Positions 1-64,000 of a stretch of DNA of 64,000 nucleotides are shown here, piece after piece (position 1 is the first letter of the stretch; each line of letters starts with the position of its first letter). The stretch is taken from positions 1-64,000 of the forward strand of contig NW_014013613.1 in the NCBI RefSeq assembly GCF_000611645.1, read 5' to 3'. Under the pieces are notes generated by a model. It was not told the origin of the DNA, did not search any database, and was given only the letters and a program-made list of their open reading frames with translations. Origin of the DNA: Monoraphidium neglectum (Eukaryota > Chlorophyta > Chlorophyceae > Sphaeropleales > Selenastraceae). The translations under genes and the position numbers were made by a program.

Positions 1-3000
1 GACGGGGAGGGCGCGGGCGCGGGCGCCGCTTTCGGTGCTGGCGCGGGCGTTGGGACTGGCGCCGGCGTGGGCTCTGGCGCCGGCGCCGGTGCGGGGCCGT
101 TTTGCTGGTAGCCGGCGATGCGTTGAAGATACGGCGCAGTGACGTTGCACAGTAGCACGTTCTTGCCGTCCAGCGGTTTGTCAAGATCTATTGCGATTTC
201 GCAGGGAGGGAGGGTCGGGTCTCGCCCATGTCACGAGGTGCAAAAGATGATTCAGGAAGGCACAAGCAACTAAAAAAATCGTCGAGTGCAGTCCAAGTTA
301 TTGGAAGAGCCCGCCAAGGCGGCGGCAGGCAGGGGGTCCCCAGCAAGTCGAGCGCTCGGGCCAAAGCCCCCGTACAGGGCCACGCTCTGTTTTGGAACCC
401 ACGACCAGCAGGGAATCCGCACCCCCGATGCGTTCTATGTTGTCTTGCAAAAACGCCACCAGCCGGAGGCCGAACATGTCGGCGACTGTAGCGGGCCACG
501 ACCCCCTGGGCGGCTCATACCACCAGCAGCCTGATCCGACAAGATAAGAGCATGGGTTGCAGCAGCAAACAAACATGAATTGCAGGGCGTCGCGGCCGTG
601 ACAGGCGGGGGGCGGCGGCGGCGGGTTTGAAGCGCCCCACGCACGCTGGCAGCCGCTCGGCCAGAGCAGGAGGTTGCGCAGGCATGCTCTTCTGGACGCC
701 TCGCACATGGCGTCTCGCTTCTGGCACTGGCGGGCCCCTTGGCTGGCCATCAATTGCCGGCAGCGCGTGATGCCTGTCCGAAGTTCATCACGATCCCAGG
801 AGCACGGCCGTCCTCACAGCGACCCCCACCCGCTTTCCGCCGCGCACCTTTGCGGTTCAACGATGGGGAGATCGACGCCATGATTTTTGGAGGTTCCTTG
901 GGATCGAATATGAAACCAAACCTGGGGGGAATCACGGGGCGAACCACAAGGATGAGAGATTGATGCTCAGGGACAAGCGCAATACGGTATGCTAAGGGCG
1001 TGGTGTTGCAGGCGCGGAACGAGTGCCCCACGGACCAATCAGGTGCACGTGCAGGGATGCAGCCACAGACGAGGCGCCCGCTGAGTCGTCCAACGAGACG
1101 CTGAGGCGTCGGGCCTCACGTTTCGCCTGCCCCACCAACTCCCAGGGCCTCGGCGGACTCGTAGGCTATCCAGCCGTATCCGTTGTTGCCCCAAGAACGG
1201 CCCCAAGAGTTGCGCATCAGCCACCGCTCTGGGGAGTTTGGCAGCACGGGACTGGGTTAGGCAGTTTGAACTTGTGCAAGGCCTTACTTTCAAGCAAGAT
1301 CACAAACGTGCGAGTGTGTGTTTGGGGGGGGGGGCAAACATGCGCAGATTGCCAGGTTTTGCGAGACAGATACATTCGCTCGAGCAATGCCCAATCAACG
1401 TAGGCGCGGGCACACCCAGCACGTGCTCACGCTTGTCGTTGTCATAGCCTGTGGAGTGGACACGTGGTGGTGGGCGCCGCAAACAAGGTTAGCGACATTC
1501 TGGAAAGAGCGCCGGCCGCCGCGGCAGCGCGGGCACCAGGGGCAGCAGCAGTGAATTGGGGGATTTAGCCAGCACATCATGTTTGGGCGCTATGCAACTT
1601 GGACTGCTGCCTCATGCTACCCGCCCACCAAGGCCTACTGGCCGCTGATTGTCAAGACTGATGCGCCCTTCACCCACAACCCCGCAGAGCAATGCGCGAC
1701 CCCCCCCCCCTTGTTTCGTGGTGCGGGCAGAGCGCTGGGCCTACGCTGTCCCTTTCAACAGCTGGCGCACTCACCAACCAACATCACAGCGTGCCCTTCC
1801 TTATAAGGTGCATCCTTAGGCCCCATGTAGGTGCCAGACGGCTGCTTCTGAAAAAACGGCTTGAGGTCACTGTGGATGTTCAAGCGCGTGACCACGCCGC
1901 CCCTGCGGTGACGTCACAATGGATGGCGAGGCCAGGATGCCAAGGAGCCACATAAGGGCGTGGCTGACTGCGTGGGTATCGCGCGTGTACAGGCTCTTCC
2001 TGATGTGGCCACTGGACTGCCTGGCAAAGCCACTTGCTGCCAATCAAAGCTCCTGCAAAGCCACTGCAAAGCCACTTGCCGCTAATCGAACCTACTGTAA
2101 AGCCACTGCAAAACCACTGCAACGCCACCGTAAAGCCGCTGCACAGCCGCTTTAAAGCCACTAGGAAGCCACTGCAAAGCCACTGGAAAGCCACTGCAAA
2201 GCCACAGAAAAGCCACTGGAATCCAAGACAATTGCCTCGCTTGCCCGGCAGGGGCAATCAGGACTGCCCCGCACGCATGTGTGCCGCACAGCTGGCTGCC
2301 AGTGTGGATTGTGCACGCGCACTCACCATTTTCGTATGTGGGCCTGTACCTCCCAGATGTTGTAGTACGAGACGTACCTGCATCAGGGTCAAATCGGGCA
2401 CAAGGAATGCGGTGCAGGTCCATCAGTCACGGCAACAGGTCGTACAAACACGGAAGGATTGGCCTGCCCTGTCAAGCTGGACGAGCAGGGTGAGCGTCCT
2501 GTTGCAAGCAGAAGAGAAAGAGGTCGGGCAGAAGAGAAAGGCGACCTCTCAGCTCTGCCACCCCAGCACCACCCCCGCCAGGGTCTTCGCCGCCGCCCCC
2601 TTAGCTGTGCTCCCCGGGCGGCGCTGGAGCGCAGTGTGGGGCGCAGACGTGTGCCGACCAGATGGCAGCGCCGCCGCAGGAGCATCAGGCCCACCTGAAT
2701 GTTCCAGCGCTGAGATCGGGGTCCGCGGTTTTGCACCTGCGTAGGCGCAAGATTGGACAGGGGGCCCGGCTCAAGGTGCTGCAGCCGAGGCAGCAGGCTG
2801 GGCCGCTTGGGCCTTGGCCCAGCCGGGCAGGGGCGGCTGATCAGCCGATCAGCCGCCCTGACGGCTCCGTTTGCAGCCAGGCCTTGGGTCCCTGCAGCCC
2901 AACGAGTCTTTTCCGGTTTGAGACCAGCCCGTACGGAAACCGGTCCGCCGTTCCCGCGCACACACGCAATGAAACATTCAAAAAGCGTGCAACAAAAGCA

Positions 3001-3406
3001 GTTCAACCTCACGTCTCCCACACGCGGCCCACGCCGCCATAGCCCTCTCAGACCCTGCCCGACACAATCAAGCGCCCCACACGACCTTTTTGCGCCCCGC
3101 GCCGACCCGCCCATGCGCCCCGACGCCTTAATTTTGCGGATGCTCGCCGCGCTCCCCTCCCCCGACGCTCAATCGTGCGTACACGCAGCAAGTCTCATGA
3201 CAATGTGCGTGCCGCAAGCCTCAGGACCAACAAAGACTGTACATCTTGGTACTCACGAGTACTGGCAGAGGTCGGTGCCTGAACCCAAATCTGGAGCCTT
3301 GTAGGGCAGGCATTCGTCTTTCACAACGTAGTCTTTGGCGAGCATGGCAGTCACAAAGACCCTTTGTGGGTTGTGTGTGAATGAGTGTGTGTGAGCGTGT
3401 GTATGA

Positions 3407-3453
<47 letters not shown>

Positions 3454-5388
3454 TGTGTGTGTGTGTGAATGAGTGTGTGAGAGAGAGAGTGTGTGTGTGT
3501 CTGTGAGAGTGTGTGTATGTGTATGTGCGTGTGTGTGTGCGTGTGTGTGTGTGTGTGCGTGTGTGTGTGTGTGTGTGCACGCACTGCAAACACACAGGTT
3601 TAACACATGCACGATGCCTCCGTGCATCAGGGCAGGCACCCCAGGCAAGTGTGCGCTCAGTGTGCACACGCGTCAGGCCAGGAGAACAGCAATAGGGAGG
3701 CGCACACGCATCAACTCTTCCCCCCTCCCCTCACATCTGATTTTCCGGTACTCACTGTACTGCTTTTTCAAGCGTCATGGCGCTACTGCGGCAGGACCGC
3801 ACCTCCCCAGGTGAGGCATTCTTGCAGAAATGGAGGTCCTGGGCGGCGAAAATGATGGCGAACAAGGTCACAGGTCATTTGGGCCATGCGCCTGTCCAGG
3901 CGCCACTAGCGCGGGCGGCCGCCAGGCACGCGGCCCTGGCTCTGCTGCGGCCGCCTCGAGGCTCTTGTTTGTAAGGTCTGCGTATTTCCAAGGTTCAGGG
4001 TCCAGCAAGGTTTAGGGTCAGCAAAGCGGGAGCCCCCTCTCCCGCTTCTCCACCCAAGAGCGTCACTGGGACTGCGCGCCTGCACGCTCCACTGGCGGTT
4101 TGCGCCGCTCTTCCGCAGCCCCGCGCTGACAGCAGCCTCCGCAGCCGCAATCTGTCGGGAAGGGATTGGACTCACGTTGTCGGAAGGGGCGCTTGGGGTG
4201 TAAAAAAAAAGAAGTTTCCAGCGCCAAATCGGGGTTTCGTAACCGTCGCCAATGGTCAAACACCCTGAATCAGCGCCCAAGTTTCAGTTCCTCAAAATGC
4301 GCCCCATCGCGTAACCGCTCTGCGCAAACAGCGGGTGCCAGGACAATCCGCCACGCCTTCAAAGCCATAGCCCCAAAGAGGCCACAAGCCTGGCTGTGCC
4401 CGGACCGTTTGCTGTGCACAAACACATGGCTGCGCCCACACTGCTGCCTGTGCCCCCAGGCCGCTCAGACTCACGATGGCGAAGGCCGTGCAGGTCGCGC
4501 AGATGCCCTGGTCCAGGACAGGGGGCAGCTGGCAGGGGCACAGGGAGCACGGCGTTCGATCGGAAGCCGGGGGCCATGTGGGTTGGGTGCGGCCAGGCAT
4601 GGGGGGAGATGCAGAGGCGGTGGCGCGAACCGCGAGCGCGAACGTTGTACTCTAGTGGCCAACGCAGGGTCGCTGAACCCCCAGACACAGGCCGCCGTCC
4701 AACCCAATCCTTCAGCTTGGCGCCCGAGCGGCGCCCGCCCGAACCGCGGCCGCCCAAGCGGCGACCGCCCGAACCGCGGCCGCCCGAGCGGCGACCGCCC
4801 GAGCGGCGACCGCCCGAGCAACCGCCTCCGCCCCACGCACCAGTGCGGTGCCGCCCGTGTCGGCTGTTGAGCGCGCGTCAAACCTGGACGAACTGGCTGC
4901 GAAGGTGAGGCGTGCCAGGTCGTCGCTGGCGCCGTCGCCTGCACAGAGGGACCCAGACTGCTTGCTACACAACGCTGAGGGCTTGGCCTGCGGCGTGAAG
5001 TTTGTGGGGCAGGGGTTGCGCCGTGCGGACGACCAGCTTTGATTGAGGGTTGGGGAAGGGCAGTACCAGCCAGTGGCAAGGCCCCATCCCACTCCACTGC
5101 ACTGAGCGCGGCGGCCCTGCGGCACGCGGCAGGTCAAAAGTGCAGCGGCCCGGCCGCCTTCGCAGCCCACACGCTGTGGAGCCACGGGGTTCGATCCAGT
5201 GCCGCGCTGCCGTGCGGGGCGCACGCACAAACCTTGTAGTCCGCAATGAGAGCCTTCGCGCCCTTGTAAACCTCCATCAAGCTCTTGTAAGTGCCAGTAG
5301 AGCCCAGAGGGTCGCTACGCTTCCCGATCAGCCCCTGGCCCTGCACCCCAGGCGCCACCAGCAGTAGAACGAGGGCCAGCGCCCGCAT
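1..5388 (-). CDS. Papain-family (C1A) cysteine protease, secreted; 3' end outside window
   Basis: Thirteen exons are joined with matching phases: 5388-5233, 4987-4841, 4528-4475, 4151-4086 (or 4080), 3838-3756, 3361-3257, 2377-2327, 1902-1775, 1448-1431, 1228-1120, 921-848, 530-423 and 190 to the window edge. The start at 5388 gives a signal peptide (MRALALVLLLVAPGVQG). The nucleophile region reads DQGICATCTAFAI: oxyanion Gln and catalytic Cys are present, but the Trp that follows Cys in papain is Thr. The catalytic His is in EGHAVMLVGYDN and the Asn in MRNSWG. The propeptide is short, with no inhibitor I29 domain. The last visible exon runs into a Pro/Ala-rich linker. It is a paralog of the plus-strand gene at 13377-19563, so a fibronectin type III domain probably follows beyond the edge. 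Family and catalytic residues are seen; the secreted or vacuolar location is inferred from the signal peptide. Its substrate is unknown. Confidence 0.85.
1431..1448 (-). other. 18-nt micro-exon of the cysteine protease
   Basis: The exon encodes YDNDK plus split codons on both sides. It is bounded by CCACAG before and GTGAGC after. Without it the conserved VGYDN stretch after the catalytic His would be missing. The plus-strand paralog has these residues at the end of a longer exon (15466-15582), so the extra intron is specific to this copy. Confidence 0.75.
2024..2224. repeat. Minisatellite, about 10-11 nt unit (AAAGCCACTG-like)
   Basis: Many imperfect copies of AAAGCCACTGC follow one another, some interrupted by a longer unit with CTTGCTGCCAATC. 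The block lies entirely inside the intron between the exons at 2377-2327 and 1902-1775 of the minus-strand cysteine protease. Confidence 0.85.
3361..3600. repeat. GT/GA microsatellite upstream of a 3' splice site
   Basis: Long (GT)n and (GA)n runs on the plus strand read as (CA)n and (TC)n on the sense strand of the protease gene. They lead directly to the acceptor of the exon starting at 3361. Confidence 0.9.
4735..4822. repeat. 15-nt tandem repeat in protease intron
   Basis: About five to six units of the type GCGGCGACCGCCCGA alternate with a GCGGCCGCCCGAACC variant. They lie in the intron between the exons at 4987-4841 and 4528-4475. Translations of this block are not part of the protein. 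Confidence 0.8.
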
Positions 5389-8300
5389 CAGCGGCGCCGC
5401 CGCGATCGGCACTACGCATCGTGCCGCTCGCGGCATCGCGCCGCTGCACGCGCGTTGCAGGGCGGGTGACAAATTGTGTTAAGGGTGTGGATGGCATGCG
5501 AGCCAGCAGGATGAGCTTGTCATCTCTTTTCAGGGCCAGCGGCGGTTTGCGCAGGGCGCAGCGTGCGGCGGGCGATGCAGCGACGCGCCAGACACCGGGC
5601 ACGCCACTGTTGGGTGATCTCCCCTGAGCAGGCATGCGCGACGGCCAGTGCTTCGACGGCCGACCTGCTGTCTCACGAACAAAGTTTCGAGGTTGCATCC
5701 CCATCAAGGAGACACTCACCCGCAGGTGCACACACCGCGCCCTTTCAGTGGTGGGGCAGCGCGGTGACAAAACTGTCGCGGGCCTCTTCTGTTGGTTTAA
5801 GTGCAGTTCACGTGCTCACTGGCGCCGAAATGAACCGTCCCGGACCGCACCGTCGATGTTTGGTCTTCAGCAGTTCCCGATGGCAAAGGAATCTCACTGA
5901 CCGGGAACGCGTCCTTGCCATATGTTACTGATATGTGAGCTCGATTCGCATCAGCAGCGGACCTGCAGGCGACCAGCACGGGACTCAGCCAAAGCACTGG
6001 CAGTCGGAATGGTGACAACACGGTGGCTGCCAGGAAGCCAGCACAGCGCACACCACACCTTTGCTGCTTCCACCATCGCAACCTGTGCGGCATGCTGACA
6101 GACCCATCAAGGCACTCTGCCTGGCTGTGTGAACAACAGCATGCGTGCGCCTGTCGCACGCGCGCGCTTTCTGAGAATGTGTGTATGTGTCCCAGCAGGC
6201 CACTACCCGCCTGGACGCACCCCCACCACCTCCTTGTGTTGCCAGTAGAGAGTTTGCCGGCGCTGCTTGCCACACAGTTGCAGCGTCTTAGCCTCGTGCA
6301 CCTGAGTCCCGCACACCTCCTCTCACCAAGCAAAGGAGTGCCCACGGCGCTGCCGCGCAGGGCGAGAGACCTGCACCTCCATTTTGATCAACCACCCCAG
6401 CTCGTCCAGCGAGTGAGCGCCCACTGGAATTCAGTCCTGAAACGCAAATCGTCATTACTAAATTGTTTTCAGCCCCGCCGAAAGCATATGCCTGGATGCG
6501 TCCCTCTCCCCCACAAGGCGAGCCCAGGGCTCTGCACTGCATCTCTGTGTACCTATCCATCCCTGGCCGGATTGGCAGCCCCAAATACACAGGCGCTCAA
6601 GTCCGCTGGCCAGTCACCAGCTGGCGTGCGGTTCGGCCCCGCGCACGCATGTGACATACTTGCGTCCACGCCTGGAGATTGCGAGCAGCTACCGACACTT
6701 GCGCTGACACAGGAGCCCGGCACTGTGCTGGGGATCCTCACGTCTGAACCAACGCATAAGAACAAGACAAGCAACCAGGCAGTCACATTGCTGGGCGTCA
6801 CCGAGAGCGGACAGGCCGCGCAAGCGCGTGCGCCTGGAGGCATAACATGCACAATGCGTCCCGCAATCGTCTGCTGAGCCATGCCCAGGGTGCACCCTTG
6901 GAAAAGCAAGCGGCGCAAACGCGGCCATCAGCTCACAGGGGCTGGGCGCAGTGCTGGCGGCATGCGCACTTGCGGCAGCGCCGCCGCAAGTGGGCCGACC
7001 CTCTGCGGGCAGCTCAGAGCACCTGCTTAGCAGTGTGTGGTGCGCCAATCGCGCAGTGGCTGCTGCCCTGCACGCACGCTTCCGGCCAGGCAGGGTCCAG
7101 GCGCGCTCACACGCAGCGGCTGGCCGACCGCGGCCTCGAGCTTCCTGGAGGCTTTGGAAACTGCTCAAATTTGCATGACAGTTACAATACAGAGCACGCA
7201 CATGCTTTGTGAGGCGGCAAATTTAAAGAGACGCGAGAGCGTTTGCAGGGGAGTGAAGTGCAGGACGAGAAGTGCAAGCAGCGCCGGCCAGGGGCGTGCG
7301 CACACGCGTCAGCGTGCTGAGAAAGCGCGGGTGCATTTGAGAGGAGTGTGTGCCGACAACGAGGCCGCCTCTGCTTTATTGATGCGTTGAATGGGATGCG
7401 GTCGCATGGGGTTTTGTCAACCGCTTTATTTGCCCCTGCAAGCAGGCCGGCCATCGCCCAGACAGCCGAGTGTCCTACCCGAACGCCGTCGCTGCGCGTG
7501 CACACGCCTGATTGCGGGCAGCGCCCGTGCAGGGATTGAGAAAATCAGGGTAGCGAAGAAGCCCTCGGCAGATCGCGGGAGCGCAGCCAGGCAGGAGAAA
7601 GCCGGCAAGAAGCCCAGAGCCCGTGCAGCCACGCGCAGCACACAAAACCGCACGCGGCGCGCGGCCTCGAACCAAACGGGCGAGGGATCATTTGGGCAGT
7701 GATCATGATCGGAGATTGTGCACGAGGTGTGGTTGCTCATCGGACGGCCGACGGTGGGGTATGGGCAGATTCGGGTGCCGGCGATGCTCCCACACGGCGC
7801 ACGCATAGCTTGCGAGGTTTCAGGGCCGGCGGCGGAAAGTTTTGGTTCGGAAAAGCACCCGCAGCGGTTGCAGATTGTCGTCGGCCGATTGAGGGATCGT
7901 GCTCACTGCTACCTGGTCCCGATTCTGGGGTGTCATGGTTTGCGCAACGAAAAACCTAGGCTGCCGCCGCGGGAGAAAGCGGGCTCCTCCCAAAAGAGCA
8001 GGCCGAAAGACAAAAACTGCCAATTGTCCAGTGAGTTTGATGATGGCGGGCCGGCAACGGCGCGCCTCTGTGTGCTCACCGGCTTGAACTCAGTCACGGA
8101 TGAGAACTTCGCTGCGAAGCGACGTGCGAGCGGGTCGTGGCTAGGGACCAAGCGCCGGCATGCAAGCCACAAGAAAGCGCAACGAGTTGCGCCATGGCTG
8201 CGCCGACAGCAGGACAGTGTTGGGCGATACATTGCGTGGCAGGTTGCGGCGCTCAGACCAAATGCATGTGAGACTGTGGCCCAGAAGCAACACCGCCGGC

Positions 8301-8881
8301 AAGGACGAATTCCACCCCTACGTTTCTGTAAGTCTGACCTAATCGTTCAAACATGAATGTTCAAAGCCGCGCCGCTGAGATGCGCCGTGAGCCGTCGCAG
8401 CGCACACTCGTGCACCGCTCAGGCGGGGCGAAGCAGGGAAACACCTCAGGTTGGTCCTCGACCCTGATCATTGAGGACAGGGGGCACGCGACTGAGGCTC
8501 CAGCGCGGAAGGAAGCTCTTAGGTGGATGGTCAAGCCGTCTCCGGCACCTGAAATGGCACGGCTGGCTGGTGAGTATTCCAGGCCATGGTGAATATTCCA
8601 ATGTGGGTGCAGCGGGTATAACCTGATGCCTGGGGTGCAGCGAAAGGTACTGCCTGGGGTGCATAGCTCAAGGTACGCGCTGGCTGCGCCCGTGGTTGCG
8701 CGGCGCCACGAGGAGCCGTGGGCAGCCATTGGCGCGAGCGCCGCCGCGCGGCGCCAACGGCTTGGGAATCCCTCGCGGCCCGGCGGGCGCGCACACGGCG
8801 GGCGCGCACACGGCGGGCGCGCACACGGCGGGAGCCCGCACGGCCAGCGGGCCCCGCCTGCAGTGGCACGCGGCGCAGCGC
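5389..8881. other. Intergenic, no gene recognised
   Basis: This stretch holds the 5' flank of the minus-strand protease and the 3' flank of the bZIP-like gene. Several open frames occur by chance (the longest is 284 codons, plus strand, 6023-6877). None shows a domain, a low-complexity style like the neighbours, or splice-joined partners. I see no RNA gene here. Confidence 0.5.
8781..8840. repeat. 15-nt tandem repeat, four units
   Basis: Units CGGCGGGCGCGCACA at 8781, 8796 and 8811 are identical; a fourth at 8826 is diverged. They lie just 3' of the stop codon (8882-8884) of the minus-strand bZIP-like gene, probably in its 3' UTR. Confidence 0.9.
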
Positions 8882-10317
8882 TCAGCCCTTGCGCGGGCGG
8901 AAGCAGTTGTCTTGGGGCGCCGAGAACTTGATCCTGTCCGGGAAAACCTCGGGTGTGAACTTCATAGTGTGCGCCAGGACGCGCCAGCACTCGGCGTCGT
9001 GGAGCGGCCAGGGGAATGCAAAAGCCATGCACTGCACGGGGAAAGGGGCGACGTTCAAGGTTTAAGGGGGCCCAGTGAGTGCATGCAGGTGTTGGTGTGC
9101 AGGAGACCGGGAGGGATGATTTTTGAAGGGCAAACAGGGAGGCCTCCTGAGCGCCAGCCTGCGCATGCCAAGCGAGGCGGCCTGGGGGTGCGAGGCCACA
9201 CGCGAATGTTGCCAGCCCGCCAGGGGTGATAGCGAGCGCTCCTGGCTCCTGCCAGCAGCGATAGGGTTTGAGCACGCACCCACCTTGGCCAGCTGGGCGG
9301 GGTGCATCACGGCCCTGGATGCCTGTAAGGGCGCACACAGGGCGCAGTGTGGCGAACGCATGTGAGGGGTGCGACGGATGCACGCGTGCGGGGAGGCTCA
9401 TAGGATTTGGTGGATGCCGAGTTTTTGGAGACGCAGCTGCCAACACAGGTGGGTCGGTACCTGTGAACGTCTCAATGCGTCCCAAAGTGTTCACACCACC
9501 GGCGCTCTCGTTGCCGCCTGCTGCTGTGCATGCATACCGGGACAACGCTGCTCATTATGCTGATCGCTTCCCACATCCCACCCCTTCCCCCACGCAAGCA
9601 ACCTGCGTGCGCAGTCCCCTGCCGCATGGGGGACGTGATCATGCAAAGCCGTCACCCCAGGGGGCCACAGATGGGAAGCTACTTGACATGCATTGGCGAC
9701 GTGCACGCAGCAGCAAGCATGAGAACACACTGTGCATGAAAGGGTGGCCTGGATTGGGGATGCGTCGAGGCGTGCAAAGTGTCGGCAACAGCACGGCATG
9801 CCTTGTGCAGTGCACGTGGACGGTCATCATGATACCAAACACGTGAATGCCCACCTGCATCATCATCATCATCGCCGTGCTTTCACACCGTGAACTCTCG
9901 GCAAGAGCCTCTGCCAGCGCCTCGGCCGCAGGCGTGCTCTCCGTCAGGCGAAGCCACGGCGCCCCAGCCGCCAGCGCCGCTGGCGGCTGCGCCATGCGCG
10001 GCGGCGCCTCGTGCGGTGGCTGCGACGCGTGCGGTCCCTGAAGCCAGTAGTCCGGATCGCCGGGCCCGTTGCTACGCGCCGCGCCGGCGCTCACGCTTGC
10101 GCTGGCGCTGGCGCTAGCGACAGATGCAGCGGGCGACGCGAGTGACGCGGCAGGAGAGACCGCGGGCAGGCCGCAGGTGGAGGCGTGCAGCTGCGTCGAG
10201 AGGCGTACTATCTGCTGGAGGCGCGCCTCTCTGAGGGATTTGAGCCGTTGGCCGAGAAACCTATTGCACTCCAAAACAAGCTGAGCCTGGTTTGTTGATT
10301 GTTGTTTGTTGTTTGTT

Positions 10318-10358
<41 letters not shown>

Positions 10359-10751
10359 TGTCTCTGTGTGTGTACGCATGCAGGTTTGCAGGTGTGCAGG
10401 TGTGTTGTTATGCAGGTGTCAGGGGGTTGTGTGCGCGCAATCATACATGTTTGTGCATACTTGAGTGTGTGCTTGCGTGTGGTTGAGTATGCACCCGCAT
10501 GCACGCACCCATTCGTGTATGCATGACAAGTGTTGAGATTGCACTTGTAGGCAACCGTGACATGCTTTATAGCAGAGGCCCCCTCCACGCGCACACATAC
10601 CCATGTGCACACATACATGGACACACATCCTCAAACATACGACCACACTCCCACACGCGTTTGAGTGTATGCACGCTCGTGCACGCGTGTGCACACACAC
10701 ACACACACTCTCTCTCTCACACACACAGATACATACACACCAAAGGTAATG

Positions 10752-10800
<49 letters not shown>

Positions 10801-12375
10801 GGCGCACTCCCAACATGCGCACCTGCACCCTCGTGAGCCCCGCGCCCCGCACGCAGCGCTCCCAGTGCGGCAGCCTCGCGTCCTCCATCCCGGCCGCCGG
10901 CCGCCCCGTCAGCAGGTGCCCGCCCATCAACCCCGCGTACGCGTCGGCGTTCCAGATCGCCAGCAGCCCCAGGAACGACCCCAGCCGCCGCCCGACGGCC
11001 CCGAGGCCCGGCGTGCAGGGGGCGCGGGCGGCTTGGTCGGGGCTTGCCGCCCTGTTGATGTCCCGGAGGGCGGGCTCGAGGCAGCTTTGGAACATGAGGC
11101 GCGCCTGGGCCGCATCCATGGCCCGGACCTCCTTGACCTGCTCGAGGGTTACGCTGTGGGCCCGAAGGCGGCAAGGGAAGGGCAGATGAGGGGCGTGCAT
11201 GCGACAAGTCAGACGGCATACCGACGTTGTGTTGATGTGTATGTGCATGTGCGTGCGTTCATGCGTGCGTGTGTGCGCGTGTGTGTGGTGGGAGGGGGCT
11301 GACGATGCAGTTGCGCAGGCTGTGAGGGCGCAGTCCTTGAACATGGCCAGCCTTATGGATGTCAAGGCAGCTCGATTGGCAGTGGTCCCGGCTGCATGTG
11401 AGAGTGGACGGGAGTCAGGTCAAGGGTGCCGCTGCCGCAGCCACATCCGATCAGGACCTGCTTGAGGCCTGGATGGCCCCTCAAGCGCCCCCCCCACTGG
11501 CGTTCACTCTCACCTTTCGAGGTTGAGCAGGCTGCGGCCAGGCGCCAGGTGGGGCAGGCGGTCCCAGACTGCGTCGAGGGCGCTCTCCGCCGAGCCCAGG
11601 CTGCTGACCGGACCGCGGCTCGGCGGGGGCGCTTCTGCGCAGCTCAACGGGCTGCCGCCGCCGCCGATCACGCCGCGCACGTTGGAGCAGGTGGCAGCGC
11701 CCCCCTGTGCCGCGTCGCTCAACGCGGACCCCGGCCCAAGGGCGACGAAGCCCTGGTTGCCGCCGTCGACGCCGCACCAGCCTAGTGTCGCGCAGGCCAG
11801 GCCACAGCTACTCTGGGGTCCCGCGCAGGTGGACCGCGCCGCGGCAGCGGGCGCGGGCGCCGCCGTCGGCGCGAGCGCCGGCGCATGGCGCACCAGCTCA
11901 GCCAGCCGCATCACCCTCAGGTGGGCGACGACCTCATCCATCGCCCTGGCCACCACACTCAGGGCCACCAGGCGCAGTCGCAGCACCTCCCTCTCGGCCT
12001 CGAGCGCAGCGGCCTGCGGGGCGGCCGGGAGCGAAGGGGCGGAGGCGAAGCACTTTCAGCAAGACCCGAAGCTGTTGATTTTCAACCGCTTCGACCCAAA
12101 CCGGCCTGGCGCCAGCTACAACGTGCTGGAAAGGTTTGGCGTCGCACAAGGCATGCAGCCGCGCTTGCCAGGCCCAAACTTTCGGAGCGTGAGCGTGGCA
12201 GCCGGCTGGCCTCGTGGGCATGGTGATGCGTCCAACGATCAGCTGCGGACCCTCGCGGTTGGGCCGCACGCAAGGTCAGCAGGAGCGCTCACGCTCGCGT
12301 CATCGTGCGACCGCCCCCCACCTGTGCCCGAATGCGCGCCAGCCGCTCCTTGAGGCGCGGCACAGAGTCCTGCAT
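8882..12375 (-). CDS. bZIP-like regulator of the algal type (5' end unresolved)
   Basis: Exons joined in phase: about 12375-12322, 12013-11514, 11153-10823, 10286-9855; then 9322-9284 and 9031-8882 (stop). Across the first junction runs a Leu-heptad segment, RLKERLARIRAQ then AAALEAEREVLRLRL, which resembles a leucine zipper. Upstream of it ARQAACGLRQMQ lies where a basic region should be, but the invariant Asn is absent. Later exons (SVTLEQVKEVRAM, AVMHPAQLAK, CMAFAFPWPL) resemble the conserved C-terminal part of many chlorophyte bZIP proteins; this is from memory of the family style, not a search. The region between 9855 and 9322 probably holds one more exon that I could not place: the candidate at about 9460 runs into a stop. 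A nuclear role in transcription is inferred. Confidence 0.45.
10322..10360. repeat. (TG)n microsatellite
   Basis: This reads (CA)n on the sense strand of the bZIP-like gene, about 40 nt upstream of the acceptor of the exon starting at 10286. Confidence 0.95.
10680..10800. repeat. (CA)n microsatellites
   Basis: Two CA blocks (10688-10740 and 10755-10798) read (GT)n on the sense strand of the bZIP-like gene. They begin about 25 nt downstream of the donor that ends the exon at 10823. The intron 10287-10822 therefore starts with GT and ends with CA tracts. Confidence 0.95.
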
Positions 12376-13376
12376 CTGCCGCAGCCCGCACGCCGCCTGC
12401 CGCGCGCCGGGCCCTTGGCGCCTGACACCCCCTCGCTGATGCGCGCGATCGCTCGTGATGCGGATGACGCGGGGATGCCGCCGCCGCGCCCTTGCCCGCC
12501 GCCGCCACGCCGGGCCCTCCTAGTGTGCAACTGGGGTCAACTGCTGGTATTTTAGGTCAGAAAGCGGGGCCGGCGGGGGCACCAGTGGTGAGAGGAGCAG
12601 CGCAAGCAGCTCCGATCGCTGGCGCTTGATGACGGTTGCAACCCACGGGGCAGCAGGACGCGCCGTTCTATGAAGGGGGCCCTAGAGACCTACGATCACA
12701 ATCACATCTACCGTTTGTCTATGCGAGTCTGGAGTTTGGGGCACCCTCTTGGTGGGCCGCATTCTACGTGCCGTACCTTCCGGGATGTGGGGGCGCCAGC
12801 TTTGGGCCCTTCGCTGGCTTGTAGCAACCAGCATATAACCACTATAATCATCACCATGGTGTAGCGTGGACACTCTTCTGCGTGTCAGCTGGAGCGCTGC
12901 CCCGAACAAGGAACACGCACCCTGGCCGGAACGCAGTGACCATTACGATCAGCCACCTGTCATTGACAGAGATCGACAAAAAGTTATTGTCTATCGTTGG
13001 ATAACATCAGCGTGAGGGATCCACACACTGTGCTTCACTTCCAGTGCTGCACCGAACCAAAGTGTGGCCCTCAACCACCGGTTACCAGCCATTGCAGGCC
13101 GAAAAAGAGGCATAATTGTTCGTGGTTTCCGCAAAGGTGGGCGGGTCACCCGGCCTGCACCACAGCCAGACGTGGCTCAACGTCGCGAGGGTGCCTATGC
13201 CTCTGTGAAGTCTAACACGGGTGCACACACATTCTATACGTGTCAGGAGTCTTTCCAAAAGCGCCGGTAGCAGCCAGGCGCAGCGCATGGGCACACCGCG
13301 ACTTTGCGCGCCGTGACGCCCCGCCGCCGCCCTCGCGCCACCCGCGCCCCACCCACCCGCGCACGCGACAGAGCAA
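12376..13376. other. Divergent intergenic region between bZIP-like gene and protease
   Basis: The bZIP-like gene (minus) and the second protease (plus) are head to head here, so both promoters and the missing first exon of the bZIP-like gene should lie in this kilobase. I recognise no defined promoter element. Confidence 0.5.
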
Positions 13377-16300
13377 ATGGCGCCGGCGCGCGCGCTGCGA
13401 CTGGTGGCGCTGCTGGCGTGCTGCTTGCTGGCTGCAGGGCAGGGCCTGGAGCGCAGCAGGGACAACCTTTTGGGCTCCAGTGGAACGTACAGGAGCCTTC
13501 AGTCTCTCATGGCCAGCTCCAAATCATTTCAAAACGCGTTCAAGGTGAGAAGCCAAACCGGGCCGCTGGCGGCCGGCACGGCAGCGCAACTGCGAGAAAT
13601 GGACGCACAAGCAGCCGGAGCCGTGCATGCAGACTGTGCCAACCGACTCTGTTGCCTGCCGCCGCGCGGAGCAGCACCCCTAACTCCCCCTTCCCCCGCT
13701 CACGCGAGCGCGCACGCCCGCACGCCCGCACGCCTCCCCCGCCGCGCGCAGACGAACCGCGGCAGCGCTTGCAGCAACAAGCAGGGGTCCCTCTGCGCCG
13801 CAAAGGCCAGCGTCGACGAGACGGCCGCGCTGACAGTAGCGGCCTCTCCCACGAAGTTCGACGCCCGCAGCAGCAGCGACACGGGCGGCTTCGTCCTCAC
13901 GTCGCCCGTGGGCGACCAGGGCTCCTGCTACAGCTGCACGGCGTTCGCGGTGGTGAGGCGCCACGCGGGCTGCAGCAGGCGGCGGGGGTGGGGATGGGTG
14001 GGTGGTTGGGTGAGGGGCGACCCTCACGCATCGCAGCAGCATGCCGGCGTTGATAGCAGGCGACGGCGGCGGCGCTCTCTCTTCCCACGCCCGCGTCCTG
14101 ACGCCGAACGGACGCGCGGCCCGCAGGCTGGCGCGGCGGAGGCCGCCGTCTCGGCGGCGCTCCGCAAGACGGCGGTCGGGCGCAACTGGAGCGTGCAGGA
14201 CCTGCACTTTTGCCTCGCGACCAACTCCGGCGAGAGCAAGTCGTGCCGCTCGAGCGCGAGCAGCCTGATAGACGTTTTGAAGCCGTTCACGGCGGCGACG
14301 CGCGCGCTGGTGCTCGACAAGTGCCTGCCCTATGAGGCGCCGGACGCGCCGCTCGACCAAGACCTCTGCGATTACAAGTGAGTGGGAATACTTTAATCTG
14401 TCAGACTATAATTGTGGAATGGCGGTGCTTGCTTTGGCGTGACTGTTCATCAATGAGCCGGCGCTTGGGCAGGCAACAGCCACGCTGGTTTCCTTCGCAT
14501 CGAGGTTGGGTCTGGTGTCAGGGTGACGTCTCCGGCTGCGGTGGGGCGGTTTGGGTGGGATCGGCGCGGTCGGCGCCACACGACAGCGCGGCGACTGGAA
14601 ACGTGCAGGAAGCATCCCAGGTGGCGCGGCGACGCGTGCGATGGCGGCCGCATGCCAGGAAAGCGAGGTCGCAGGTCGATCGCCAGCGCTGCGTGACGGG
14701 TCCCAGCGGGGCACGACGCAGAGGCGGGCCGGGCGCCCCTCCCGATCCCTCACAACCGCCAACCAGCAGTGATCTTGAGCCACCCAGGGCGCCCTCGGCC
14801 TCTGCTCCCCCCCTCATCCGGCCCCACCCACCACCCACCAACTCTGGATCGACACTGCTTTTTTGCCACACAGGTGCAAGGACACAGACCCAGATGCCGT
14901 CGGAAAATTTGAGTACGTGCAGCTCAACTCGCCGTGGGAGGTGCAGGAGCACCTGAGGAACTGGGGAGGCGTGGTGACGCGTCTGGACATATACGGTAGG
15001 GGCGTGGGCAGGGTGGGGTGGGGGGCGACAGGTTTTTCTGGGAGCGGGGGGCGTCTGGTGGTGCGGCGGTGTGGTTGTGGTGGTGTGCAGGGGGCAGGGC
15101 GTCGAGGGGTCGGGCCATCCTGGGAGTATGGGGCGGAAGGGACAAGGGGGCGGTCAAGGGCGGGGCGGCGCGGTGAGTCTACGACTGGAACGGGCGGCGA
15201 GGGCGGCGGAGATTCGGGGGGTGGTTATTGTGGTATGGGGTGGTAAGTGAAGCTGAGTCATCTGGCGGGGCGCCCAGGAAGCCCTCCGCTCCTCAGGCGC
15301 CGTCCGCTCGGGCACAGGCACGAGCTCATCATTCTCTCCTCCAAAACACCAGCCTGCCGCTCTCTGCAATCCCCGGCTCTCCTGCCTGCGTCACGCTGCG
15401 CCGACCCAGCCTCCTCTGCCCGCCGCGCTGCACAACCCGTGTGCCCCTCTGCCTGCGCCGCCCAGACGACCTGAGGCCCTTCTTTGCGAAGAACCCGAAG
15501 GGCAGCTACAACGGCCCGGCTCCCAACGCGACCTTCATTGAGGGCCACGCAGTCTTGCTCGTTGGCTACGACAACACCCGGAGTGAGCGCGCCGGCGACG
15601 CAAACTCGCCAGCTCATGCCTCGGCGCCAGCCAGGCCGTGCATTTGTCACTCGCCGCGCGCGGCGTTGCGGTGCGCCGCGCCTTGGTGCCGGGTGTGGGG
15701 CCCTGATTGCAACCACACCCGCGCCTCTCCCACACTGCGGTGAATCTCAGACAGCCGGCGGGCTAAACCCTAACCTTGAACCTTGGACCCTCAACTCTTG
15801 GATCCAGACGCCTACCTTATCAAAAACAGCTGGGGCACTGATTTCGGCGACGGCGGGTTTGCTTGGATATCATACGCTGCGGGGGAGAAGGTCGGGATCG
15901 GGGCGCGCGCCGACACGTGAGTGATCTCAAAAACAGCATGGGTTCAGGGTCACATATGTCGTTTTGGGGTGCGGAGGGCATCTGTTGGGTGTGCCTGGAT
16001 TCTGACTTGGGACAGAGTGCATGTACACGGGCGGTGGGGTCGCAATGCAGGGGCCAGAGGCGCGGTTTGGCGGGGCACAGGTAGATGGATGGGAGAGCGT
16101 GTGTTAGACTGTTTCCTTGCTTTGCGTGTGCAGCCACGATGCGATTGCGCCGCGGCGGCTACTCCTCACTCCGCTGCGCTGTCACAGCCTCCCCAGCTTG
16201 TCCCTCATCCCCACCAATACACAACACCCTGCATCGCCGCCCACGCCCCCCCCCCCTTGCAGCTACGGCCTGCGCTTCCGCCCCGCCAACCCGCCGCCGC

Positions 16301-19300
16301 TGCCGTTTGTCTACACGACAGCCGCGCTCACGGGTGAGTCATTCACAGCCGCCCGCGCTTGCTGGGTGGGAGGAGCCGCGACCTTCCTTCTTGTGATGTG
16401 AAAAGAAGCGAAAAGAAGACTGTACCACCCCGCTTCCAGGCATCTTTGCATGGACCCCGGCACCCCAGTGGCATCGAGTGTATGACTGCGCGCTCCCCAC
16501 CCGCAGAAACGGGCCCCCTTTCTCAGGGCCTCTCTGGACGCACTTGCTGCTCGTGTCTCTCTGGTTCTCTGCCCCTCTGTCTCTGTCTTTTGCTCTCGAT
16601 TTCTAGTCCTCAATCACTCACACATATACACACACACATGCATGTACACAATTGTTCGCACGACACTCACAACCTCCCTCCGTTTCCAACTGCCCTGACG
16701 CCGCGCCCGCCCCTGCAGACTGCCTCAACCTAACAGTCCCCGACGGCATGTGGCCCTCCACTGTCGCCCAACTGGTGAGCCCTCGTGTCCCCCCGCCCTG
16801 CTCTCCTTGTGGACCCTATAGGCAGATACCTTGTCGCAAGATACCTTGTCGCAGGTATTTTTTACCCCCCCCCCTTCATCCTTCCCCAGCCTTCCTGCGT
16901 GCGTCAGGGTTGCGCCCCCTCTCCCCGCGCTCCCGCCTCAAGCCGGCTGCCCTGATCCGCACCCGGTCCCCCACAGCTGCGCGTGCCTCTGAGGAAGCTT
17001 CTGATTGACAACCTCGAGACCATCACTGGTGAGCAAACTGCACACCTCCGGTTCAGACTCGAGGTAACCTTCTTGCGACCGCGACATGTCCATTTGCAAG
17101 TGAAGGCAGGGCAGGTGCCTATAATTGCATGGGGGCGGCTGCCAGCACACCAGCAAAGTCCCGACAGCCCTGACTAAAGTCAGACACATCGACCATCACC
17201 CTGCTCCTGGTCGCTCCTTTGGCCTGGTGCGGATATCATCACCTCGCCACTGCTACCACCCAACCTGACTGCAACTTCTTTGAATCACAGCCGGAACCTT
17301 TAATTTGCACACTTCACATCCTCAGATCTTGAGAAACCCCTCGACCCCAAGAAGCCCCTCATCGCCTGCGGCGTACCTCAAGCCATCGTAACCCGCCTGA
17401 TGCCTGTCGGCGGCAGGCCCGCCGCCGCCTCGGCGTCGCCGGCGGCGGGGCTGTCGCCGCCCGCGACGCCAGCACCCGCACCCAAGGGCGACGCTGCAGC
17501 GGCGGCGGCGGCAGATGCGGCGGCTGGCGAAGATTGCCAGGCGAACGAGCCGGAGGTGGGTCCCTAACGCGACCCGCCGCCTCTTTCTCAGCCCACCCAC
17601 ACATCCTATTGACATCATGCGTGCTTCGCAACACTCATCCTTGAGCACCCAAGCACACCTTGCGGCGCATTTGCGCAACACCTACGTGCTCGCACACACA
17701 CAGTTGCAAAGGCAGTTAGACGCACACACAATCACATGCACGCACGCGCGCACGCGCGCGCGCACACACACACAAACNNNNNNNNNNNNNNNNNNNNNNN
17801 NNNNNNNNNNNNNNNNNNNNNNNNNNNNNNNNNNNNNNNNNNNNNNNNNNNNNNNNNNNNNNNNNNNNNNNNNNNNNNNNNNNNNNNNNNNNNNNNNNNN
17901 NNNNNNNNNNNNNNNNNNNNNNNNNNNNNNNNNNNNNNNNNNNNNNNNNNNNNNNNNNNNNNNNNNNNNNNNNNNNNNNNNNNNNNNNNNNNNNNNNNNN
18001 NNNNNNNNNNNNNNNNNNNNNNNNNNNNNNNNNNNNNNNNNNNNNNNNNNNNNNNNNNNNNNNNNNNNNNNNNNNNNNNNNNNNNNNNNNNNNNNNNNNN
18101 NNNNNNNNNNNNNNNNNNNNNNNNNNNNNNNNNNNNNNNNNNNNNNNNNNNNNNNNNNNNNNNNNNNNNNNNNNNNNNNNNNNNNNNNNNNNNNNNNNNN
18201 NNNNNNNNNNNNNNNNNNNNNNNNNNNNNNNNNNNNNNNNNNNNNNNNNNNNNNNNNNNNNNNNNNNNNNNNNNNNNNNNNNNNNNNNNNNNNNNNNNNN
18301 NNNNNNNNNNNNNNNNNNNNNNNNNNNNNNNNNNNNNNNNNNNNNNNNNNNNNNNNNNNNNNNNNNNNNNNNNNNNNNNNNNNNNNNNNNNNNNNNNNNN
18401 NNNNNNNNNNNNNNNNNNNNNNNNNNNNNNNNNNNNNNACACACACACACACACACACACATAATCTCATGACACGCCTTTTCACTGCGCTCCTGCACCC
18501 AGCCGATCCGCAACCTGCGGCTAGTCTCGGCCAGCACCGACGGAAACATCAAACTGACCTGGGACCCGCCATCTGGCCCAGAGTGCATCAACTTCTACGA
18601 CATACAGGTGCGCGGGGAGCTGCCTTACAAGTCTGGAAGCTGCCGCCGCCTCACGCGTTTCTGATTTTGTACACGCTTGCCCTCAGCCGGCCGACCGGCT
18701 GCCTGCAGTCGAGGCTCCACGGGCTGTTTGATTCGGGCCGCCGGCTGAATTGCCACGTCAGCAGTGACTGCATGTGGGCAGCAGCAAAAGCGTGTGAGCA
18801 GCGACCGTGTGTGAGCAGAAATTCGTTGTTTTTGCCTCTTAGCCAATTCCGCTCGATGGAACACTGCTAATTCCACTGTGATGTCACTGTGACATCAACC
18901 CCTGGTTCCCCAGGTCATGGACATCGCGAGCGGCAAGATAACCAAAGCCAAGATCACGGGGCTCAACCCCACATCCAAGGTTGCGGGGTCTTTCACTTTC
19001 AAGGGGTCGCCCGGCCAGGTGCGTGCCGGGTCCTTCCGCTGGCCGCCCTGCCCTGAAAAGCACAGGCTCCCTTGCATCGCTGCTGTGCCTTTGATGTTTC
19101 GAGCAGCGCCGTCTCGTCGTCCCGGGACCCGGTCACAAAAAGCCTCGGCATGCAAAAGACCGGCTTCACTCGTGACACTGAACTCGTGTCTTGCGGCCGG
19201 GCCGCATGTGTGCAGCGGCGCCACCAGCCTCGCCTGGTGCCTGCTGCCTTCTGCCTGCTGCCTGCTCTTACGTACAGACGATGTCACCTCGGATAGTTTT

Positions 19301-19563
19301 ACCCATTTTGGTCTCCGGCCTTCTGGATTATTACTGACGCTTCTGCTTCCTTCCAACCCTCAATCACCCCGCCGCTGTGACAGCAATACCAGTTCACGGT
19401 GTCCGCTATCAACGAGGCCGGCGGCTCGGCTGAGCGCAGCATCACACTGGGCGGGGCCGCCGGCGCGCGGCGGCTGCGTCAGCACCGGCGGTCGCTGCTG
19501 GCCGCGCGCCAGCGCGCATTTGGGTTCCGAAGGCGGCAGGGGCCGCTCGCCGCGGCCAAATGA
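13377..19563 (+). CDS. Papain-family (C1A) cysteine protease with C-terminal fibronectin type III domain
   Basis: Exons in phase: 13377-13544, 13752-13952, 14127-14377, 14874-14995, 15466-15582, 15808-15916, 16263-16333, 16719-16774, 16977-17028, 17326-17555, then (after the gap) 18503-18607, 18914-19018, 19384-19563. Signal peptide MAPARALRLVALLACCLLAAG. Nucleophile motif DQGSCYSCTAF (Trp after Cys is Thr), His in EGHAVLLVGYDN, Asn in IKNSWG. No I29 propeptide. An Ala/Pro-rich linker (17400-17555) leads to a fibronectin type III fold spread over three exons (IKLTWDPPSG, YDIQ, YQFTVSAINEAGGSAE). The C-terminus is Arg-rich. The N gap lies in the linker-to-FN3 intron and could hide an exon; the flanking phases (0 and 0) do not require one. 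Paralog of the gene at 1-5388. Confidence 0.88.
16613..16655. repeat. CA-rich tract
   Basis: A short CA-rich stretch lies about 65-105 nt upstream of the acceptor of the protease exon starting at 16719, on the sense strand. Confidence 0.7.
17690..17777. repeat. CA/CG microsatellite at left gap edge
   Basis: (CA)n mixed with (CG)n leads into the N run. The right side of the gap (18439-18462) is pure (CA)n, so the gap very likely represents an unassembled CA array inside the intron. Confidence 0.9.
17778..18438. other. Assembly gap (N run)
   Basis: 661 undetermined bases inside the intron between protease exons 17326-17555 and 18503-18607. Open frames crossing it are meaningless. Confidence 1.
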
Positions 19564-21247
19564 GGGGCCGCCGCGCGCCAGCGTCGAGCGGCCGGCGGGC
19601 CTGGCTTCCTGCATGTGGGGGCAGCGCAGGCGCGTCCTTGCGTTGCACTCCTTGGCTCTGCGTGCGCTCGTTCGGCCTCGCCAGCTGCCGGCCTGGCTCT
19701 CCGCGCATCCCGCGGGTGCAAGCGTTGCGGCCCGCAATTACGGCTTGCGAGCTCTGCAGCGATTGCAGCTTGCCAATCAACCAACACACGCGCAGCAAGC
19801 CCTTGCGATTTCATAACTGCCAAGGAACTGCTTTTTCTTGCACAAATGTGCCCGTCATTGCTCTCGGGCGTCCCTCAGGCAATTTCATTGATCACGCCCC
19901 TCTGCCCGTTGGGCCTGTGGGAGTTGAGTTTTCGCACTGCAGCCCGGGCAACCCGGCTCGCTCCGCTTCACAGCACACCTGGCTGCCGCCAGCAGCAAGT
20001 GGATGGATGTGCACGGCTGTAGCCTATTCCGTGCCAGCAAATCGGCTCTCCAGAAGGGTGTTGGCGCCCCAACTCATTGAAGATGCACGCTTCCGGCCGT
20101 TGCTGCAACTTCCTGCCCGCTCTTGGATATGACACCGTGCCTTCAGGGCCTCGTGACTGCATTTGCTGACTCCACGTTAGGGTGACGTGCGTGGCGGGCA
20201 GCAGCCCGCAGCACACAGGGTGTGTTTGCTGCTGGTTGTCGCGAATCGTGCCGCCGGGCAGGCGTGCTGCCAGGTAATTGTGCTGCCGCGCACGCGCCGC
20301 GTTTCCCCGACTCCACAACAGGCGCGGGCCCCGCCCTGGCCTGCTGTCGGTTGCTTGAACCACCACGTTGAGCCGGCGTCCGCCTGCAACGCAACATGCC
20401 GCGGCCGCGAGACGCCCTGCCCCCTCCACACACAAACAACACCATACCCACAATAACACCACGCATCCGCGCTTCATAAGGCAAACACATCGACATGCAC
20501 GCCGCAGCGCTTGTTGCGAACAGAACTCACCCCCAATTGTGGTGGTTGGCACCTCGGCCGTGTTGATCTTGGCACGCTTGCGCTCGGTCTGTGTGAGTGT
20601 TCGTCGCATCTTCTTCAGACAATGTAATCAGGATCCGACGGGCTTCCCTCAAAGGGCCTGGTCGCTGCTGAGCCACGGGTTTGCACATAAGGTGTGGCAG
20701 GCGGGTCTCAGGGTTTGAGCAAGCTAGGCCTGGGACATGAACAGTGGGTCGCGGGCTTTTGTATGCACACGGTAGTTGAGCTGAGAGTCTGCAGGGGCGG
20801 TCTCATCAAGACGGCATCTTCTGATGCTGTGCATTTGCCAAAGAACGGGTATGTGGAAGAAGAGGGAGGATGAGATGGGAGAGTGTGGCATGGCGGCCGG
20901 ACTGGCGCGGCAGGGCAATCAACAGACGTTCCATGCCCGATCAGGGGAGTGACACGACCAGGGGCGGGGCAGGCGCATTCTCATTAACATAGAAATTTTG
21001 GTGTGCCGAGCCGTGCAAAAGCAGGCTCAGGCGAAGGGCCGAGCATACGCCGGACGACCGGCCGGCGGCGGCACGCATGCTGGGTTCGGTTGCCGCACCA
21101 ATGTGCCGTGCTGCGTTGGCGATGTCCAAGATACGTACATTTCATATAGAGCACCTGACCATGCGCTCTCGATCGCGGTCACCGGCCACGATCTTCAACT
21201 TTCGCAAAAGCGGCCCTGGACGATCTTAGCACAATTGCACCTGTGCG
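19564..21247. other. Intergenic, no supported gene
   Basis: This holds the 3' flank of the protease and the 5' flank of the dioxygenase gene. A 213-codon minus-strand frame (19968-20609) begins with a basic stretch and has a GTGAG donor after 25 codons, but no domain or convincing second exon was found, so it is not called. Confidence 0.45.
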
Positions 21248-23727
21248 ATGGATGATAAACATGGTTCAACGCATCATAGAATGACACCAGACCCCGACGC
21301 ACCCGCGGAGGAATCGTCGCCCGAGCATGAGCGTGGCGCCGCCGCTGGTCTCACCGCTAGCAGGCAAAAGCGCTCGCGCGCCGGCGTCAATTCGCGGCTG
21401 GCCGACTTTGCCATCGACATCGGCCACGAGCCGCAGTCGTGGGTTGACGAGTGGACGCCCAAGCGCGGCCGATGGGGCGGCCGCTGGGGGCGCGGCGGAG
21501 GCCGCGGCGGGCGCGGCGGAGGGTGGCGGCCAGAGGCTCACGCAGAGAACAAAGAGCGTGACAGGTGAGTAATGGTGAATCCGCACCTGTCTGAGCAGTT
21601 GGACTGCCCTGCAGTGTCCTGCATTCCGGGCGCTGGGCAAGGTACCCAGATCCTTGGTGTGGGCAGCCTTGCTGCCACCTTCCTGTTGGCTTCCACTCAG
21701 CTGACCCGAGTTCCTGTTCATGGCGAGCGGGTTGGCTCGCTCCTCTCCGCATGTAGTTGTTTATACTGCTTGGTGCCGGTGTCCAGACTCGCCCACGAAC
21801 CCGTTGCCCCTAGGTGGGAGGCGTGCGGCGCGTGCGGCTTCTGGACCAACCTCGGACGCGATGACACGGCGCCCTGCCCGCTGTGCGGCTCCGAGGTTGT
21901 CGTGACGGAGCACCACGACTTTGAGAGCTGGGCCCAGTGCGACGACTGCGGGAAATGGTGGGCGATCAGCCGCTGCCAAGTTTGCGCGACTCCAGTCCAG
22001 GCGGCGGGCGGCGGAGTTTGGGGCCATCCGGCTTGGTTCGCACTCTCTCAGTGCCCGCTCAGTGCACTCAGGGGCGGCTGGCATGCACAGGCCCGGGGAA
22101 AAGTCACTCGCGCGCTGACATCATCCCGCCTCTCCAGGCGTAACGTCCCAGACGAGACGGCCAGGCGGCTGGAGCGGGCGGGGGACGGGGCCAGGTGGAA
22201 CTGCAGCATGCTGAGAAAAGGTGGGGCTAAGAGTTGGCAAAAAGCATGGGGACCCCGCACTCGCTTCACGTCTCCTGGTGCAACGTGCCCACCCAAGCGT
22301 TGTGCTTAAGAGGCCTGTGCAGCAGCCAGCATCCCCCCACTGCTGCAAAAGCCAACTGCCCCACCCCTCATGCACACGCATCACGGCTGCCCTCGTGCGT
22401 GCGCCGCCTTGCAACCGCAGGCGCCACCTGCCGGACTTCCACCGCGGACTGGGCGGTCATTGCCCGAGACTCAGCCCTGAAGGAGCGCCTGCTGCAGCAC
22501 AGCGGCGGCCGCGGCGGCGCCGCCGCGGGCGCCCGCGGCGCCGGCCCATCTCCGCACTACGGGCCAGGGGGCCGCGGCGTGCACTTCATCGGCGGCCGCG
22601 GGCTCGCGCAGGCCGCGCGGCGCGCGGCCGAGGCGGCGGCGGCTGCTGGGGCGGACAGCGACGGCGGGGGCGACGGCGGCGGCGGCGACGAAATCAGCCC
22701 CCCGCTGCCCTTTGGCGAGCTGCGAGGTGGCACACCAGGCGTGGACGGTGGTGGCGACGATGCTCCAGGGGGCGCGCCCACGCCCTTGCAAGCAGCGGAT
22801 GTCGAGTGCGGCAGCCAGGGGGCGGATGGCGAGGACGGCGAGGGTGTGAAGATTCCTGCCGCAAGGGCTGATGATGGATGGCTGCCGGTGATGCGCGTGA
22901 GCGACGCTTGGGTGGTTCCGAAGCCGACTTTGCCACGGCTGCCGGAGACATCGGTGGCAGCGAAAGCAGCCGCGGCAGCAGATGCAGCAGCGGCAGGGGA
23001 GGCAGGCGAGGCAGTGGCGCTAGCTGAGGAAACAACAGCAGCAGAGGCAGCAGGGACACTGGAGGCAGGGTCCGCAGAGACGGCAGCGGCAGGGGAAGTA
23101 GCAGATATACCAGCGGCGGCAGGGCAGGCAGCGACTTTAGCGGAGGCAGGCTCGGCAGCAGGGCCAGAGCAGGCAGAGGCAGCAGAGGAGAAGACAGCGA
23201 CAGCGGTGGAGGCAGACGCGCCAGCGCAGATGGCAGTGGCGGTTTTAGCAGCGACAACAGCGGAAGCAGCGGCGACAGCACCCTCAGCGCAAGCAGCGGC
23301 GGCGACCGTCGCAGCAACAGCAACGGTTGAAGCGGCAGCGGTGGAGGCGGTGGATTCAGTAGATGCAAAGGAGGGCACTCTAGTTGCGGCGAACGAAAGG
23401 GCCACAACGGGGGCCGAGCCGCCCCCACATGAAAGCGGTGACAGCGCTGAAGCAGCACCAGCGGCGGTGTCGGCAGCAGCGGGCGCGACAGCAGCGACAG
23501 AGGCGTCGATGGCGGAGGGAGGGACAGCAGCAGCGGGGGCTGTCGGAGCTCATGACAGCGCAGTTGTTAGCGGGTGCACCACCAGCATTGCGCTACCAGC
23601 AGATGCTTGCAGCGGGTATGGGTCAGCTACCAGGGAACAGCAGGAGGAGCAGGTGCACACAGAGCAGGATCGGCGGCAGCAGCAGCAGCAGCAGCTTCAG
23701 CAGCAGCAGCTTCAGCAGCAGCTTCAA

Positions 23728-23786
<59 letters not shown>

Positions 23787-26700
23787 ACAACAGCAACAGG
23801 AGCAGCAGCCGCACCTGCAGCAGCAAGGGAGGGACCAGGAGATGGAGAAGCAGCGTAAGCAGGGGGAGCAGCAGGAGCAGCGGCAAGAGCAGCAGCAGGA
23901 GCAGCAGAAACAGCATGAACAGCAGAAACAGGAACAGGAACAAGAGCAGGAGCAGGTCATGCAGGTTGCAAAGCAGCAGCGACAGGATCAGCCTCCGCAG
24001 CAGCAGCAGCAATACGAGCCGGAGCACACGCATGAGAAGCGGCATCTGGAGCAGCAGCCGTCACCAGAGCAGGAGGAGCAATCAGTTCAGGAGCAGCAGC
24101 ACCCGGAGCCGCCGCGGCACGAGAACCAGCCGCAGCAGGAGCAAGCGGGGCGGCCTGACTGTGGGGAGAGCGGCAGCCAGGGGCGGCAGCACACGGCAGC
24201 AGCTGCGGCAGCACTGGAGGGGCCGGGCAGTGGCGGAGCCACCAGGGGTGCTGAGGAGCCGGCCGCAGCAACGACGACTGACGCTATGCGGAATCAGGAG
24301 GGCGACGCGAACGGCCGCACCTCTGACGCCGGCACTGCTACTGCCGACGCCGGCGTTGAGGCGCCGCGGCCGACCCGCCAGCAGGCCGCGCTGCAGCGCA
24401 AGCGGCGCCGTGACGAGACCCAAAAGGCAGCGCGCGCGGCAGCGGCTGAGCTCGAGCGCGCGCGGCGCAAGCTGCGGCTGTCGCACTCTGCCGCCGCGCG
24501 CGCGGCCAAGGCGGCGGCAGCGGCCGCTGGCAAGGACGGTGGCGGGCGCGCGGCGGCGGCCGCGCTGCGGGCGGCGCGCGCGGCGGTGCGAGACGCGGCG
24601 CGGCGGGTGCAGGAGGCAGAGGAAGGGGTTGTGCGGTGCGATGCGGCTGTGGAAGCCGAAGAGGCAGCTGCCAGGAAGGCGGAGGCCGAGGAGGCCATGC
24701 TGACGTCATCGAGTGACGAAGGCGAGCCATCGGACGACGACGACCAGGGCCGGGATGCCGGCGACGGCGGCTGCGGCGGCGTGGACGGCGAGCGTGCGCG
24801 CCTTTCGTCGGCGCCGCCGCCGCCGGCGGTGACGGGCGCGTGCTACGAAGGCGGCGTCGCCGTGGCGCCGCCGTCGACGGCGGCGGTGAAGGAGAGCTGG
24901 TTCCTGTGCGACCTCCCACAGATTGGGAAGTTCGAGGAGTATGTGGTCGGCCGGGACACACTCATTGCCGCCGAGGTCCTGGCTGCAGGTGAGTGATGAT
25001 TCTTTGAAGTAAGGCAGACGCGGACGTGGCATTTAAACCAAGTCGAAAGGCGACTTATCGTTAACAGGTGGCAATTGGCAGCGCAGCGGTGGAGATCTTT
25101 GCGTTGCAAGGACGGATCCCAGGCTGGGCCTTTACGTGTTGGCGGCCATCAGTAGGGCGCAGCAGCAGCACAACCCTTGCAGGCCCTGGCTATGCAGCAT
25201 GCCTCCAAACCCCCACCCGGCCGTCACGCGCCCAGCCGCTTTCCCCTCACCGATCTCCCACCTTTTCCCACCTTCTTGAAGGCTTCGACGCCGCCGACGC
25301 TTCGAGCGGGGAGCATGTGCTGAGCGTGCTGCCGCTGCCGCGGGCCGCGTTTGACAACCTGAGGCCCTTTGTTGACCGCTGCCTGGAACTTTTCAGGGTG
25401 GGGGAGCTGCCGCTGCTGACGGACGGTGAGGTCATCATCCGTCACTCAACAGCCACTGCTTGTCATCATTTGTCACCATTGGCCGCAGCATTGCCGGCCG
25501 ACCCTGGATCGCCTTGCTGTGCGTCAGCGCCCGACCCCGCAGGCTTTCGTATTATACCCAGCCCCCCTGCTGAGTGCGAGGAGCAGCCTGTGCAAGGCAG
25601 GCTGGGAATGCTGAAGCTGAAGTCGCCATGATTTGTGTCTCGCCGTGCAGGCCGCGTGAGCGCGGGGCCCGTGGACATCACCGCATTCCTGGGTCAAACC
25701 CACGTGCAGCAGCAGGTGCGCAGTCAGTGCGAGGCCGCGTCTTTGGGTGCAGGCGAGGGAGGGGCGGCGCCTTGACACGGCGACAGGTGGCTGGCGGGCG
25801 CCTGCGCACGGCCAGCTGCAGCTGGGCGCGGCTGTGGCCGTGCACGACCGGCCGAAGCCCTTGCGCGCACCTGGGTCCTGGCATTCGGGGCGTGCCCAAC
25901 ACTGCCTTGGTGGTACCCGCAGCGCAAGCGCGCGCCGCTAGTCGGGTGTCTTTGTTATCTCGGTGTCTTGGTGGTGAAAACCATGTTTTTTCAATCAAGT
26001 TTTTGTCGTTTTGGGGTGGCTTTCCAAAAAACATTTCACCGCAGGTCTACCAGGCCCTGCAGCGCCGCGAGGCGCGGCTGCGGCAGCAGGGGCTGCCGCT
26101 GCCCCGTAACCCCCACGACCACCTGGCGCATGGTGAGCGCCTGTGGGGGCAATTCTTTCAATGTACCGTTGAGCAATTTGGGAGCCGTGTGCCGCAAATG
26201 CTCGCAAATCGCATCACTCGTAAGCCCTGTCAATGCGAGCCCACCATGCTCTGGGCACGAACGCTGACTGCTCGGTCGGCCAACCCAGCGGCGCGCCGAC
26301 CGTGCCTCTCGCCGCGCCTGATGCGACGGCATCCTCTGCTTGCGACTCTTGACCTTCCACCTGCGCTCCCATCCTGTGCGCCTCAGTGGTACACCTGTCC
26401 CCCGACGGCCGCAAGGTGGGGATTAGAAAGGACGACCCTCTGCCTCTGCCTCCACCTCTCGACCCCTGCCTGGCATTGCCAAGCGTTGCATGTTGACACT
26501 CATCTCACATGTGCTTGCTCACCCCACGCTATTGCACTTTTGCGCAGAGTGCGGCCTGATATCAAAGCATCAGCCTGCCGTTGAACGTCATAACCTTCTG
26601 CTTTGCACAATCCCGCCAATTCCGAATGCTGGAACCCTTATCCCCCTCACCCTCAAAGGGGGATGCAGGCTCCCTACTAGCAACACCCCACAATCCTATC

Positions 26701-26819
26701 GCCCGCCAAGCGCCCAAACCACCAATCAGCATACGCTCTCACGCACACACCAGCCCGACCCACCATCCACCCACCCACCTGCGCATGCCCGCCCATCCAC
26801 ACACGCACACGTCCACGTG

Positions 26820-26858
<39 letters not shown>

Positions 26859-29276
26859 ACACACACAAAAACACACGCACACCCACCAACCCAGGTCTAT
26901 GTGGGTGAGGAGGGTGACGTCACCGCCCAGGGTGGCAGCATCATGGGCTTCGCCAAAAGCTGGAAGTCCGGCCCCATCCACAGCTGGAGCGGCGGCAAGA
27001 AGCTGGCCGACATGCCAGGTCGGACGGGCTTGGTTCAAGGGGCGCGGGTCGCGTGCAGGGCGGGCGAGCGCGGAGTGCATTCCGAAGACCGAATGAGCCC
27101 GGCTGCAAGGGGGCGCCGTTTGCAGTCAGTAGATCGCGTGTGTCAGGAGCATCTGCGGGAACAGCCTCTTCGTCTCCATCTCTGACATCCATGTTGTTTG
27201 TTGCAACACGGGCCCTCACCCTACTACTTTTACAATGGCATCCTTGCCACGCCCTCATAGGCGCGCGGCCCAACCAGGTCGTGCAGTCGAAGCTGTCCCT
27301 CCTGATGTCGGGGTGGGAGCACCTGCTGGGCGCCGCAGCAGACCTGGTTTGGGCCGCGTTTGCCGCGCACGACACCACCCGGGACGCCGCGCGGCGCATG
27401 CTCAACGTAAGTGGGGGACGCGCGGCAGCGGGGCCGTTGCAGTGCAGCGTCCAAGGGGTGGGGGCCGTTGCAGTGGGTGTGACGTCGAAGAAATGAAGGC
27501 CGTCCTCTCAAAAGGGCTCTCGCGCCTGGTGATCAAACCTTCACGATGCCGCCCTTGTACGTCAGCCCGACCCTGTCTTTGCAGCGTCGCCGGCCACACG
27601 CCGTCTTCACCTCAGCTTTCGCACCCGTGGCAACTCGTCTGTGCCCCCAAACCTGCCGCCCTTTGTCCCTCGCTCACCTGATCTTGCACGCCCACCCCCA
27701 GTTCATGTACGCGAGCGAGCTGCAGGCCTCATCACGGCTGGGCAGCAGCGGATGGAACGCGTACAGGTGACTCAGCCGCGCCGCATGCACCTCCCCACTA
27801 GCCCCTCCTTGTTTTTCCCGCCCCGAAACCCCTCCAGACCTGCCTCACACAGCCAGGGCTGGCGTGGCCGTGGCTGCAACTTTCCGACTGCTCGAGCTCT
27901 CCTTTCTGATGTCAATAGCTTCTCCCTCGCAAACTCAAGCCTTTGACTTGTGCAACACTCTGAGCAGACTCCCCCCAGCCTGACAAACTCGTACTCGGAG
28001 CTTTGCTTACACACTGAACAATCACACGCCTCACCCCGTTACCCCTCCCTAAGACTGATTACAAAAACGTGCTGACCCCACTTTGAATGAATGACCCCAC
28101 TGCAGCCTGAACATCAGCTACCGCACCGCGGTGCACCTGGACGGCAAGAACGTCCCGGGAAGCTACAGCGCATTAGTCATCCTGGAGGTTGGCCCGCAGC
28201 CGGCCTTTTGCGGCGGCGCGTACCTCCTGCCCCAGGTGCGCCTCTGCTTGTGCGGGCCGCGCCTGCTGCATCCCATTGAACATGGACACAAGGGTGTCAC
28301 TAGATTTTCGGTAGTCCCAGTATGAAGGAACCACCGATGATGGAGGTTGCTTGCCCCTGCCCCTGTTAGCCAAAACCATCCTCTTGACCTGCTCAATTGC
28401 CCTGCGAAGGCGCGCTTCAATCCCTCAATCCATTTGACGCACGGACCCTGATTGCAAAACCCTGAGCCCTGAGCCTCGAACCCTTAATCCTTCCCTGAAA
28501 ACCTCCCTTGCAGTACCGCCGCGCCCTGGACCTGAGGCAGGGCCTGGTGCTCTTCCACCGCAGCGGGGACGCGCCCTGCGGCCTGCACGGCAATGGGAAG
28601 CTGTGAGTGCCGGCATGCGGCTGAGATTGCTAATGAAGTGGTTGGGCCCCCCACCTCTGGTCCATCCCGGCGGACTGACCTGGAGGCGCTGCGCCCTGTT
28701 ACGTCGAGAAGTGCTTGAGATTGCTGCGGGCGTGGGATTGCGATAGTTGTTCAGCAACCAGCGCGAGCATGCGGCCTCGCGCATTTCACAGCCCCCACAA
28801 CGGCCTCCTCCTCAAACTTTCTGACCCTCTTCCCCTCGTTCCCCGTCCTTTTCACCCACGCTGCACGCTCTGCGCTTCAAACAATCAAAAGGTGGCGGCC
28901 CACCCCAGACCGCCACAGGGTGGCGATTGTCCTCTACCAGACTCAGCTGGGAAAGCCCACAGCAGCCGCACCCACGGCGCCCCTGGCGCCTGCAGCGCCT
29001 GCAGGTACGGCCGGCACCCCCGCAGCCGCAGCGGCCGGTGCCGCAGCCGAGGCCGCAGGCTGTCAGAAGGGAGGCGGCGGCGACGACGGCGGCGGCAACG
29101 ACGGCGGCGGCGACGACGGCGGCGGCGCCGATACGGATGGGGCGGCTGGTGGTGGCGGCGGCTACGCTGAGGCTGGCGATCGCGATGGTGGCGGGGCGAG
29201 CACGGGGGGCGCCGGCGGCGACGGGGGCGGCGGTGCTGGCTGCAGCGGCAGCGGGGCGGCTGGGGTTAGTTCCTGA
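21248..29276 (+). CDS. CW zinc finger - TET/JBP-type DNA dioxygenase fusion
   Basis: Exons in phase: 21248-21564, 21814-21979, 22091-22220, 22421-24988, 25282-25425, 25651-25715, 26045-26132, 26387-26415, 26895-27018, 27261-27406, 27702-27766, 28106-28235, 28514-28602, 28892-29276; about 1,480 residues. Order: Gly/Arg-rich N-terminus; zinc ribbon (CGAC..CPLC); CW finger (WAQCDDCGKWW ... WNCSM); an 856-codon exon that is Ala-rich, then Gln-rich, then charged; finally a 2OG-Fe(II) dioxygenase core. Catalytic signs: H-x-D in TAVHLDGKN (about residue 1290), GGAYLLPQYRRALDLRQG on the strand before the distal His in GLHGNG, and HRVAIVLYQ, matching the TET motif R-x-S-L-V-F-Y-Q that binds 2-oxoglutarate. 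The tail is Gly-rich. Known relatives oxidise 5-methylcytosine; Chlamydomonas CMD1 instead uses ascorbate. CW fingers often read methylated H3K4. Sequence alone does not fix the co-substrate. The split of the CW exon is uncertain: one frame is open from 21814 to 22220. Confidence 0.82.
23677..24010 (+). repeat. CAG/CAA repeat tract coding poly-Gln
   Basis: Interrupted CAG/CAA triplets encode long Gln runs and then Gln/Glu-rich sequence inside the large exon of the CW-TET/JBP gene. It is in frame and flanked by coding sequence on both sides. Confidence 0.95.
26387..26415 (+). other. 29-nt micro-exon of the CW-TET/JBP gene
   Basis: The exon encodes VVHLSPDGRK, is bounded by GCCTCAG and GTGGGG, and restores phase between 26045-26132 (phase 1) and 26895-27018 (phase 0). 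Confidence 0.65.
26829..26880. repeat. (CA)n microsatellite
   Basis: Sense-strand CA tract ending 14 nt before the acceptor of the CW-TET/JBP exon starting at 26895. Confidence 0.95.
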
Positions 29277-29804
29277 AGCCAGGGGGCTGGAGGAGGACGA
29301 GGAACGGGAGCAGCGGCGAGAGTGCTCCTGAACAGGCGCAAGGATGGGGCAGCGGCCCGGTAAATTGTTTTGAGGTTATCCTTTAGAGCGGTCCTGTTCT
29401 GTGCTTCAGTGAGTGTGTGCGAGCGTCTGAAGGCTGGATGATAGGTAGGCTCGCCGGCCATCCTCACAGAATTGTTTGCGTGTGTGTTCACTCACTGTTG
29501 TTGTTTGCCGTGCGACCAACGCTGGGCTGGCGCACGCGCACACTGCGCTGCGCACCAGCTGTATTCGCTCACTGGGGCGGCCCCGGCCGCCCCTGCAAAC
29601 GCTGTGGACCGCAGCGCTCGCAAGGCTGGACTGCCGTGCCCTTCGCATGAACCGGACTGCATATCATAAGGTCCTAAAGAAACGCCAAGATTTGCGAATG
29701 CCTTTCCTGGAAATGCAATAATCATCCGTTTGTATTGGTGTTTCGCGTATCCATTGTCTCATCCTGCAATGCTGCGCTTGGGGCGGCTCAGGCGCCTGGG
29801 TGAA
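29277..29804. other. 3' flank of the CW-TET/JBP gene
   Basis: Unique sequence between the stop codon and the left edge of the tandem duplication. No gene seen. Confidence 0.5.
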
Positions 29805-31080
29805 TAGTCACCAGTCACTCGCGCACCCTCTCTTCCAGCCTGCGGTTACAGAAGACAAGGCAACAAGGTTATGTCATGCCGCCGCGCAGCGTTTTGCAGC
29901 AAATGTGTGTGTGAAAAACCTCAGACACCAGCAGCCCGGCGAGGCGCACACACGCGCTTGTCGGTTGCATTTGGTGCCAGGAGGGCGGCAGAGGCGTTGG
30001 GTTCTTGCAAGGGGTGGTTGAAACAAGGGTTGCTCACAAGGCACAAGCGGATGCGAGGGGACAGGTACGCAGATGGTCGCGTGAGGGCACAAGGCAGGGT
30101 GCAAAGCAGAAGGTGAGCGGACGCGAGTGTCGTTGCCTGCAAGGGCGTTTGTTATTGCGTGAAGGGAGCGCTGGGACGAGCAAGTAGCATGGCAGGCCAT
30201 GCCAAGTGGGAGGGAGGCCAGGCGTGGTGGCAATCATGCTGATTTATTGGGTGTGGCGGAACAAAGCAAGGCTCAGAAATAGGGCCGGAGCCGCAGGCAA
30301 GTGATCGGCATGGGGAAGTCAAACAGAAATACAGGTGCAGGGGACAGGACCAGTGCAAAGGCCAAGGTGGGCAGGGGCGGAGGGTTCAGGTGATGAGACA
30401 GGTCCGAGGTTGCGTTGGTGCGTAGCTGCTGCCCCGAGAAGACAGGTGCGCGCGGGTGTGAGGCGATAACATTCCACATCGCGGGCGACCAGGGAGAGAG
30501 GCCTCCAGCAGACGCGCAGGTCGGGATGCAGCCTTTGCCCAGCCGCGCTATTCATGCCCAGGCGGCGCGGTACATGCGCCCGCCCTATGACAGCCATGCA
30601 GACGTGCGCCTCAGCGCAGAGCTGGCGTACTACTCGTGTGCTCCCGACGACGTTCGTGCGAACAAGGTTGCTGCTTCAGTTGGTGCAAGCAGGCGGCTCG
30701 CTTGATGGTCGCATGTTGCTGGGGTGAGGTTGATTGCTGCCAAAGTTGTGCGGTGTAGACCAAGGTCGTTTCTTGTATGCGTTTCAACCTAAGCGTAGGC
30801 TAAGCTTTGCTTAGGGTTGGAAGTTTCTTGAGGTAGACGCCGTTGAGGAAGGTCCTGCGGGGGGTGGATGGGTGATGGGTGCTCAGATCGAGGCTGGGCC
30901 AGGACGGACGAGTCTCGGGGGATGCATCGTCAGCCGTGCATGCGAGGCGGCCGCAAGTGGAATCAGCCAGAGCTCGTTGCAGTAAGGATAAATATGCTTT
31001 TTGTGCTCCCAACTTGCAGAGTCTGGTGCGCAGGCCGAGGATCGCATTTTATGACGAGAAAGCTCAGCGCGAGCGCGCAC
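29805..31080. other. 3' flank of gene A, duplicated
   Basis: Non-coding sequence downstream of the gene A stop. It is alignable to 39190-40471 downstream of gene B. No conserved reading frame was recognised. Confidence 0.5.
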
Positions 31081-34000
31081 TCACAGGCAGACCCTGGCGG
31101 CGTCCGCGCTGCCGAACCGCGCCGCCACCGCGCCCTCCCCCTCCAGCAGCACCAGCTCCCTGGGGCCGCCCCCCCTCTTGTCAAACGTCAGCGCCGCCTC
31201 GAGCGCCGCGGGGCACGGCGGGCGGCCGGCGGGCAGGCGCAGCTGCGCCAGGGGCACGAGGACGCAAGGTGCGACGTCCTTGGTGACTGCGACATGTGGC
31301 GAGCGGTGCAGCGGGCGTTGTGCGTTCGCATGCGCGTGTGTGTATGGGGGGCCTTGTGGCTTTTACCAAGGTGTATCGCGAGACTTTCCAATGTAGGCCA
31401 ACTTCACAGCGGCTGTTGAAAAAGACACAGCCGGGCCCCCCATCTGCAGCAGATGAAGTGGCTGTGGCGCTGCCGCAGCCAAACCCTGCCACCTCCTTAC
31501 CTATAACCCTAAGCCAGGGCGCCATCACAGCGGGCGCCGCAGGCCCCGTCGGCGCCGCTTGCCCCGCCTTGCCGGCCGGCGACGCCGGCCCCACCTTGCG
31601 GGCCGGCCCGGCCGCCGCCGGCCGCGCAGCCGCCGCAGCCGCCGCCCCGGCGGCGGGCTTGGCGGGGCTGCAGGGCGGCAGGGATGGGAAGTCTTGGGAG
31701 GAGAACAGCTTCGGCCTGGGATCCGTCATCTCGTTGCCAGCCGCCATGGCGGCCGCAGCTGCGTTGTCCTGCTGCCACTGCTGCTCGGCGGTCGGCAGCA
31801 CCCTGGGCGCCCTCTGCGCGGGCGCGGGCAGCGGCGGCGGCGGGGCCACCGGTGCGGGCTGCTGGGCGGGGGTGGGCGGCGGCGGGCGCGGGGCCGTCAT
31901 GGGCTGCGCCGCAGCGGACGGCCGCACGGATGGGGGCGGGGCGGGGCCCTGGTCGTTGTCTGAAGAGTCCCTCGTGGGGCGGTGGGTGGGGGNNNNNNNN
32001 NNNNNNNNNNNNNNNNNNNNNNNNNNNNNNNNNNNNNNNNNNNNNNNNNNNNNNNNNNNNNNNNNNNNNNNNNNNNNNNNNNNNNNNNNNNNNNNNNNNN
32101 NNNNNNNNNNNNNNNNNNNNNNNNNNNNNNNNNNNNNNNNNNNNNNNNNNNNNNNNNNNNNNNNNNNNNNNNNNNNNNNNNNNNNNNNNNNNNNNNNNNN
32201 NNNNNNNNNNNNNNNNNNNNNNNNNNNNNNNNNNNNNNNNNNNNNNNNNNNNNNNNNNNNNNNNNNNNNNNNNNNNNNNNNNNNNNNNNNNNNNNNNNNN
32301 NNNNNNNNNNNNNNNNNNNNNNNNNNNNNNNNNNNNNNNNNNNNNNNNNNNNNNNNNNNNNNNNNNNNNNNNNNNNNNNNNNNNNNNNNNNNNNNNNNNN
32401 NNNNNNNNNNNNNNNNNNNNNNNNNNNNNNNNNNNNNNNNNNNNNNNNNNNNNNNNNNNNNNNNNNNNNNNNNNNNNNNNNNNNNNNNNNNNNNNNNNNN
32501 NNNNNNNNNNNNNNNNNNNNNNNNNNNNNNNNNNNNNNNNNNNNNNNNNNNNNNNNNNNNNNNNNNNNNNNNNNNNNNNNNNNNNNNNNNNNNNNNNNNN
32601 NNNNNNNNNNNNNNNNNNNNNNNNNNNNNNNNNNNNNNNNNNNNNNNNNNNNNNNNNNNNNNNNNNNNNNNNNNNNNNNNNNNNNNNNNNNNNNNNNNNN
32701 NNNNNNNNGTGTGGGGTGAGGCGGGGGGTTGAGGGTGGGACCGCTGTGTGCGTTGCTGTGCACTGTGTCAAACAGGCCCATTTTTTGGTGGCTTGGCACC
32801 ATACGCTGTGCCCGAAAACTGAGAATGGCCATGTTGCTTTGCCCGCTGAGTTTCCAGCAAATAGAGACAAGGATTCAGGCCTCAATTCAACCCCAGGCAG
32901 GGCTAATCTGCCTGACCTGTAAGCAAGCCGACATCGCACAAGTGAGAACGACACACCAAGCAACACGCTCACCGCCGGCGCCTGCGACGCCGCCACGTCC
33001 ACTGCACCGCTGCCGCAGGCATCGCCGCAGTCGCCGCCGCCCCGGGGCGCGTCAGGCGACGCCGCGCGCCTGAGCACCCTGATGAGCTTGGGCCCCGGGC
33101 TGCCGCCATCTGCGGCCGCCGCGGACCCCAAAAGGACGGCCTCCCCTGCGCCGCGGGCCCGCAGGCCGGTCATCGGCCCGGCCGAGGCGCCGCCTGCACC
33201 GCCGAGGAGCTCTTGGTGGCCCTGCACCTGCTCCTGCTCCTGCTCCTGCTGCTGCTCCTGCTCCTGCTCCTGCTCCCGCTCCTGCTCGTGTGCCTTCTCC
33301 TCAGTCAGCTGGCCGCACTGGCCGACCGCCGCAGCCCCCGCCACAGCCCCAGCCATCAGCAGCCCCTTCTCCAGCTCAAACACTGTCTGAGTCCTGCCGC
33401 CCGCGCGCCTGTGCACCACCTCCGAAACCAGGCCGCCGCACCCCTGCCTCGGGCAGCGCGGGGGTGCCGCCGCCGCGCGGCGGCCGCACTTCGACGCACA
33501 CTTGGCGGCCGCTTTTGTGTCGTCGGCGAGGCAGGAGCGGCGGTAGCACGACTCGTGGGCGCGCGCGCCGCGGCAGGCCCGCTGGCTGCAGCTGATCAGG
33601 AAACGCGCCTCGCCCTCAGCAATTGCTCGCCCCTCCACACAGGGCGTGGCGGCGCCGCAGCCCTCAAAGCAGGCGACTTTGCCGCCGCCGCAGCACCCGT
33701 GGCTCGCAGCGGCAGCCGCGGCTGGGGCGGCCGCGCCTGGCGCTGCCGCCGGCGGCGCAGCTGACTCTGACTCATGAGGTGGGGGAGGCGCCTCACCGCG
33801 GGCCACCGCAGCGGCCGCGTCCGCCGCCGCAGCAGCAGCCAGCGCAGCCGCAAGGGACAGCACATGCGCAACCTCCGGCTCCGCCGGCGCTGCCAGCCCC
33901 ACGCCCCCGCGCAGCGGCGCCGGCAGGCGCGGGCGCTCCGGCTTCGGCGTGGCCGGCTGCTGCGTGCGCTCGGCCTCCCGGCGTGCCGCGCGCTTTGCCT

Positions 34001-37000
34001 CGCCGCGCTCACGCTCAAGAGCGGCCCTAAGCGCCGCGATGCCCCGTTTCAGCAGCCCTCGTCGGAGCGCGCAGTTGGCGCCGACCTTCGGGGCCGCGGC
34101 CAGCTGCCTCTGCTTTTTCAGCAGCAGCGCCTCGCCGCCGCTCTTGGTGTAGCGTGCGGCGAACAAGGCATCGAAGAAATCGAGAGTCTCTTGATCAATG
34201 GCGGGTTTGCCGGAGGCCTGCAAGGCCGGCGAGGGAGAGGGACCCGTGGAGACGGGGAGCGTGGGAATGGAGGCGGCGGGGAGGTCACCTGAACGGTGGG
34301 CGCTTGCGTGCCGGGCGTGGCTGCGCTCGATCGCAGCTGCACGACAGCGGCGCTATGGCATGCCCGCCATTGCGGGAGCGCCGCCTGCAGCTCCAAACTT
34401 GACACCTCAACAATAGAGCCTCAAAAACCTACACACTCTCTTGTTGCAACGGGCGCCTTGCCGCACCTTGTCTATTGGGATTTTGCAGGCCAGCTCCTCC
34501 ATTGATGTTCTGAACGAGGCCAGCGGGTCCCTGCCAATGCGCCCCTGCGCCTCATACTGCTTGAGGGAGTCCTCCAGCCAGCGCGGGGCGTTGTGGCGCG
34601 CATCGGTCGCCCAATCTGGCACAGGCGCGCCGGGCACAAGCGCGCCTGTTCCTTCCTGAGCGCGGGCGCATCGCGGCAGGAGGTTTGATCACCTTTGGAT
34701 TGGTTGTGGCATGGCTGGCAATGCGGACCCGCAAAACAGGTGTTTCAGTGTCACCTGCAACTCAAACGAAACAATGTCAAGTCTCACATGCCTCAATTGA
34801 TGTCGAACCTGGGCCCCGCTCAGCGATAGGGGAGCTACCCACCTCTGCCGCCTGCGAGGGGTTCATCGGTGCCGCGGCGACGCTGGCCGCCTTGGATGTG
34901 GGTCCGCCCAGCCTGTCTGGTGGCGCAACTTTGCCGCCAGCAGCGGTCTGCAGGGGCGGGGGCGCCGCGCCCAGGCCGAGCCGGGGCCGTGGCGCCTCGG
35001 CCAAAGATGGTTCGCCTTCGCCGGCCGGCAGGTGGTTCTTGTCGGTCGTCTTGGTTTTGTCGACGGTGGCCTGCTCCTTGGTCTCGCTCGCCGGATTGCC
35101 GGTGCCCTGTTGCGAGCAGCGGACGATCGACGAGTGGCGGCACTCTATTGCAAGGTTGGCAGGTTGTGTGTTGAGTGACGCGCGGCCGGCGCAGAGCGCC
35201 AGACCTGCAGATACAATGCTTAGCGGCACATCCTTCCGTTTCTGCCTGCAAAACGCAGGGCCAGCCCCAGCGACCTGCGCAAAGCTAGCCCGTCGCACCT
35301 CGCTCCTGCCGTTGCCGCCGCCGTCTGCCCGCAACGACCCGTTAACTCCTCCAGTGCTACCCAAAGAAGGGCGCAGCTGCTCCTCTAGCCGCCGTCGTTC
35401 TAGCATCAATTCATCCAGCTGCTGCTGGGCCCGCTGGGCCCGCTCCCGCTGCTGCTGCTGCTCTCGCAGCACCTGCTGCTCCCTCAGCAGCAGCTGATGC
35501 TCCCGATGCTGCTCCCGCTGCTGCTCTCGCAGCAGCTGCTGCTCCCGATGCTGCTGCTGCCGCTGCTCTTCCTGCCGCCGCAGCTGCTGCAGCCTCTGCT
35601 GCATCTCTTGGAACGACTGCTGGTGCTGCTGATGACATTCCGGCTGCCCTCTTCCATGGTCAATCTCGTCTTGGTAGGCGGCCCATGCGAGGGACAGGCA
35701 CCCCTGAGTGCGCGGAGGGGGCAACAAGTCGTTCGGTCGGCCCTGGCGAGTGTGAAGAAATTGCTGCTCGGAGGTGCGCCGGCGCGGCGCAGGCGGCGTC
35801 GAGGGACGCGCATGGGCGCCGGTGCTGTCTGTAGGCAGCGGACCTCCGCACCCTGATCTCACCCCCAAGCACGGCATCTCACCTCCTCTGGAAGCAGCTT
35901 GGGCCGCTGCGCCGCCGCCGCATCCGCCGAAGCCCGCGCTGGCGCCTCAACCGAATGCAGCACCTGCAGCGCTTCGTCCGCGCCTGCCGCCGGGGCCGCG
36001 TCCGCACCGCCGCCGTGCTCCCCGGGACGTGGTGCCACGCGCCGCTGCTGCTGTTTCTGCATGAATGCCTGCAGCAAGCAAGTGCGGGTCTTAAGGTCCA
36101 GACTAGGATCACACCAACTCGGCGGCGCCTCGGGCGAGTGGCCCATCATCTGAGACGCCCCGTCCGGGACCATGCCGGCGCCGGGCGCCGCGAACGGGGA
36201 TTGGGGCCCTGGCGCGTCCAGTGCTGACGGTGGGTCGCCGACGCCGTTCGTGTCCGGCGTCTTGGTTTCGACGGCGGTGGCTCGCGCCTGAGTCGCGATC
36301 GCCAGATTGCCAGCGCCCTAATGCAAGTGGAGGGCGATCGACGAGCAGCTGCAATTGATGCAAGAGAAGCAGGTCGTGCGTGAGTGCGCGCGATGCCGGT
36401 GCAGAGCGCCATAACTGCCCATGACCATGCTTAGCGGCACATCATCCCCTCCTTGTCTGCACAACGACGCGCCAGCCCCCTCGCCCTGCGAGATCTTAGC
36501 CCCTCGCACCCCGCTCTCGCGGCCGCCGCCGCCGTCTTCGCGCAGCTGCCCGCCGTTGATGCGTCCGACGTTATCCAAAGGGCCCACCTGCTCCTCCAGC
36601 CGCCGTTGTATCTGCACCAGTTCTTTATCCAGCTCCTGGTCCCGCCGTATCCTCTCCTGAGTCTGCTGCCCCTGCCGCTGCAGCAGCTGCTGCACTCGCT
36701 GGAACGCCTGCTCTCGCTGCTGATGGCACTCTGGCTGGCCCCCTTCATCGCTGATGGAAAGCTCTTGCGCTTCCATAAAGGCGGTCCATGCGAGGTCCAG
36801 CTCCTCCTGCTTGAGCAGCAGTGGCAGCAATCAATATGTAAGCGCTGGCGAGGGCAGAGAGATTGCTGCTCGGACACTTCGCGGCCACTGAAGGCGGCGC
36901 CCGAGGACGCACATCACCTGCGGTGCCGTCTGCGGGCCGAGCGCCTGCACACCCACGTTCAACCCCCAAGCGCGGCGCCTCACCTCCTCGGGGGAAGGCC

Positions 37001-38348
37001 GCTGGGCCGCCGCCCGCGCTGACTCCTCAATAAATTCGAGCAGCTGGCGCATTCCGTCCCCGCCCGCCCCGGGACGCGTCGCCGCACGCAGCAGTTCCCG
37101 CATCCGCCTGGTTTCTTCACCCTCGTGCGGCCAGCCAGTGCAGGGCCCGAGGTCCCCGCTGAGGTCTTCCTGAGTTGGGGGCGCCTCGGGCAAGGGGTCC
37201 ATCACGTGAGACGCCCCACCCGACACTATGCCCTCGACAGGCGCTGGGAACAGCGGGCCACGGCGCTCAGGGCTTGGTGGCGGTGGCGGCGCCGCCGCCG
37301 CCGCGGCGTCTGTCGCCCCGGCCGGGGCCGCAGGCGCGGGCGGCGCCGCTGGGGGGTCCCGCCGCTCTAGTGGCAGCGGAGAGGTGTGCTCAGTCCTGTG
37401 GGAGTCCGCGGCCGCAATGGCGGCGGCGAGGCGGGCCGCAAAGCTGCACGGCTGGTCGGCGTGATGCTCCTGCGACTCATCCGCAGGCGTGGAAGTCGGA
37501 GAGCCGCTCAGGGAGCTCGGCGATGGAGAAGAGTCTGCTGTGGGTGCACCGTCTGCTGCCGGCGCGCTCTCTGTGTCGTCGCTGCGCACGCTGGGACGAT
37601 CTGCTTCCTGCCCCTGCTCTCGCAGCTGCTGCGACGGCACCCCAGCTTCAAGCGTAAGCGTGTCCTGCTCGAATGTCATTGTCAGCTCATCCCACTGCTG
37701 CGGCCCCTCTCGCCGGCGGCTGCCGTCCTCGCTCGCCGCCGCTAATGCGATGCCGTTGGCCGCCGCCGCGGATGGGAGCCAATTTACGGGAGAGGCAAAG
37801 CCCGCCGCCGCCACTGGCGTCGCAAGGCCGTTGGTGCCCAGGGATGGAGCAGATGCAGGCGGTGCCGCGGGCGGAAGGAGCGACGCCTCTTGCGACTCGG
37901 CAGCCGGCAGAGAAAGGGGCTCCCCGCCAGCGGCGTCGGCGGCCGCGGGGGCGCCGTCGTCTTCGGGGCCTCCAGGCTCGTTGCTGGGCAGAGGGTCCCC
38001 TGCATCCTGGGAAGCTGAAGGGTCGGTGTTTTGTGGCTGTGGCTGCGCGGGCTCTACCGTCGAAGCAGGGACCGCTGGGTCCTCGGGCTGGGCATACGGC
38101 TGTGCGGCTGAGGCGCCCTGGCCGGCGGGCGATGTGCTGAGCGGGGATGGGTCGTGGGAGTCTGTGGCAGCATCATCGCGCGGTGCGGCGGGGGACGGGT
38201 GGACAGGAGTGCAGGCGCGGGGCTTGTCGCTGTCCATGCGGCTGGTGGGGGCGGCTTCGGCCGCAGGGGCGGCTTCGGTTGGGGGAGTGCCGGCGAGCCA
38301 GCGCGTGAATCGTGTCCAGAGGCTGTGAGCCAGCGGCGCGTCCTGGCC
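31081..38348 (-). CDS. Unrecognised multi-domain protein, tandem copy A: coiled coil, Cys/His finger, FPSLP motif
   Basis: Exons in phase 0 unless noted: 38348-36984, 36806-36510, 36317-35883, 35703-35299, 35106-34843, 34655-34467, 34217-32973, about 31994-31501 (start lost in gap; ends phase 1), 31286-31081. A first exon upstream of 38348 must exist but is not identified. Order: long Ala/Pro/Ser-rich acidic region; two copies of a module made of a GAS-x-PEAPP helix segment plus a Gln/Arg-rich coiled coil (LAWTAF.., LAWAAY..); a PRWLEDSLKQYE segment; a Cys/His-rich finger (CFEGC, ISCSQRACRGARAHESC, CPRQGCGGL) followed by Glu/Gln repeats; KLFSSQDFPSLP; a conserved C-terminus (VTKDVAPCVLVPLAQL). 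The finger loosely resembles the headcase type in its C..C..H..C order, a weak match. Probably lineage-specific; function unknown. Confidence 0.7.
31993..32708. other. Assembly gap (N run)
   Basis: 716 undetermined bases in the intron of gene A between the finger exon and the FPSLP exon. Compared with copy B, the acceptor and the first one or two bases of the FPSLP exon fall at the gap edge. Confidence 1.
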
Positions 38349-39189
38349 CTGCAAGGCGATTGCATCAAGATTGAGGGTACGTGAGCTACACTGTCATCGG
38401 CACCCGCTGCCACTTTGGGTTTGGCAGGCGGCCACGTGGCCCCTGTCGTTTGGTTTGGCGTGGCGTCCACATGGGCGCAATCCCACCCAGAGATGAGATT
38501 CAATCCCTTTTTGCACCTCACTGCACTCAGATACTGATAAGTCTCCAGATAGGCCCTGACTTCTGCAATGGACAATCGGTCCTACCTGGCTTTGACTTGG
38601 TGGCGCCCCCGCTAGTCCTGCTGCACTGCTGCTCGCCGCATGTGCCCCTCGTGCTGCGGCGCTTGAGCTTGGCGTTCCCAGGAGACTTTTCCCCCACCAC
38701 CACTCGCAGAGTGCAAACAAAATCATACCGCCTGCAAAGGGGCGGACATAGGAAAGTGATCAGGACGACCGCGTTGCAGATCTGGCCCCTGGGCAGCATG
38801 CTGCCCATCACTCACGCTGATCGATATGATTGAGCTCATGAGTACTTCTACATATGCCTCACGTGCGCGCAACTCGCAGAGTGTGGATCTGCTGTCTTGA
38901 GCTCTGCAGGGCAAGCTGAATCGCTTAGTTACGCCACACTTATCTAAACATCAAATCGATTACGGTGGTATTTCATGGTCCTGGGCTTCAACCGAACGTG
39001 CATGGGCGCCTTGCAGCAACCAACTATTCAAACCATGGTCAAACACTTGCGTTGGGGAGCATGTGTTGCATTTAAGACGATTCCACCACCATGATATACA
39101 TCCACAACCGACATTACCATCCGTGTGTCCTGGGTGGTGCTTGTCTTGTCCAAATCTGTCACGCTGCGCTGGATCGTCTGTGTGCAGCA
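38349..39189. other. 5' flank of gene A, duplicated
   Basis: The first exon and promoter of gene A should be here. The stretch 38400-38830 aligns with 46550-47020 upstream of gene B, including a shared FAL-x-EWWWG frame and a shared GTAGGACC site, but I could not build a consistent first exon for both copies. Confidence 0.4.
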
Positions 39190-40471
39190 CCAGGGTACTC
39201 TCACACACACCCTCTTCCAGCATACATTTACAAACACGGTGTGATGTCATGCTGCCAGCTCACCATGAGCAGCGACTGTGTGCATGCAAAAACTCAGACA
39301 CCATCATGTCGGCAAGGCACACACACGCGGTGGTCGGATTCTCTTGGGGTGACGAGGGCGGCACGAGGGCGGCAGAGGTGCCGGGCACTGACGAGGTGTG
39401 ATGAAGCAAGGGGTGCTCACAAGGCACAAAGCGGATATGGGGGGCAGAGGCGCCAGCCGATCGCGTGGGGGCGCAAGACAGTGTGCACGGCAGAAGTGGT
39501 GGATAAAGGTGTGCGAGCGTTGTTGACTGCAAGGGCGTTCATTTCTGAGTCAAGGAAGCGCTGGCCCGAGCAAGTGGCATGGCAGAACCATGCCAAGTGG
39601 CATTGAGACCAGGCATGATGGCATGCGGATGGAAATTCGGAGGCGGCAAAGCAAAAGCAAGGCTCGGAAATGGTGTTGGAGCCGCAAGCAGGTGATTCCC
39701 ACTATAGTGGGAATTCACGCAAATATGCAGGTGTTGGGGACGGCCGCGGTCCGAAGGCCCGTGTAGGCAGGGACAGAGGGTTCGAGTGACAAGGTTAGTC
39801 CGAGGTTGCGTTGGTGCACAGCTGCTGCTGTCCAAGACAGGTGCATACGGGCGTCCTGTGATGTGATTCCACATCACGGACGACCAGTGTGAGAGGTCTC
39901 AAGCGGATGCATGCGTGAATTGGGGTGCGGCCCTTGCCCAGCCGCCCTCCTCATCACGCCCGGGCGGCGCGGCGCGTGCGCCCGCACTGCGACAAGCATG
40001 CGGATGTGCACCCCTGCGCAGGGCTGACTTGCCACTCGGGTGCTCCCGCAGATGAGTGGTGCGAACGAGGCTGCTGCCTCCGCTTTTGCAAGCAGGCGGC
40101 CGGCTTCATGGTCGTTTGTAGCTGATGTCAGATTGATTGCTTCCATGGTTGTGTGGTGTAGACCAAGTTAGGTTCTGGTGTGCGCTTCAGCCTAAGCTTT
40201 GCTTTGGGTTGGAAGTTTGTTGAGGTAGACGCCGTTGAGGAAGGTCCTGCGTGGTTTGGAGCAACACAAGGTGGCTCCGAGGTTGGGCCGCGCCGGGGCA
40301 AATGAGTTTGGGGATGCACCATCAGCAGCGCATGCGTGCGGGCCACGACAATATCAGAGCAAAAAATCTGCAGCAGAGATCTCCAATAACTTGCGCTCCC
40401 AGTCTTGCGGAACCTGAGCCACAGACTGGGGGTCCCTTTGTACAACCAATAAGCTTAGCGCGAGCGCGCAC
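39190..40471. other. 3' flank of gene B, duplicated
   Basis: Non-coding, alignable with 29805-31080. Nothing else recognised. Confidence 0.5.
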
Positions 40472-40757
40472 TCACAGGCAGACCCTGGCAGCGTCCGCGC
40501 TGCCGAACCGCGCCGCAACCGCGCCCTCCCCTGCCAGCAGAACCAGCTCCCTGGGCCCGCCCCCCCTCTTGTCAAAGGTCAGCGCCGCCTCGAGCGCCGC
40601 GGGGCGCGGCGCGCGGCCGGCGGGCAGGCGCAGCTGCGCCAGGGGCACGAGGACGCAGGGCACGACCTCCTTGGTGACTGCGACAGGTGGGGGCGGCGCA
40701 ATGGCCGTTTCGCGTGCGCATACGTGTGTGCGCAAGCGCGCGCGCACGAGCACCCGC

Positions 40758-40796
<39 letters not shown>

Positions 40797-43700
40797 TGGC
40801 GTTGTGGTGTTGCGTCAAGGTGTTTCGGATTTGCGAGCCTGCTAGGTTTTGACCAATCATACAGCGGCAATTGAGCAGGCACGGCCCAAACCTGCACCTG
40901 CAGCAGATAAAGTGGCTGTGCTGCCGCAGTCAAAACCTGCAACGGGCCTCACCTAGAATCCTAAGCCAGGGCGCCATCACAGCGGGTGCCGCAGGCCCCG
41001 TTGCCCCCGCCTTGCCCACCGGCGACGCCGGTCCCGCCTTGCGGACCGGCCGGGCCGCCGCTGGCCGCGCAGCCGCCGCAGCCGCCGCGGCCGCCGCGGC
41101 CGCCGCGCCGGCAGCGGACTTGGCGGGGCTGCAGGACGGCAGGGATGGGAAGTCTTGGGAGGAGAACAGCTTCGGTCTGGGATTGGTCATCTCGTTGCCA
41201 GCTGCCATGGCGGCCGCAGCCGCGTTGTCTTGCTGCCACTGCTGCTCTGCGGTCCGCAGCGCCCTGCGCACCCTCTGTGCGGGCATGGGCAGCGGCGGCG
41301 GCGGCGCCGGGGACGCCGGCACAGGCTGTTGCATGGGGCCGGCCTGCGGCGGCCGCGGGGCCGGCACGGGCTGCGCCGCAGCGGATGGGCGTGGAGATGG
41401 GGCCGGGGCGGGGCCCTGGTCATCGTCTGAAGAGTCCCTTGTGGGGCGGTGGGTGGGGCCCTGCGGTGTGGGAGGAGATGGTGTAAAGGGGTGGTTGGGA
41501 TCATTGAGTGTGTTGACAGGCGCACTGCCATACAGGAAAATTTGCTGGCTCGGTGCCATAAGCAGTGCCCGAGACCCCAAACTGGGAGCACTGCATCCGA
41601 GTCGCCAGCAGTTGTTGGGAAGGAGCCAGGCCTCAGTTGGACCCTAGGCAGGGCTGATCAGCATGGTGCATAAGCAAGCCAACCGCACGCAAATGAAATG
41701 TTAATGCACTCAGCAGGTGATCCCCAAAACGTTCACCGCTGGCGAGCCCGACGCTTCCTTGTCCACAGCCCCGCTGTCGCAGGCGTCGCCGCCGCTGCCG
41801 CCCTGGGGCGGGTCAGGCGACGCCGCGCGCCTGAGCACCCGGATGAGCTTCGGCCCCGCGCCGCCGACGTCTGCGGCCGCCGCGGGCCCCAAAAGGACGG
41901 CCTCTCCTGCGACGCCGGCCCCTGGGCCCATCATCAGGCGCGCCTCGGACAGGCTCGCACCGCCGACAAGCTCTATGTGGCCTTGCTCCTGCTCCTGCTC
42001 CTGCTCCTGCTCCCGCTCCCGCTCCTGTTCCTGTTCCTGCTGCTGGTCTTGCTGCTCCTGCTGCTCCTGCTCCACCGTCCCCTGTCTGCACCGGCCAACC
42101 GCCGCAGCCCCAGCCAGCAGCAGTCCTTTCTCAAGCTCAAACACCGTCTGAGTCCGGCCGCCCGCGCGCCTGTGTACCACCTCCAATACGAGGCCGCCAC
42201 ACCCCTCCCTCGGGCAGCACGGCGGCGGTGCCGCTGCGCGGCGGCCACGCCTCTGCGCGCCCTTGGCGGCAGCCCTCGTGGCTTCGGAGAAACCGCAGCG
42301 GCGGAAGCACGACTCATGGGCGCGCGCGCCGCGGCAGGCCCTCTGGCTGCAACTGATCAGGAATCGTGCCTCGCCCTCGGCGATCGCCCTGCCCTCCACG
42401 CAGGCCGTGCCCGCCCCGCAGCCCTCAAAGCAGGCGACTCCGCCGCCGCCGTAGCACCCGTCCCGCGCAGCGGCGGCCGCGCCTAGGGCGGCTGCGCCTG
42501 GCGCTGTCGCTGGCGGCGCGGCTGGCTCTGACTCGTCAGGTGTGATCGTCGCCCCACCGCGAGCCGCCGCAGCCGCCGCGTCCGCCGCCGCAGCAGCAGC
42601 CAGCGCGGCCGCAAGGGACAGCACATTTGCAACCTCCGGCTCCGCCGCCGTCGCCGCCAACGGCCCCACGCCCCCGCGCCCGCCGCCGGCGCCGCTCGGC
42701 GGCGCAGGCAGCCGCGGGCGCCCCTCCTTCGGCGCGGCCGGCTGCTGCCTGCGCTCGGGCCCTGGGCGTGCCACACACTTTGCCTTGCAGGACTCACGGT
42801 CAAGAGCGGCCCTGAGCGCCGCGATGCCACGTTTCAGCAGGCCCCGTTGGAGCGCGCACTTGGCGCCGACCTTCGGGGTGGCCGCCAGCTGCCTCTGCTT
42901 TTTCAGCAGCAGTGCCTCGCCGCCGCTCAAAGTCACGGGTGTGGCGAGTACTGCATGGCAGAAATCAAGAGTCTCTGGGTCAATGGCGGGGTTGCTGCTG
43001 GCCTGCTGGGCGGGCGAGTCAGGGGGGGCCCGTGGGGACGGTACATCTGGGAACGGAGGCCGTGGTGAGGCTTGCTTGATGGCAGGCTCTCTCGTCCCGC
43101 GCGTGGGGGCGCTGGGTTGCAGCTGCACGGCAGCTGTACCATGTACCGCTCGCTGTTCAAGCGAACGTGAGTGAGCACCCCCTTCAATTACTCATCTCAA
43201 ACAGATACCCTCAAGACTACAACAACCATTCCCGTCCCAACGGCCCCCTTGCCGCACCTCGTCGCTTGGGGACACCACCATCGCCAGCTCCTCTATGGAA
43301 AAGCGAAACGAGGCCAGCGGGTCCTTGCTGATGCGCCCCTCCAACTCATACTCCTCTAAAGACCACTCGAGCCAGCGCGGGCTGTTCGGGCGCTCGTCGG
43401 CGGCACTAGCAGGCCCAGGCGCGCCGGGCACCGGCGCGCCTTTGCCATCCTGAGCGCGGCAGGGTCGGGGCGGAGGCGTAAGTATCTTTTCGATTGGTGA
43501 TGGGATGGCTGGCGGCGCAGCTCACAGAACAGGCGTGCTAGTGTCACTGCATTTTGGTAGGCAACGACATAACGTCGTCCCACACTTCTCAACCCTGTAT
43601 ACCCCTGGCCCCGCTCAGCGAGAGGGGAGCTACCCACCTCTGCAGCCTGCGAAGGGACCAGCGCCGCAGGGCAGCGGTCCGCCATTGGTGTGGGGCCACC

Positions 43701-46500
43701 AAGCCCAAGCAGCGGCGCGGCCCCGCCGCAGACGGCGGCCTGCAGAGGCGGGGACGCCGCGCGCACGCCGAGCCGGGACCCTGACGCCTCCGCCCCTGAA
43801 GATGGGTTGCCAATCCCGGTCCGCAGGCGGGCCGTGCCTGGCGTCTTGGTTTTGTCAGCGGCGGCTCGATCCTTGGTCGCGCTCGCCGGATCGCCGGCGC
43901 CCTATTGCAAGCGGAGGGCGGGCAACAGGCCGGTATACTCTAATGAATAGTTGGCAGGTTGTGAGTTGAATGCACGCACCACCAGTGCAGAGCGCCATAC
44001 CTGCCATTAACAATGCCTAATTGTACCTTCCTTGCCTGCAAAGAGCCCCCTTGCCCAGAGCAAATTTAGCCCTCGCACCTCGCTCCTGCGGTTGCCGCCG
44101 CCGTCTGCCCCCACCAGCCCCCTGATGCGTCCAGCGTCACCCAAAAGCGGGCGCAGCTGCTCCTCTAGCCGTTCTTGTTCCAGCAACAATTCATCCAGCC
44201 TCTGCTGGGCTCGTTGGGCCCGCTCCCGCAGCTGCTGCTGCTCCTGCTGCTGCTCCTGCTGCTCCTGCTGCTCCGGCTCCTCCTGCTGCTCCTGCTGCTG
44301 CTGCTGCTCCTGCTCCTGCTCCTGCTGCTGCTGCTGCTGCTGCTCCTCCTCCTGCTGCTGTGGCCGCTGCGGCCACAGCTGCTGCAGCTGTTGCCGCAGC
44401 CACTGGACCGCCTGCTGTAGCTGCGGGTGATCTTCTGGCTGGTCCTCTCCAATCGCAAGCTCCTCAGCAGACTGCAGGGCCCCCCATGCGAGTTCCAGCT
44501 CCTGGTGAGCGAGCAGTGTGTGTGGGNNNNNNNNNNNNNNNNNNNNNNNNNNNNNNNNNNNNNNNNNNNNNNNNNNNNNNNNNNNNNNNNNNNNNNNNNN
44601 NNNNNNNNNNNNNNNNNNNNNNNNNNNNNNNNNNNNNNNNNNNNNNNNNNNNNNNNNNNNNNNNNNNNNNNNNNNNNNNNNNNNNNNNNNNNNNNNNNNN
44701 NNNNNNNNNNNNNNNNNNNNNNNNNNNNNNNNNNNNNNNNNNNNNNNNNNNNNNNNNNNNNNNNNNNNNNNNNNNNNNNNNNNNNNNNNNNNNNNNNNNN
44801 NNNNNNNNNNNNNNNNNNNNNNNNNNNNNNNNNNNNNNNNNNNNNNNNNNNNNNNNNNNNNNNNNNNNNNNNNNNNNNNNNNNNNNNNNNNNNNNNNNNN
44901 NNNNNNNNNNNNNNNNNNNNNNNNNNNNNNNNNNNNNNNNNNNNNNNNNNNNNNNNNNNNNNNNNNNNNNNNNNNNNNNNNNNNNNNNNNNNGGGGGGGG
45001 GGGGGGCGGGCAGCAGTTCACGCGTCGGCGCTGTCGGTTGCAGAGACACTGCTGCTCGGACGTCGCGGTGACGGCGCAGGCGGCGCCGAAGGACGTGCGT
45101 TGGCATCGGCGCTGTCTGTAGGCAGCGCGCCTCTGCCATCAATTTAAAAGTCCAAGCACAGCGCCTCACCTCGTCTGTGAACAGCCTTGGCCGCTGAACC
45201 GCCATCGAGTCCGCCGCCGCCCACGCTGACGCCTCAATTGACTCCAGCAGCTCAAGAAATTCGTCCTCGCCCGTCTCGGGACGCACTGCCGCACGCACTT
45301 GCTCCTGCAGCCGCCTGAGTGGGTCATCCTCGTGCAGCAAACCAGTGCCGGGCCCGAGGTCCCTGCTGAGATCTTCCCGAGGTGGGGGCGCCTCAGGCAA
45401 GAGGCCCGTCACCTGAGACGCCCCGTATAACACGATGACTGCGGCCGGCGCCACGAACGGCAGGCCTCGGCGCTCTGGGCTCGACGCCGCCGCCGCCTGC
45501 GCTGCTGGCGCGCCCTGCGTCTCTTGTAGCGGCAGAGAGGCTCGGTCGGCCGGGCGTTGGCGGCCGCAATGACAGCAGCGACGCGGGCCGCAAAGACATA
45601 CGGCTGGTTGGCGCGACGCTCTGGCGGCTCCTCCTCGGGCATGGAAGTCGGAGAGCCGCTCGACGGGCGTGGAGATAAAGAGGAGTCTGCTTTGAGTGCC
45701 CTCTCTGCTGCCGGCGCGTGCACTGCGTCCTCGCTGCGCGCGCGGGGACGCTCCGCCCCCTGACCCTGCCCTCGCAGCAACTGCGACGGCGACCCAGCTT
45801 CAAGCATGAGAGGGTCCTGCTGGAGCCTCATCCCTGACTCGGCCCACTGCAGCGGCTCCTCGGGCGAGCGGCTGCCGTCCTTGCGCGCCGCCGTCGCAGC
45901 GATAGCTTCAGTCGCTGCCGCGGGTGGGGGCCGGCGGATGGGAGGGGGAAAGCCTGCCGCCGCCACCAGCGCCGTGGAGCCGTCGGCGCCCGGGGATGGA
46001 GCGGCTGCAGGCGGCGCCGCAGGCAGGTGACGTGGCGACTCATGCGGCTGTTGGGGCGGCTGCGAAAGGGGCTCCCCAGCGGCAGCGCCGGAGGCCGCGG
46101 GGGCCCCGCCATCTGCGGGGTCGGCCGGCTGATCGCTGGTCAAAGACCCCTCTGAGTCATGGGAAGCTGAAGGGTTGGTATGATGAGGCGGCGGCTGCGC
46201 AGGCTCTGTCTTTGGGCCCTCGACCGCTGCGCGGGGGGGCTGGACGCGTTGCTGTGCGGCTGAGGCGCCTTGCCTGGCGGGCGATGGGCTGCGCAGGTGT
46301 GGGTCGCGGGAGTCTGTGCCAGCATCACCGCGTGGCGCGGCGGGGGAGGGGTGGGTAGGAGTGCGTGCGCGGGGCCTGTTGCCAGCCGGGCGGCTGGTGG
46401 GGCCGGCGGCGGCTGCGGCGGTGGCGGCGGCCGGCGGGGCGCCAGCGAGCCAGCACCAGAGGCGTGCCCAGAGGCTGCCAGCCTGCAGCGCGTCCTGGCC
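40472..46500 (-). CDS. Unrecognised multi-domain protein, tandem copy B, with apparent frameshift
   Basis: Exons: 46500-45170, 44501-44079, 43901-43638, 43449-43258, 43002-41737, 41460-40953, 40677-40472. Donor and acceptor positions match copy A exon for exon, except that A has two additional exons from a module duplication. The domain order is the same: Ala/Pro-rich N-part, Gln-rich coiled coil (LAWGALQSAEE then long Gln/Glu runs), PRWLEWSLEEYE, Cys/His finger (CFEGC, ISCSQRACRGARAHESC, CPREGCGGL), SSQDFPSLP, conserved C-terminus (VTKEVVPCVLVPLAQL). The first listed exon is 1,331 nt, not a multiple of three, although both its ends are phase 0 in copy A (1,365 nt). The frame slips near 45540. 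This may be a real frameshift, a small unrecognised intron or a sequencing error. Downstream exons show no further damage. Confidence 0.6.
40757..40796. repeat. (TG)n microsatellite
   Basis: Sense-strand (CA)n in the last intron of gene B, about 80 nt upstream of the acceptor at 40678. Copy A lacks it at this position. Confidence 0.95.
44527..44992. other. Assembly gap (N run)
   Basis: 466 undetermined bases in the intron between the first listed exon and the coiled-coil exon of gene B. It is flanked by poly-G on the right and by GTGTGTG on the left (plus strand). Confidence 1.
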
Positions 46501-48050
46501 CTGCAGAGCGATGGTATTGGGGTTAAGCTGGGTGAACCAAAGTTTGACGGACCCGCTGCTGTCGTGCGTCTGGCAGGCGGCATTGTGGCCCATGCCGTTT
46601 GGCCTGGACTGATGTGGACGCAGACTCGCAACAGCGTCCACCAGTCAACCAGGGCGCAATCCAACCCACGGACGAGGTTCAAGCCTGCTTTGCCCCCCAA
46701 TGCAATAAGATCTGGATGAGTTGTTACATATGCACCAAGTCCTGCAATGAGCGAGCGGTCCTACTTGGGTTCGACTTCCTGGTGCCCCGGTTGGTGCTGC
46801 TGCGCTGATGACCTCGCTAGCGGCATGTGCTGCTCGTGCTGCGCTTGATCTTGGCGTGCCTAGAAGAGTTTCCCCCCACCACCACTCGTACAATGCAAAC
46901 AGATCTATAGCACCTGCAAAGGGGTACCGCAGACGCATGAGATGATCAGGACGACCACAGCACGCGTCGCAGATCTTGCCCCCGGGCAGCATGCTGGACG
47001 TCGCTCACGCTGATCGTGATGCGTGAGCTCATGTGTACCTCCACCGGTACTACGTACCATATGTCTCACATGCGGAACTGTCGTACAGTGTGGATCTGCT
47101 GCCTAGAGCTGCAAAGGCGAGCATAATCATTTGAATACGCCACACTTCCACAAACGCTACTTCAAATAACCCTCTATGGTTCTGGGCCTCAGCCAACCTT
47201 GTATGGGCGCCTTGTGGCAACCAACCATTCAAACAATGGTCAAACGCATGCATGGGGGACCATCTGTTGCAATGTGACGTGCGTTGTCCGGTGGCTAATG
47301 AAGACTTTGAAGTGGAGGCGATGACACATGGGCGAGGAGGTGGTAAACAGGCAGTGCGCAAGGCGTACATGGTGGTGTGCGAGCAAATCCCGCAAGATCA
47401 ACAATAGGATTCATAATGACGATGGAGAAGCTTGGGTGCGTGCAGCCCACAGACGACTCTTTAGGACAGGACATGCTTGTGTCCTTGCTACATGTCACTA
47501 TATCTGGTGTAAAGTCTCTCACAGATGTCTGAATTACCTGGATCGATGCAGGTGGTGCCTCAATCACGAGCGGTTGCAGGGGCGGCGGACCTGGGCACAC
47601 CCCAATGTGCCTGCCTGCACAGCGCACTTAAGCTCAGAGTTGAGCCACCTGTCAACAATGCAGCAGCCCAGCGGTAGTCAAAGCGATGTCACAGTCGGCG
47701 GTTACTTGTCAGCAGAATCTGCTGGGCGAACGAGCAAGGCAGCCGCTCAACGTCACAGTGCCTGCAAATGGCGTGGACTAACTGTGCCTCCCACATTGTT
47801 GTGAGTTGCATAAAACCGCGTTGCACCACTTGGAAAGGGGATTTCACAGTTGTCAAAGTAAAATGACAGAGATTGACACTTCAAAATCAATGCCCCTGCC
47901 AGACCTGTCCAGGGATGGAGCTCAAGGTTTGAGGTAAGGATCGGAGGCGCATGCACCAGTGGGCTCCGCATATACAACAAGGTAATGCATCATCCTGATA
48001 GCAACAGCGGGCAGGGGCACCACAGGTGTTGGTAGACGTTCCCCCCAGGT
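46501..48050. other. 5' flank of gene B and 3' flank of the deaminase
   Basis: 46501-47275 belongs to duplication unit B; the rest is unique and lower in GC. No gene seen. A 158-codon plus-strand frame (47328-47804) has no domain and is not called. Confidence 0.5.
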
Positions 48051-49094
48051 CTACGCCTCCTCGTCGTCGCTGCTCGTCCGCTGCACCTGCATTAGCAACC
48101 GCCGCCGCTCCTCCGCCTCGTGCCGCCGCCGCCTGAAGAACGCGCGCAGCAGCTCGGCGCACTCGTCCCTCAAGAGGCCGCGGGTCACCCCCAAGGCCGG
48201 ATGGAACGGGTGGGGGCCCAGAGGCCGGATCGCGGCTGCGCCGAACGCGCCGTCGACAGCTGCGAAGGCGTCCCAAGGCTCCCCAGATTCGCCGCGCTGC
48301 TGCTGCCGTTGCGGCGGCTCGTGCTGCTGCTTCTGGTGCTGCCGTTGCCGCTGCTGCTGCTGCGGCGGCTGCTGCTGCTGCAACACCTGCGGGTGGTCCC
48401 CCCGCTGGTGTTGCTCGCAGCAACCGCCGCTACCGCCTGCCGTTGCGCCCTCTGCTGCGGCCGCTGCTGGGTAAGGCGGCAGCATGCGAATCCACCCGCC
48501 ATCGGCGCCGACCCTCGGGCTGCGCGCGCCGTAGCACACGCGCCGCAGCCGCGCGTTCAGGATCGCGCCGGCGCACATGGGGCACGGCTCGAGCGAAACG
48601 TACAGGGTGCAGCCCGCGAGGCGCCAGCCGCCGACGGCGGCGGCGGCCGCTTGGATGGCGACCAGCTCGGCATGGGCTAGTGGGTTCTGGGTCGCCTCTG
48701 TCATGTTGTGTGCTTCGGCGACGACTGAACCCTGGTCATCCACGACGACTGCGCCGACAGGCACCTCTCCGGCTTCGAAGGCGCGGCGCGCGAGCGCGAG
48801 CGCGCGCCGCATGTGGCAGGCGTCCGCATCTGAGCAGTCTGTGCTGCCGTCATGCGCGTTGCCGTCCGGCTTGACAGCGGCCGCGGCGCTGGTGTTGACC
48901 GCGGCGTGGGCGCTGCCGGCAATGCCAGTGCTGCAGCGCAGGCTGGCGGCGGCAGCGGCCTCAAGCGTGCCAGTGGCAGCCACGCGGGGCGATGAGCGCG
49001 CATGCCGAGCGCGCACGCCGCTGCGCCGCAGCCTGCCGCCGCAACCATAAGCGAGCACAAGGCTGGCTGCCCCTCGGCTCAGGGCTTTGCTCAT
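48051..49094 (-). CDS. TADA: tRNA-specific adenosine deaminase, TadA type, probably plastid
   Basis: Single-exon gene of 347 codons. It would deaminate the wobble adenosine of tRNA-Arg(ACG) to inosine, as TadA and plant chloroplast TADA do. Zinc and catalytic residues are visible: HAE at 141-143 (His ligand, proton-shuttling Glu) and PCPMC at 170-174 (Cys171 and Cys174 ligands). The end matches bacterial TadA (GVTRGLLRDECAELLRAFF). Residues 1-90 are Arg/Ala/Ser-rich without acidic clusters near the start, consistent with an organelle transit peptide. Between YGARSPRVGADGG and the C-terminal helices there is an insert of about 80 residues rich in Gln (about 205-290), absent from bacterial TadA. 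It is the only intronless gene here. Confidence 0.93.
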   Translation of the reverse strand: MSKALSRGAASLVLAYGCGGRLRRSGVRARHARSSPRVAATGTLEAAAAASLRCSTGIAGSAHAAVNTSAAAAVKPDGNAHDGSTDCSDADACHMRRALALARRAFEAGEVPVGAVVVDDQGSVVAEAHNMTEATQNPLAHAELVAIQAAAAAVGGWRLAGCTLYVSLEPCPMCAGAILNARLRRVCYGARSPRVGADGGWIRMLPPYPAAAAAEGATAGGSGGCCEQHQRGDHPQVLQQQQPPQQQQRQRQHQKQQHEPPQRQQQRGESGEPWDAFAAVDGAFGAAAIRPLGPHPFHPALGVTRGLLRDECAELLRAFFRRRRHEAEERRRLLMQVQRTSSDDEEA

Positions 49095-49774
49095 TGGGAA
49101 CTAAATGGCTAATACATTCAATATCATAGCGCGGACATTTATACTACGTGCGGCGACAACTCGCGAAGCCCTTGCTCGCGTGCACGCAATTTTATACGAT
49201 GTCGAGCAAACGACATGTGCTGGAGGCCTCTGCTATGCCTTCTGTGCCTATCGAACCAGGCATGTTTGACTCCAAATACAGTAGTGACCTCAGTGACTGA
49301 TCCAATCGTCACTGCCCGTTGCACATGCAGGTTCAACGAATGCGGCCATTGTGCGACACATCATACGATACCATGTCTCCTCTGTGCGGCACATGCGTTG
49401 GTATTACTTGCTTCAAGATGCTGGACAAACTCTTGACAATTGCATGATGTGCAACCACTCGTAGGCTGCTCGGCCAGCGCACAAAGCACATCTGGTTTGC
49501 TTGCAAGAACCCATCACACAAAGCGTTGATTGACAGTCAGCCGTGCAGTCGACAGACGCGTGGCAGCAGAAGCCAGCACTGCAAATGATCTGGAGAGACT
49601 CGCGATGAAGGGCGGTCAAAGGACGGATAAGCGCGCGCAGGAAGCCGCAAAGGCTGCAGCCTGTGCATGACACAATTTTGAGGGAAGCATGTGCGATCAA
49701 GGCCCAGCTTGTTGACAAGTCCGACAGGATGCAGCACAGTTTGGTAGTTGTTAGCGAGGCGAGGGGCAGGCCGG
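49095..49774. other. Intergenic between deaminase and dienelactone hydrolase genes
   Basis: Deaminase 5' flank and hydrolase 3' flank. Nothing else recognised. Confidence 0.5.
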
Positions 49775-51562
49775 TCACGCCACGTTGCTGGTGAAGAAGC
49801 CGGCGAGCAGCTGCACGGCCTCGGCCACCCTCTGAGTCACGACCTCGTTCTTGTAGTCACCCCTGGCGGCGCAGAAGCCGTGCTGCGCAAATGGATGGTT
49901 TGGCAGCGCGGAAAGGGTCAAGGTGCGCCGTCGCACCACAGGCCTTCCAAACCAAACCCCGGGATACGGACGCCCGATGGACCTGCCCAGGTCCCACCTG
50001 CCAACACAATTCCATGTTGAAAACCATGTCCCATATGCACTTAGTCATACATCAGAACTCGTCATCAGCACTACCCCAGCAGCCCTGCCGCCTCTGTACC
50101 CACCTCAACATCGTCCATGCGCTTCCAGATGCACTTGGGCGCCAGGTCAGGCTTGCCGTTCACCACCTCCTGCACTGTCTCCAGCGGGTCACCTCTGGCG
50201 GACACCAGCGCCACGGGCCGAAGCAGCGCCTCTGCAAACTCCTTGTCCTTCCCAAAGAGGCTGGGGTGCAGGCTGCGGTTGGCGCGAGGCGGGGTGCGGG
50301 ACGAGCGGCGTCAGAGGGCCGGGCGGCGGCAGAGGGGGTTTTGCAAGGGTGGGCAGCGGCAGGGGGCGGGCAGCTGATGCAGCGTGCGGAAACGGAGAGG
50401 GGATCGACCCTGTAGAAGACGGGCCCGGAGTCGGCCGCGCCCGCACCGCAAGCATCGGAGCGCTGAGCTGGGCGGCCCCACAACAAACACAGGGTGCCTG
50501 GCTCTGCGGGCGCGCGGCGGGCGGGAGGCTTGGCTAGCACACACACCCCTTCCACCCCAAAAAAACCCACCCTGCGCAGGCCTCAAAGACGCCGTCCGGC
50601 TGAGAGCAGGCGGTCAGGGCGATGGACGCCCCCCAGCAGGTGCCAGCGATGCCAAAGCGCTCGGCGCCGCGTGCCCTGAGGAAGTCCACGGTCTACAAGG
50701 GGCACGCGCGCACACATGGGGCAGCGCTTGCGGTCAAAGACTGGTCAATGCTTGTTGTTTCAAGCTGCTGGGATCGTTCCTGCTGTGCTCCATGTAGTAA
50801 TGCGCGGCCGCACAGGCCAGCATGATCACATCACTTGATAATGAGTGTCATTCGTGTCTGCATACGTTCATAGCGTACGCGGTTTCCAGCAACACCGCGG
50901 CACGTAGCTTCCCTCAAGAGGGCAGTACGCACAAACCCGGTGAAAAGAGCGGTTGCGTCGCAGCAGGTGCGTGGCGTGCACTGTGGCGGGAGGGCGCTGA
51001 GTCATCCTCACCAGCTTCAGGTCTGAGGAAACCTTCGCGTAGCTGCCCACGCTCTGGATCCAGCCGATAAGGTTGTCCTCCGGCTTTGCCGGGCTCTTGG
51101 CCATCGACCAAGGCTGCAAAAGTGGGCGGGTCAGGCGAATCCAGCAGTATGAGAATCGGAGCGGCAGAGGTTGGGGCGGACGTCGCGAGGGTGTTTCGCT
51201 TGGGCCCCAAAGTGCAGAGCAGCCGCTACAAGACAGCCGCGCGACGCGAGGGCGGATAACTAATTGGCCTGGACGCGCAGGCGCTACCACGAGCTTCAGG
51301 CGCCGCCGTCGGGTTGGGGGCGGCGGGCTTCGGAAGATGAAGGGATGGGCAAGGGTGGTGAGGGGTCCCCTCACCTTGCCCCTGAAGACGTCGGGTATGG
51401 CAACTGTGAAGCCGGTGGCTGCAGACAGGTGGTCGCAAACCTGCTTGATCTGATGTGTGTGCGTGTGAGTGTGTGTGTTTGAGTGTGTGTGTGTGTGTGT
51501 GTGAGACTGTGTGTATGAGTGTGAGTGTGTGTGACTGTGACTGTGAGTGTGAGTGTGTGAGT

Positions 51563-51603
<41 letters not shown>

Positions 51604-52419
51604 GGGGGGGATGGGGGGGGGGGGGGAAGTGTGTGCGCGCGTTCATGTGCAGGGGGGAATGAAGCGGGTCAGACCGGGAAAATGTGTGTGCAGGGTGTGG
51701 GAGCCTGGAGGCGGCAACGGAGGAGCGAATTGCGGCGGCGATGAAGAGTGGGCGCGCAGCCTGCAGTCGCAGCCACCGTCGTCGGCGCGCTGTCTGAGGC
51801 ACAAGCCCGCGCCCGACTGGTCGGTCCTGGCGGCCACAACTGTAAAAATCGGCCGCTGGAGGCGAGGCGGGACCCATCTGACACTGGCATGTTGCTCTCT
51901 TTGTAGGGGGCTGGTCCCAGCGCCGGCCACTCTTTGAGGGTCAACCTTTTATAACCAAGCGGCCAGATTACTGCCGCTGGGGGCTGAAGGTCGGCCGGCC
52001 ACCACTATGGTTCAAACCAACCTGCGGGTACTCTGTGTAACCAAATATGTCATACAGCATGATGATGGCGGCAGGCTTGGTGCCTGCAAGGGGTGGCGGT
52101 GAGGGTCGAGTTGCCCCGTGTCCCGATGGTGGCGCCGCGCATGAGCGCCGCCGTTGGGCTCTGCGCACCAGCAGAGGCCGGCCGGCAAAATCATATGCAG
52201 CCTGGCCTGCCAGGCAGGCTGCTGCCGCTGAGGCCGCGTCAGCTGCAAGGTGCTGGTGCGCGCCGCCTGCCAAGTGGGGCAGGCAGTTAGTGCGCAGTTC
52301 CGTGTGGTGCTGTCCGGCCCACCCGCAACGACATAGCCCTCCAGGTCGCCACCCAGGGCCTCAACCTTGCCCTTCGGCGTGTAATCAAAGCGGATCGGCA
52401 GCGCCTTGCACTCGCACAT
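49775..52419 (-). CDS. Dienelactone hydrolase family protein
   Basis: Seven exons in phase: 52419-52323, 52083-52022, 51440-51375, 51113-51012, 50692-50571, 50272-50104, 49882-49775; about 243 residues, the usual length of the family. Alpha/beta hydrolase with a Cys-Asp-His triad: nucleophile elbow GTCWG (Cys about residue 128), Asp in SARGDPLE (about 178), His in HGFCAARGD (about 207). Other family signs: MLYDIFGY near the N-terminus and a VAIPDVFRG strand. There is no signal or transit peptide, so it is probably cytosolic. The bacterial prototype opens dienelactone rings in chloroaromatic breakdown; algal substrates are not known. Confidence 0.93.
51455..51605. repeat. (TG)n microsatellite
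   Basis: Sense-strand (CA)n directly upstream of the acceptor of the dienelactone hydrolase exon starting at 51440; a poly-G run (51603-51627) follows on the plus strand. Confidence 0.95.
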
Positions 52420-54746
52420 GGTCGTAACTTTGGCAGATCACGATGAAGATGCGGGTGACACAAGAGCTGAGACCTTAGTTCTGCTGTGAGGTACGCGTGA
52501 ATGCGTCCGTCTGTCTGTTTTTTGACATCAAGGCCAGCAACTCTGCGCATATACGGTACTGTGGAAGTCGCAGGTTCGCGTCACTCTTTCCAATGAACGC
52601 AGTGCCTGCGTCCTGGAGACATTTTGTGTGACAGGCTTATGAGTGAGCTCACGAGAGCTGGGGAAATGACGTGATGTCCCGTGAGGGTAGATCCAGTTGG
52701 ACGCAGCCCTCCCTCAGCAAGACTTTTCCTTGCGCTCACAGTGGCAGGGGACGGGGCGCTTGCGATTTCATCCAGGCGCGCTTGAGGCAGGTGGAGGTAT
52801 CAGGCCTGTCAGTGCAGCCGCAGCAGCGTGTTGAGGCAATTGTAGGATCACATATATCAATACCATTGAAGCACCCAATCTTTTATTAACGACCCTTGTC
52901 CAAGACCCATACCCCTGCTTGTGTCGAGGCGTCCCATGTTGTTTGAAATCCCCCCAAGGATTCCTGAGTTTGGAAACGGCATGCATGTATTGTCCATCAA
53001 GTGTGTTGTATGTAACAGAGTGCTTGCTCCCGCAGCAGCTGCTGCCTGTCCACGTCCCTCCCGCACGGCAGCGACAAAGGGAGTAGTTGGCCAGGCAGTG
53101 CAAGATGCAGGTTGCAAGAAATACAAATTGCAAGGAGGTTTGCGGTGAGCATAGATACGCTCAGCTGAAGACGCATGCGCACTTGGCAGTTCTGAAGGGC
53201 TGCAGCAGGCTCACAAGCGCGTGTGCATAGAACGCAACACACAATGTGTGCTTAAATTATGTGGGATGGAATAGCAACCACTCATAAGGGCATAAGGGCT
53301 AATGACGACATGCAGGGGCCAGATGCAGGAACCTCGTCCCGTCATAAATTGTGCATGCACTCAGGCCGCACATGGCCGGCCCTGAGCTGTGCCGCTTTGC
53401 GCCGCAATTTGGCGCGGCACTGGTAGTTTGTGGCATCTGGACGGAAGCCTGGGGGGACGGGCACCACCCACCACGTGCTGCCTTGATTCCACGTGCACGC
53501 TCTGAGCGAGGGTGTCCCTTGACCTTATAGGTTCCAATGAGCCCTCGCCAACGTCTAAGACAGCATACACACGCGGCAACAGCAATCCAGACGCCGTCCA
53601 TGTATGCTGCAAGCAACAACTCACAAATGTTGCAGCCACTGCTGCAATTGGTGCTTTGAAACGTGACAGCCAATCTCAAGTGGCTGGCCGCGGCCAGGGA
53701 AAGCAGCCACACGTGCATGGTGCGCTCTGGAGGAGGAGGAGCTAGCACCTCAACAGGAAACAGCTATGTGCATGCGATGCAGGGCGCAACTGAGGGTGAA
53801 GTCAGGTTCTGCTGATTCTTGATGGCAATGCGGCGAGCCAAAAGGGCGTCGCAAAGCGTTCCTGCCTGCTCTATTTGTGTGTGAGCGCCGGCATGTCGCG
53901 ATTGCGTGGCGAGCGCCAAGCCAGAGCTGTTCTGGGCACCAACGCGGCACTCCCGCCAAAATCGTGACAACCGCTCATCGCACGGTCATCCTGCTACTGC
54001 GTGTCGAGTCATCCCTACAAGTGTCTTTAGTGCTATCAGAGGGTGTGTGCGATTGTGAGGTGCTCGTGAGGCTCTTTCTGTGGGTGGGCAAGTGCCACAT
54101 GCATCGCCATGCGAACGTGTGCGCCAGCCGTGCAGAGTAGGCACCGCCGCCTGATGCCATGACGGGCAGCGCACGCGCCTCGCGCCCATGGCAGGTGTGC
54201 GAGCATCATGCAAGCCAAGCGGCGCGCGACGCCAGGCGGTGGAAAGGAAAAGGAAAGGAAAGGACGCACCTACGCGCGGCCAAGTGGCCGCGCCGTGCCA
54301 CCTTATCTGCAAAGCGCGGGCACAATGATTACGCGGCCAGCCAGTCCGGGGCGCCTGGGGTAGGCTGTGGACAGCATGAGTGCGTCCAGCAAGCTGCTGC
54401 AGATGGCCTCGTCAAGACTGGTTGCCACATGCTGTTTGGCAGTTGAATCGTCGCCCCGGATCGTCAGAGGCAGCTCCAGACCCTAGGGTGGGGAGTGAGC
54501 AGCACGGATGGATTCAACTGTGCGCAGGGCGCACACAACTTGCATGATTGCAGTGCACTTTAGACTGCCCAGACGGGTTAATAGCTTGGCCGAGTCAGAC
54601 AGCAATCGCTGCGGCGCGGCGCTTCGGCTTCTCAGCGCACACCGCTCACACACCGCTCAGCGCTTCGGCCAGCCTGCCCGAGCTCACAGGGCTGGCACAC
54701 GCTAGCTGGCCTGCACTGGCGTGTCAGATGCGCAAGGCGCCGGCGC
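52420..54746. other. Intergenic, no gene recognised
   Basis: 5' flank of the hydrolase and 3' flank of the esterase. Only short unrelated frames occur. GC is lower than in the genes. Confidence 0.5.
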
Positions 54747-56997
54747 TCACCAGTTTGTGACGCGCTGGCAGGCGCTGTTAAGGCAGCTGTAGCCAGGCCA
54801 CGGGTTGTCGACGCAAAACGATGGGCCCAGCCTGTCGGCACCAAACACCATACAGGCGCGTAAGGGGCGTGGCGGCAGGATGCATGTTGTACCACGAGTG
54901 GAGATGCTTGACCGAGGCGCACAGGCGCCCCCTGCGCAAACGACAGCACTGGCGACAGGCCACGCTGGCCGCGTCCCGGGCCCTGGCCATCCACACTACC
55001 CCCTTTGCCCTTACTTTCCCGTCGCCGGCCCCCACCTGCTGCACTCGGCGCCCTCGCCGCCACACTGGTGGTACCGGGTGATCCCTCCGCTCGCGCCGCC
55101 GCTGCCGTCGCCGGGCGGAGGGGCGCCAAAGTTGAGGCCGCCGAATCCAAAGCCGCCCGCTCCTGGAAACTGGATGCCTCCAAACAAAGGCAGCCCAAAG
55201 AACCCCGGCGCCGCAGGCTCGGCCGCGGCTGCCGGCGCCGGCAGCGGCGGCCGCGCGTTGCGCGCGTTGGCTGCGTTGGCCGGGGCTGGCGTGCTGGCGG
55301 GCAGCGGCTGCCCGGCGGCGTTGAACAACTGAGGCTGGGGGCCGGCGCCTCCCGGGTCGCTGCCACGCGCGTTTGCTGCATTGGCCGCGTTCGCCGCATT
55401 CCTGGCACGTGCTGTGGGGTTGAGGCCATCAGTAAACTTGGTGCAGCTTGAGCAGGGCTCCCTGCCCATTACTGCAGAGGTTGGGGACCAGAATTAAGGC
55501 GGGCGCAGCAAGGGCGGTCAGAGCAGCTGGCAGACACAACCTGCGTGCGAGTGGGCGAGAGCGCGGGCTGGCAGGCGGACGAAAGGTACGAGCGACAGCC
55601 GACGCCGAGGCGCCAGGCGCGAGCGGCGGCAGCATAGGAAATGCAACAGCCGTGCCGTGTTCCCCCGAAGCCGGTTCGCGTGCCACGTCCGCATCACGCT
55701 TTGGACTCCCGATGTAATCGCGTTCGCCGGCCGCCAAGGGGCTTACTGACGCGCACTACGTTGTACACCTGGCGCCCTAGCTCCCTGTGACCCTCCTCGC
55801 TAAGGTGCAGCCTGGGCGGGGGGCGAGAAGTTCGCGGCGAGAACAATAGCGTCAAAGTCATCGCGCGGGCGGGCCGGCAAGGTGGGGCGGAGAGCGAATC
55901 GTATAATCCTTGGATAGGGGCGGCCAGGTCTCGTCAATTGGTGTCCTCCGCGGTCAACAGCCCAGACAAGGCCCGATGGGCGCAGCAACGCAGCTTGCAG
56001 CCCCGTGCCGCACCCTCGCAGACACCAGCGCTGAAGCAGACAGTCCTGTTTCCCCCTCCCTGGGCGTGTGAGGCCCCCCCGAGCTGACCTGTCCTGGTCC
56101 AGCCACTTGACCCTCTGCTCCTCTGTCCAGTCGATGCCGCTGCAAGGGGGTAAGGCATTGGGAACGAGCGGCGTTTAAGAAGGCGGTTGAGAAGGCTGTT
56201 GAGAAGGCGAATGGGAAGCCAGAACGAGCGGCGGTCGAGAAGGCCGTTGAGAAACGAGAAACGAGTGGGCCGGACGCGCTGATAAAAGGGGGAGGGACAG
56301 CTGCGCCGGTAAAGGGCCGCCCCTGCGAGGCAGTCAGCAGCCTGGCCTGTTGGTCCCTCCGGCATCGCCTCGTGCGTGCCCCACCCTCGCTCCCGCGTCG
56401 CCCACGCCCCGTCGCTGACGCTGCTGGGCTCTGGCACCCGTGGCGCCCCCCAGCCCTTGAGCGGGGCGTGTATGTGTTGCAGAGGCTGCCTCTGATTTGC
56501 AAAGCCGTTGCTTGTCAAAAATCCTTTTCTCCATTGACAGTAATCAACATCGACGATGTGTCCACTCACTAGTAGAGGGGGTACACCCCTGGCCTCTGCT
56601 TGCTGTATGCGTATATGATGTCACCCAGCGCCCGCCTTTCCTTCTCCTTGGGGTCGTTGCTGGGTTGTCATGTGGGCACGCGCAGGGTTGATTGACCACG
56701 ACGGATGGGTTCAATCTCTACCGCGCAGACTGAATTTAGCCCAACCGAAGGACAGCCAGTACAGCAGCGCATGTGAGGACGCGTGTGTGTGCATGCTCAC
56801 ACACACGTGCACGCGTGCGGCCGCACGCCTTGCACTCGAGTGAGCGCACAGTCCACGGCAGCGCGCGCGCCTGCAATCCCACCTGCGCCTCTGACGGCCC
56901 CGGCGGCCTCTTCATCCCCCGCCCTCCACCCCCCCTCCCCTCCCCCTCCCAGGACGGAGCACACTTGTAAATGCACCGCCCCCCAAAAACACACACA

Positions 56998-57030
<33 letters not shown>

Positions 57031-58472
57031 GATACCCAGCTCACAGGACTCACCTTCCCACAAGGCCTGTCGGCAGCGGCAGCATGGCAGCCACCCTGGC
57101 TCCAGAATCCAGCACTTCATCATACAGGGCTTTCAGGCCGCCCTCCCACACTTCCTTGGCCGTCTTGCTCAGGGTGAGGATGTCATTCGTGCCCACCATG
57201 ACTGATGGAAAGCGCGGGGCGTGGCGGCAGCGGGGTTTGGGGAGCGGATGGTTGCCTGGGTTCAACGCGGGCAGCGACGGGGCGTGGCGCCCAGGGGGCT
57301 CTTGTGGCCACATGCGAGCGGCGAGCTGGTCGGCTGGCCAGCCCACGGGGAGGGGTGAGCTACAGAGCAAACCCATTCGGCCTGCCCATCTGCTCCCCTG
57401 CGCTCCTCCCAGGGTCGTTTGCGCAGGGGGCGGCGGCCGCTCACTCATTGCCCAATCGAAGGCCTCAGAGCGCAGCGTGGGCAGCGCCGCCTCAAGCACC
57501 GTCTGGGGGTTCTTGACAAAGACGCCCGCGCCCCCGCAGGCTGCGGCGGCACGTGAGAATCAGGGTCGCCGGACATGGGCAGGGAGGGGAGGGTGTTTCT
57601 ATGATGTGCTGAGTATCATGCGCTGGGGGGCCGGCCGGAGGCGACCCCACAGCTCAATGCCGGCGTGTGGCGCGTTAGAAAGGGCGAAACGAGGCTCAGT
57701 GTTCGCCGGTCGGGCCAGGCGATTGGCTCCCTCTGCCCCAAAGGGTGCTTCGGCCTGCGTCTGGCTTCGGAGGGGCTTGTCAGGCATGGAGGGTGCTCGC
57801 GGGCGGCGTGCGCGCAGAAGACCGAGCAGGCGCACCCGCCACGGTGGCCTGCACGTCGAAGCAGCCGCCCAGCGCCTGTTGCAGCTGCTCTTTGGTGGTC
57901 AAGATGTAGGGGCTGTTGATGGCCTTTGAAGGGATGGAGCCCTGCGTGTCCGATGGTTTTGGTGGGTGGTCGGCAAGCTCAAGAGTGGATGAAGGCGTGC
58001 TTGTGTCACGATTTGGTGTTGTGTTTTGTTAGGGGGGAAGGGGGAAGACGACATAGGGGCACATGGCTCAACATGTTGGCATGCATGTGACGGGAGTGGG
58101 TTGGGGTGACACAGTGCCGATTGATCAGGACGGCGCGCGACGAAATGTATGGCTCACACCATACGCGGGACGGTGAGGCTCTGCAGTGCCGCATAGGCCG
58201 CCGCGTATGATACTGAACCATAACGGGCTTTGGTTAGGACCCACAGGTTGGGAGTGGCTGGCAGGCGGGGTGCAACCTACATTCTCTGCAAATGCGACGG
58301 GTGCTTTGGTGCGGCCCATCCTGGTGCCCACCTTCGTGATGCTGTCGCCAATTGCAATAAGCTTGAATTGTCCGCACTTTGCGGTTGCCCCAAGGGCGGG
58401 GGCCATCAGCAGCACCGCGAGCATCGTCGCGACCCCCAGCGTAATCCGATGGCACGCGCCACTAGGCGCCAT
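54747..58472 (-). CDS. Secreted SGNH/GDSL esterase with C-terminal CBM1-like Cys-rich module
   Basis: Nine exons in phase: 58472-58332, 57941-57836, 57540-57445, 57201-57054, 56659-56570, 56139-56089, 55811-55747, 55471-55036, 54831-54747; about 406 residues. A signal peptide (LAVLLMAPALG) precedes block I, LIAIGDSITK (Ser44). Block III is MVGTNDIL and block V is DRLHLSEEGH, giving the catalytic Asp and His across an exon junction. A linker follows with NAANAANAANAR repeats and Gly/Pro/Phe-rich sequence, then YHQCGGEGAEC ... SFC ... YSC ... AC, which resembles the QCGG start and Cys spacing of fungal-type cellulose-binding modules (CBM1). The last two exons could be taken as a separate gene, but the A|GTAAG donor at 55746 and acceptor at 55472 join in phase, and no good start exists between them. 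Probably an extracellular or cell-wall esterase; substrate unknown. Confidence 0.8.
56150..56280. repeat. Short direct repeats in esterase intron
   Basis: Two diverged copies of a block beginning GAACGAGCGGCG, each followed by GAGAAGGC(C/T)GTTGAGAA units. The block lies inside the intron between the exons at 56659-56570 and 56139-56089. Confidence 0.7.
56985..57032. repeat. (CA)n(CG)n microsatellite
   Basis: On the sense strand of the esterase gene this reads (CG)n then (GT)n, starting about 20 nt after the donor of the exon ending at 57054. Confidence 0.95.
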
Positions 58473-59321
58473 GGGATTGGCAACTAGCCAGATTCCGATC
58501 CGATGTATCTTCAGAGCCCGCAGCCACAGGCTCTGGACTGGGTTTGTAGGTGCTGTCCCTCCCTGGCCGGTCTGATTCCTGGACCTACACAGACGGGAAA
58601 TGTTCGCAGCCTTTTATAGAGCCGTTCGCGCCGTGCACCACTCGTGATCGATCCGGACGTCACTGCCTCCACCCGACCACTGTCACCGACTGCGGCGACC
58701 AAATGCGATCCGACGTGTCCTTATTCAATGTCCATAAATTTACTCTGCGCAACATTTATCTGGTCGAACAGCGGTGCCCATAGCTGCTTTCAATTCACCC
58801 TCTAATGGACATGCGACCTCTGCACAGCGCCATTTGGGCGCCGCCTGATGATGCACCATTGGCTTGTGCCCAATGCCTTTGCACACTGGCTTGTGCGCAA
58901 TGCCTTTGCACGCCGGCAGCATTTACTTGTCATAGCGCTCAGTATGTTGCTGACATCGCTCAGCTGCAGGGCGTCCACGAGCAGCTGCATGCACACATTC
59001 CAGCCGGCGTCACCCCAGTTCAGCCTAGCGCAAATCGCCTTGCCCTGGACAACGCAACGTCCGAAGTGTCCCCGCCTGTTGCGCACCACCATCATGTTCT
59101 GGACCTGTCACCCGCAAAGCCCGCTCCGACCGGGGTTATTAAGCGCTCACGTCATCCCCCGGGTGGTCGGTCAATTACAACGGCGCAGGCGCACACCCGG
59201 CAAGTGGCCAGGAGCGCGGCACCCGCCCAAACCCCCGCCGAGGCGCGCTCACATCAATACATGCAGCGGGTCCGACGCGGAAATCGAAATAGAGCATGGG
59301 CGTGCGATCGCACGCGCGGGA
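58473..59321. other. Intergenic between esterase and ClpR-like gene
   Basis: Holds the esterase promoter region and the ClpR-like 3' flank. TTACA at 59175-59179 reads TGTAA on the sense strand, the usual green-algal polyadenylation signal, about 145 nt after the ClpR-like stop. No gene seen. Confidence 0.5.
58861..58914. repeat. 27-nt direct repeat, two copies
   Basis: GGCTTGTGCCCAATGCCTTT at 58861 recurs at 58888 as GGCTTGTGCGCAATGCCTTT. Confidence 0.9.
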
Positions 59322-60365
59322 TCACACGCCGATGTCCTGCCGCTCAAACTTGAACTTGGGTCCCAGCTGCGGCATCTTGGGCATGGGCGTGGTGAGGACC
59401 TTGTCGATCATGCCATACTCGATGGCCTCCTGTGGAATGAGTAGTGCAGGTGGTTGCCGAGTGAGATACAACCGAGCGCATGTGAGGCGGGTGAAATCAA
59501 ACCAGACACGAAAGTACGTTCCGTGCGACAAGCATGGGGTGGGGCCAGGATCTGGCCTGTGATTGTCACGATGCAAACTTGGGGGATCCTGAGCTGAGTT
59601 CGGCTGATTCACAGCAAGTGAAGCCCGAGGCTCAGCAGCGGCAAGCGCCGCCGATGTCTCTTCCTGGGAGGGGGGGCAGCCTCAACTCGTGCAGGCACGC
59701 AGGGGCCCCTGCACAGGCATGCGCCACGCAAGATCTGCAATCGCGTGCGCCTGCCAACAAGCTCGCGCCGCACCTTGGGGTTCATCCACTTGTTGCGCGA
59801 CAGCTCACGGATCACCTGAGGAGTGAGTGCATGCGGGGCCCAGGTGCTGGTGCGAACAGAACCACCCCAGGCGGCAGAGCCAACGCGCCGCGCCGCCGTC
59901 ATTGTAAGCAGTCACACGGCTCACATTTGGCGGCCAGTTGTGGCAGCCACGCGCCCAGAGAGCTTCAAAGCAAAGCCTGAGATGCCTGCTGCAATCAGAC
60001 CGTCTGTGGCGTGCACACACACGCGTGCGCACACAGAATCACACTCACACTCTCGCATGCACGCACATGCGTGCACACACACACACACACACACACAAAA
60101 ACACACACACATACACTCCCAGACACACTTGCACTCGCCTACCCTGACACGCGACACGCAAACACAGAAACGTTCACACCCAACCCCCTCCCTTGACCTA
60201 CCCTGTCGTAGGGCTGGCCCGTGTGGTCTGAGATGAGAAGCGACAGGTAGTCCCTCATGCGCACCAGCTCCCGCGCCTCGATGTGCATGTCGCTGGCCTG
60301 GCCGCGCGAGGTGCCGCTGGGGTGGTGCATCATGAGGATGCTGTGGGGCATCGCGTAACGGTAGC

Positions 60366-60410
<45 letters not shown>

Positions 60411-61979
60411 CGGGGGTTTGGGGCCACGTAACTGTAGCGGTTTTCAACCTATCCAACAGTGCGCTTGTGCACCCACCTGCTCGCGGATCAGGTCAAGGTG
60501 GGAGCGCAACGACGAATATTGCGCTTCATGTGCAGGCACACAACCACAGGTGCAAACCGCGCGCCGCGCCGCACCCTCCCGCCGCCCCTCCTCCGCCCCA
60601 CCCAGCAGCACCGCCCGCCCACCTTCTCGCCGCCGCACGCGAGCAGGAAGCCGCCCATGCCCAGGCACATGCCATAGCCGACGGTGGCCGTGGGGCTGCG
60701 GACATACTGCATAGTATCATACAGCGCCAGCGTGGGCACCACCTCTCCGCCGGGGCAGTTGAGCCTGCAGTGGGGCGGCGGGAACGAGCGAGGGCTGCTT
60801 GTGGGGAGGCACGCGGGCACGTCGAGGCCAGACAGAGGCGAGGGCCAGCTGACAGTAGCCAATTGCATGGCATGAGGGCGTGGGCTGGGGACAAGACTGG
60901 AAAGGACATGGTGAACACCCTGGCTATTCCAGGGCTGCCGCTGTGCGACGGGCGTTTGAAGCTGGCGGATCTGCGGCCTGCCGCAATTGACCACGTTTGA
61001 CCGTGGCTGAGTGCCAGGAAGCCTCACCAGTAGTAGATGCGCTTCTGGTCAACGCTGTCTAGGTACAGCGTGAGCGCCATGAGGTTGTTGGCGCTGTCCT
61101 CAGTCACGGGCTCCTTAATGAACACCACCTTGTTCATGGTCTGAGGGTGCGTGGTGTGTGTGTTTTGTGTGTGTGTGATGTGTGCAAGCGTGTGTGCTGA
61201 GTGTGTGCGCAGGCATGTGTGAAAAAGTGTGTGTGTGTATGTGTGTGTGTGTTGAAATCGGAGTGTTGAGCAGACAGGGATTTGTTTGGGAAGGGGGGGG
61301 TGTAAAACACACGCCCCACGTCATTCCCATGCTTCTTGTCATAGGTTCAAACACATTGCAAGTGTGGCAATGTCAGGCTGTGCGCCGGCCACCTCAAGCT
61401 GCCACGGTGGGCCTCACACGGATCGCCTGTCAAAGCGACCCCAGAGCCCAGCAGCCAATCGCAATCACGACGCCTTGCGTCCGGCTGGGAAAACAGCCGA
61501 TACTGGAACCACCGCTCTGAAGCGCCCGTCATGGCCCGTGAATACGAGAAAAAAACATGCTGCCACATGAACATCCGGCCTGCCCTTCCCCAATCGCAGC
61601 CCCCGTCACTCACGTAGGCCTCCCACATGTCGACCCACTGGAACTGCCTCTCCCCCGGCGGCCGCATGAGCACTTTCGGGGCAGCCACCGCCATCATCGT
61701 CGTGGCACGCCGCCGAGGGCCGCTGCTGCCGCGGCTGCGCACAGACAAATGAAGCGGGAGGCGGGACGTTGATGATGCATGTGCTAGTGATGCACGCAGG
61801 TAATCAGGTTGAGGCGGAGACGCGGATTGCACGCGCTGCCCCAGTAGCAGCGCACGACCACACGAGCAGCGGCGCAGCGGCGCGCGCAAAGGTCCAATGG
61901 CTTGCCTGCGGACGTTTATCTGCTTGCCCGCTGCCTGCCAGAAGCTTGAAGGCGCCTGCTGCTTGCATAGCCGCTGCAT
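59322..61979 (-). CDS. ClpR-type (non-catalytic) plastid Clp protease subunit
   Basis: Exons in phase: about 61979-61614 (start and a possible extra intron uncertain), 61140-61028, 60764-60623, 60366-60202, 59815-59774, 59429-59322. The fold is ClpP (LNCPGGEVVPTLALYDTM, HHPSGTSRGQASDM, EAIEYGMIDKV). At the active site, bacterial ClpP has AASMGAFLL; here it is CLGMGGFLL, so the nucleophile Ser is Gly. The His is kept (MMHHP). The region of the third triad residue reads LSRNKWM, Asn instead of Asp. This pattern defines ClpR subunits of the chloroplast/cyanobacterial Clp core, and the WQWVD-like start (FQWVDMW) recalls plant ClpR2. The N-terminal extension is Arg/Ser/Ala-rich and fits a transit peptide. 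A strong acceptor at 61748 suggests the extension may be split. Confidence 0.9.
60074..60120. repeat. (CA)n microsatellite
   Basis: Reads (GT)n on the sense strand, about 90 nt downstream of the donor of ClpR-like exon 60366-60202. Confidence 0.95.
60368..60402. repeat. (TG)n microsatellite touching a 3' splice site
   Basis: Reads (CA)n on the sense strand and forms the acceptor itself (CACACAG) of ClpR-like exon 60366-60202. Confidence 0.95.
61145..61255. repeat. GT-rich microsatellite
   Basis: Reads CA-rich on the sense strand, leading to the acceptor of ClpR-like exon 61140-61028. Confidence 0.9.
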
Positions 61980-63679
61980 TTCGCCTGTGAAGGGTGCACA
62001 GCACAAGGTTGATGGCCTGCGATCTCACTCGTCTAGCCACCCTTGCAGGCGTGAAAGGCGCACCTGATGACTTGATGCCGACACAAGGCGTCAAATTGGC
62101 CTTCACTTTCACTAAGCACCTGTGCACGAGGAGGTTGCGCGTGAGAGCTGTGCTGCAGTGGCTGTGAGGTGATCTCTGCTCTGTCCTCCGCACCTGCTGC
62201 CGCTGCTGCCCGCGCTCACGCGCGCCTTTAGACTCAAAGACATCACTGCTGCAGCTGCTGTGCCCCTAATGGATCGCTGGCGTGTGCAAGGAGCCTCGGT
62301 GGCAGTAAACAGGGCGAGCGAGGTTTGAAGCTACCGCAGTGCAAATGTAGCAACATGTGCGACGTGTTGCACCGGTATCAACACCTTCGCACCGTCGCGC
62401 TGCCCATACCTGGGCACGTTGACTACGAGTGCAGGAGGCCGCGGTGCACAGCAACCAGAATTGAATACAGTACACTGTAGAGGAGTCCACAGGCCTGCAG
62501 GACCCAGCCACATGTGTCCACCCACTAGAGGTGATGGTGCAATTGATAGGATTGTCGTGACAGGAATAGTTGAACAGTGCATGTGCAGCACATGCACGAG
62601 TTCTCGCTGCCGCCATCACGGCCCCTACGCCACAGGCGCGGCGGCGCCACCTACTAGTAATTAGTAATCTGCAGCCTGTTGGGCCGTGGCGCGCCCTGGT
62701 GCGAGAAGGGACGGACACCCGCAATGCGATTGCACAGGGTCATACGCGGGCCAAGATCGCGCCCGCAGCCCGTGAACGTTGGTCCAAATCGTAATGCCGA
62801 TGATGTTGTCAGCTGGCGGCCAAAGCAACACTCAGCCCGGCTGTCACATTCGATTTCTTTTACTGGTCCCCACGGTGAGTCTTTGCCTACTGACTCAAGA
62901 TGCGCGATCTTGCTTGGGCAGCATCACCCTAACTCAGAGCAGCAGCCAGCATTGAACTGCGGCTGGGGAGCACTCTTTGCGCTGCGGAATGCCATCCCGC
63001 AGTACATCGCGGTCAGCAGCACCAGACGCGCACAAGTCAGCCTCGGCAAACAGGGGCAAACATGAAAGGAACAAGCATGAAAGCAGCGGGTGAATGCAGT
63101 GTCCTTGGGTTTGAGGGATTGCCATAAGGTTCACCAGTCATGGGCGGATGGCCAACTACAAGCACCGACCGATGCAGGGTAGATTGTCCTCGCAAGGCTG
63201 GTTGGACTTCGTCACGGCCCAGGTTCCGGTTTGAGTCTTGCAAGCTGGCCGCGCATCTGTTGCACCGACAACAGGCTGCAAAGAGCCTCGCTGCCGCGGC
63301 GCAGCTAGATGCTCTATGCTATCGCGCTGCGAGCGCTGGAGAGGCCAGGGCTGATGAGGATACATCTAAGGCCGCATCCCCCTCAAATCTTCACGCACGT
63401 GGGGATCGTATGATAGGGGATCGCACGATGCCGGCAAGGGGCGTGCAGGTCAGGCTCGAGCAATGCGTATGGTATTGGTCGGGTGGGCAGTGGGCGGCAG
63501 CCGCACCGGCGGCTGCTGGCAGTGGAGAGCGACCGAGGCGAGCCGCCGACATCTCAGTGAGATCTAATTAGAATGATAGATACACAGCTGTCAGGATGTG
63601 TGACAGCTCGGGGCACATGGCACCCAAGGGCAGAGGCAGCCTGGGGCACACAGCAATGACATTGCTGGCCTGCGCTTGA
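61980..63679. other. Intergenic, no gene recognised
   Basis: 5' flank of the ClpR-like gene and 3' flank of the edge gene. A 143-codon plus-strand frame (63140-63571) has no recognisable features. Confidence 0.5.
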
Positions 63680-64000
63680 TCATGGGAAGACGAGGTGCCA
63701 GTAGTAGAGGCCCAGCATCCCGAAGCCCAGCGTGAGGATCACAAACGCCCTCCAGTGCCACCTGCTCGTGGGGGTGACAGGCAGGCGGCCGGGGCGCGCG
63801 GTGGAGCCGCCAGCAGGGATGGTGCCACATACAGCAAAGCCGCTGTCACATCACATTCCTTCCAATAACCATTGTCATCAAGGCACTGGCCGTAGTGAGG
63901 AGCGACTGGCGCGGTCAACCACGAAAACATTTTGAGGCAGGGGTCGCCACCCATCAGTATGTATGCACAGGTGCTCACCACTGGTCGCACGTGGTCTCCG
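63680..64000 (-). CDS. C-terminal end of a protein with a terminal membrane segment (partial)
   Basis: Two exons are joined in phase: 64000-63979 (ETTCDQ then a split Trp codon) and 63761-63680. The last exon encodes WHWRAFVILTLGFGMLGLYY and ends WHLVFP plus stop: one hydrophobic helix with aromatic ends at the extreme C-terminus. It could be a tail anchor or the last helix of a multi-pass protein; the rest lies outside the window. I do not recognise the family. Confidence 0.45.

Follow-up and report, generated by a model that had tools for sequence, protein, structure and literature searches.

In the window, the whole 64,000-nucleotide stretch of Monoraphidium neglectum DNA analysed here, a gene that we term CW-TET/JBP occupies positions 21248..29276 of the + strand, on which all features described below also lie. 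Its 14 exons (21248-21564, 21814-21957, 22138-22220, 22421-24988, 25282-25425, 25651-25715, 26045-26132, 26387-26415, 26895-27018, 27261-27406, 27702-27766, 28106-28235, 28514-28602 and 28892-29276) encode a protein of 1458 aa. The reading frame runs from an ATG at 21248 to a TGA at 29276, all 13 introns are of the GT-AG type, and the exons are in frame without internal stops, which confirms the coding span given in the original prediction. The protein consists, in this order, of a zinc ribbon, a CW finger, a linker of 812 aa and a TET/JBP-type core. The linker (22453..24888) lies within a single exon and is of low complexity (Ala/Gln/Gly/Glu-rich, with polyQ).

The donor of intron 2 (21957) was picked by comparison with homologues, and the zf-CW score given below is therefore partly dependent on them. 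Of three alternative models around this intron, one did not match zf-CW in a Pfam scan and the other two scored 16.6 and 10.5 bits; a match above the cut-off depends on donor 21957. Donor 21979 was rejected as out of frame, and donor 22050, a retained intron 2 and acceptor 22091 were rejected with the CW broken or carrying an insert. Ten of 27 relatives (see below) were compared with the window by tblastn. Eight of them (P0001, P0004, P0015, P0016, P0017, P0024, P0025 and P0026) matched exon 2, which encodes the ribbon and the first half of the CW, as well as core exons, the matches being collinear on a single strand. P0019 (with CW) and P0008 (without CW) matched core exons alone at E 0.01. 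Matches by relatives fell in exons 2, 4 (end), 5, 6, 9, 10, 12, 13 and 14, and none of the 10 relatives matched exons 1, 7, 8 or 11. These collinear matches, together with homologues that carry both domains, support the earlier proposal that CW and dioxygenase are fused in a single gene.

The CW zinc finger (aa 145-192; 21929..22452) is split by introns 21958-22137 and 22221-22420. Residues 145-187 matched Pfam zf-CW with 36.4 bits (E 5.4e-9; cut-off 27.5), and a CW-type finger near the N-terminus, as first noticed, is thereby substantiated. The four Cys (C148, C151, C176 and C185) and three Trp (W145, W154 and W174) that mark membership of the family are present. A further Trp, W192, stands at +7 after the fourth Cys. 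Among the 21 CW units compared, every one of the 13 single or TET-proximal units shows this spacing; the remaining eight have Trp at +6 (seven units) or none (one unit). The CW of ZCWPW1, an H3K4me3 reader, also has a Trp at +7 (W303), and W303 is among the residues changed in an H3K4me3 reader-dead mutant (PMC7314539). Both fingers have the pattern W-x2-C ... KW ... W-x-C ... C-x6-W; they differ in loop lengths and at E301, which is A190 here, and a search of the window protein for a PWWP gave nothing. The closest solved structure is the CW of ASHH2, an H3K4me1 reader (E 2.8e-4), which differs in that its pocket is described as completed by a C-terminal helix (PMC9043364). The cage residues are kept, and binding of methylated H3K4 is predicted for the CW. 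Ahead of the finger lies a CW-like zinc ribbon (aa 107-135; 21815..21901; W-x2-C-x2-C-x2-W plus C-x2-C). In 11 of the 12 relatives that bear a CW, a unit of this pattern begins 38-50 residues ahead of the TET-proximal finger; it is degenerate in P0019 (Y for W), and P0021 is the one relative in which it was not seen.

The TET/JBP-type core and the extension on its N-terminal side (together aa 1005-1348; 24889..28943) reach from the end of exon 4 to the start of exon 14. The dioxygenase motifs that had been read from the sequence, H-x-D in VHLD (H1268-D1270), the distal His in GLHGNG (H1326) and R-x5-Y-Q in HRVAIVLYQ (R1340-Q1347), held up and are conserved in relatives, and their distance from the CW, put at ~1,100 residues, is about 1,080 (W192 to H1268). 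H1268-x-D1270-x2-N1273 (28134..28151) contains two iron ligands and the equivalent of TET2 N1387, each present in 21/21 rows compared, and the distal iron ligand H1326 (28586..28588) is found in 20/21 rows (one gap), completing an iron triad H-x-D ... H. The 2-oxoglutarate Arg with an aromatic residue at +6 is present in R1340-x5-Y1346-Q-T1348 (28917..28943), where Y1346 is the base-stacking aromatic and a Thr replaces H1904 of TET2. R1340, Y1346 and T1348 each occur in 19/21 rows, the exceptions being P0020 and P0011 (one gap, one other residue). The H-x-D and R-x5-aromatic spacing matches TET2, the Chlamydomonas 5gmC enzyme CMD1 and the mushroom 5mC/6mA oxygenase CcTet, the last two having R-x5-F (numbering from PMC7854593 and PMC11040006, as far as these sources give it). 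TET2 and NgTET1 share with the core H-x-D-x2-N (D in NgTET1), the distal His and R-x5-Y/F, and they belong to the family whose Tet_JBP profile the core matches below the cut-off. Unlike these enzymes, the core has Thr for the base-contacting His, and its gap between distal His and Arg is 13 residues, compared with 14 in TET2.

In the proposed check against the Tet_JBP profile, a match was obtained (E 7.2e-5) and is the core's only Pfam match at E<=1, but its score of 22.5 bits is below the cut-off of 34.9. All 20 relatives scanned likewise scored below the cut-off (best 34.8 vs 34.9), which counts against a DNA-base dioxygenase, the reading that we favour below. Further results count against it. 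No equivalent could be placed in the core for the Arg that binds the 2-oxoglutarate C1 carboxylate in TET2 and NgTET1. Of two profile searches against solved structures, one found CW domains and the other nothing, and neither found a TET enzyme. With pieces of TET2, hhalign returned a probability of 11%, the register being the expected one. NCBIfam gave no match in the four proteins scanned.

We found 27 relatives and scanned 20 of them with Pfam. The architecture is not unique to the Monoraphidium genome and occurs in other green algae as well: public databases already hold CW-TET/JBP proteins under names such as 'hypothetical protein' and 'CW-type domain-containing protein'. zf-CW was present in 12 of the 20 (11 above cut-off) and was joined to Tet_JBP in one chain in 11 of these 12; the twelfth, P0021 (255 aa), stops before the core. 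The 11 fused proteins belong to seven named algae, one of them identified by a record tag, and to metagenomes. Tet_JBP was matched at E<=0.1 in 19/20 scanned relatives (E 1.2e-8 to 0.035), and core identity was 33-61% in 10 of 14 matches, those covering at least 45% of the core. Two CW fingers occur in eight of the 12 CW-bearing relatives. The Botryococcus relative P0008 has a chromodomain instead of a CW (25.1 bits in the whole protein, exactly the cut-off; 31.2 bits in the excised piece). The N-terminus of P0026 had no Pfam match and no convincing PDB match. That of P0027 gave Tudor_3 at E 0.05 in Pfam, and a PWWP in this region of P0026 or P0027 is a tentative lead. In a tree of 19 cores, several of them crudely cut, 10 of 16 inner branches were open, the window was unplaced and P0012 had a very long branch. 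Eight viral-contig stretches matched the A1 patterns; none of the eight encoded a relative.

Taken as a whole, we consider it probable that this one gene encodes a chromatin-directed DNA-base dioxygenase. The chromatin-directed role is an interpretation of sequence, supported by the third cage-type Trp, the duplicated CW units and the chromodomain variant. The CW finger would dock the enzyme on Lys4-methylated H3 tails through a cage of W145, W154 and W192, and the long flexible linker would let the core reach DNA nearby. There the core may flip a methylated pyrimidine out of the duplex, 5-methylcytosine being the likeliest, and use Fe(II), O2 and 2-oxoglutarate to oxidise the methyl group. 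As a result, H3K4-methylated regions would be kept low in 5mC or would carry an oxidised base as a mark. Where a member has a second CW or a chromodomain, additional or different readers could direct what is otherwise the same enzyme.

A rather unlikely alternative retains the fusion and has the core act on another base or yield another product (5-hydroxymethyluracil made from thymine, 6mA demethylation or a hypermodified base). Its main argument is the Thr at R+8 (T1348), found in 19/21 rows where four studied TETs have His or Arg in contact with the base (TET2 H1904, NgTET1 H297, CMD1 R418, CcTet R393); JBP is not among the four, and no source makes His/Arg a family rule. Since the conserved Thr replaces this base-contacting residue, another base or product is possible. 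In CcTet, pocket changes are described to alter base choice (PMC11040006), and its Gly331 and Arg393 correspond to Asn and Thr here. On the other hand, N1273 corresponds to TET2 N1387, which contacts N4 of 5mC, and two DNMT1-RFD matches in the host genome (28.2 and 22.5 bits; cut-off 22) suggest that 5mC is present there.

It is improbable that the core, still recruited by the CW, oxidises something other than DNA, for instance RNA or a protein of chromatin. Enzymes of the 2-oxoglutarate oxygenase superfamily act on many substrates, and the subthreshold Tet_JBP scores of every member scanned would fit this view. However, no Pfam family besides Tet_JBP matched the window core at E<=1, and the base-pocket positions D+3 (N1273) and R+6 (Y1346) are kept.

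A CMD1-type enzyme, which would use ascorbate to form 5-glyceryl-methylcytosine, is very improbable. In its favour, the host belongs to the green algae, as does the source of the TET homologue CMD1 (PMC7854593), and the position of CMD1 S335 has Ser in 17/21 rows. The ascorbate pocket (S335, T337, W358, T399, S414) is nevertheless changed at four of five compared positions, as judged by ungapped spacing from motifs with R244 and H249 not placed: T337 is N in 21/21 rows, W358 is L or V in 21/21, T399 is N in 20/21 (one gap) and S414 is V or I in 19/21. D350 is N in 21/21. In CMD1, T337A, W358A and T399A are reported to abolish activity, and D350N caused complete loss in one assay and left very little product in another (PMC7854593). 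The CMD1 chemistry raised in the original prediction is thus unlikely; as most of the ascorbate-pocket residues are not kept, 2-oxoglutarate chemistry is predicted for the core. That two neighbouring genes were misjoined, or that the locus is a pseudogene, is hardly credible: the 812-aa low-complexity stretch between the domains would allow it, but both domains share one polypeptide in 11 relatives, of which P0004, P0016, P0018 and P0027 appear in protein records as 587-900 aa proteins on contigs of at most 3.0-5.3 kb, and all window exons are in frame with the catalytic residues intact.

If the chromatin-directed dioxygenase is real, a reader of the H3K4me type and a DNA-base oxidase would be directly linked in one chain in several green-algal genera, possibly coupling a histone mark to DNA base modification in one protein. 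In animals, the link from H3K4 methylation to low DNA methylation runs via several separate proteins, and animal TETs have CXXC and Cys-rich parts where the CW-TET/JBP protein has its ribbon-CW reader. JBP2 likewise joins a TET/JBP core to a chromatin module, described as SWI2/SNF2 (PMC11065753), whereas CW-TET/JBP carries a finger for histone tails and not a remodelling ATPase. For CMD1, the passages drawn on mention no reader domain (PMC7854593). Targeted literature searches, the main TET/JBP surveys lying outside them, listed no paper in which a TET/JBP core is linked with a CW domain; two papers, on stemness and on cancer therapy by their titles, contain the term 'CW-type zinc finger' along with dioxygenase terms (PMC13144531, PMC12271501). 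In nature, this one catalytic family carries a CW, a double CW or a chromodomain as alternative readers. We tentatively raise the possibility of a green-algal family of histone-mark-guided DNA-base oxidases, with swappable readers on one TET/JBP core: a ribbon-CW unit, single or paired, a chromodomain and perhaps a PWWP/Tudor-like domain. Its pocket of Asn and Thr differs from those of the four studied TETs and, with the altered base-contact residue, may lead to a different DNA modification.

Further searches concerned the host genome. PF00145 gave four matches up to E 10, one of them above cut-off, in an unusual gene on contig C739; a DNMT1-type catalytic DNA methyltransferase exon was not seen in this search, which counts against the chromatin-directed DNA-base dioxygenase. 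Five SET matches were found, which, like the DNMT1-RFD matches, count in its favour. Profile searches with PF12851 and PF07496 gave no match and missed the CW-TET/JBP gene itself; exon-by-exon family searches of this kind are therefore weak, which limits the PF00145, DNMT1-RFD and SET results. With the core and P0015 as queries, the CW-TET/JBP gene alone was matched, and no paralogue was found. Among open reading frames of at least 200 aa in the window, 20 of 74 were scanned with Pfam, and one had matches.

We consider it very likely that the gene at 21248–29276 (+ strand) encodes a fusion of a CW zinc finger to a TET/JBP-type dioxygenase. The coding ends of the original prediction were confirmed: from the ATG at 21248 to the TGA at 29276, 14 exons separated by 13 GT-AG introns (180–479 bases) gave an open frame of 1458 aa. 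GC at codon positions 1, 2 and 3 was 0.78, 0.57 and 0.76, respectively, and 0.605 in the introns. The window contains 1843 N bases, none of them within 20500–30000. A (CA)n microsatellite lies immediately upstream of exon 9 (about 26828–26868). Searches of the window's own genome (a 34.6-Mb assembly of 1632 contigs, which includes the window) detected no paralogue of the gene. Base composition, the many introns of the gene and the taxonomy of its relatives point to a green alga as the probable host.

Database searches yielded 27 distinct related proteins (P0001–P0027), of which 20 were scanned with Pfam. The residue pattern W-x2-C-x2-C-x2-W ... C-x2-C at aa 107–135 of the window protein marks a zinc ribbon, followed at aa 145–192 by the predicted CW finger, which matched Pfam zf-CW at 36.4 bits (cut-off 27.5) when intron donor 21957 was used. 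This donor was selected to fit the relatives, in which 16–19 residues separate KW from the W-x-C of the finger (19 in the window with this donor), so the evidence for the CW and the choice of splice site depend on each other. The pattern of Trp and Cys 5' of the intron and the W-x-C ... C 3' of it are unaffected by the choice. Three alternative versions of the CW stretch did worse in the Pfam scan (no zf-CW match, 16.6 bits and 10.5 bits).

That the CW finger and the dioxygenase belong to separate genes appears unlikely, since 8 of the 10 relatives compared with the window matched both exon 2 and the core exons, on the same strand and in order, and four metagenome relatives carry both domains in single proteins of 587–900 aa. 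The longest contigs of these four are 3.0–5.3 kb, which would leave little room for introns. The claim of a single fused gene is thereby supported.

Among the scanned relatives, 12 of 20 matched zf-CW, 11 of them above the cut-off: Apatococcus lobatus P0001, Coccomyxa elongata P0015, Coccomyxa sp. Obi P0025, Trebouxia sp. C0004 P0017, [Myrmecia] bisecta P0024, P0019 (record tag Botrbrau1, which we take to be Botryococcus braunii) and the metagenome proteins P0004, P0016, P0018, P0026 and P0027. These 11 also matched Tet_JBP; the exception was A. fuscideae P0021 (25.6 bits, under the zf-CW cut-off), whose chain stops ahead of the core. All four species looked up (A. lobatus, B. braunii, C. elongata and Trebouxia sp. 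C0004) are Trebouxiophyceae. Two CW units were present in eight of the 12 (P0015, P0016, P0018, P0019, P0024, P0025, P0026 and P0027) and one in P0001, P0004, P0017, P0021 and the window; the P0017 sequence starts within what looks like a further unit. A ribbon-type unit precedes the CW nearest the core (TET-proximal) in 11 of the 12. In P0008, a second Botrbrau1 protein, no CW is present and a chromodomain lies C-terminally (25.1 bits, equal to the cut-off; 31.2 bits when the excised piece was rescanned), a naturally occurring exchange of readers within one catalytic family. In P0026 (about aa 96–205) and P0027 (about aa 7–118), an N-terminal domain that looks PWWP/Tudor-like precedes two ribbon–CW units; Pfam gave just Tudor_3 (E 0.05) for that of P0027 and no match for that of P0026. 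The P0024 model runs on with a long C-terminal part (about aa 720–1556, sub-threshold LRR match), perhaps a joined neighbouring gene.

Among solved structures, those most similar to the window CW were the CW domains from ASHH2 and MORC3. CW domains are described as forming the methyl-lysine pocket from two Trp, with a third Trp in the domain core (PMC9043364), and ZCWPW1 contributes a further Trp, W303, which is listed among the residues altered in an H3K4me3 reader-dead mutant (PMC7314539). By sequence letters, W303 sits 7 residues past the last Cys. A Trp at this +7 position was found by pattern in 13 of the 21 CW units of the window and the 12 relatives, all single or TET-proximal and including W192 of the window; of the other eight, seven have Trp at +6 and one (the first unit of P0019) has none. 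The window thus shares the +7 Trp with ZCWPW1, whereas E301 of ZCWPW1 is not kept. We infer that the window finger reads H3K4me, probably of the me3 type.

The core (aa 1005–1348) matched the Tet_JBP profile at E 7.2e-5, but with a score under the curated cut-off; Tet_JBP was the only Pfam family that it matched at E ≤ 1. Likewise, 19 of the 20 scanned relatives matched Tet_JBP, with E values between 1.2e-8 and 0.035 and every score under the cut-off; the source database, using a newer model version, annotates Tet_JBP in 8 of 27 (P0003, P0004, P0005, P0006, P0008, P0015, P0026 and P0027). The predicted catalytic motifs (H-x-D, distal His and R-x5-Y) are kept in 19–21 rows of a 21-row alignment of the window and 20 of the 27 relatives (all except P0009, P0010, P0013, P0014, P0021, P0022 and P0023). 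H1268, D1270, K1272 and N1273 occur in all 21 rows, and H1326 in 20 (the remaining row being a gap). R1340, Y1346 and T1348 are each present in 19 rows, the other two rows being one gap and one different residue. Evidence tying the core directly to TET2 is weak: hhalign assigned a probability of 11%, the tail motif falling in register, and profile searches of solved structures turned up no TET enzyme.

By sequence letters, TET2 reads H-x-D-x2-N and H-x14-R-x5-Y-Q-H, and the window H-x-D-x2-N and H-x13-R-x5-Y-Q-T. The positions given for CMD1 are H345, D347, D350, H397, R410, F416 and R418 (PMC7854593), and those for CcTet H326, D328, G331, R385, F391 and R393 (PMC11040006). Compared with this spacing, the window tail places Thr eight residues after R1340, where TET2, NgTET1, CMD1 and CcTet have His or Arg at the equivalent position. 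Membership of the core in TET/JBP is putative: it relies on the spacing of the motifs and on profile matches under the threshold, and the residue at the R+8 base-contact position differs. Of the ascorbate ligands named for CMD1, most are replaced in the family by ungapped spacing (T337 by Asn, W358 by Leu or Val, T399 by Asn and S414 mostly by Val); 17 of the 21 rows keep Ser at the S335 position, and the equivalents of R244 and H249 are not placeable. Changing D350 to Asn is reported nearly to stop CMD1 (PMC7854593), and this position is Asn in the window, as in TET2. Together, the replaced ligands and this Asn predict 2-oxoglutarate-dependent chemistry.

Two separate DNMT1-RFD matches above the cut-off (28.2 and 22.5 bits) lie on a contig of the window's own genome (C1210, 375–521 and 3340–3522, - strand); plant MET1 likewise has two RFD domains. 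These matches suggest a DNMT1/MET1-type methyltransferase, and thus 5mC, in the host; its catalytic part was not seen in the own-genome search. The sole PF00145 match above the cut-off (27.1 bits) is a DNA cytosine-methylase-like gene (L011, C739:17121–17483, - strand), a candidate that looks unlike DNMT1 in a setting that looks mobile or virus-like. The window has a CpG observed/expected ratio of 0.91 and the introns of the gene one of 0.77, with TpG+CpA at 1.44 and 1.41, respectively; these values are weak evidence, compatible with mild 5mC decay. Five SET matches were found in the genome. The enzyme would act as a histone-guided TET, and we somewhat favor the full mechanism, in which H3K4me guides the enzyme and 5mC is oxidised in a 2-oxoglutarate-dependent reaction. 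Elsewhere in the window, a deaminase domain at 48054–49100 (- strand; MafB19-deam E 9.3e-32, dCMP_cyt_deam_1 8.4e-29) possibly belongs to a tRNA adenosine deaminase.
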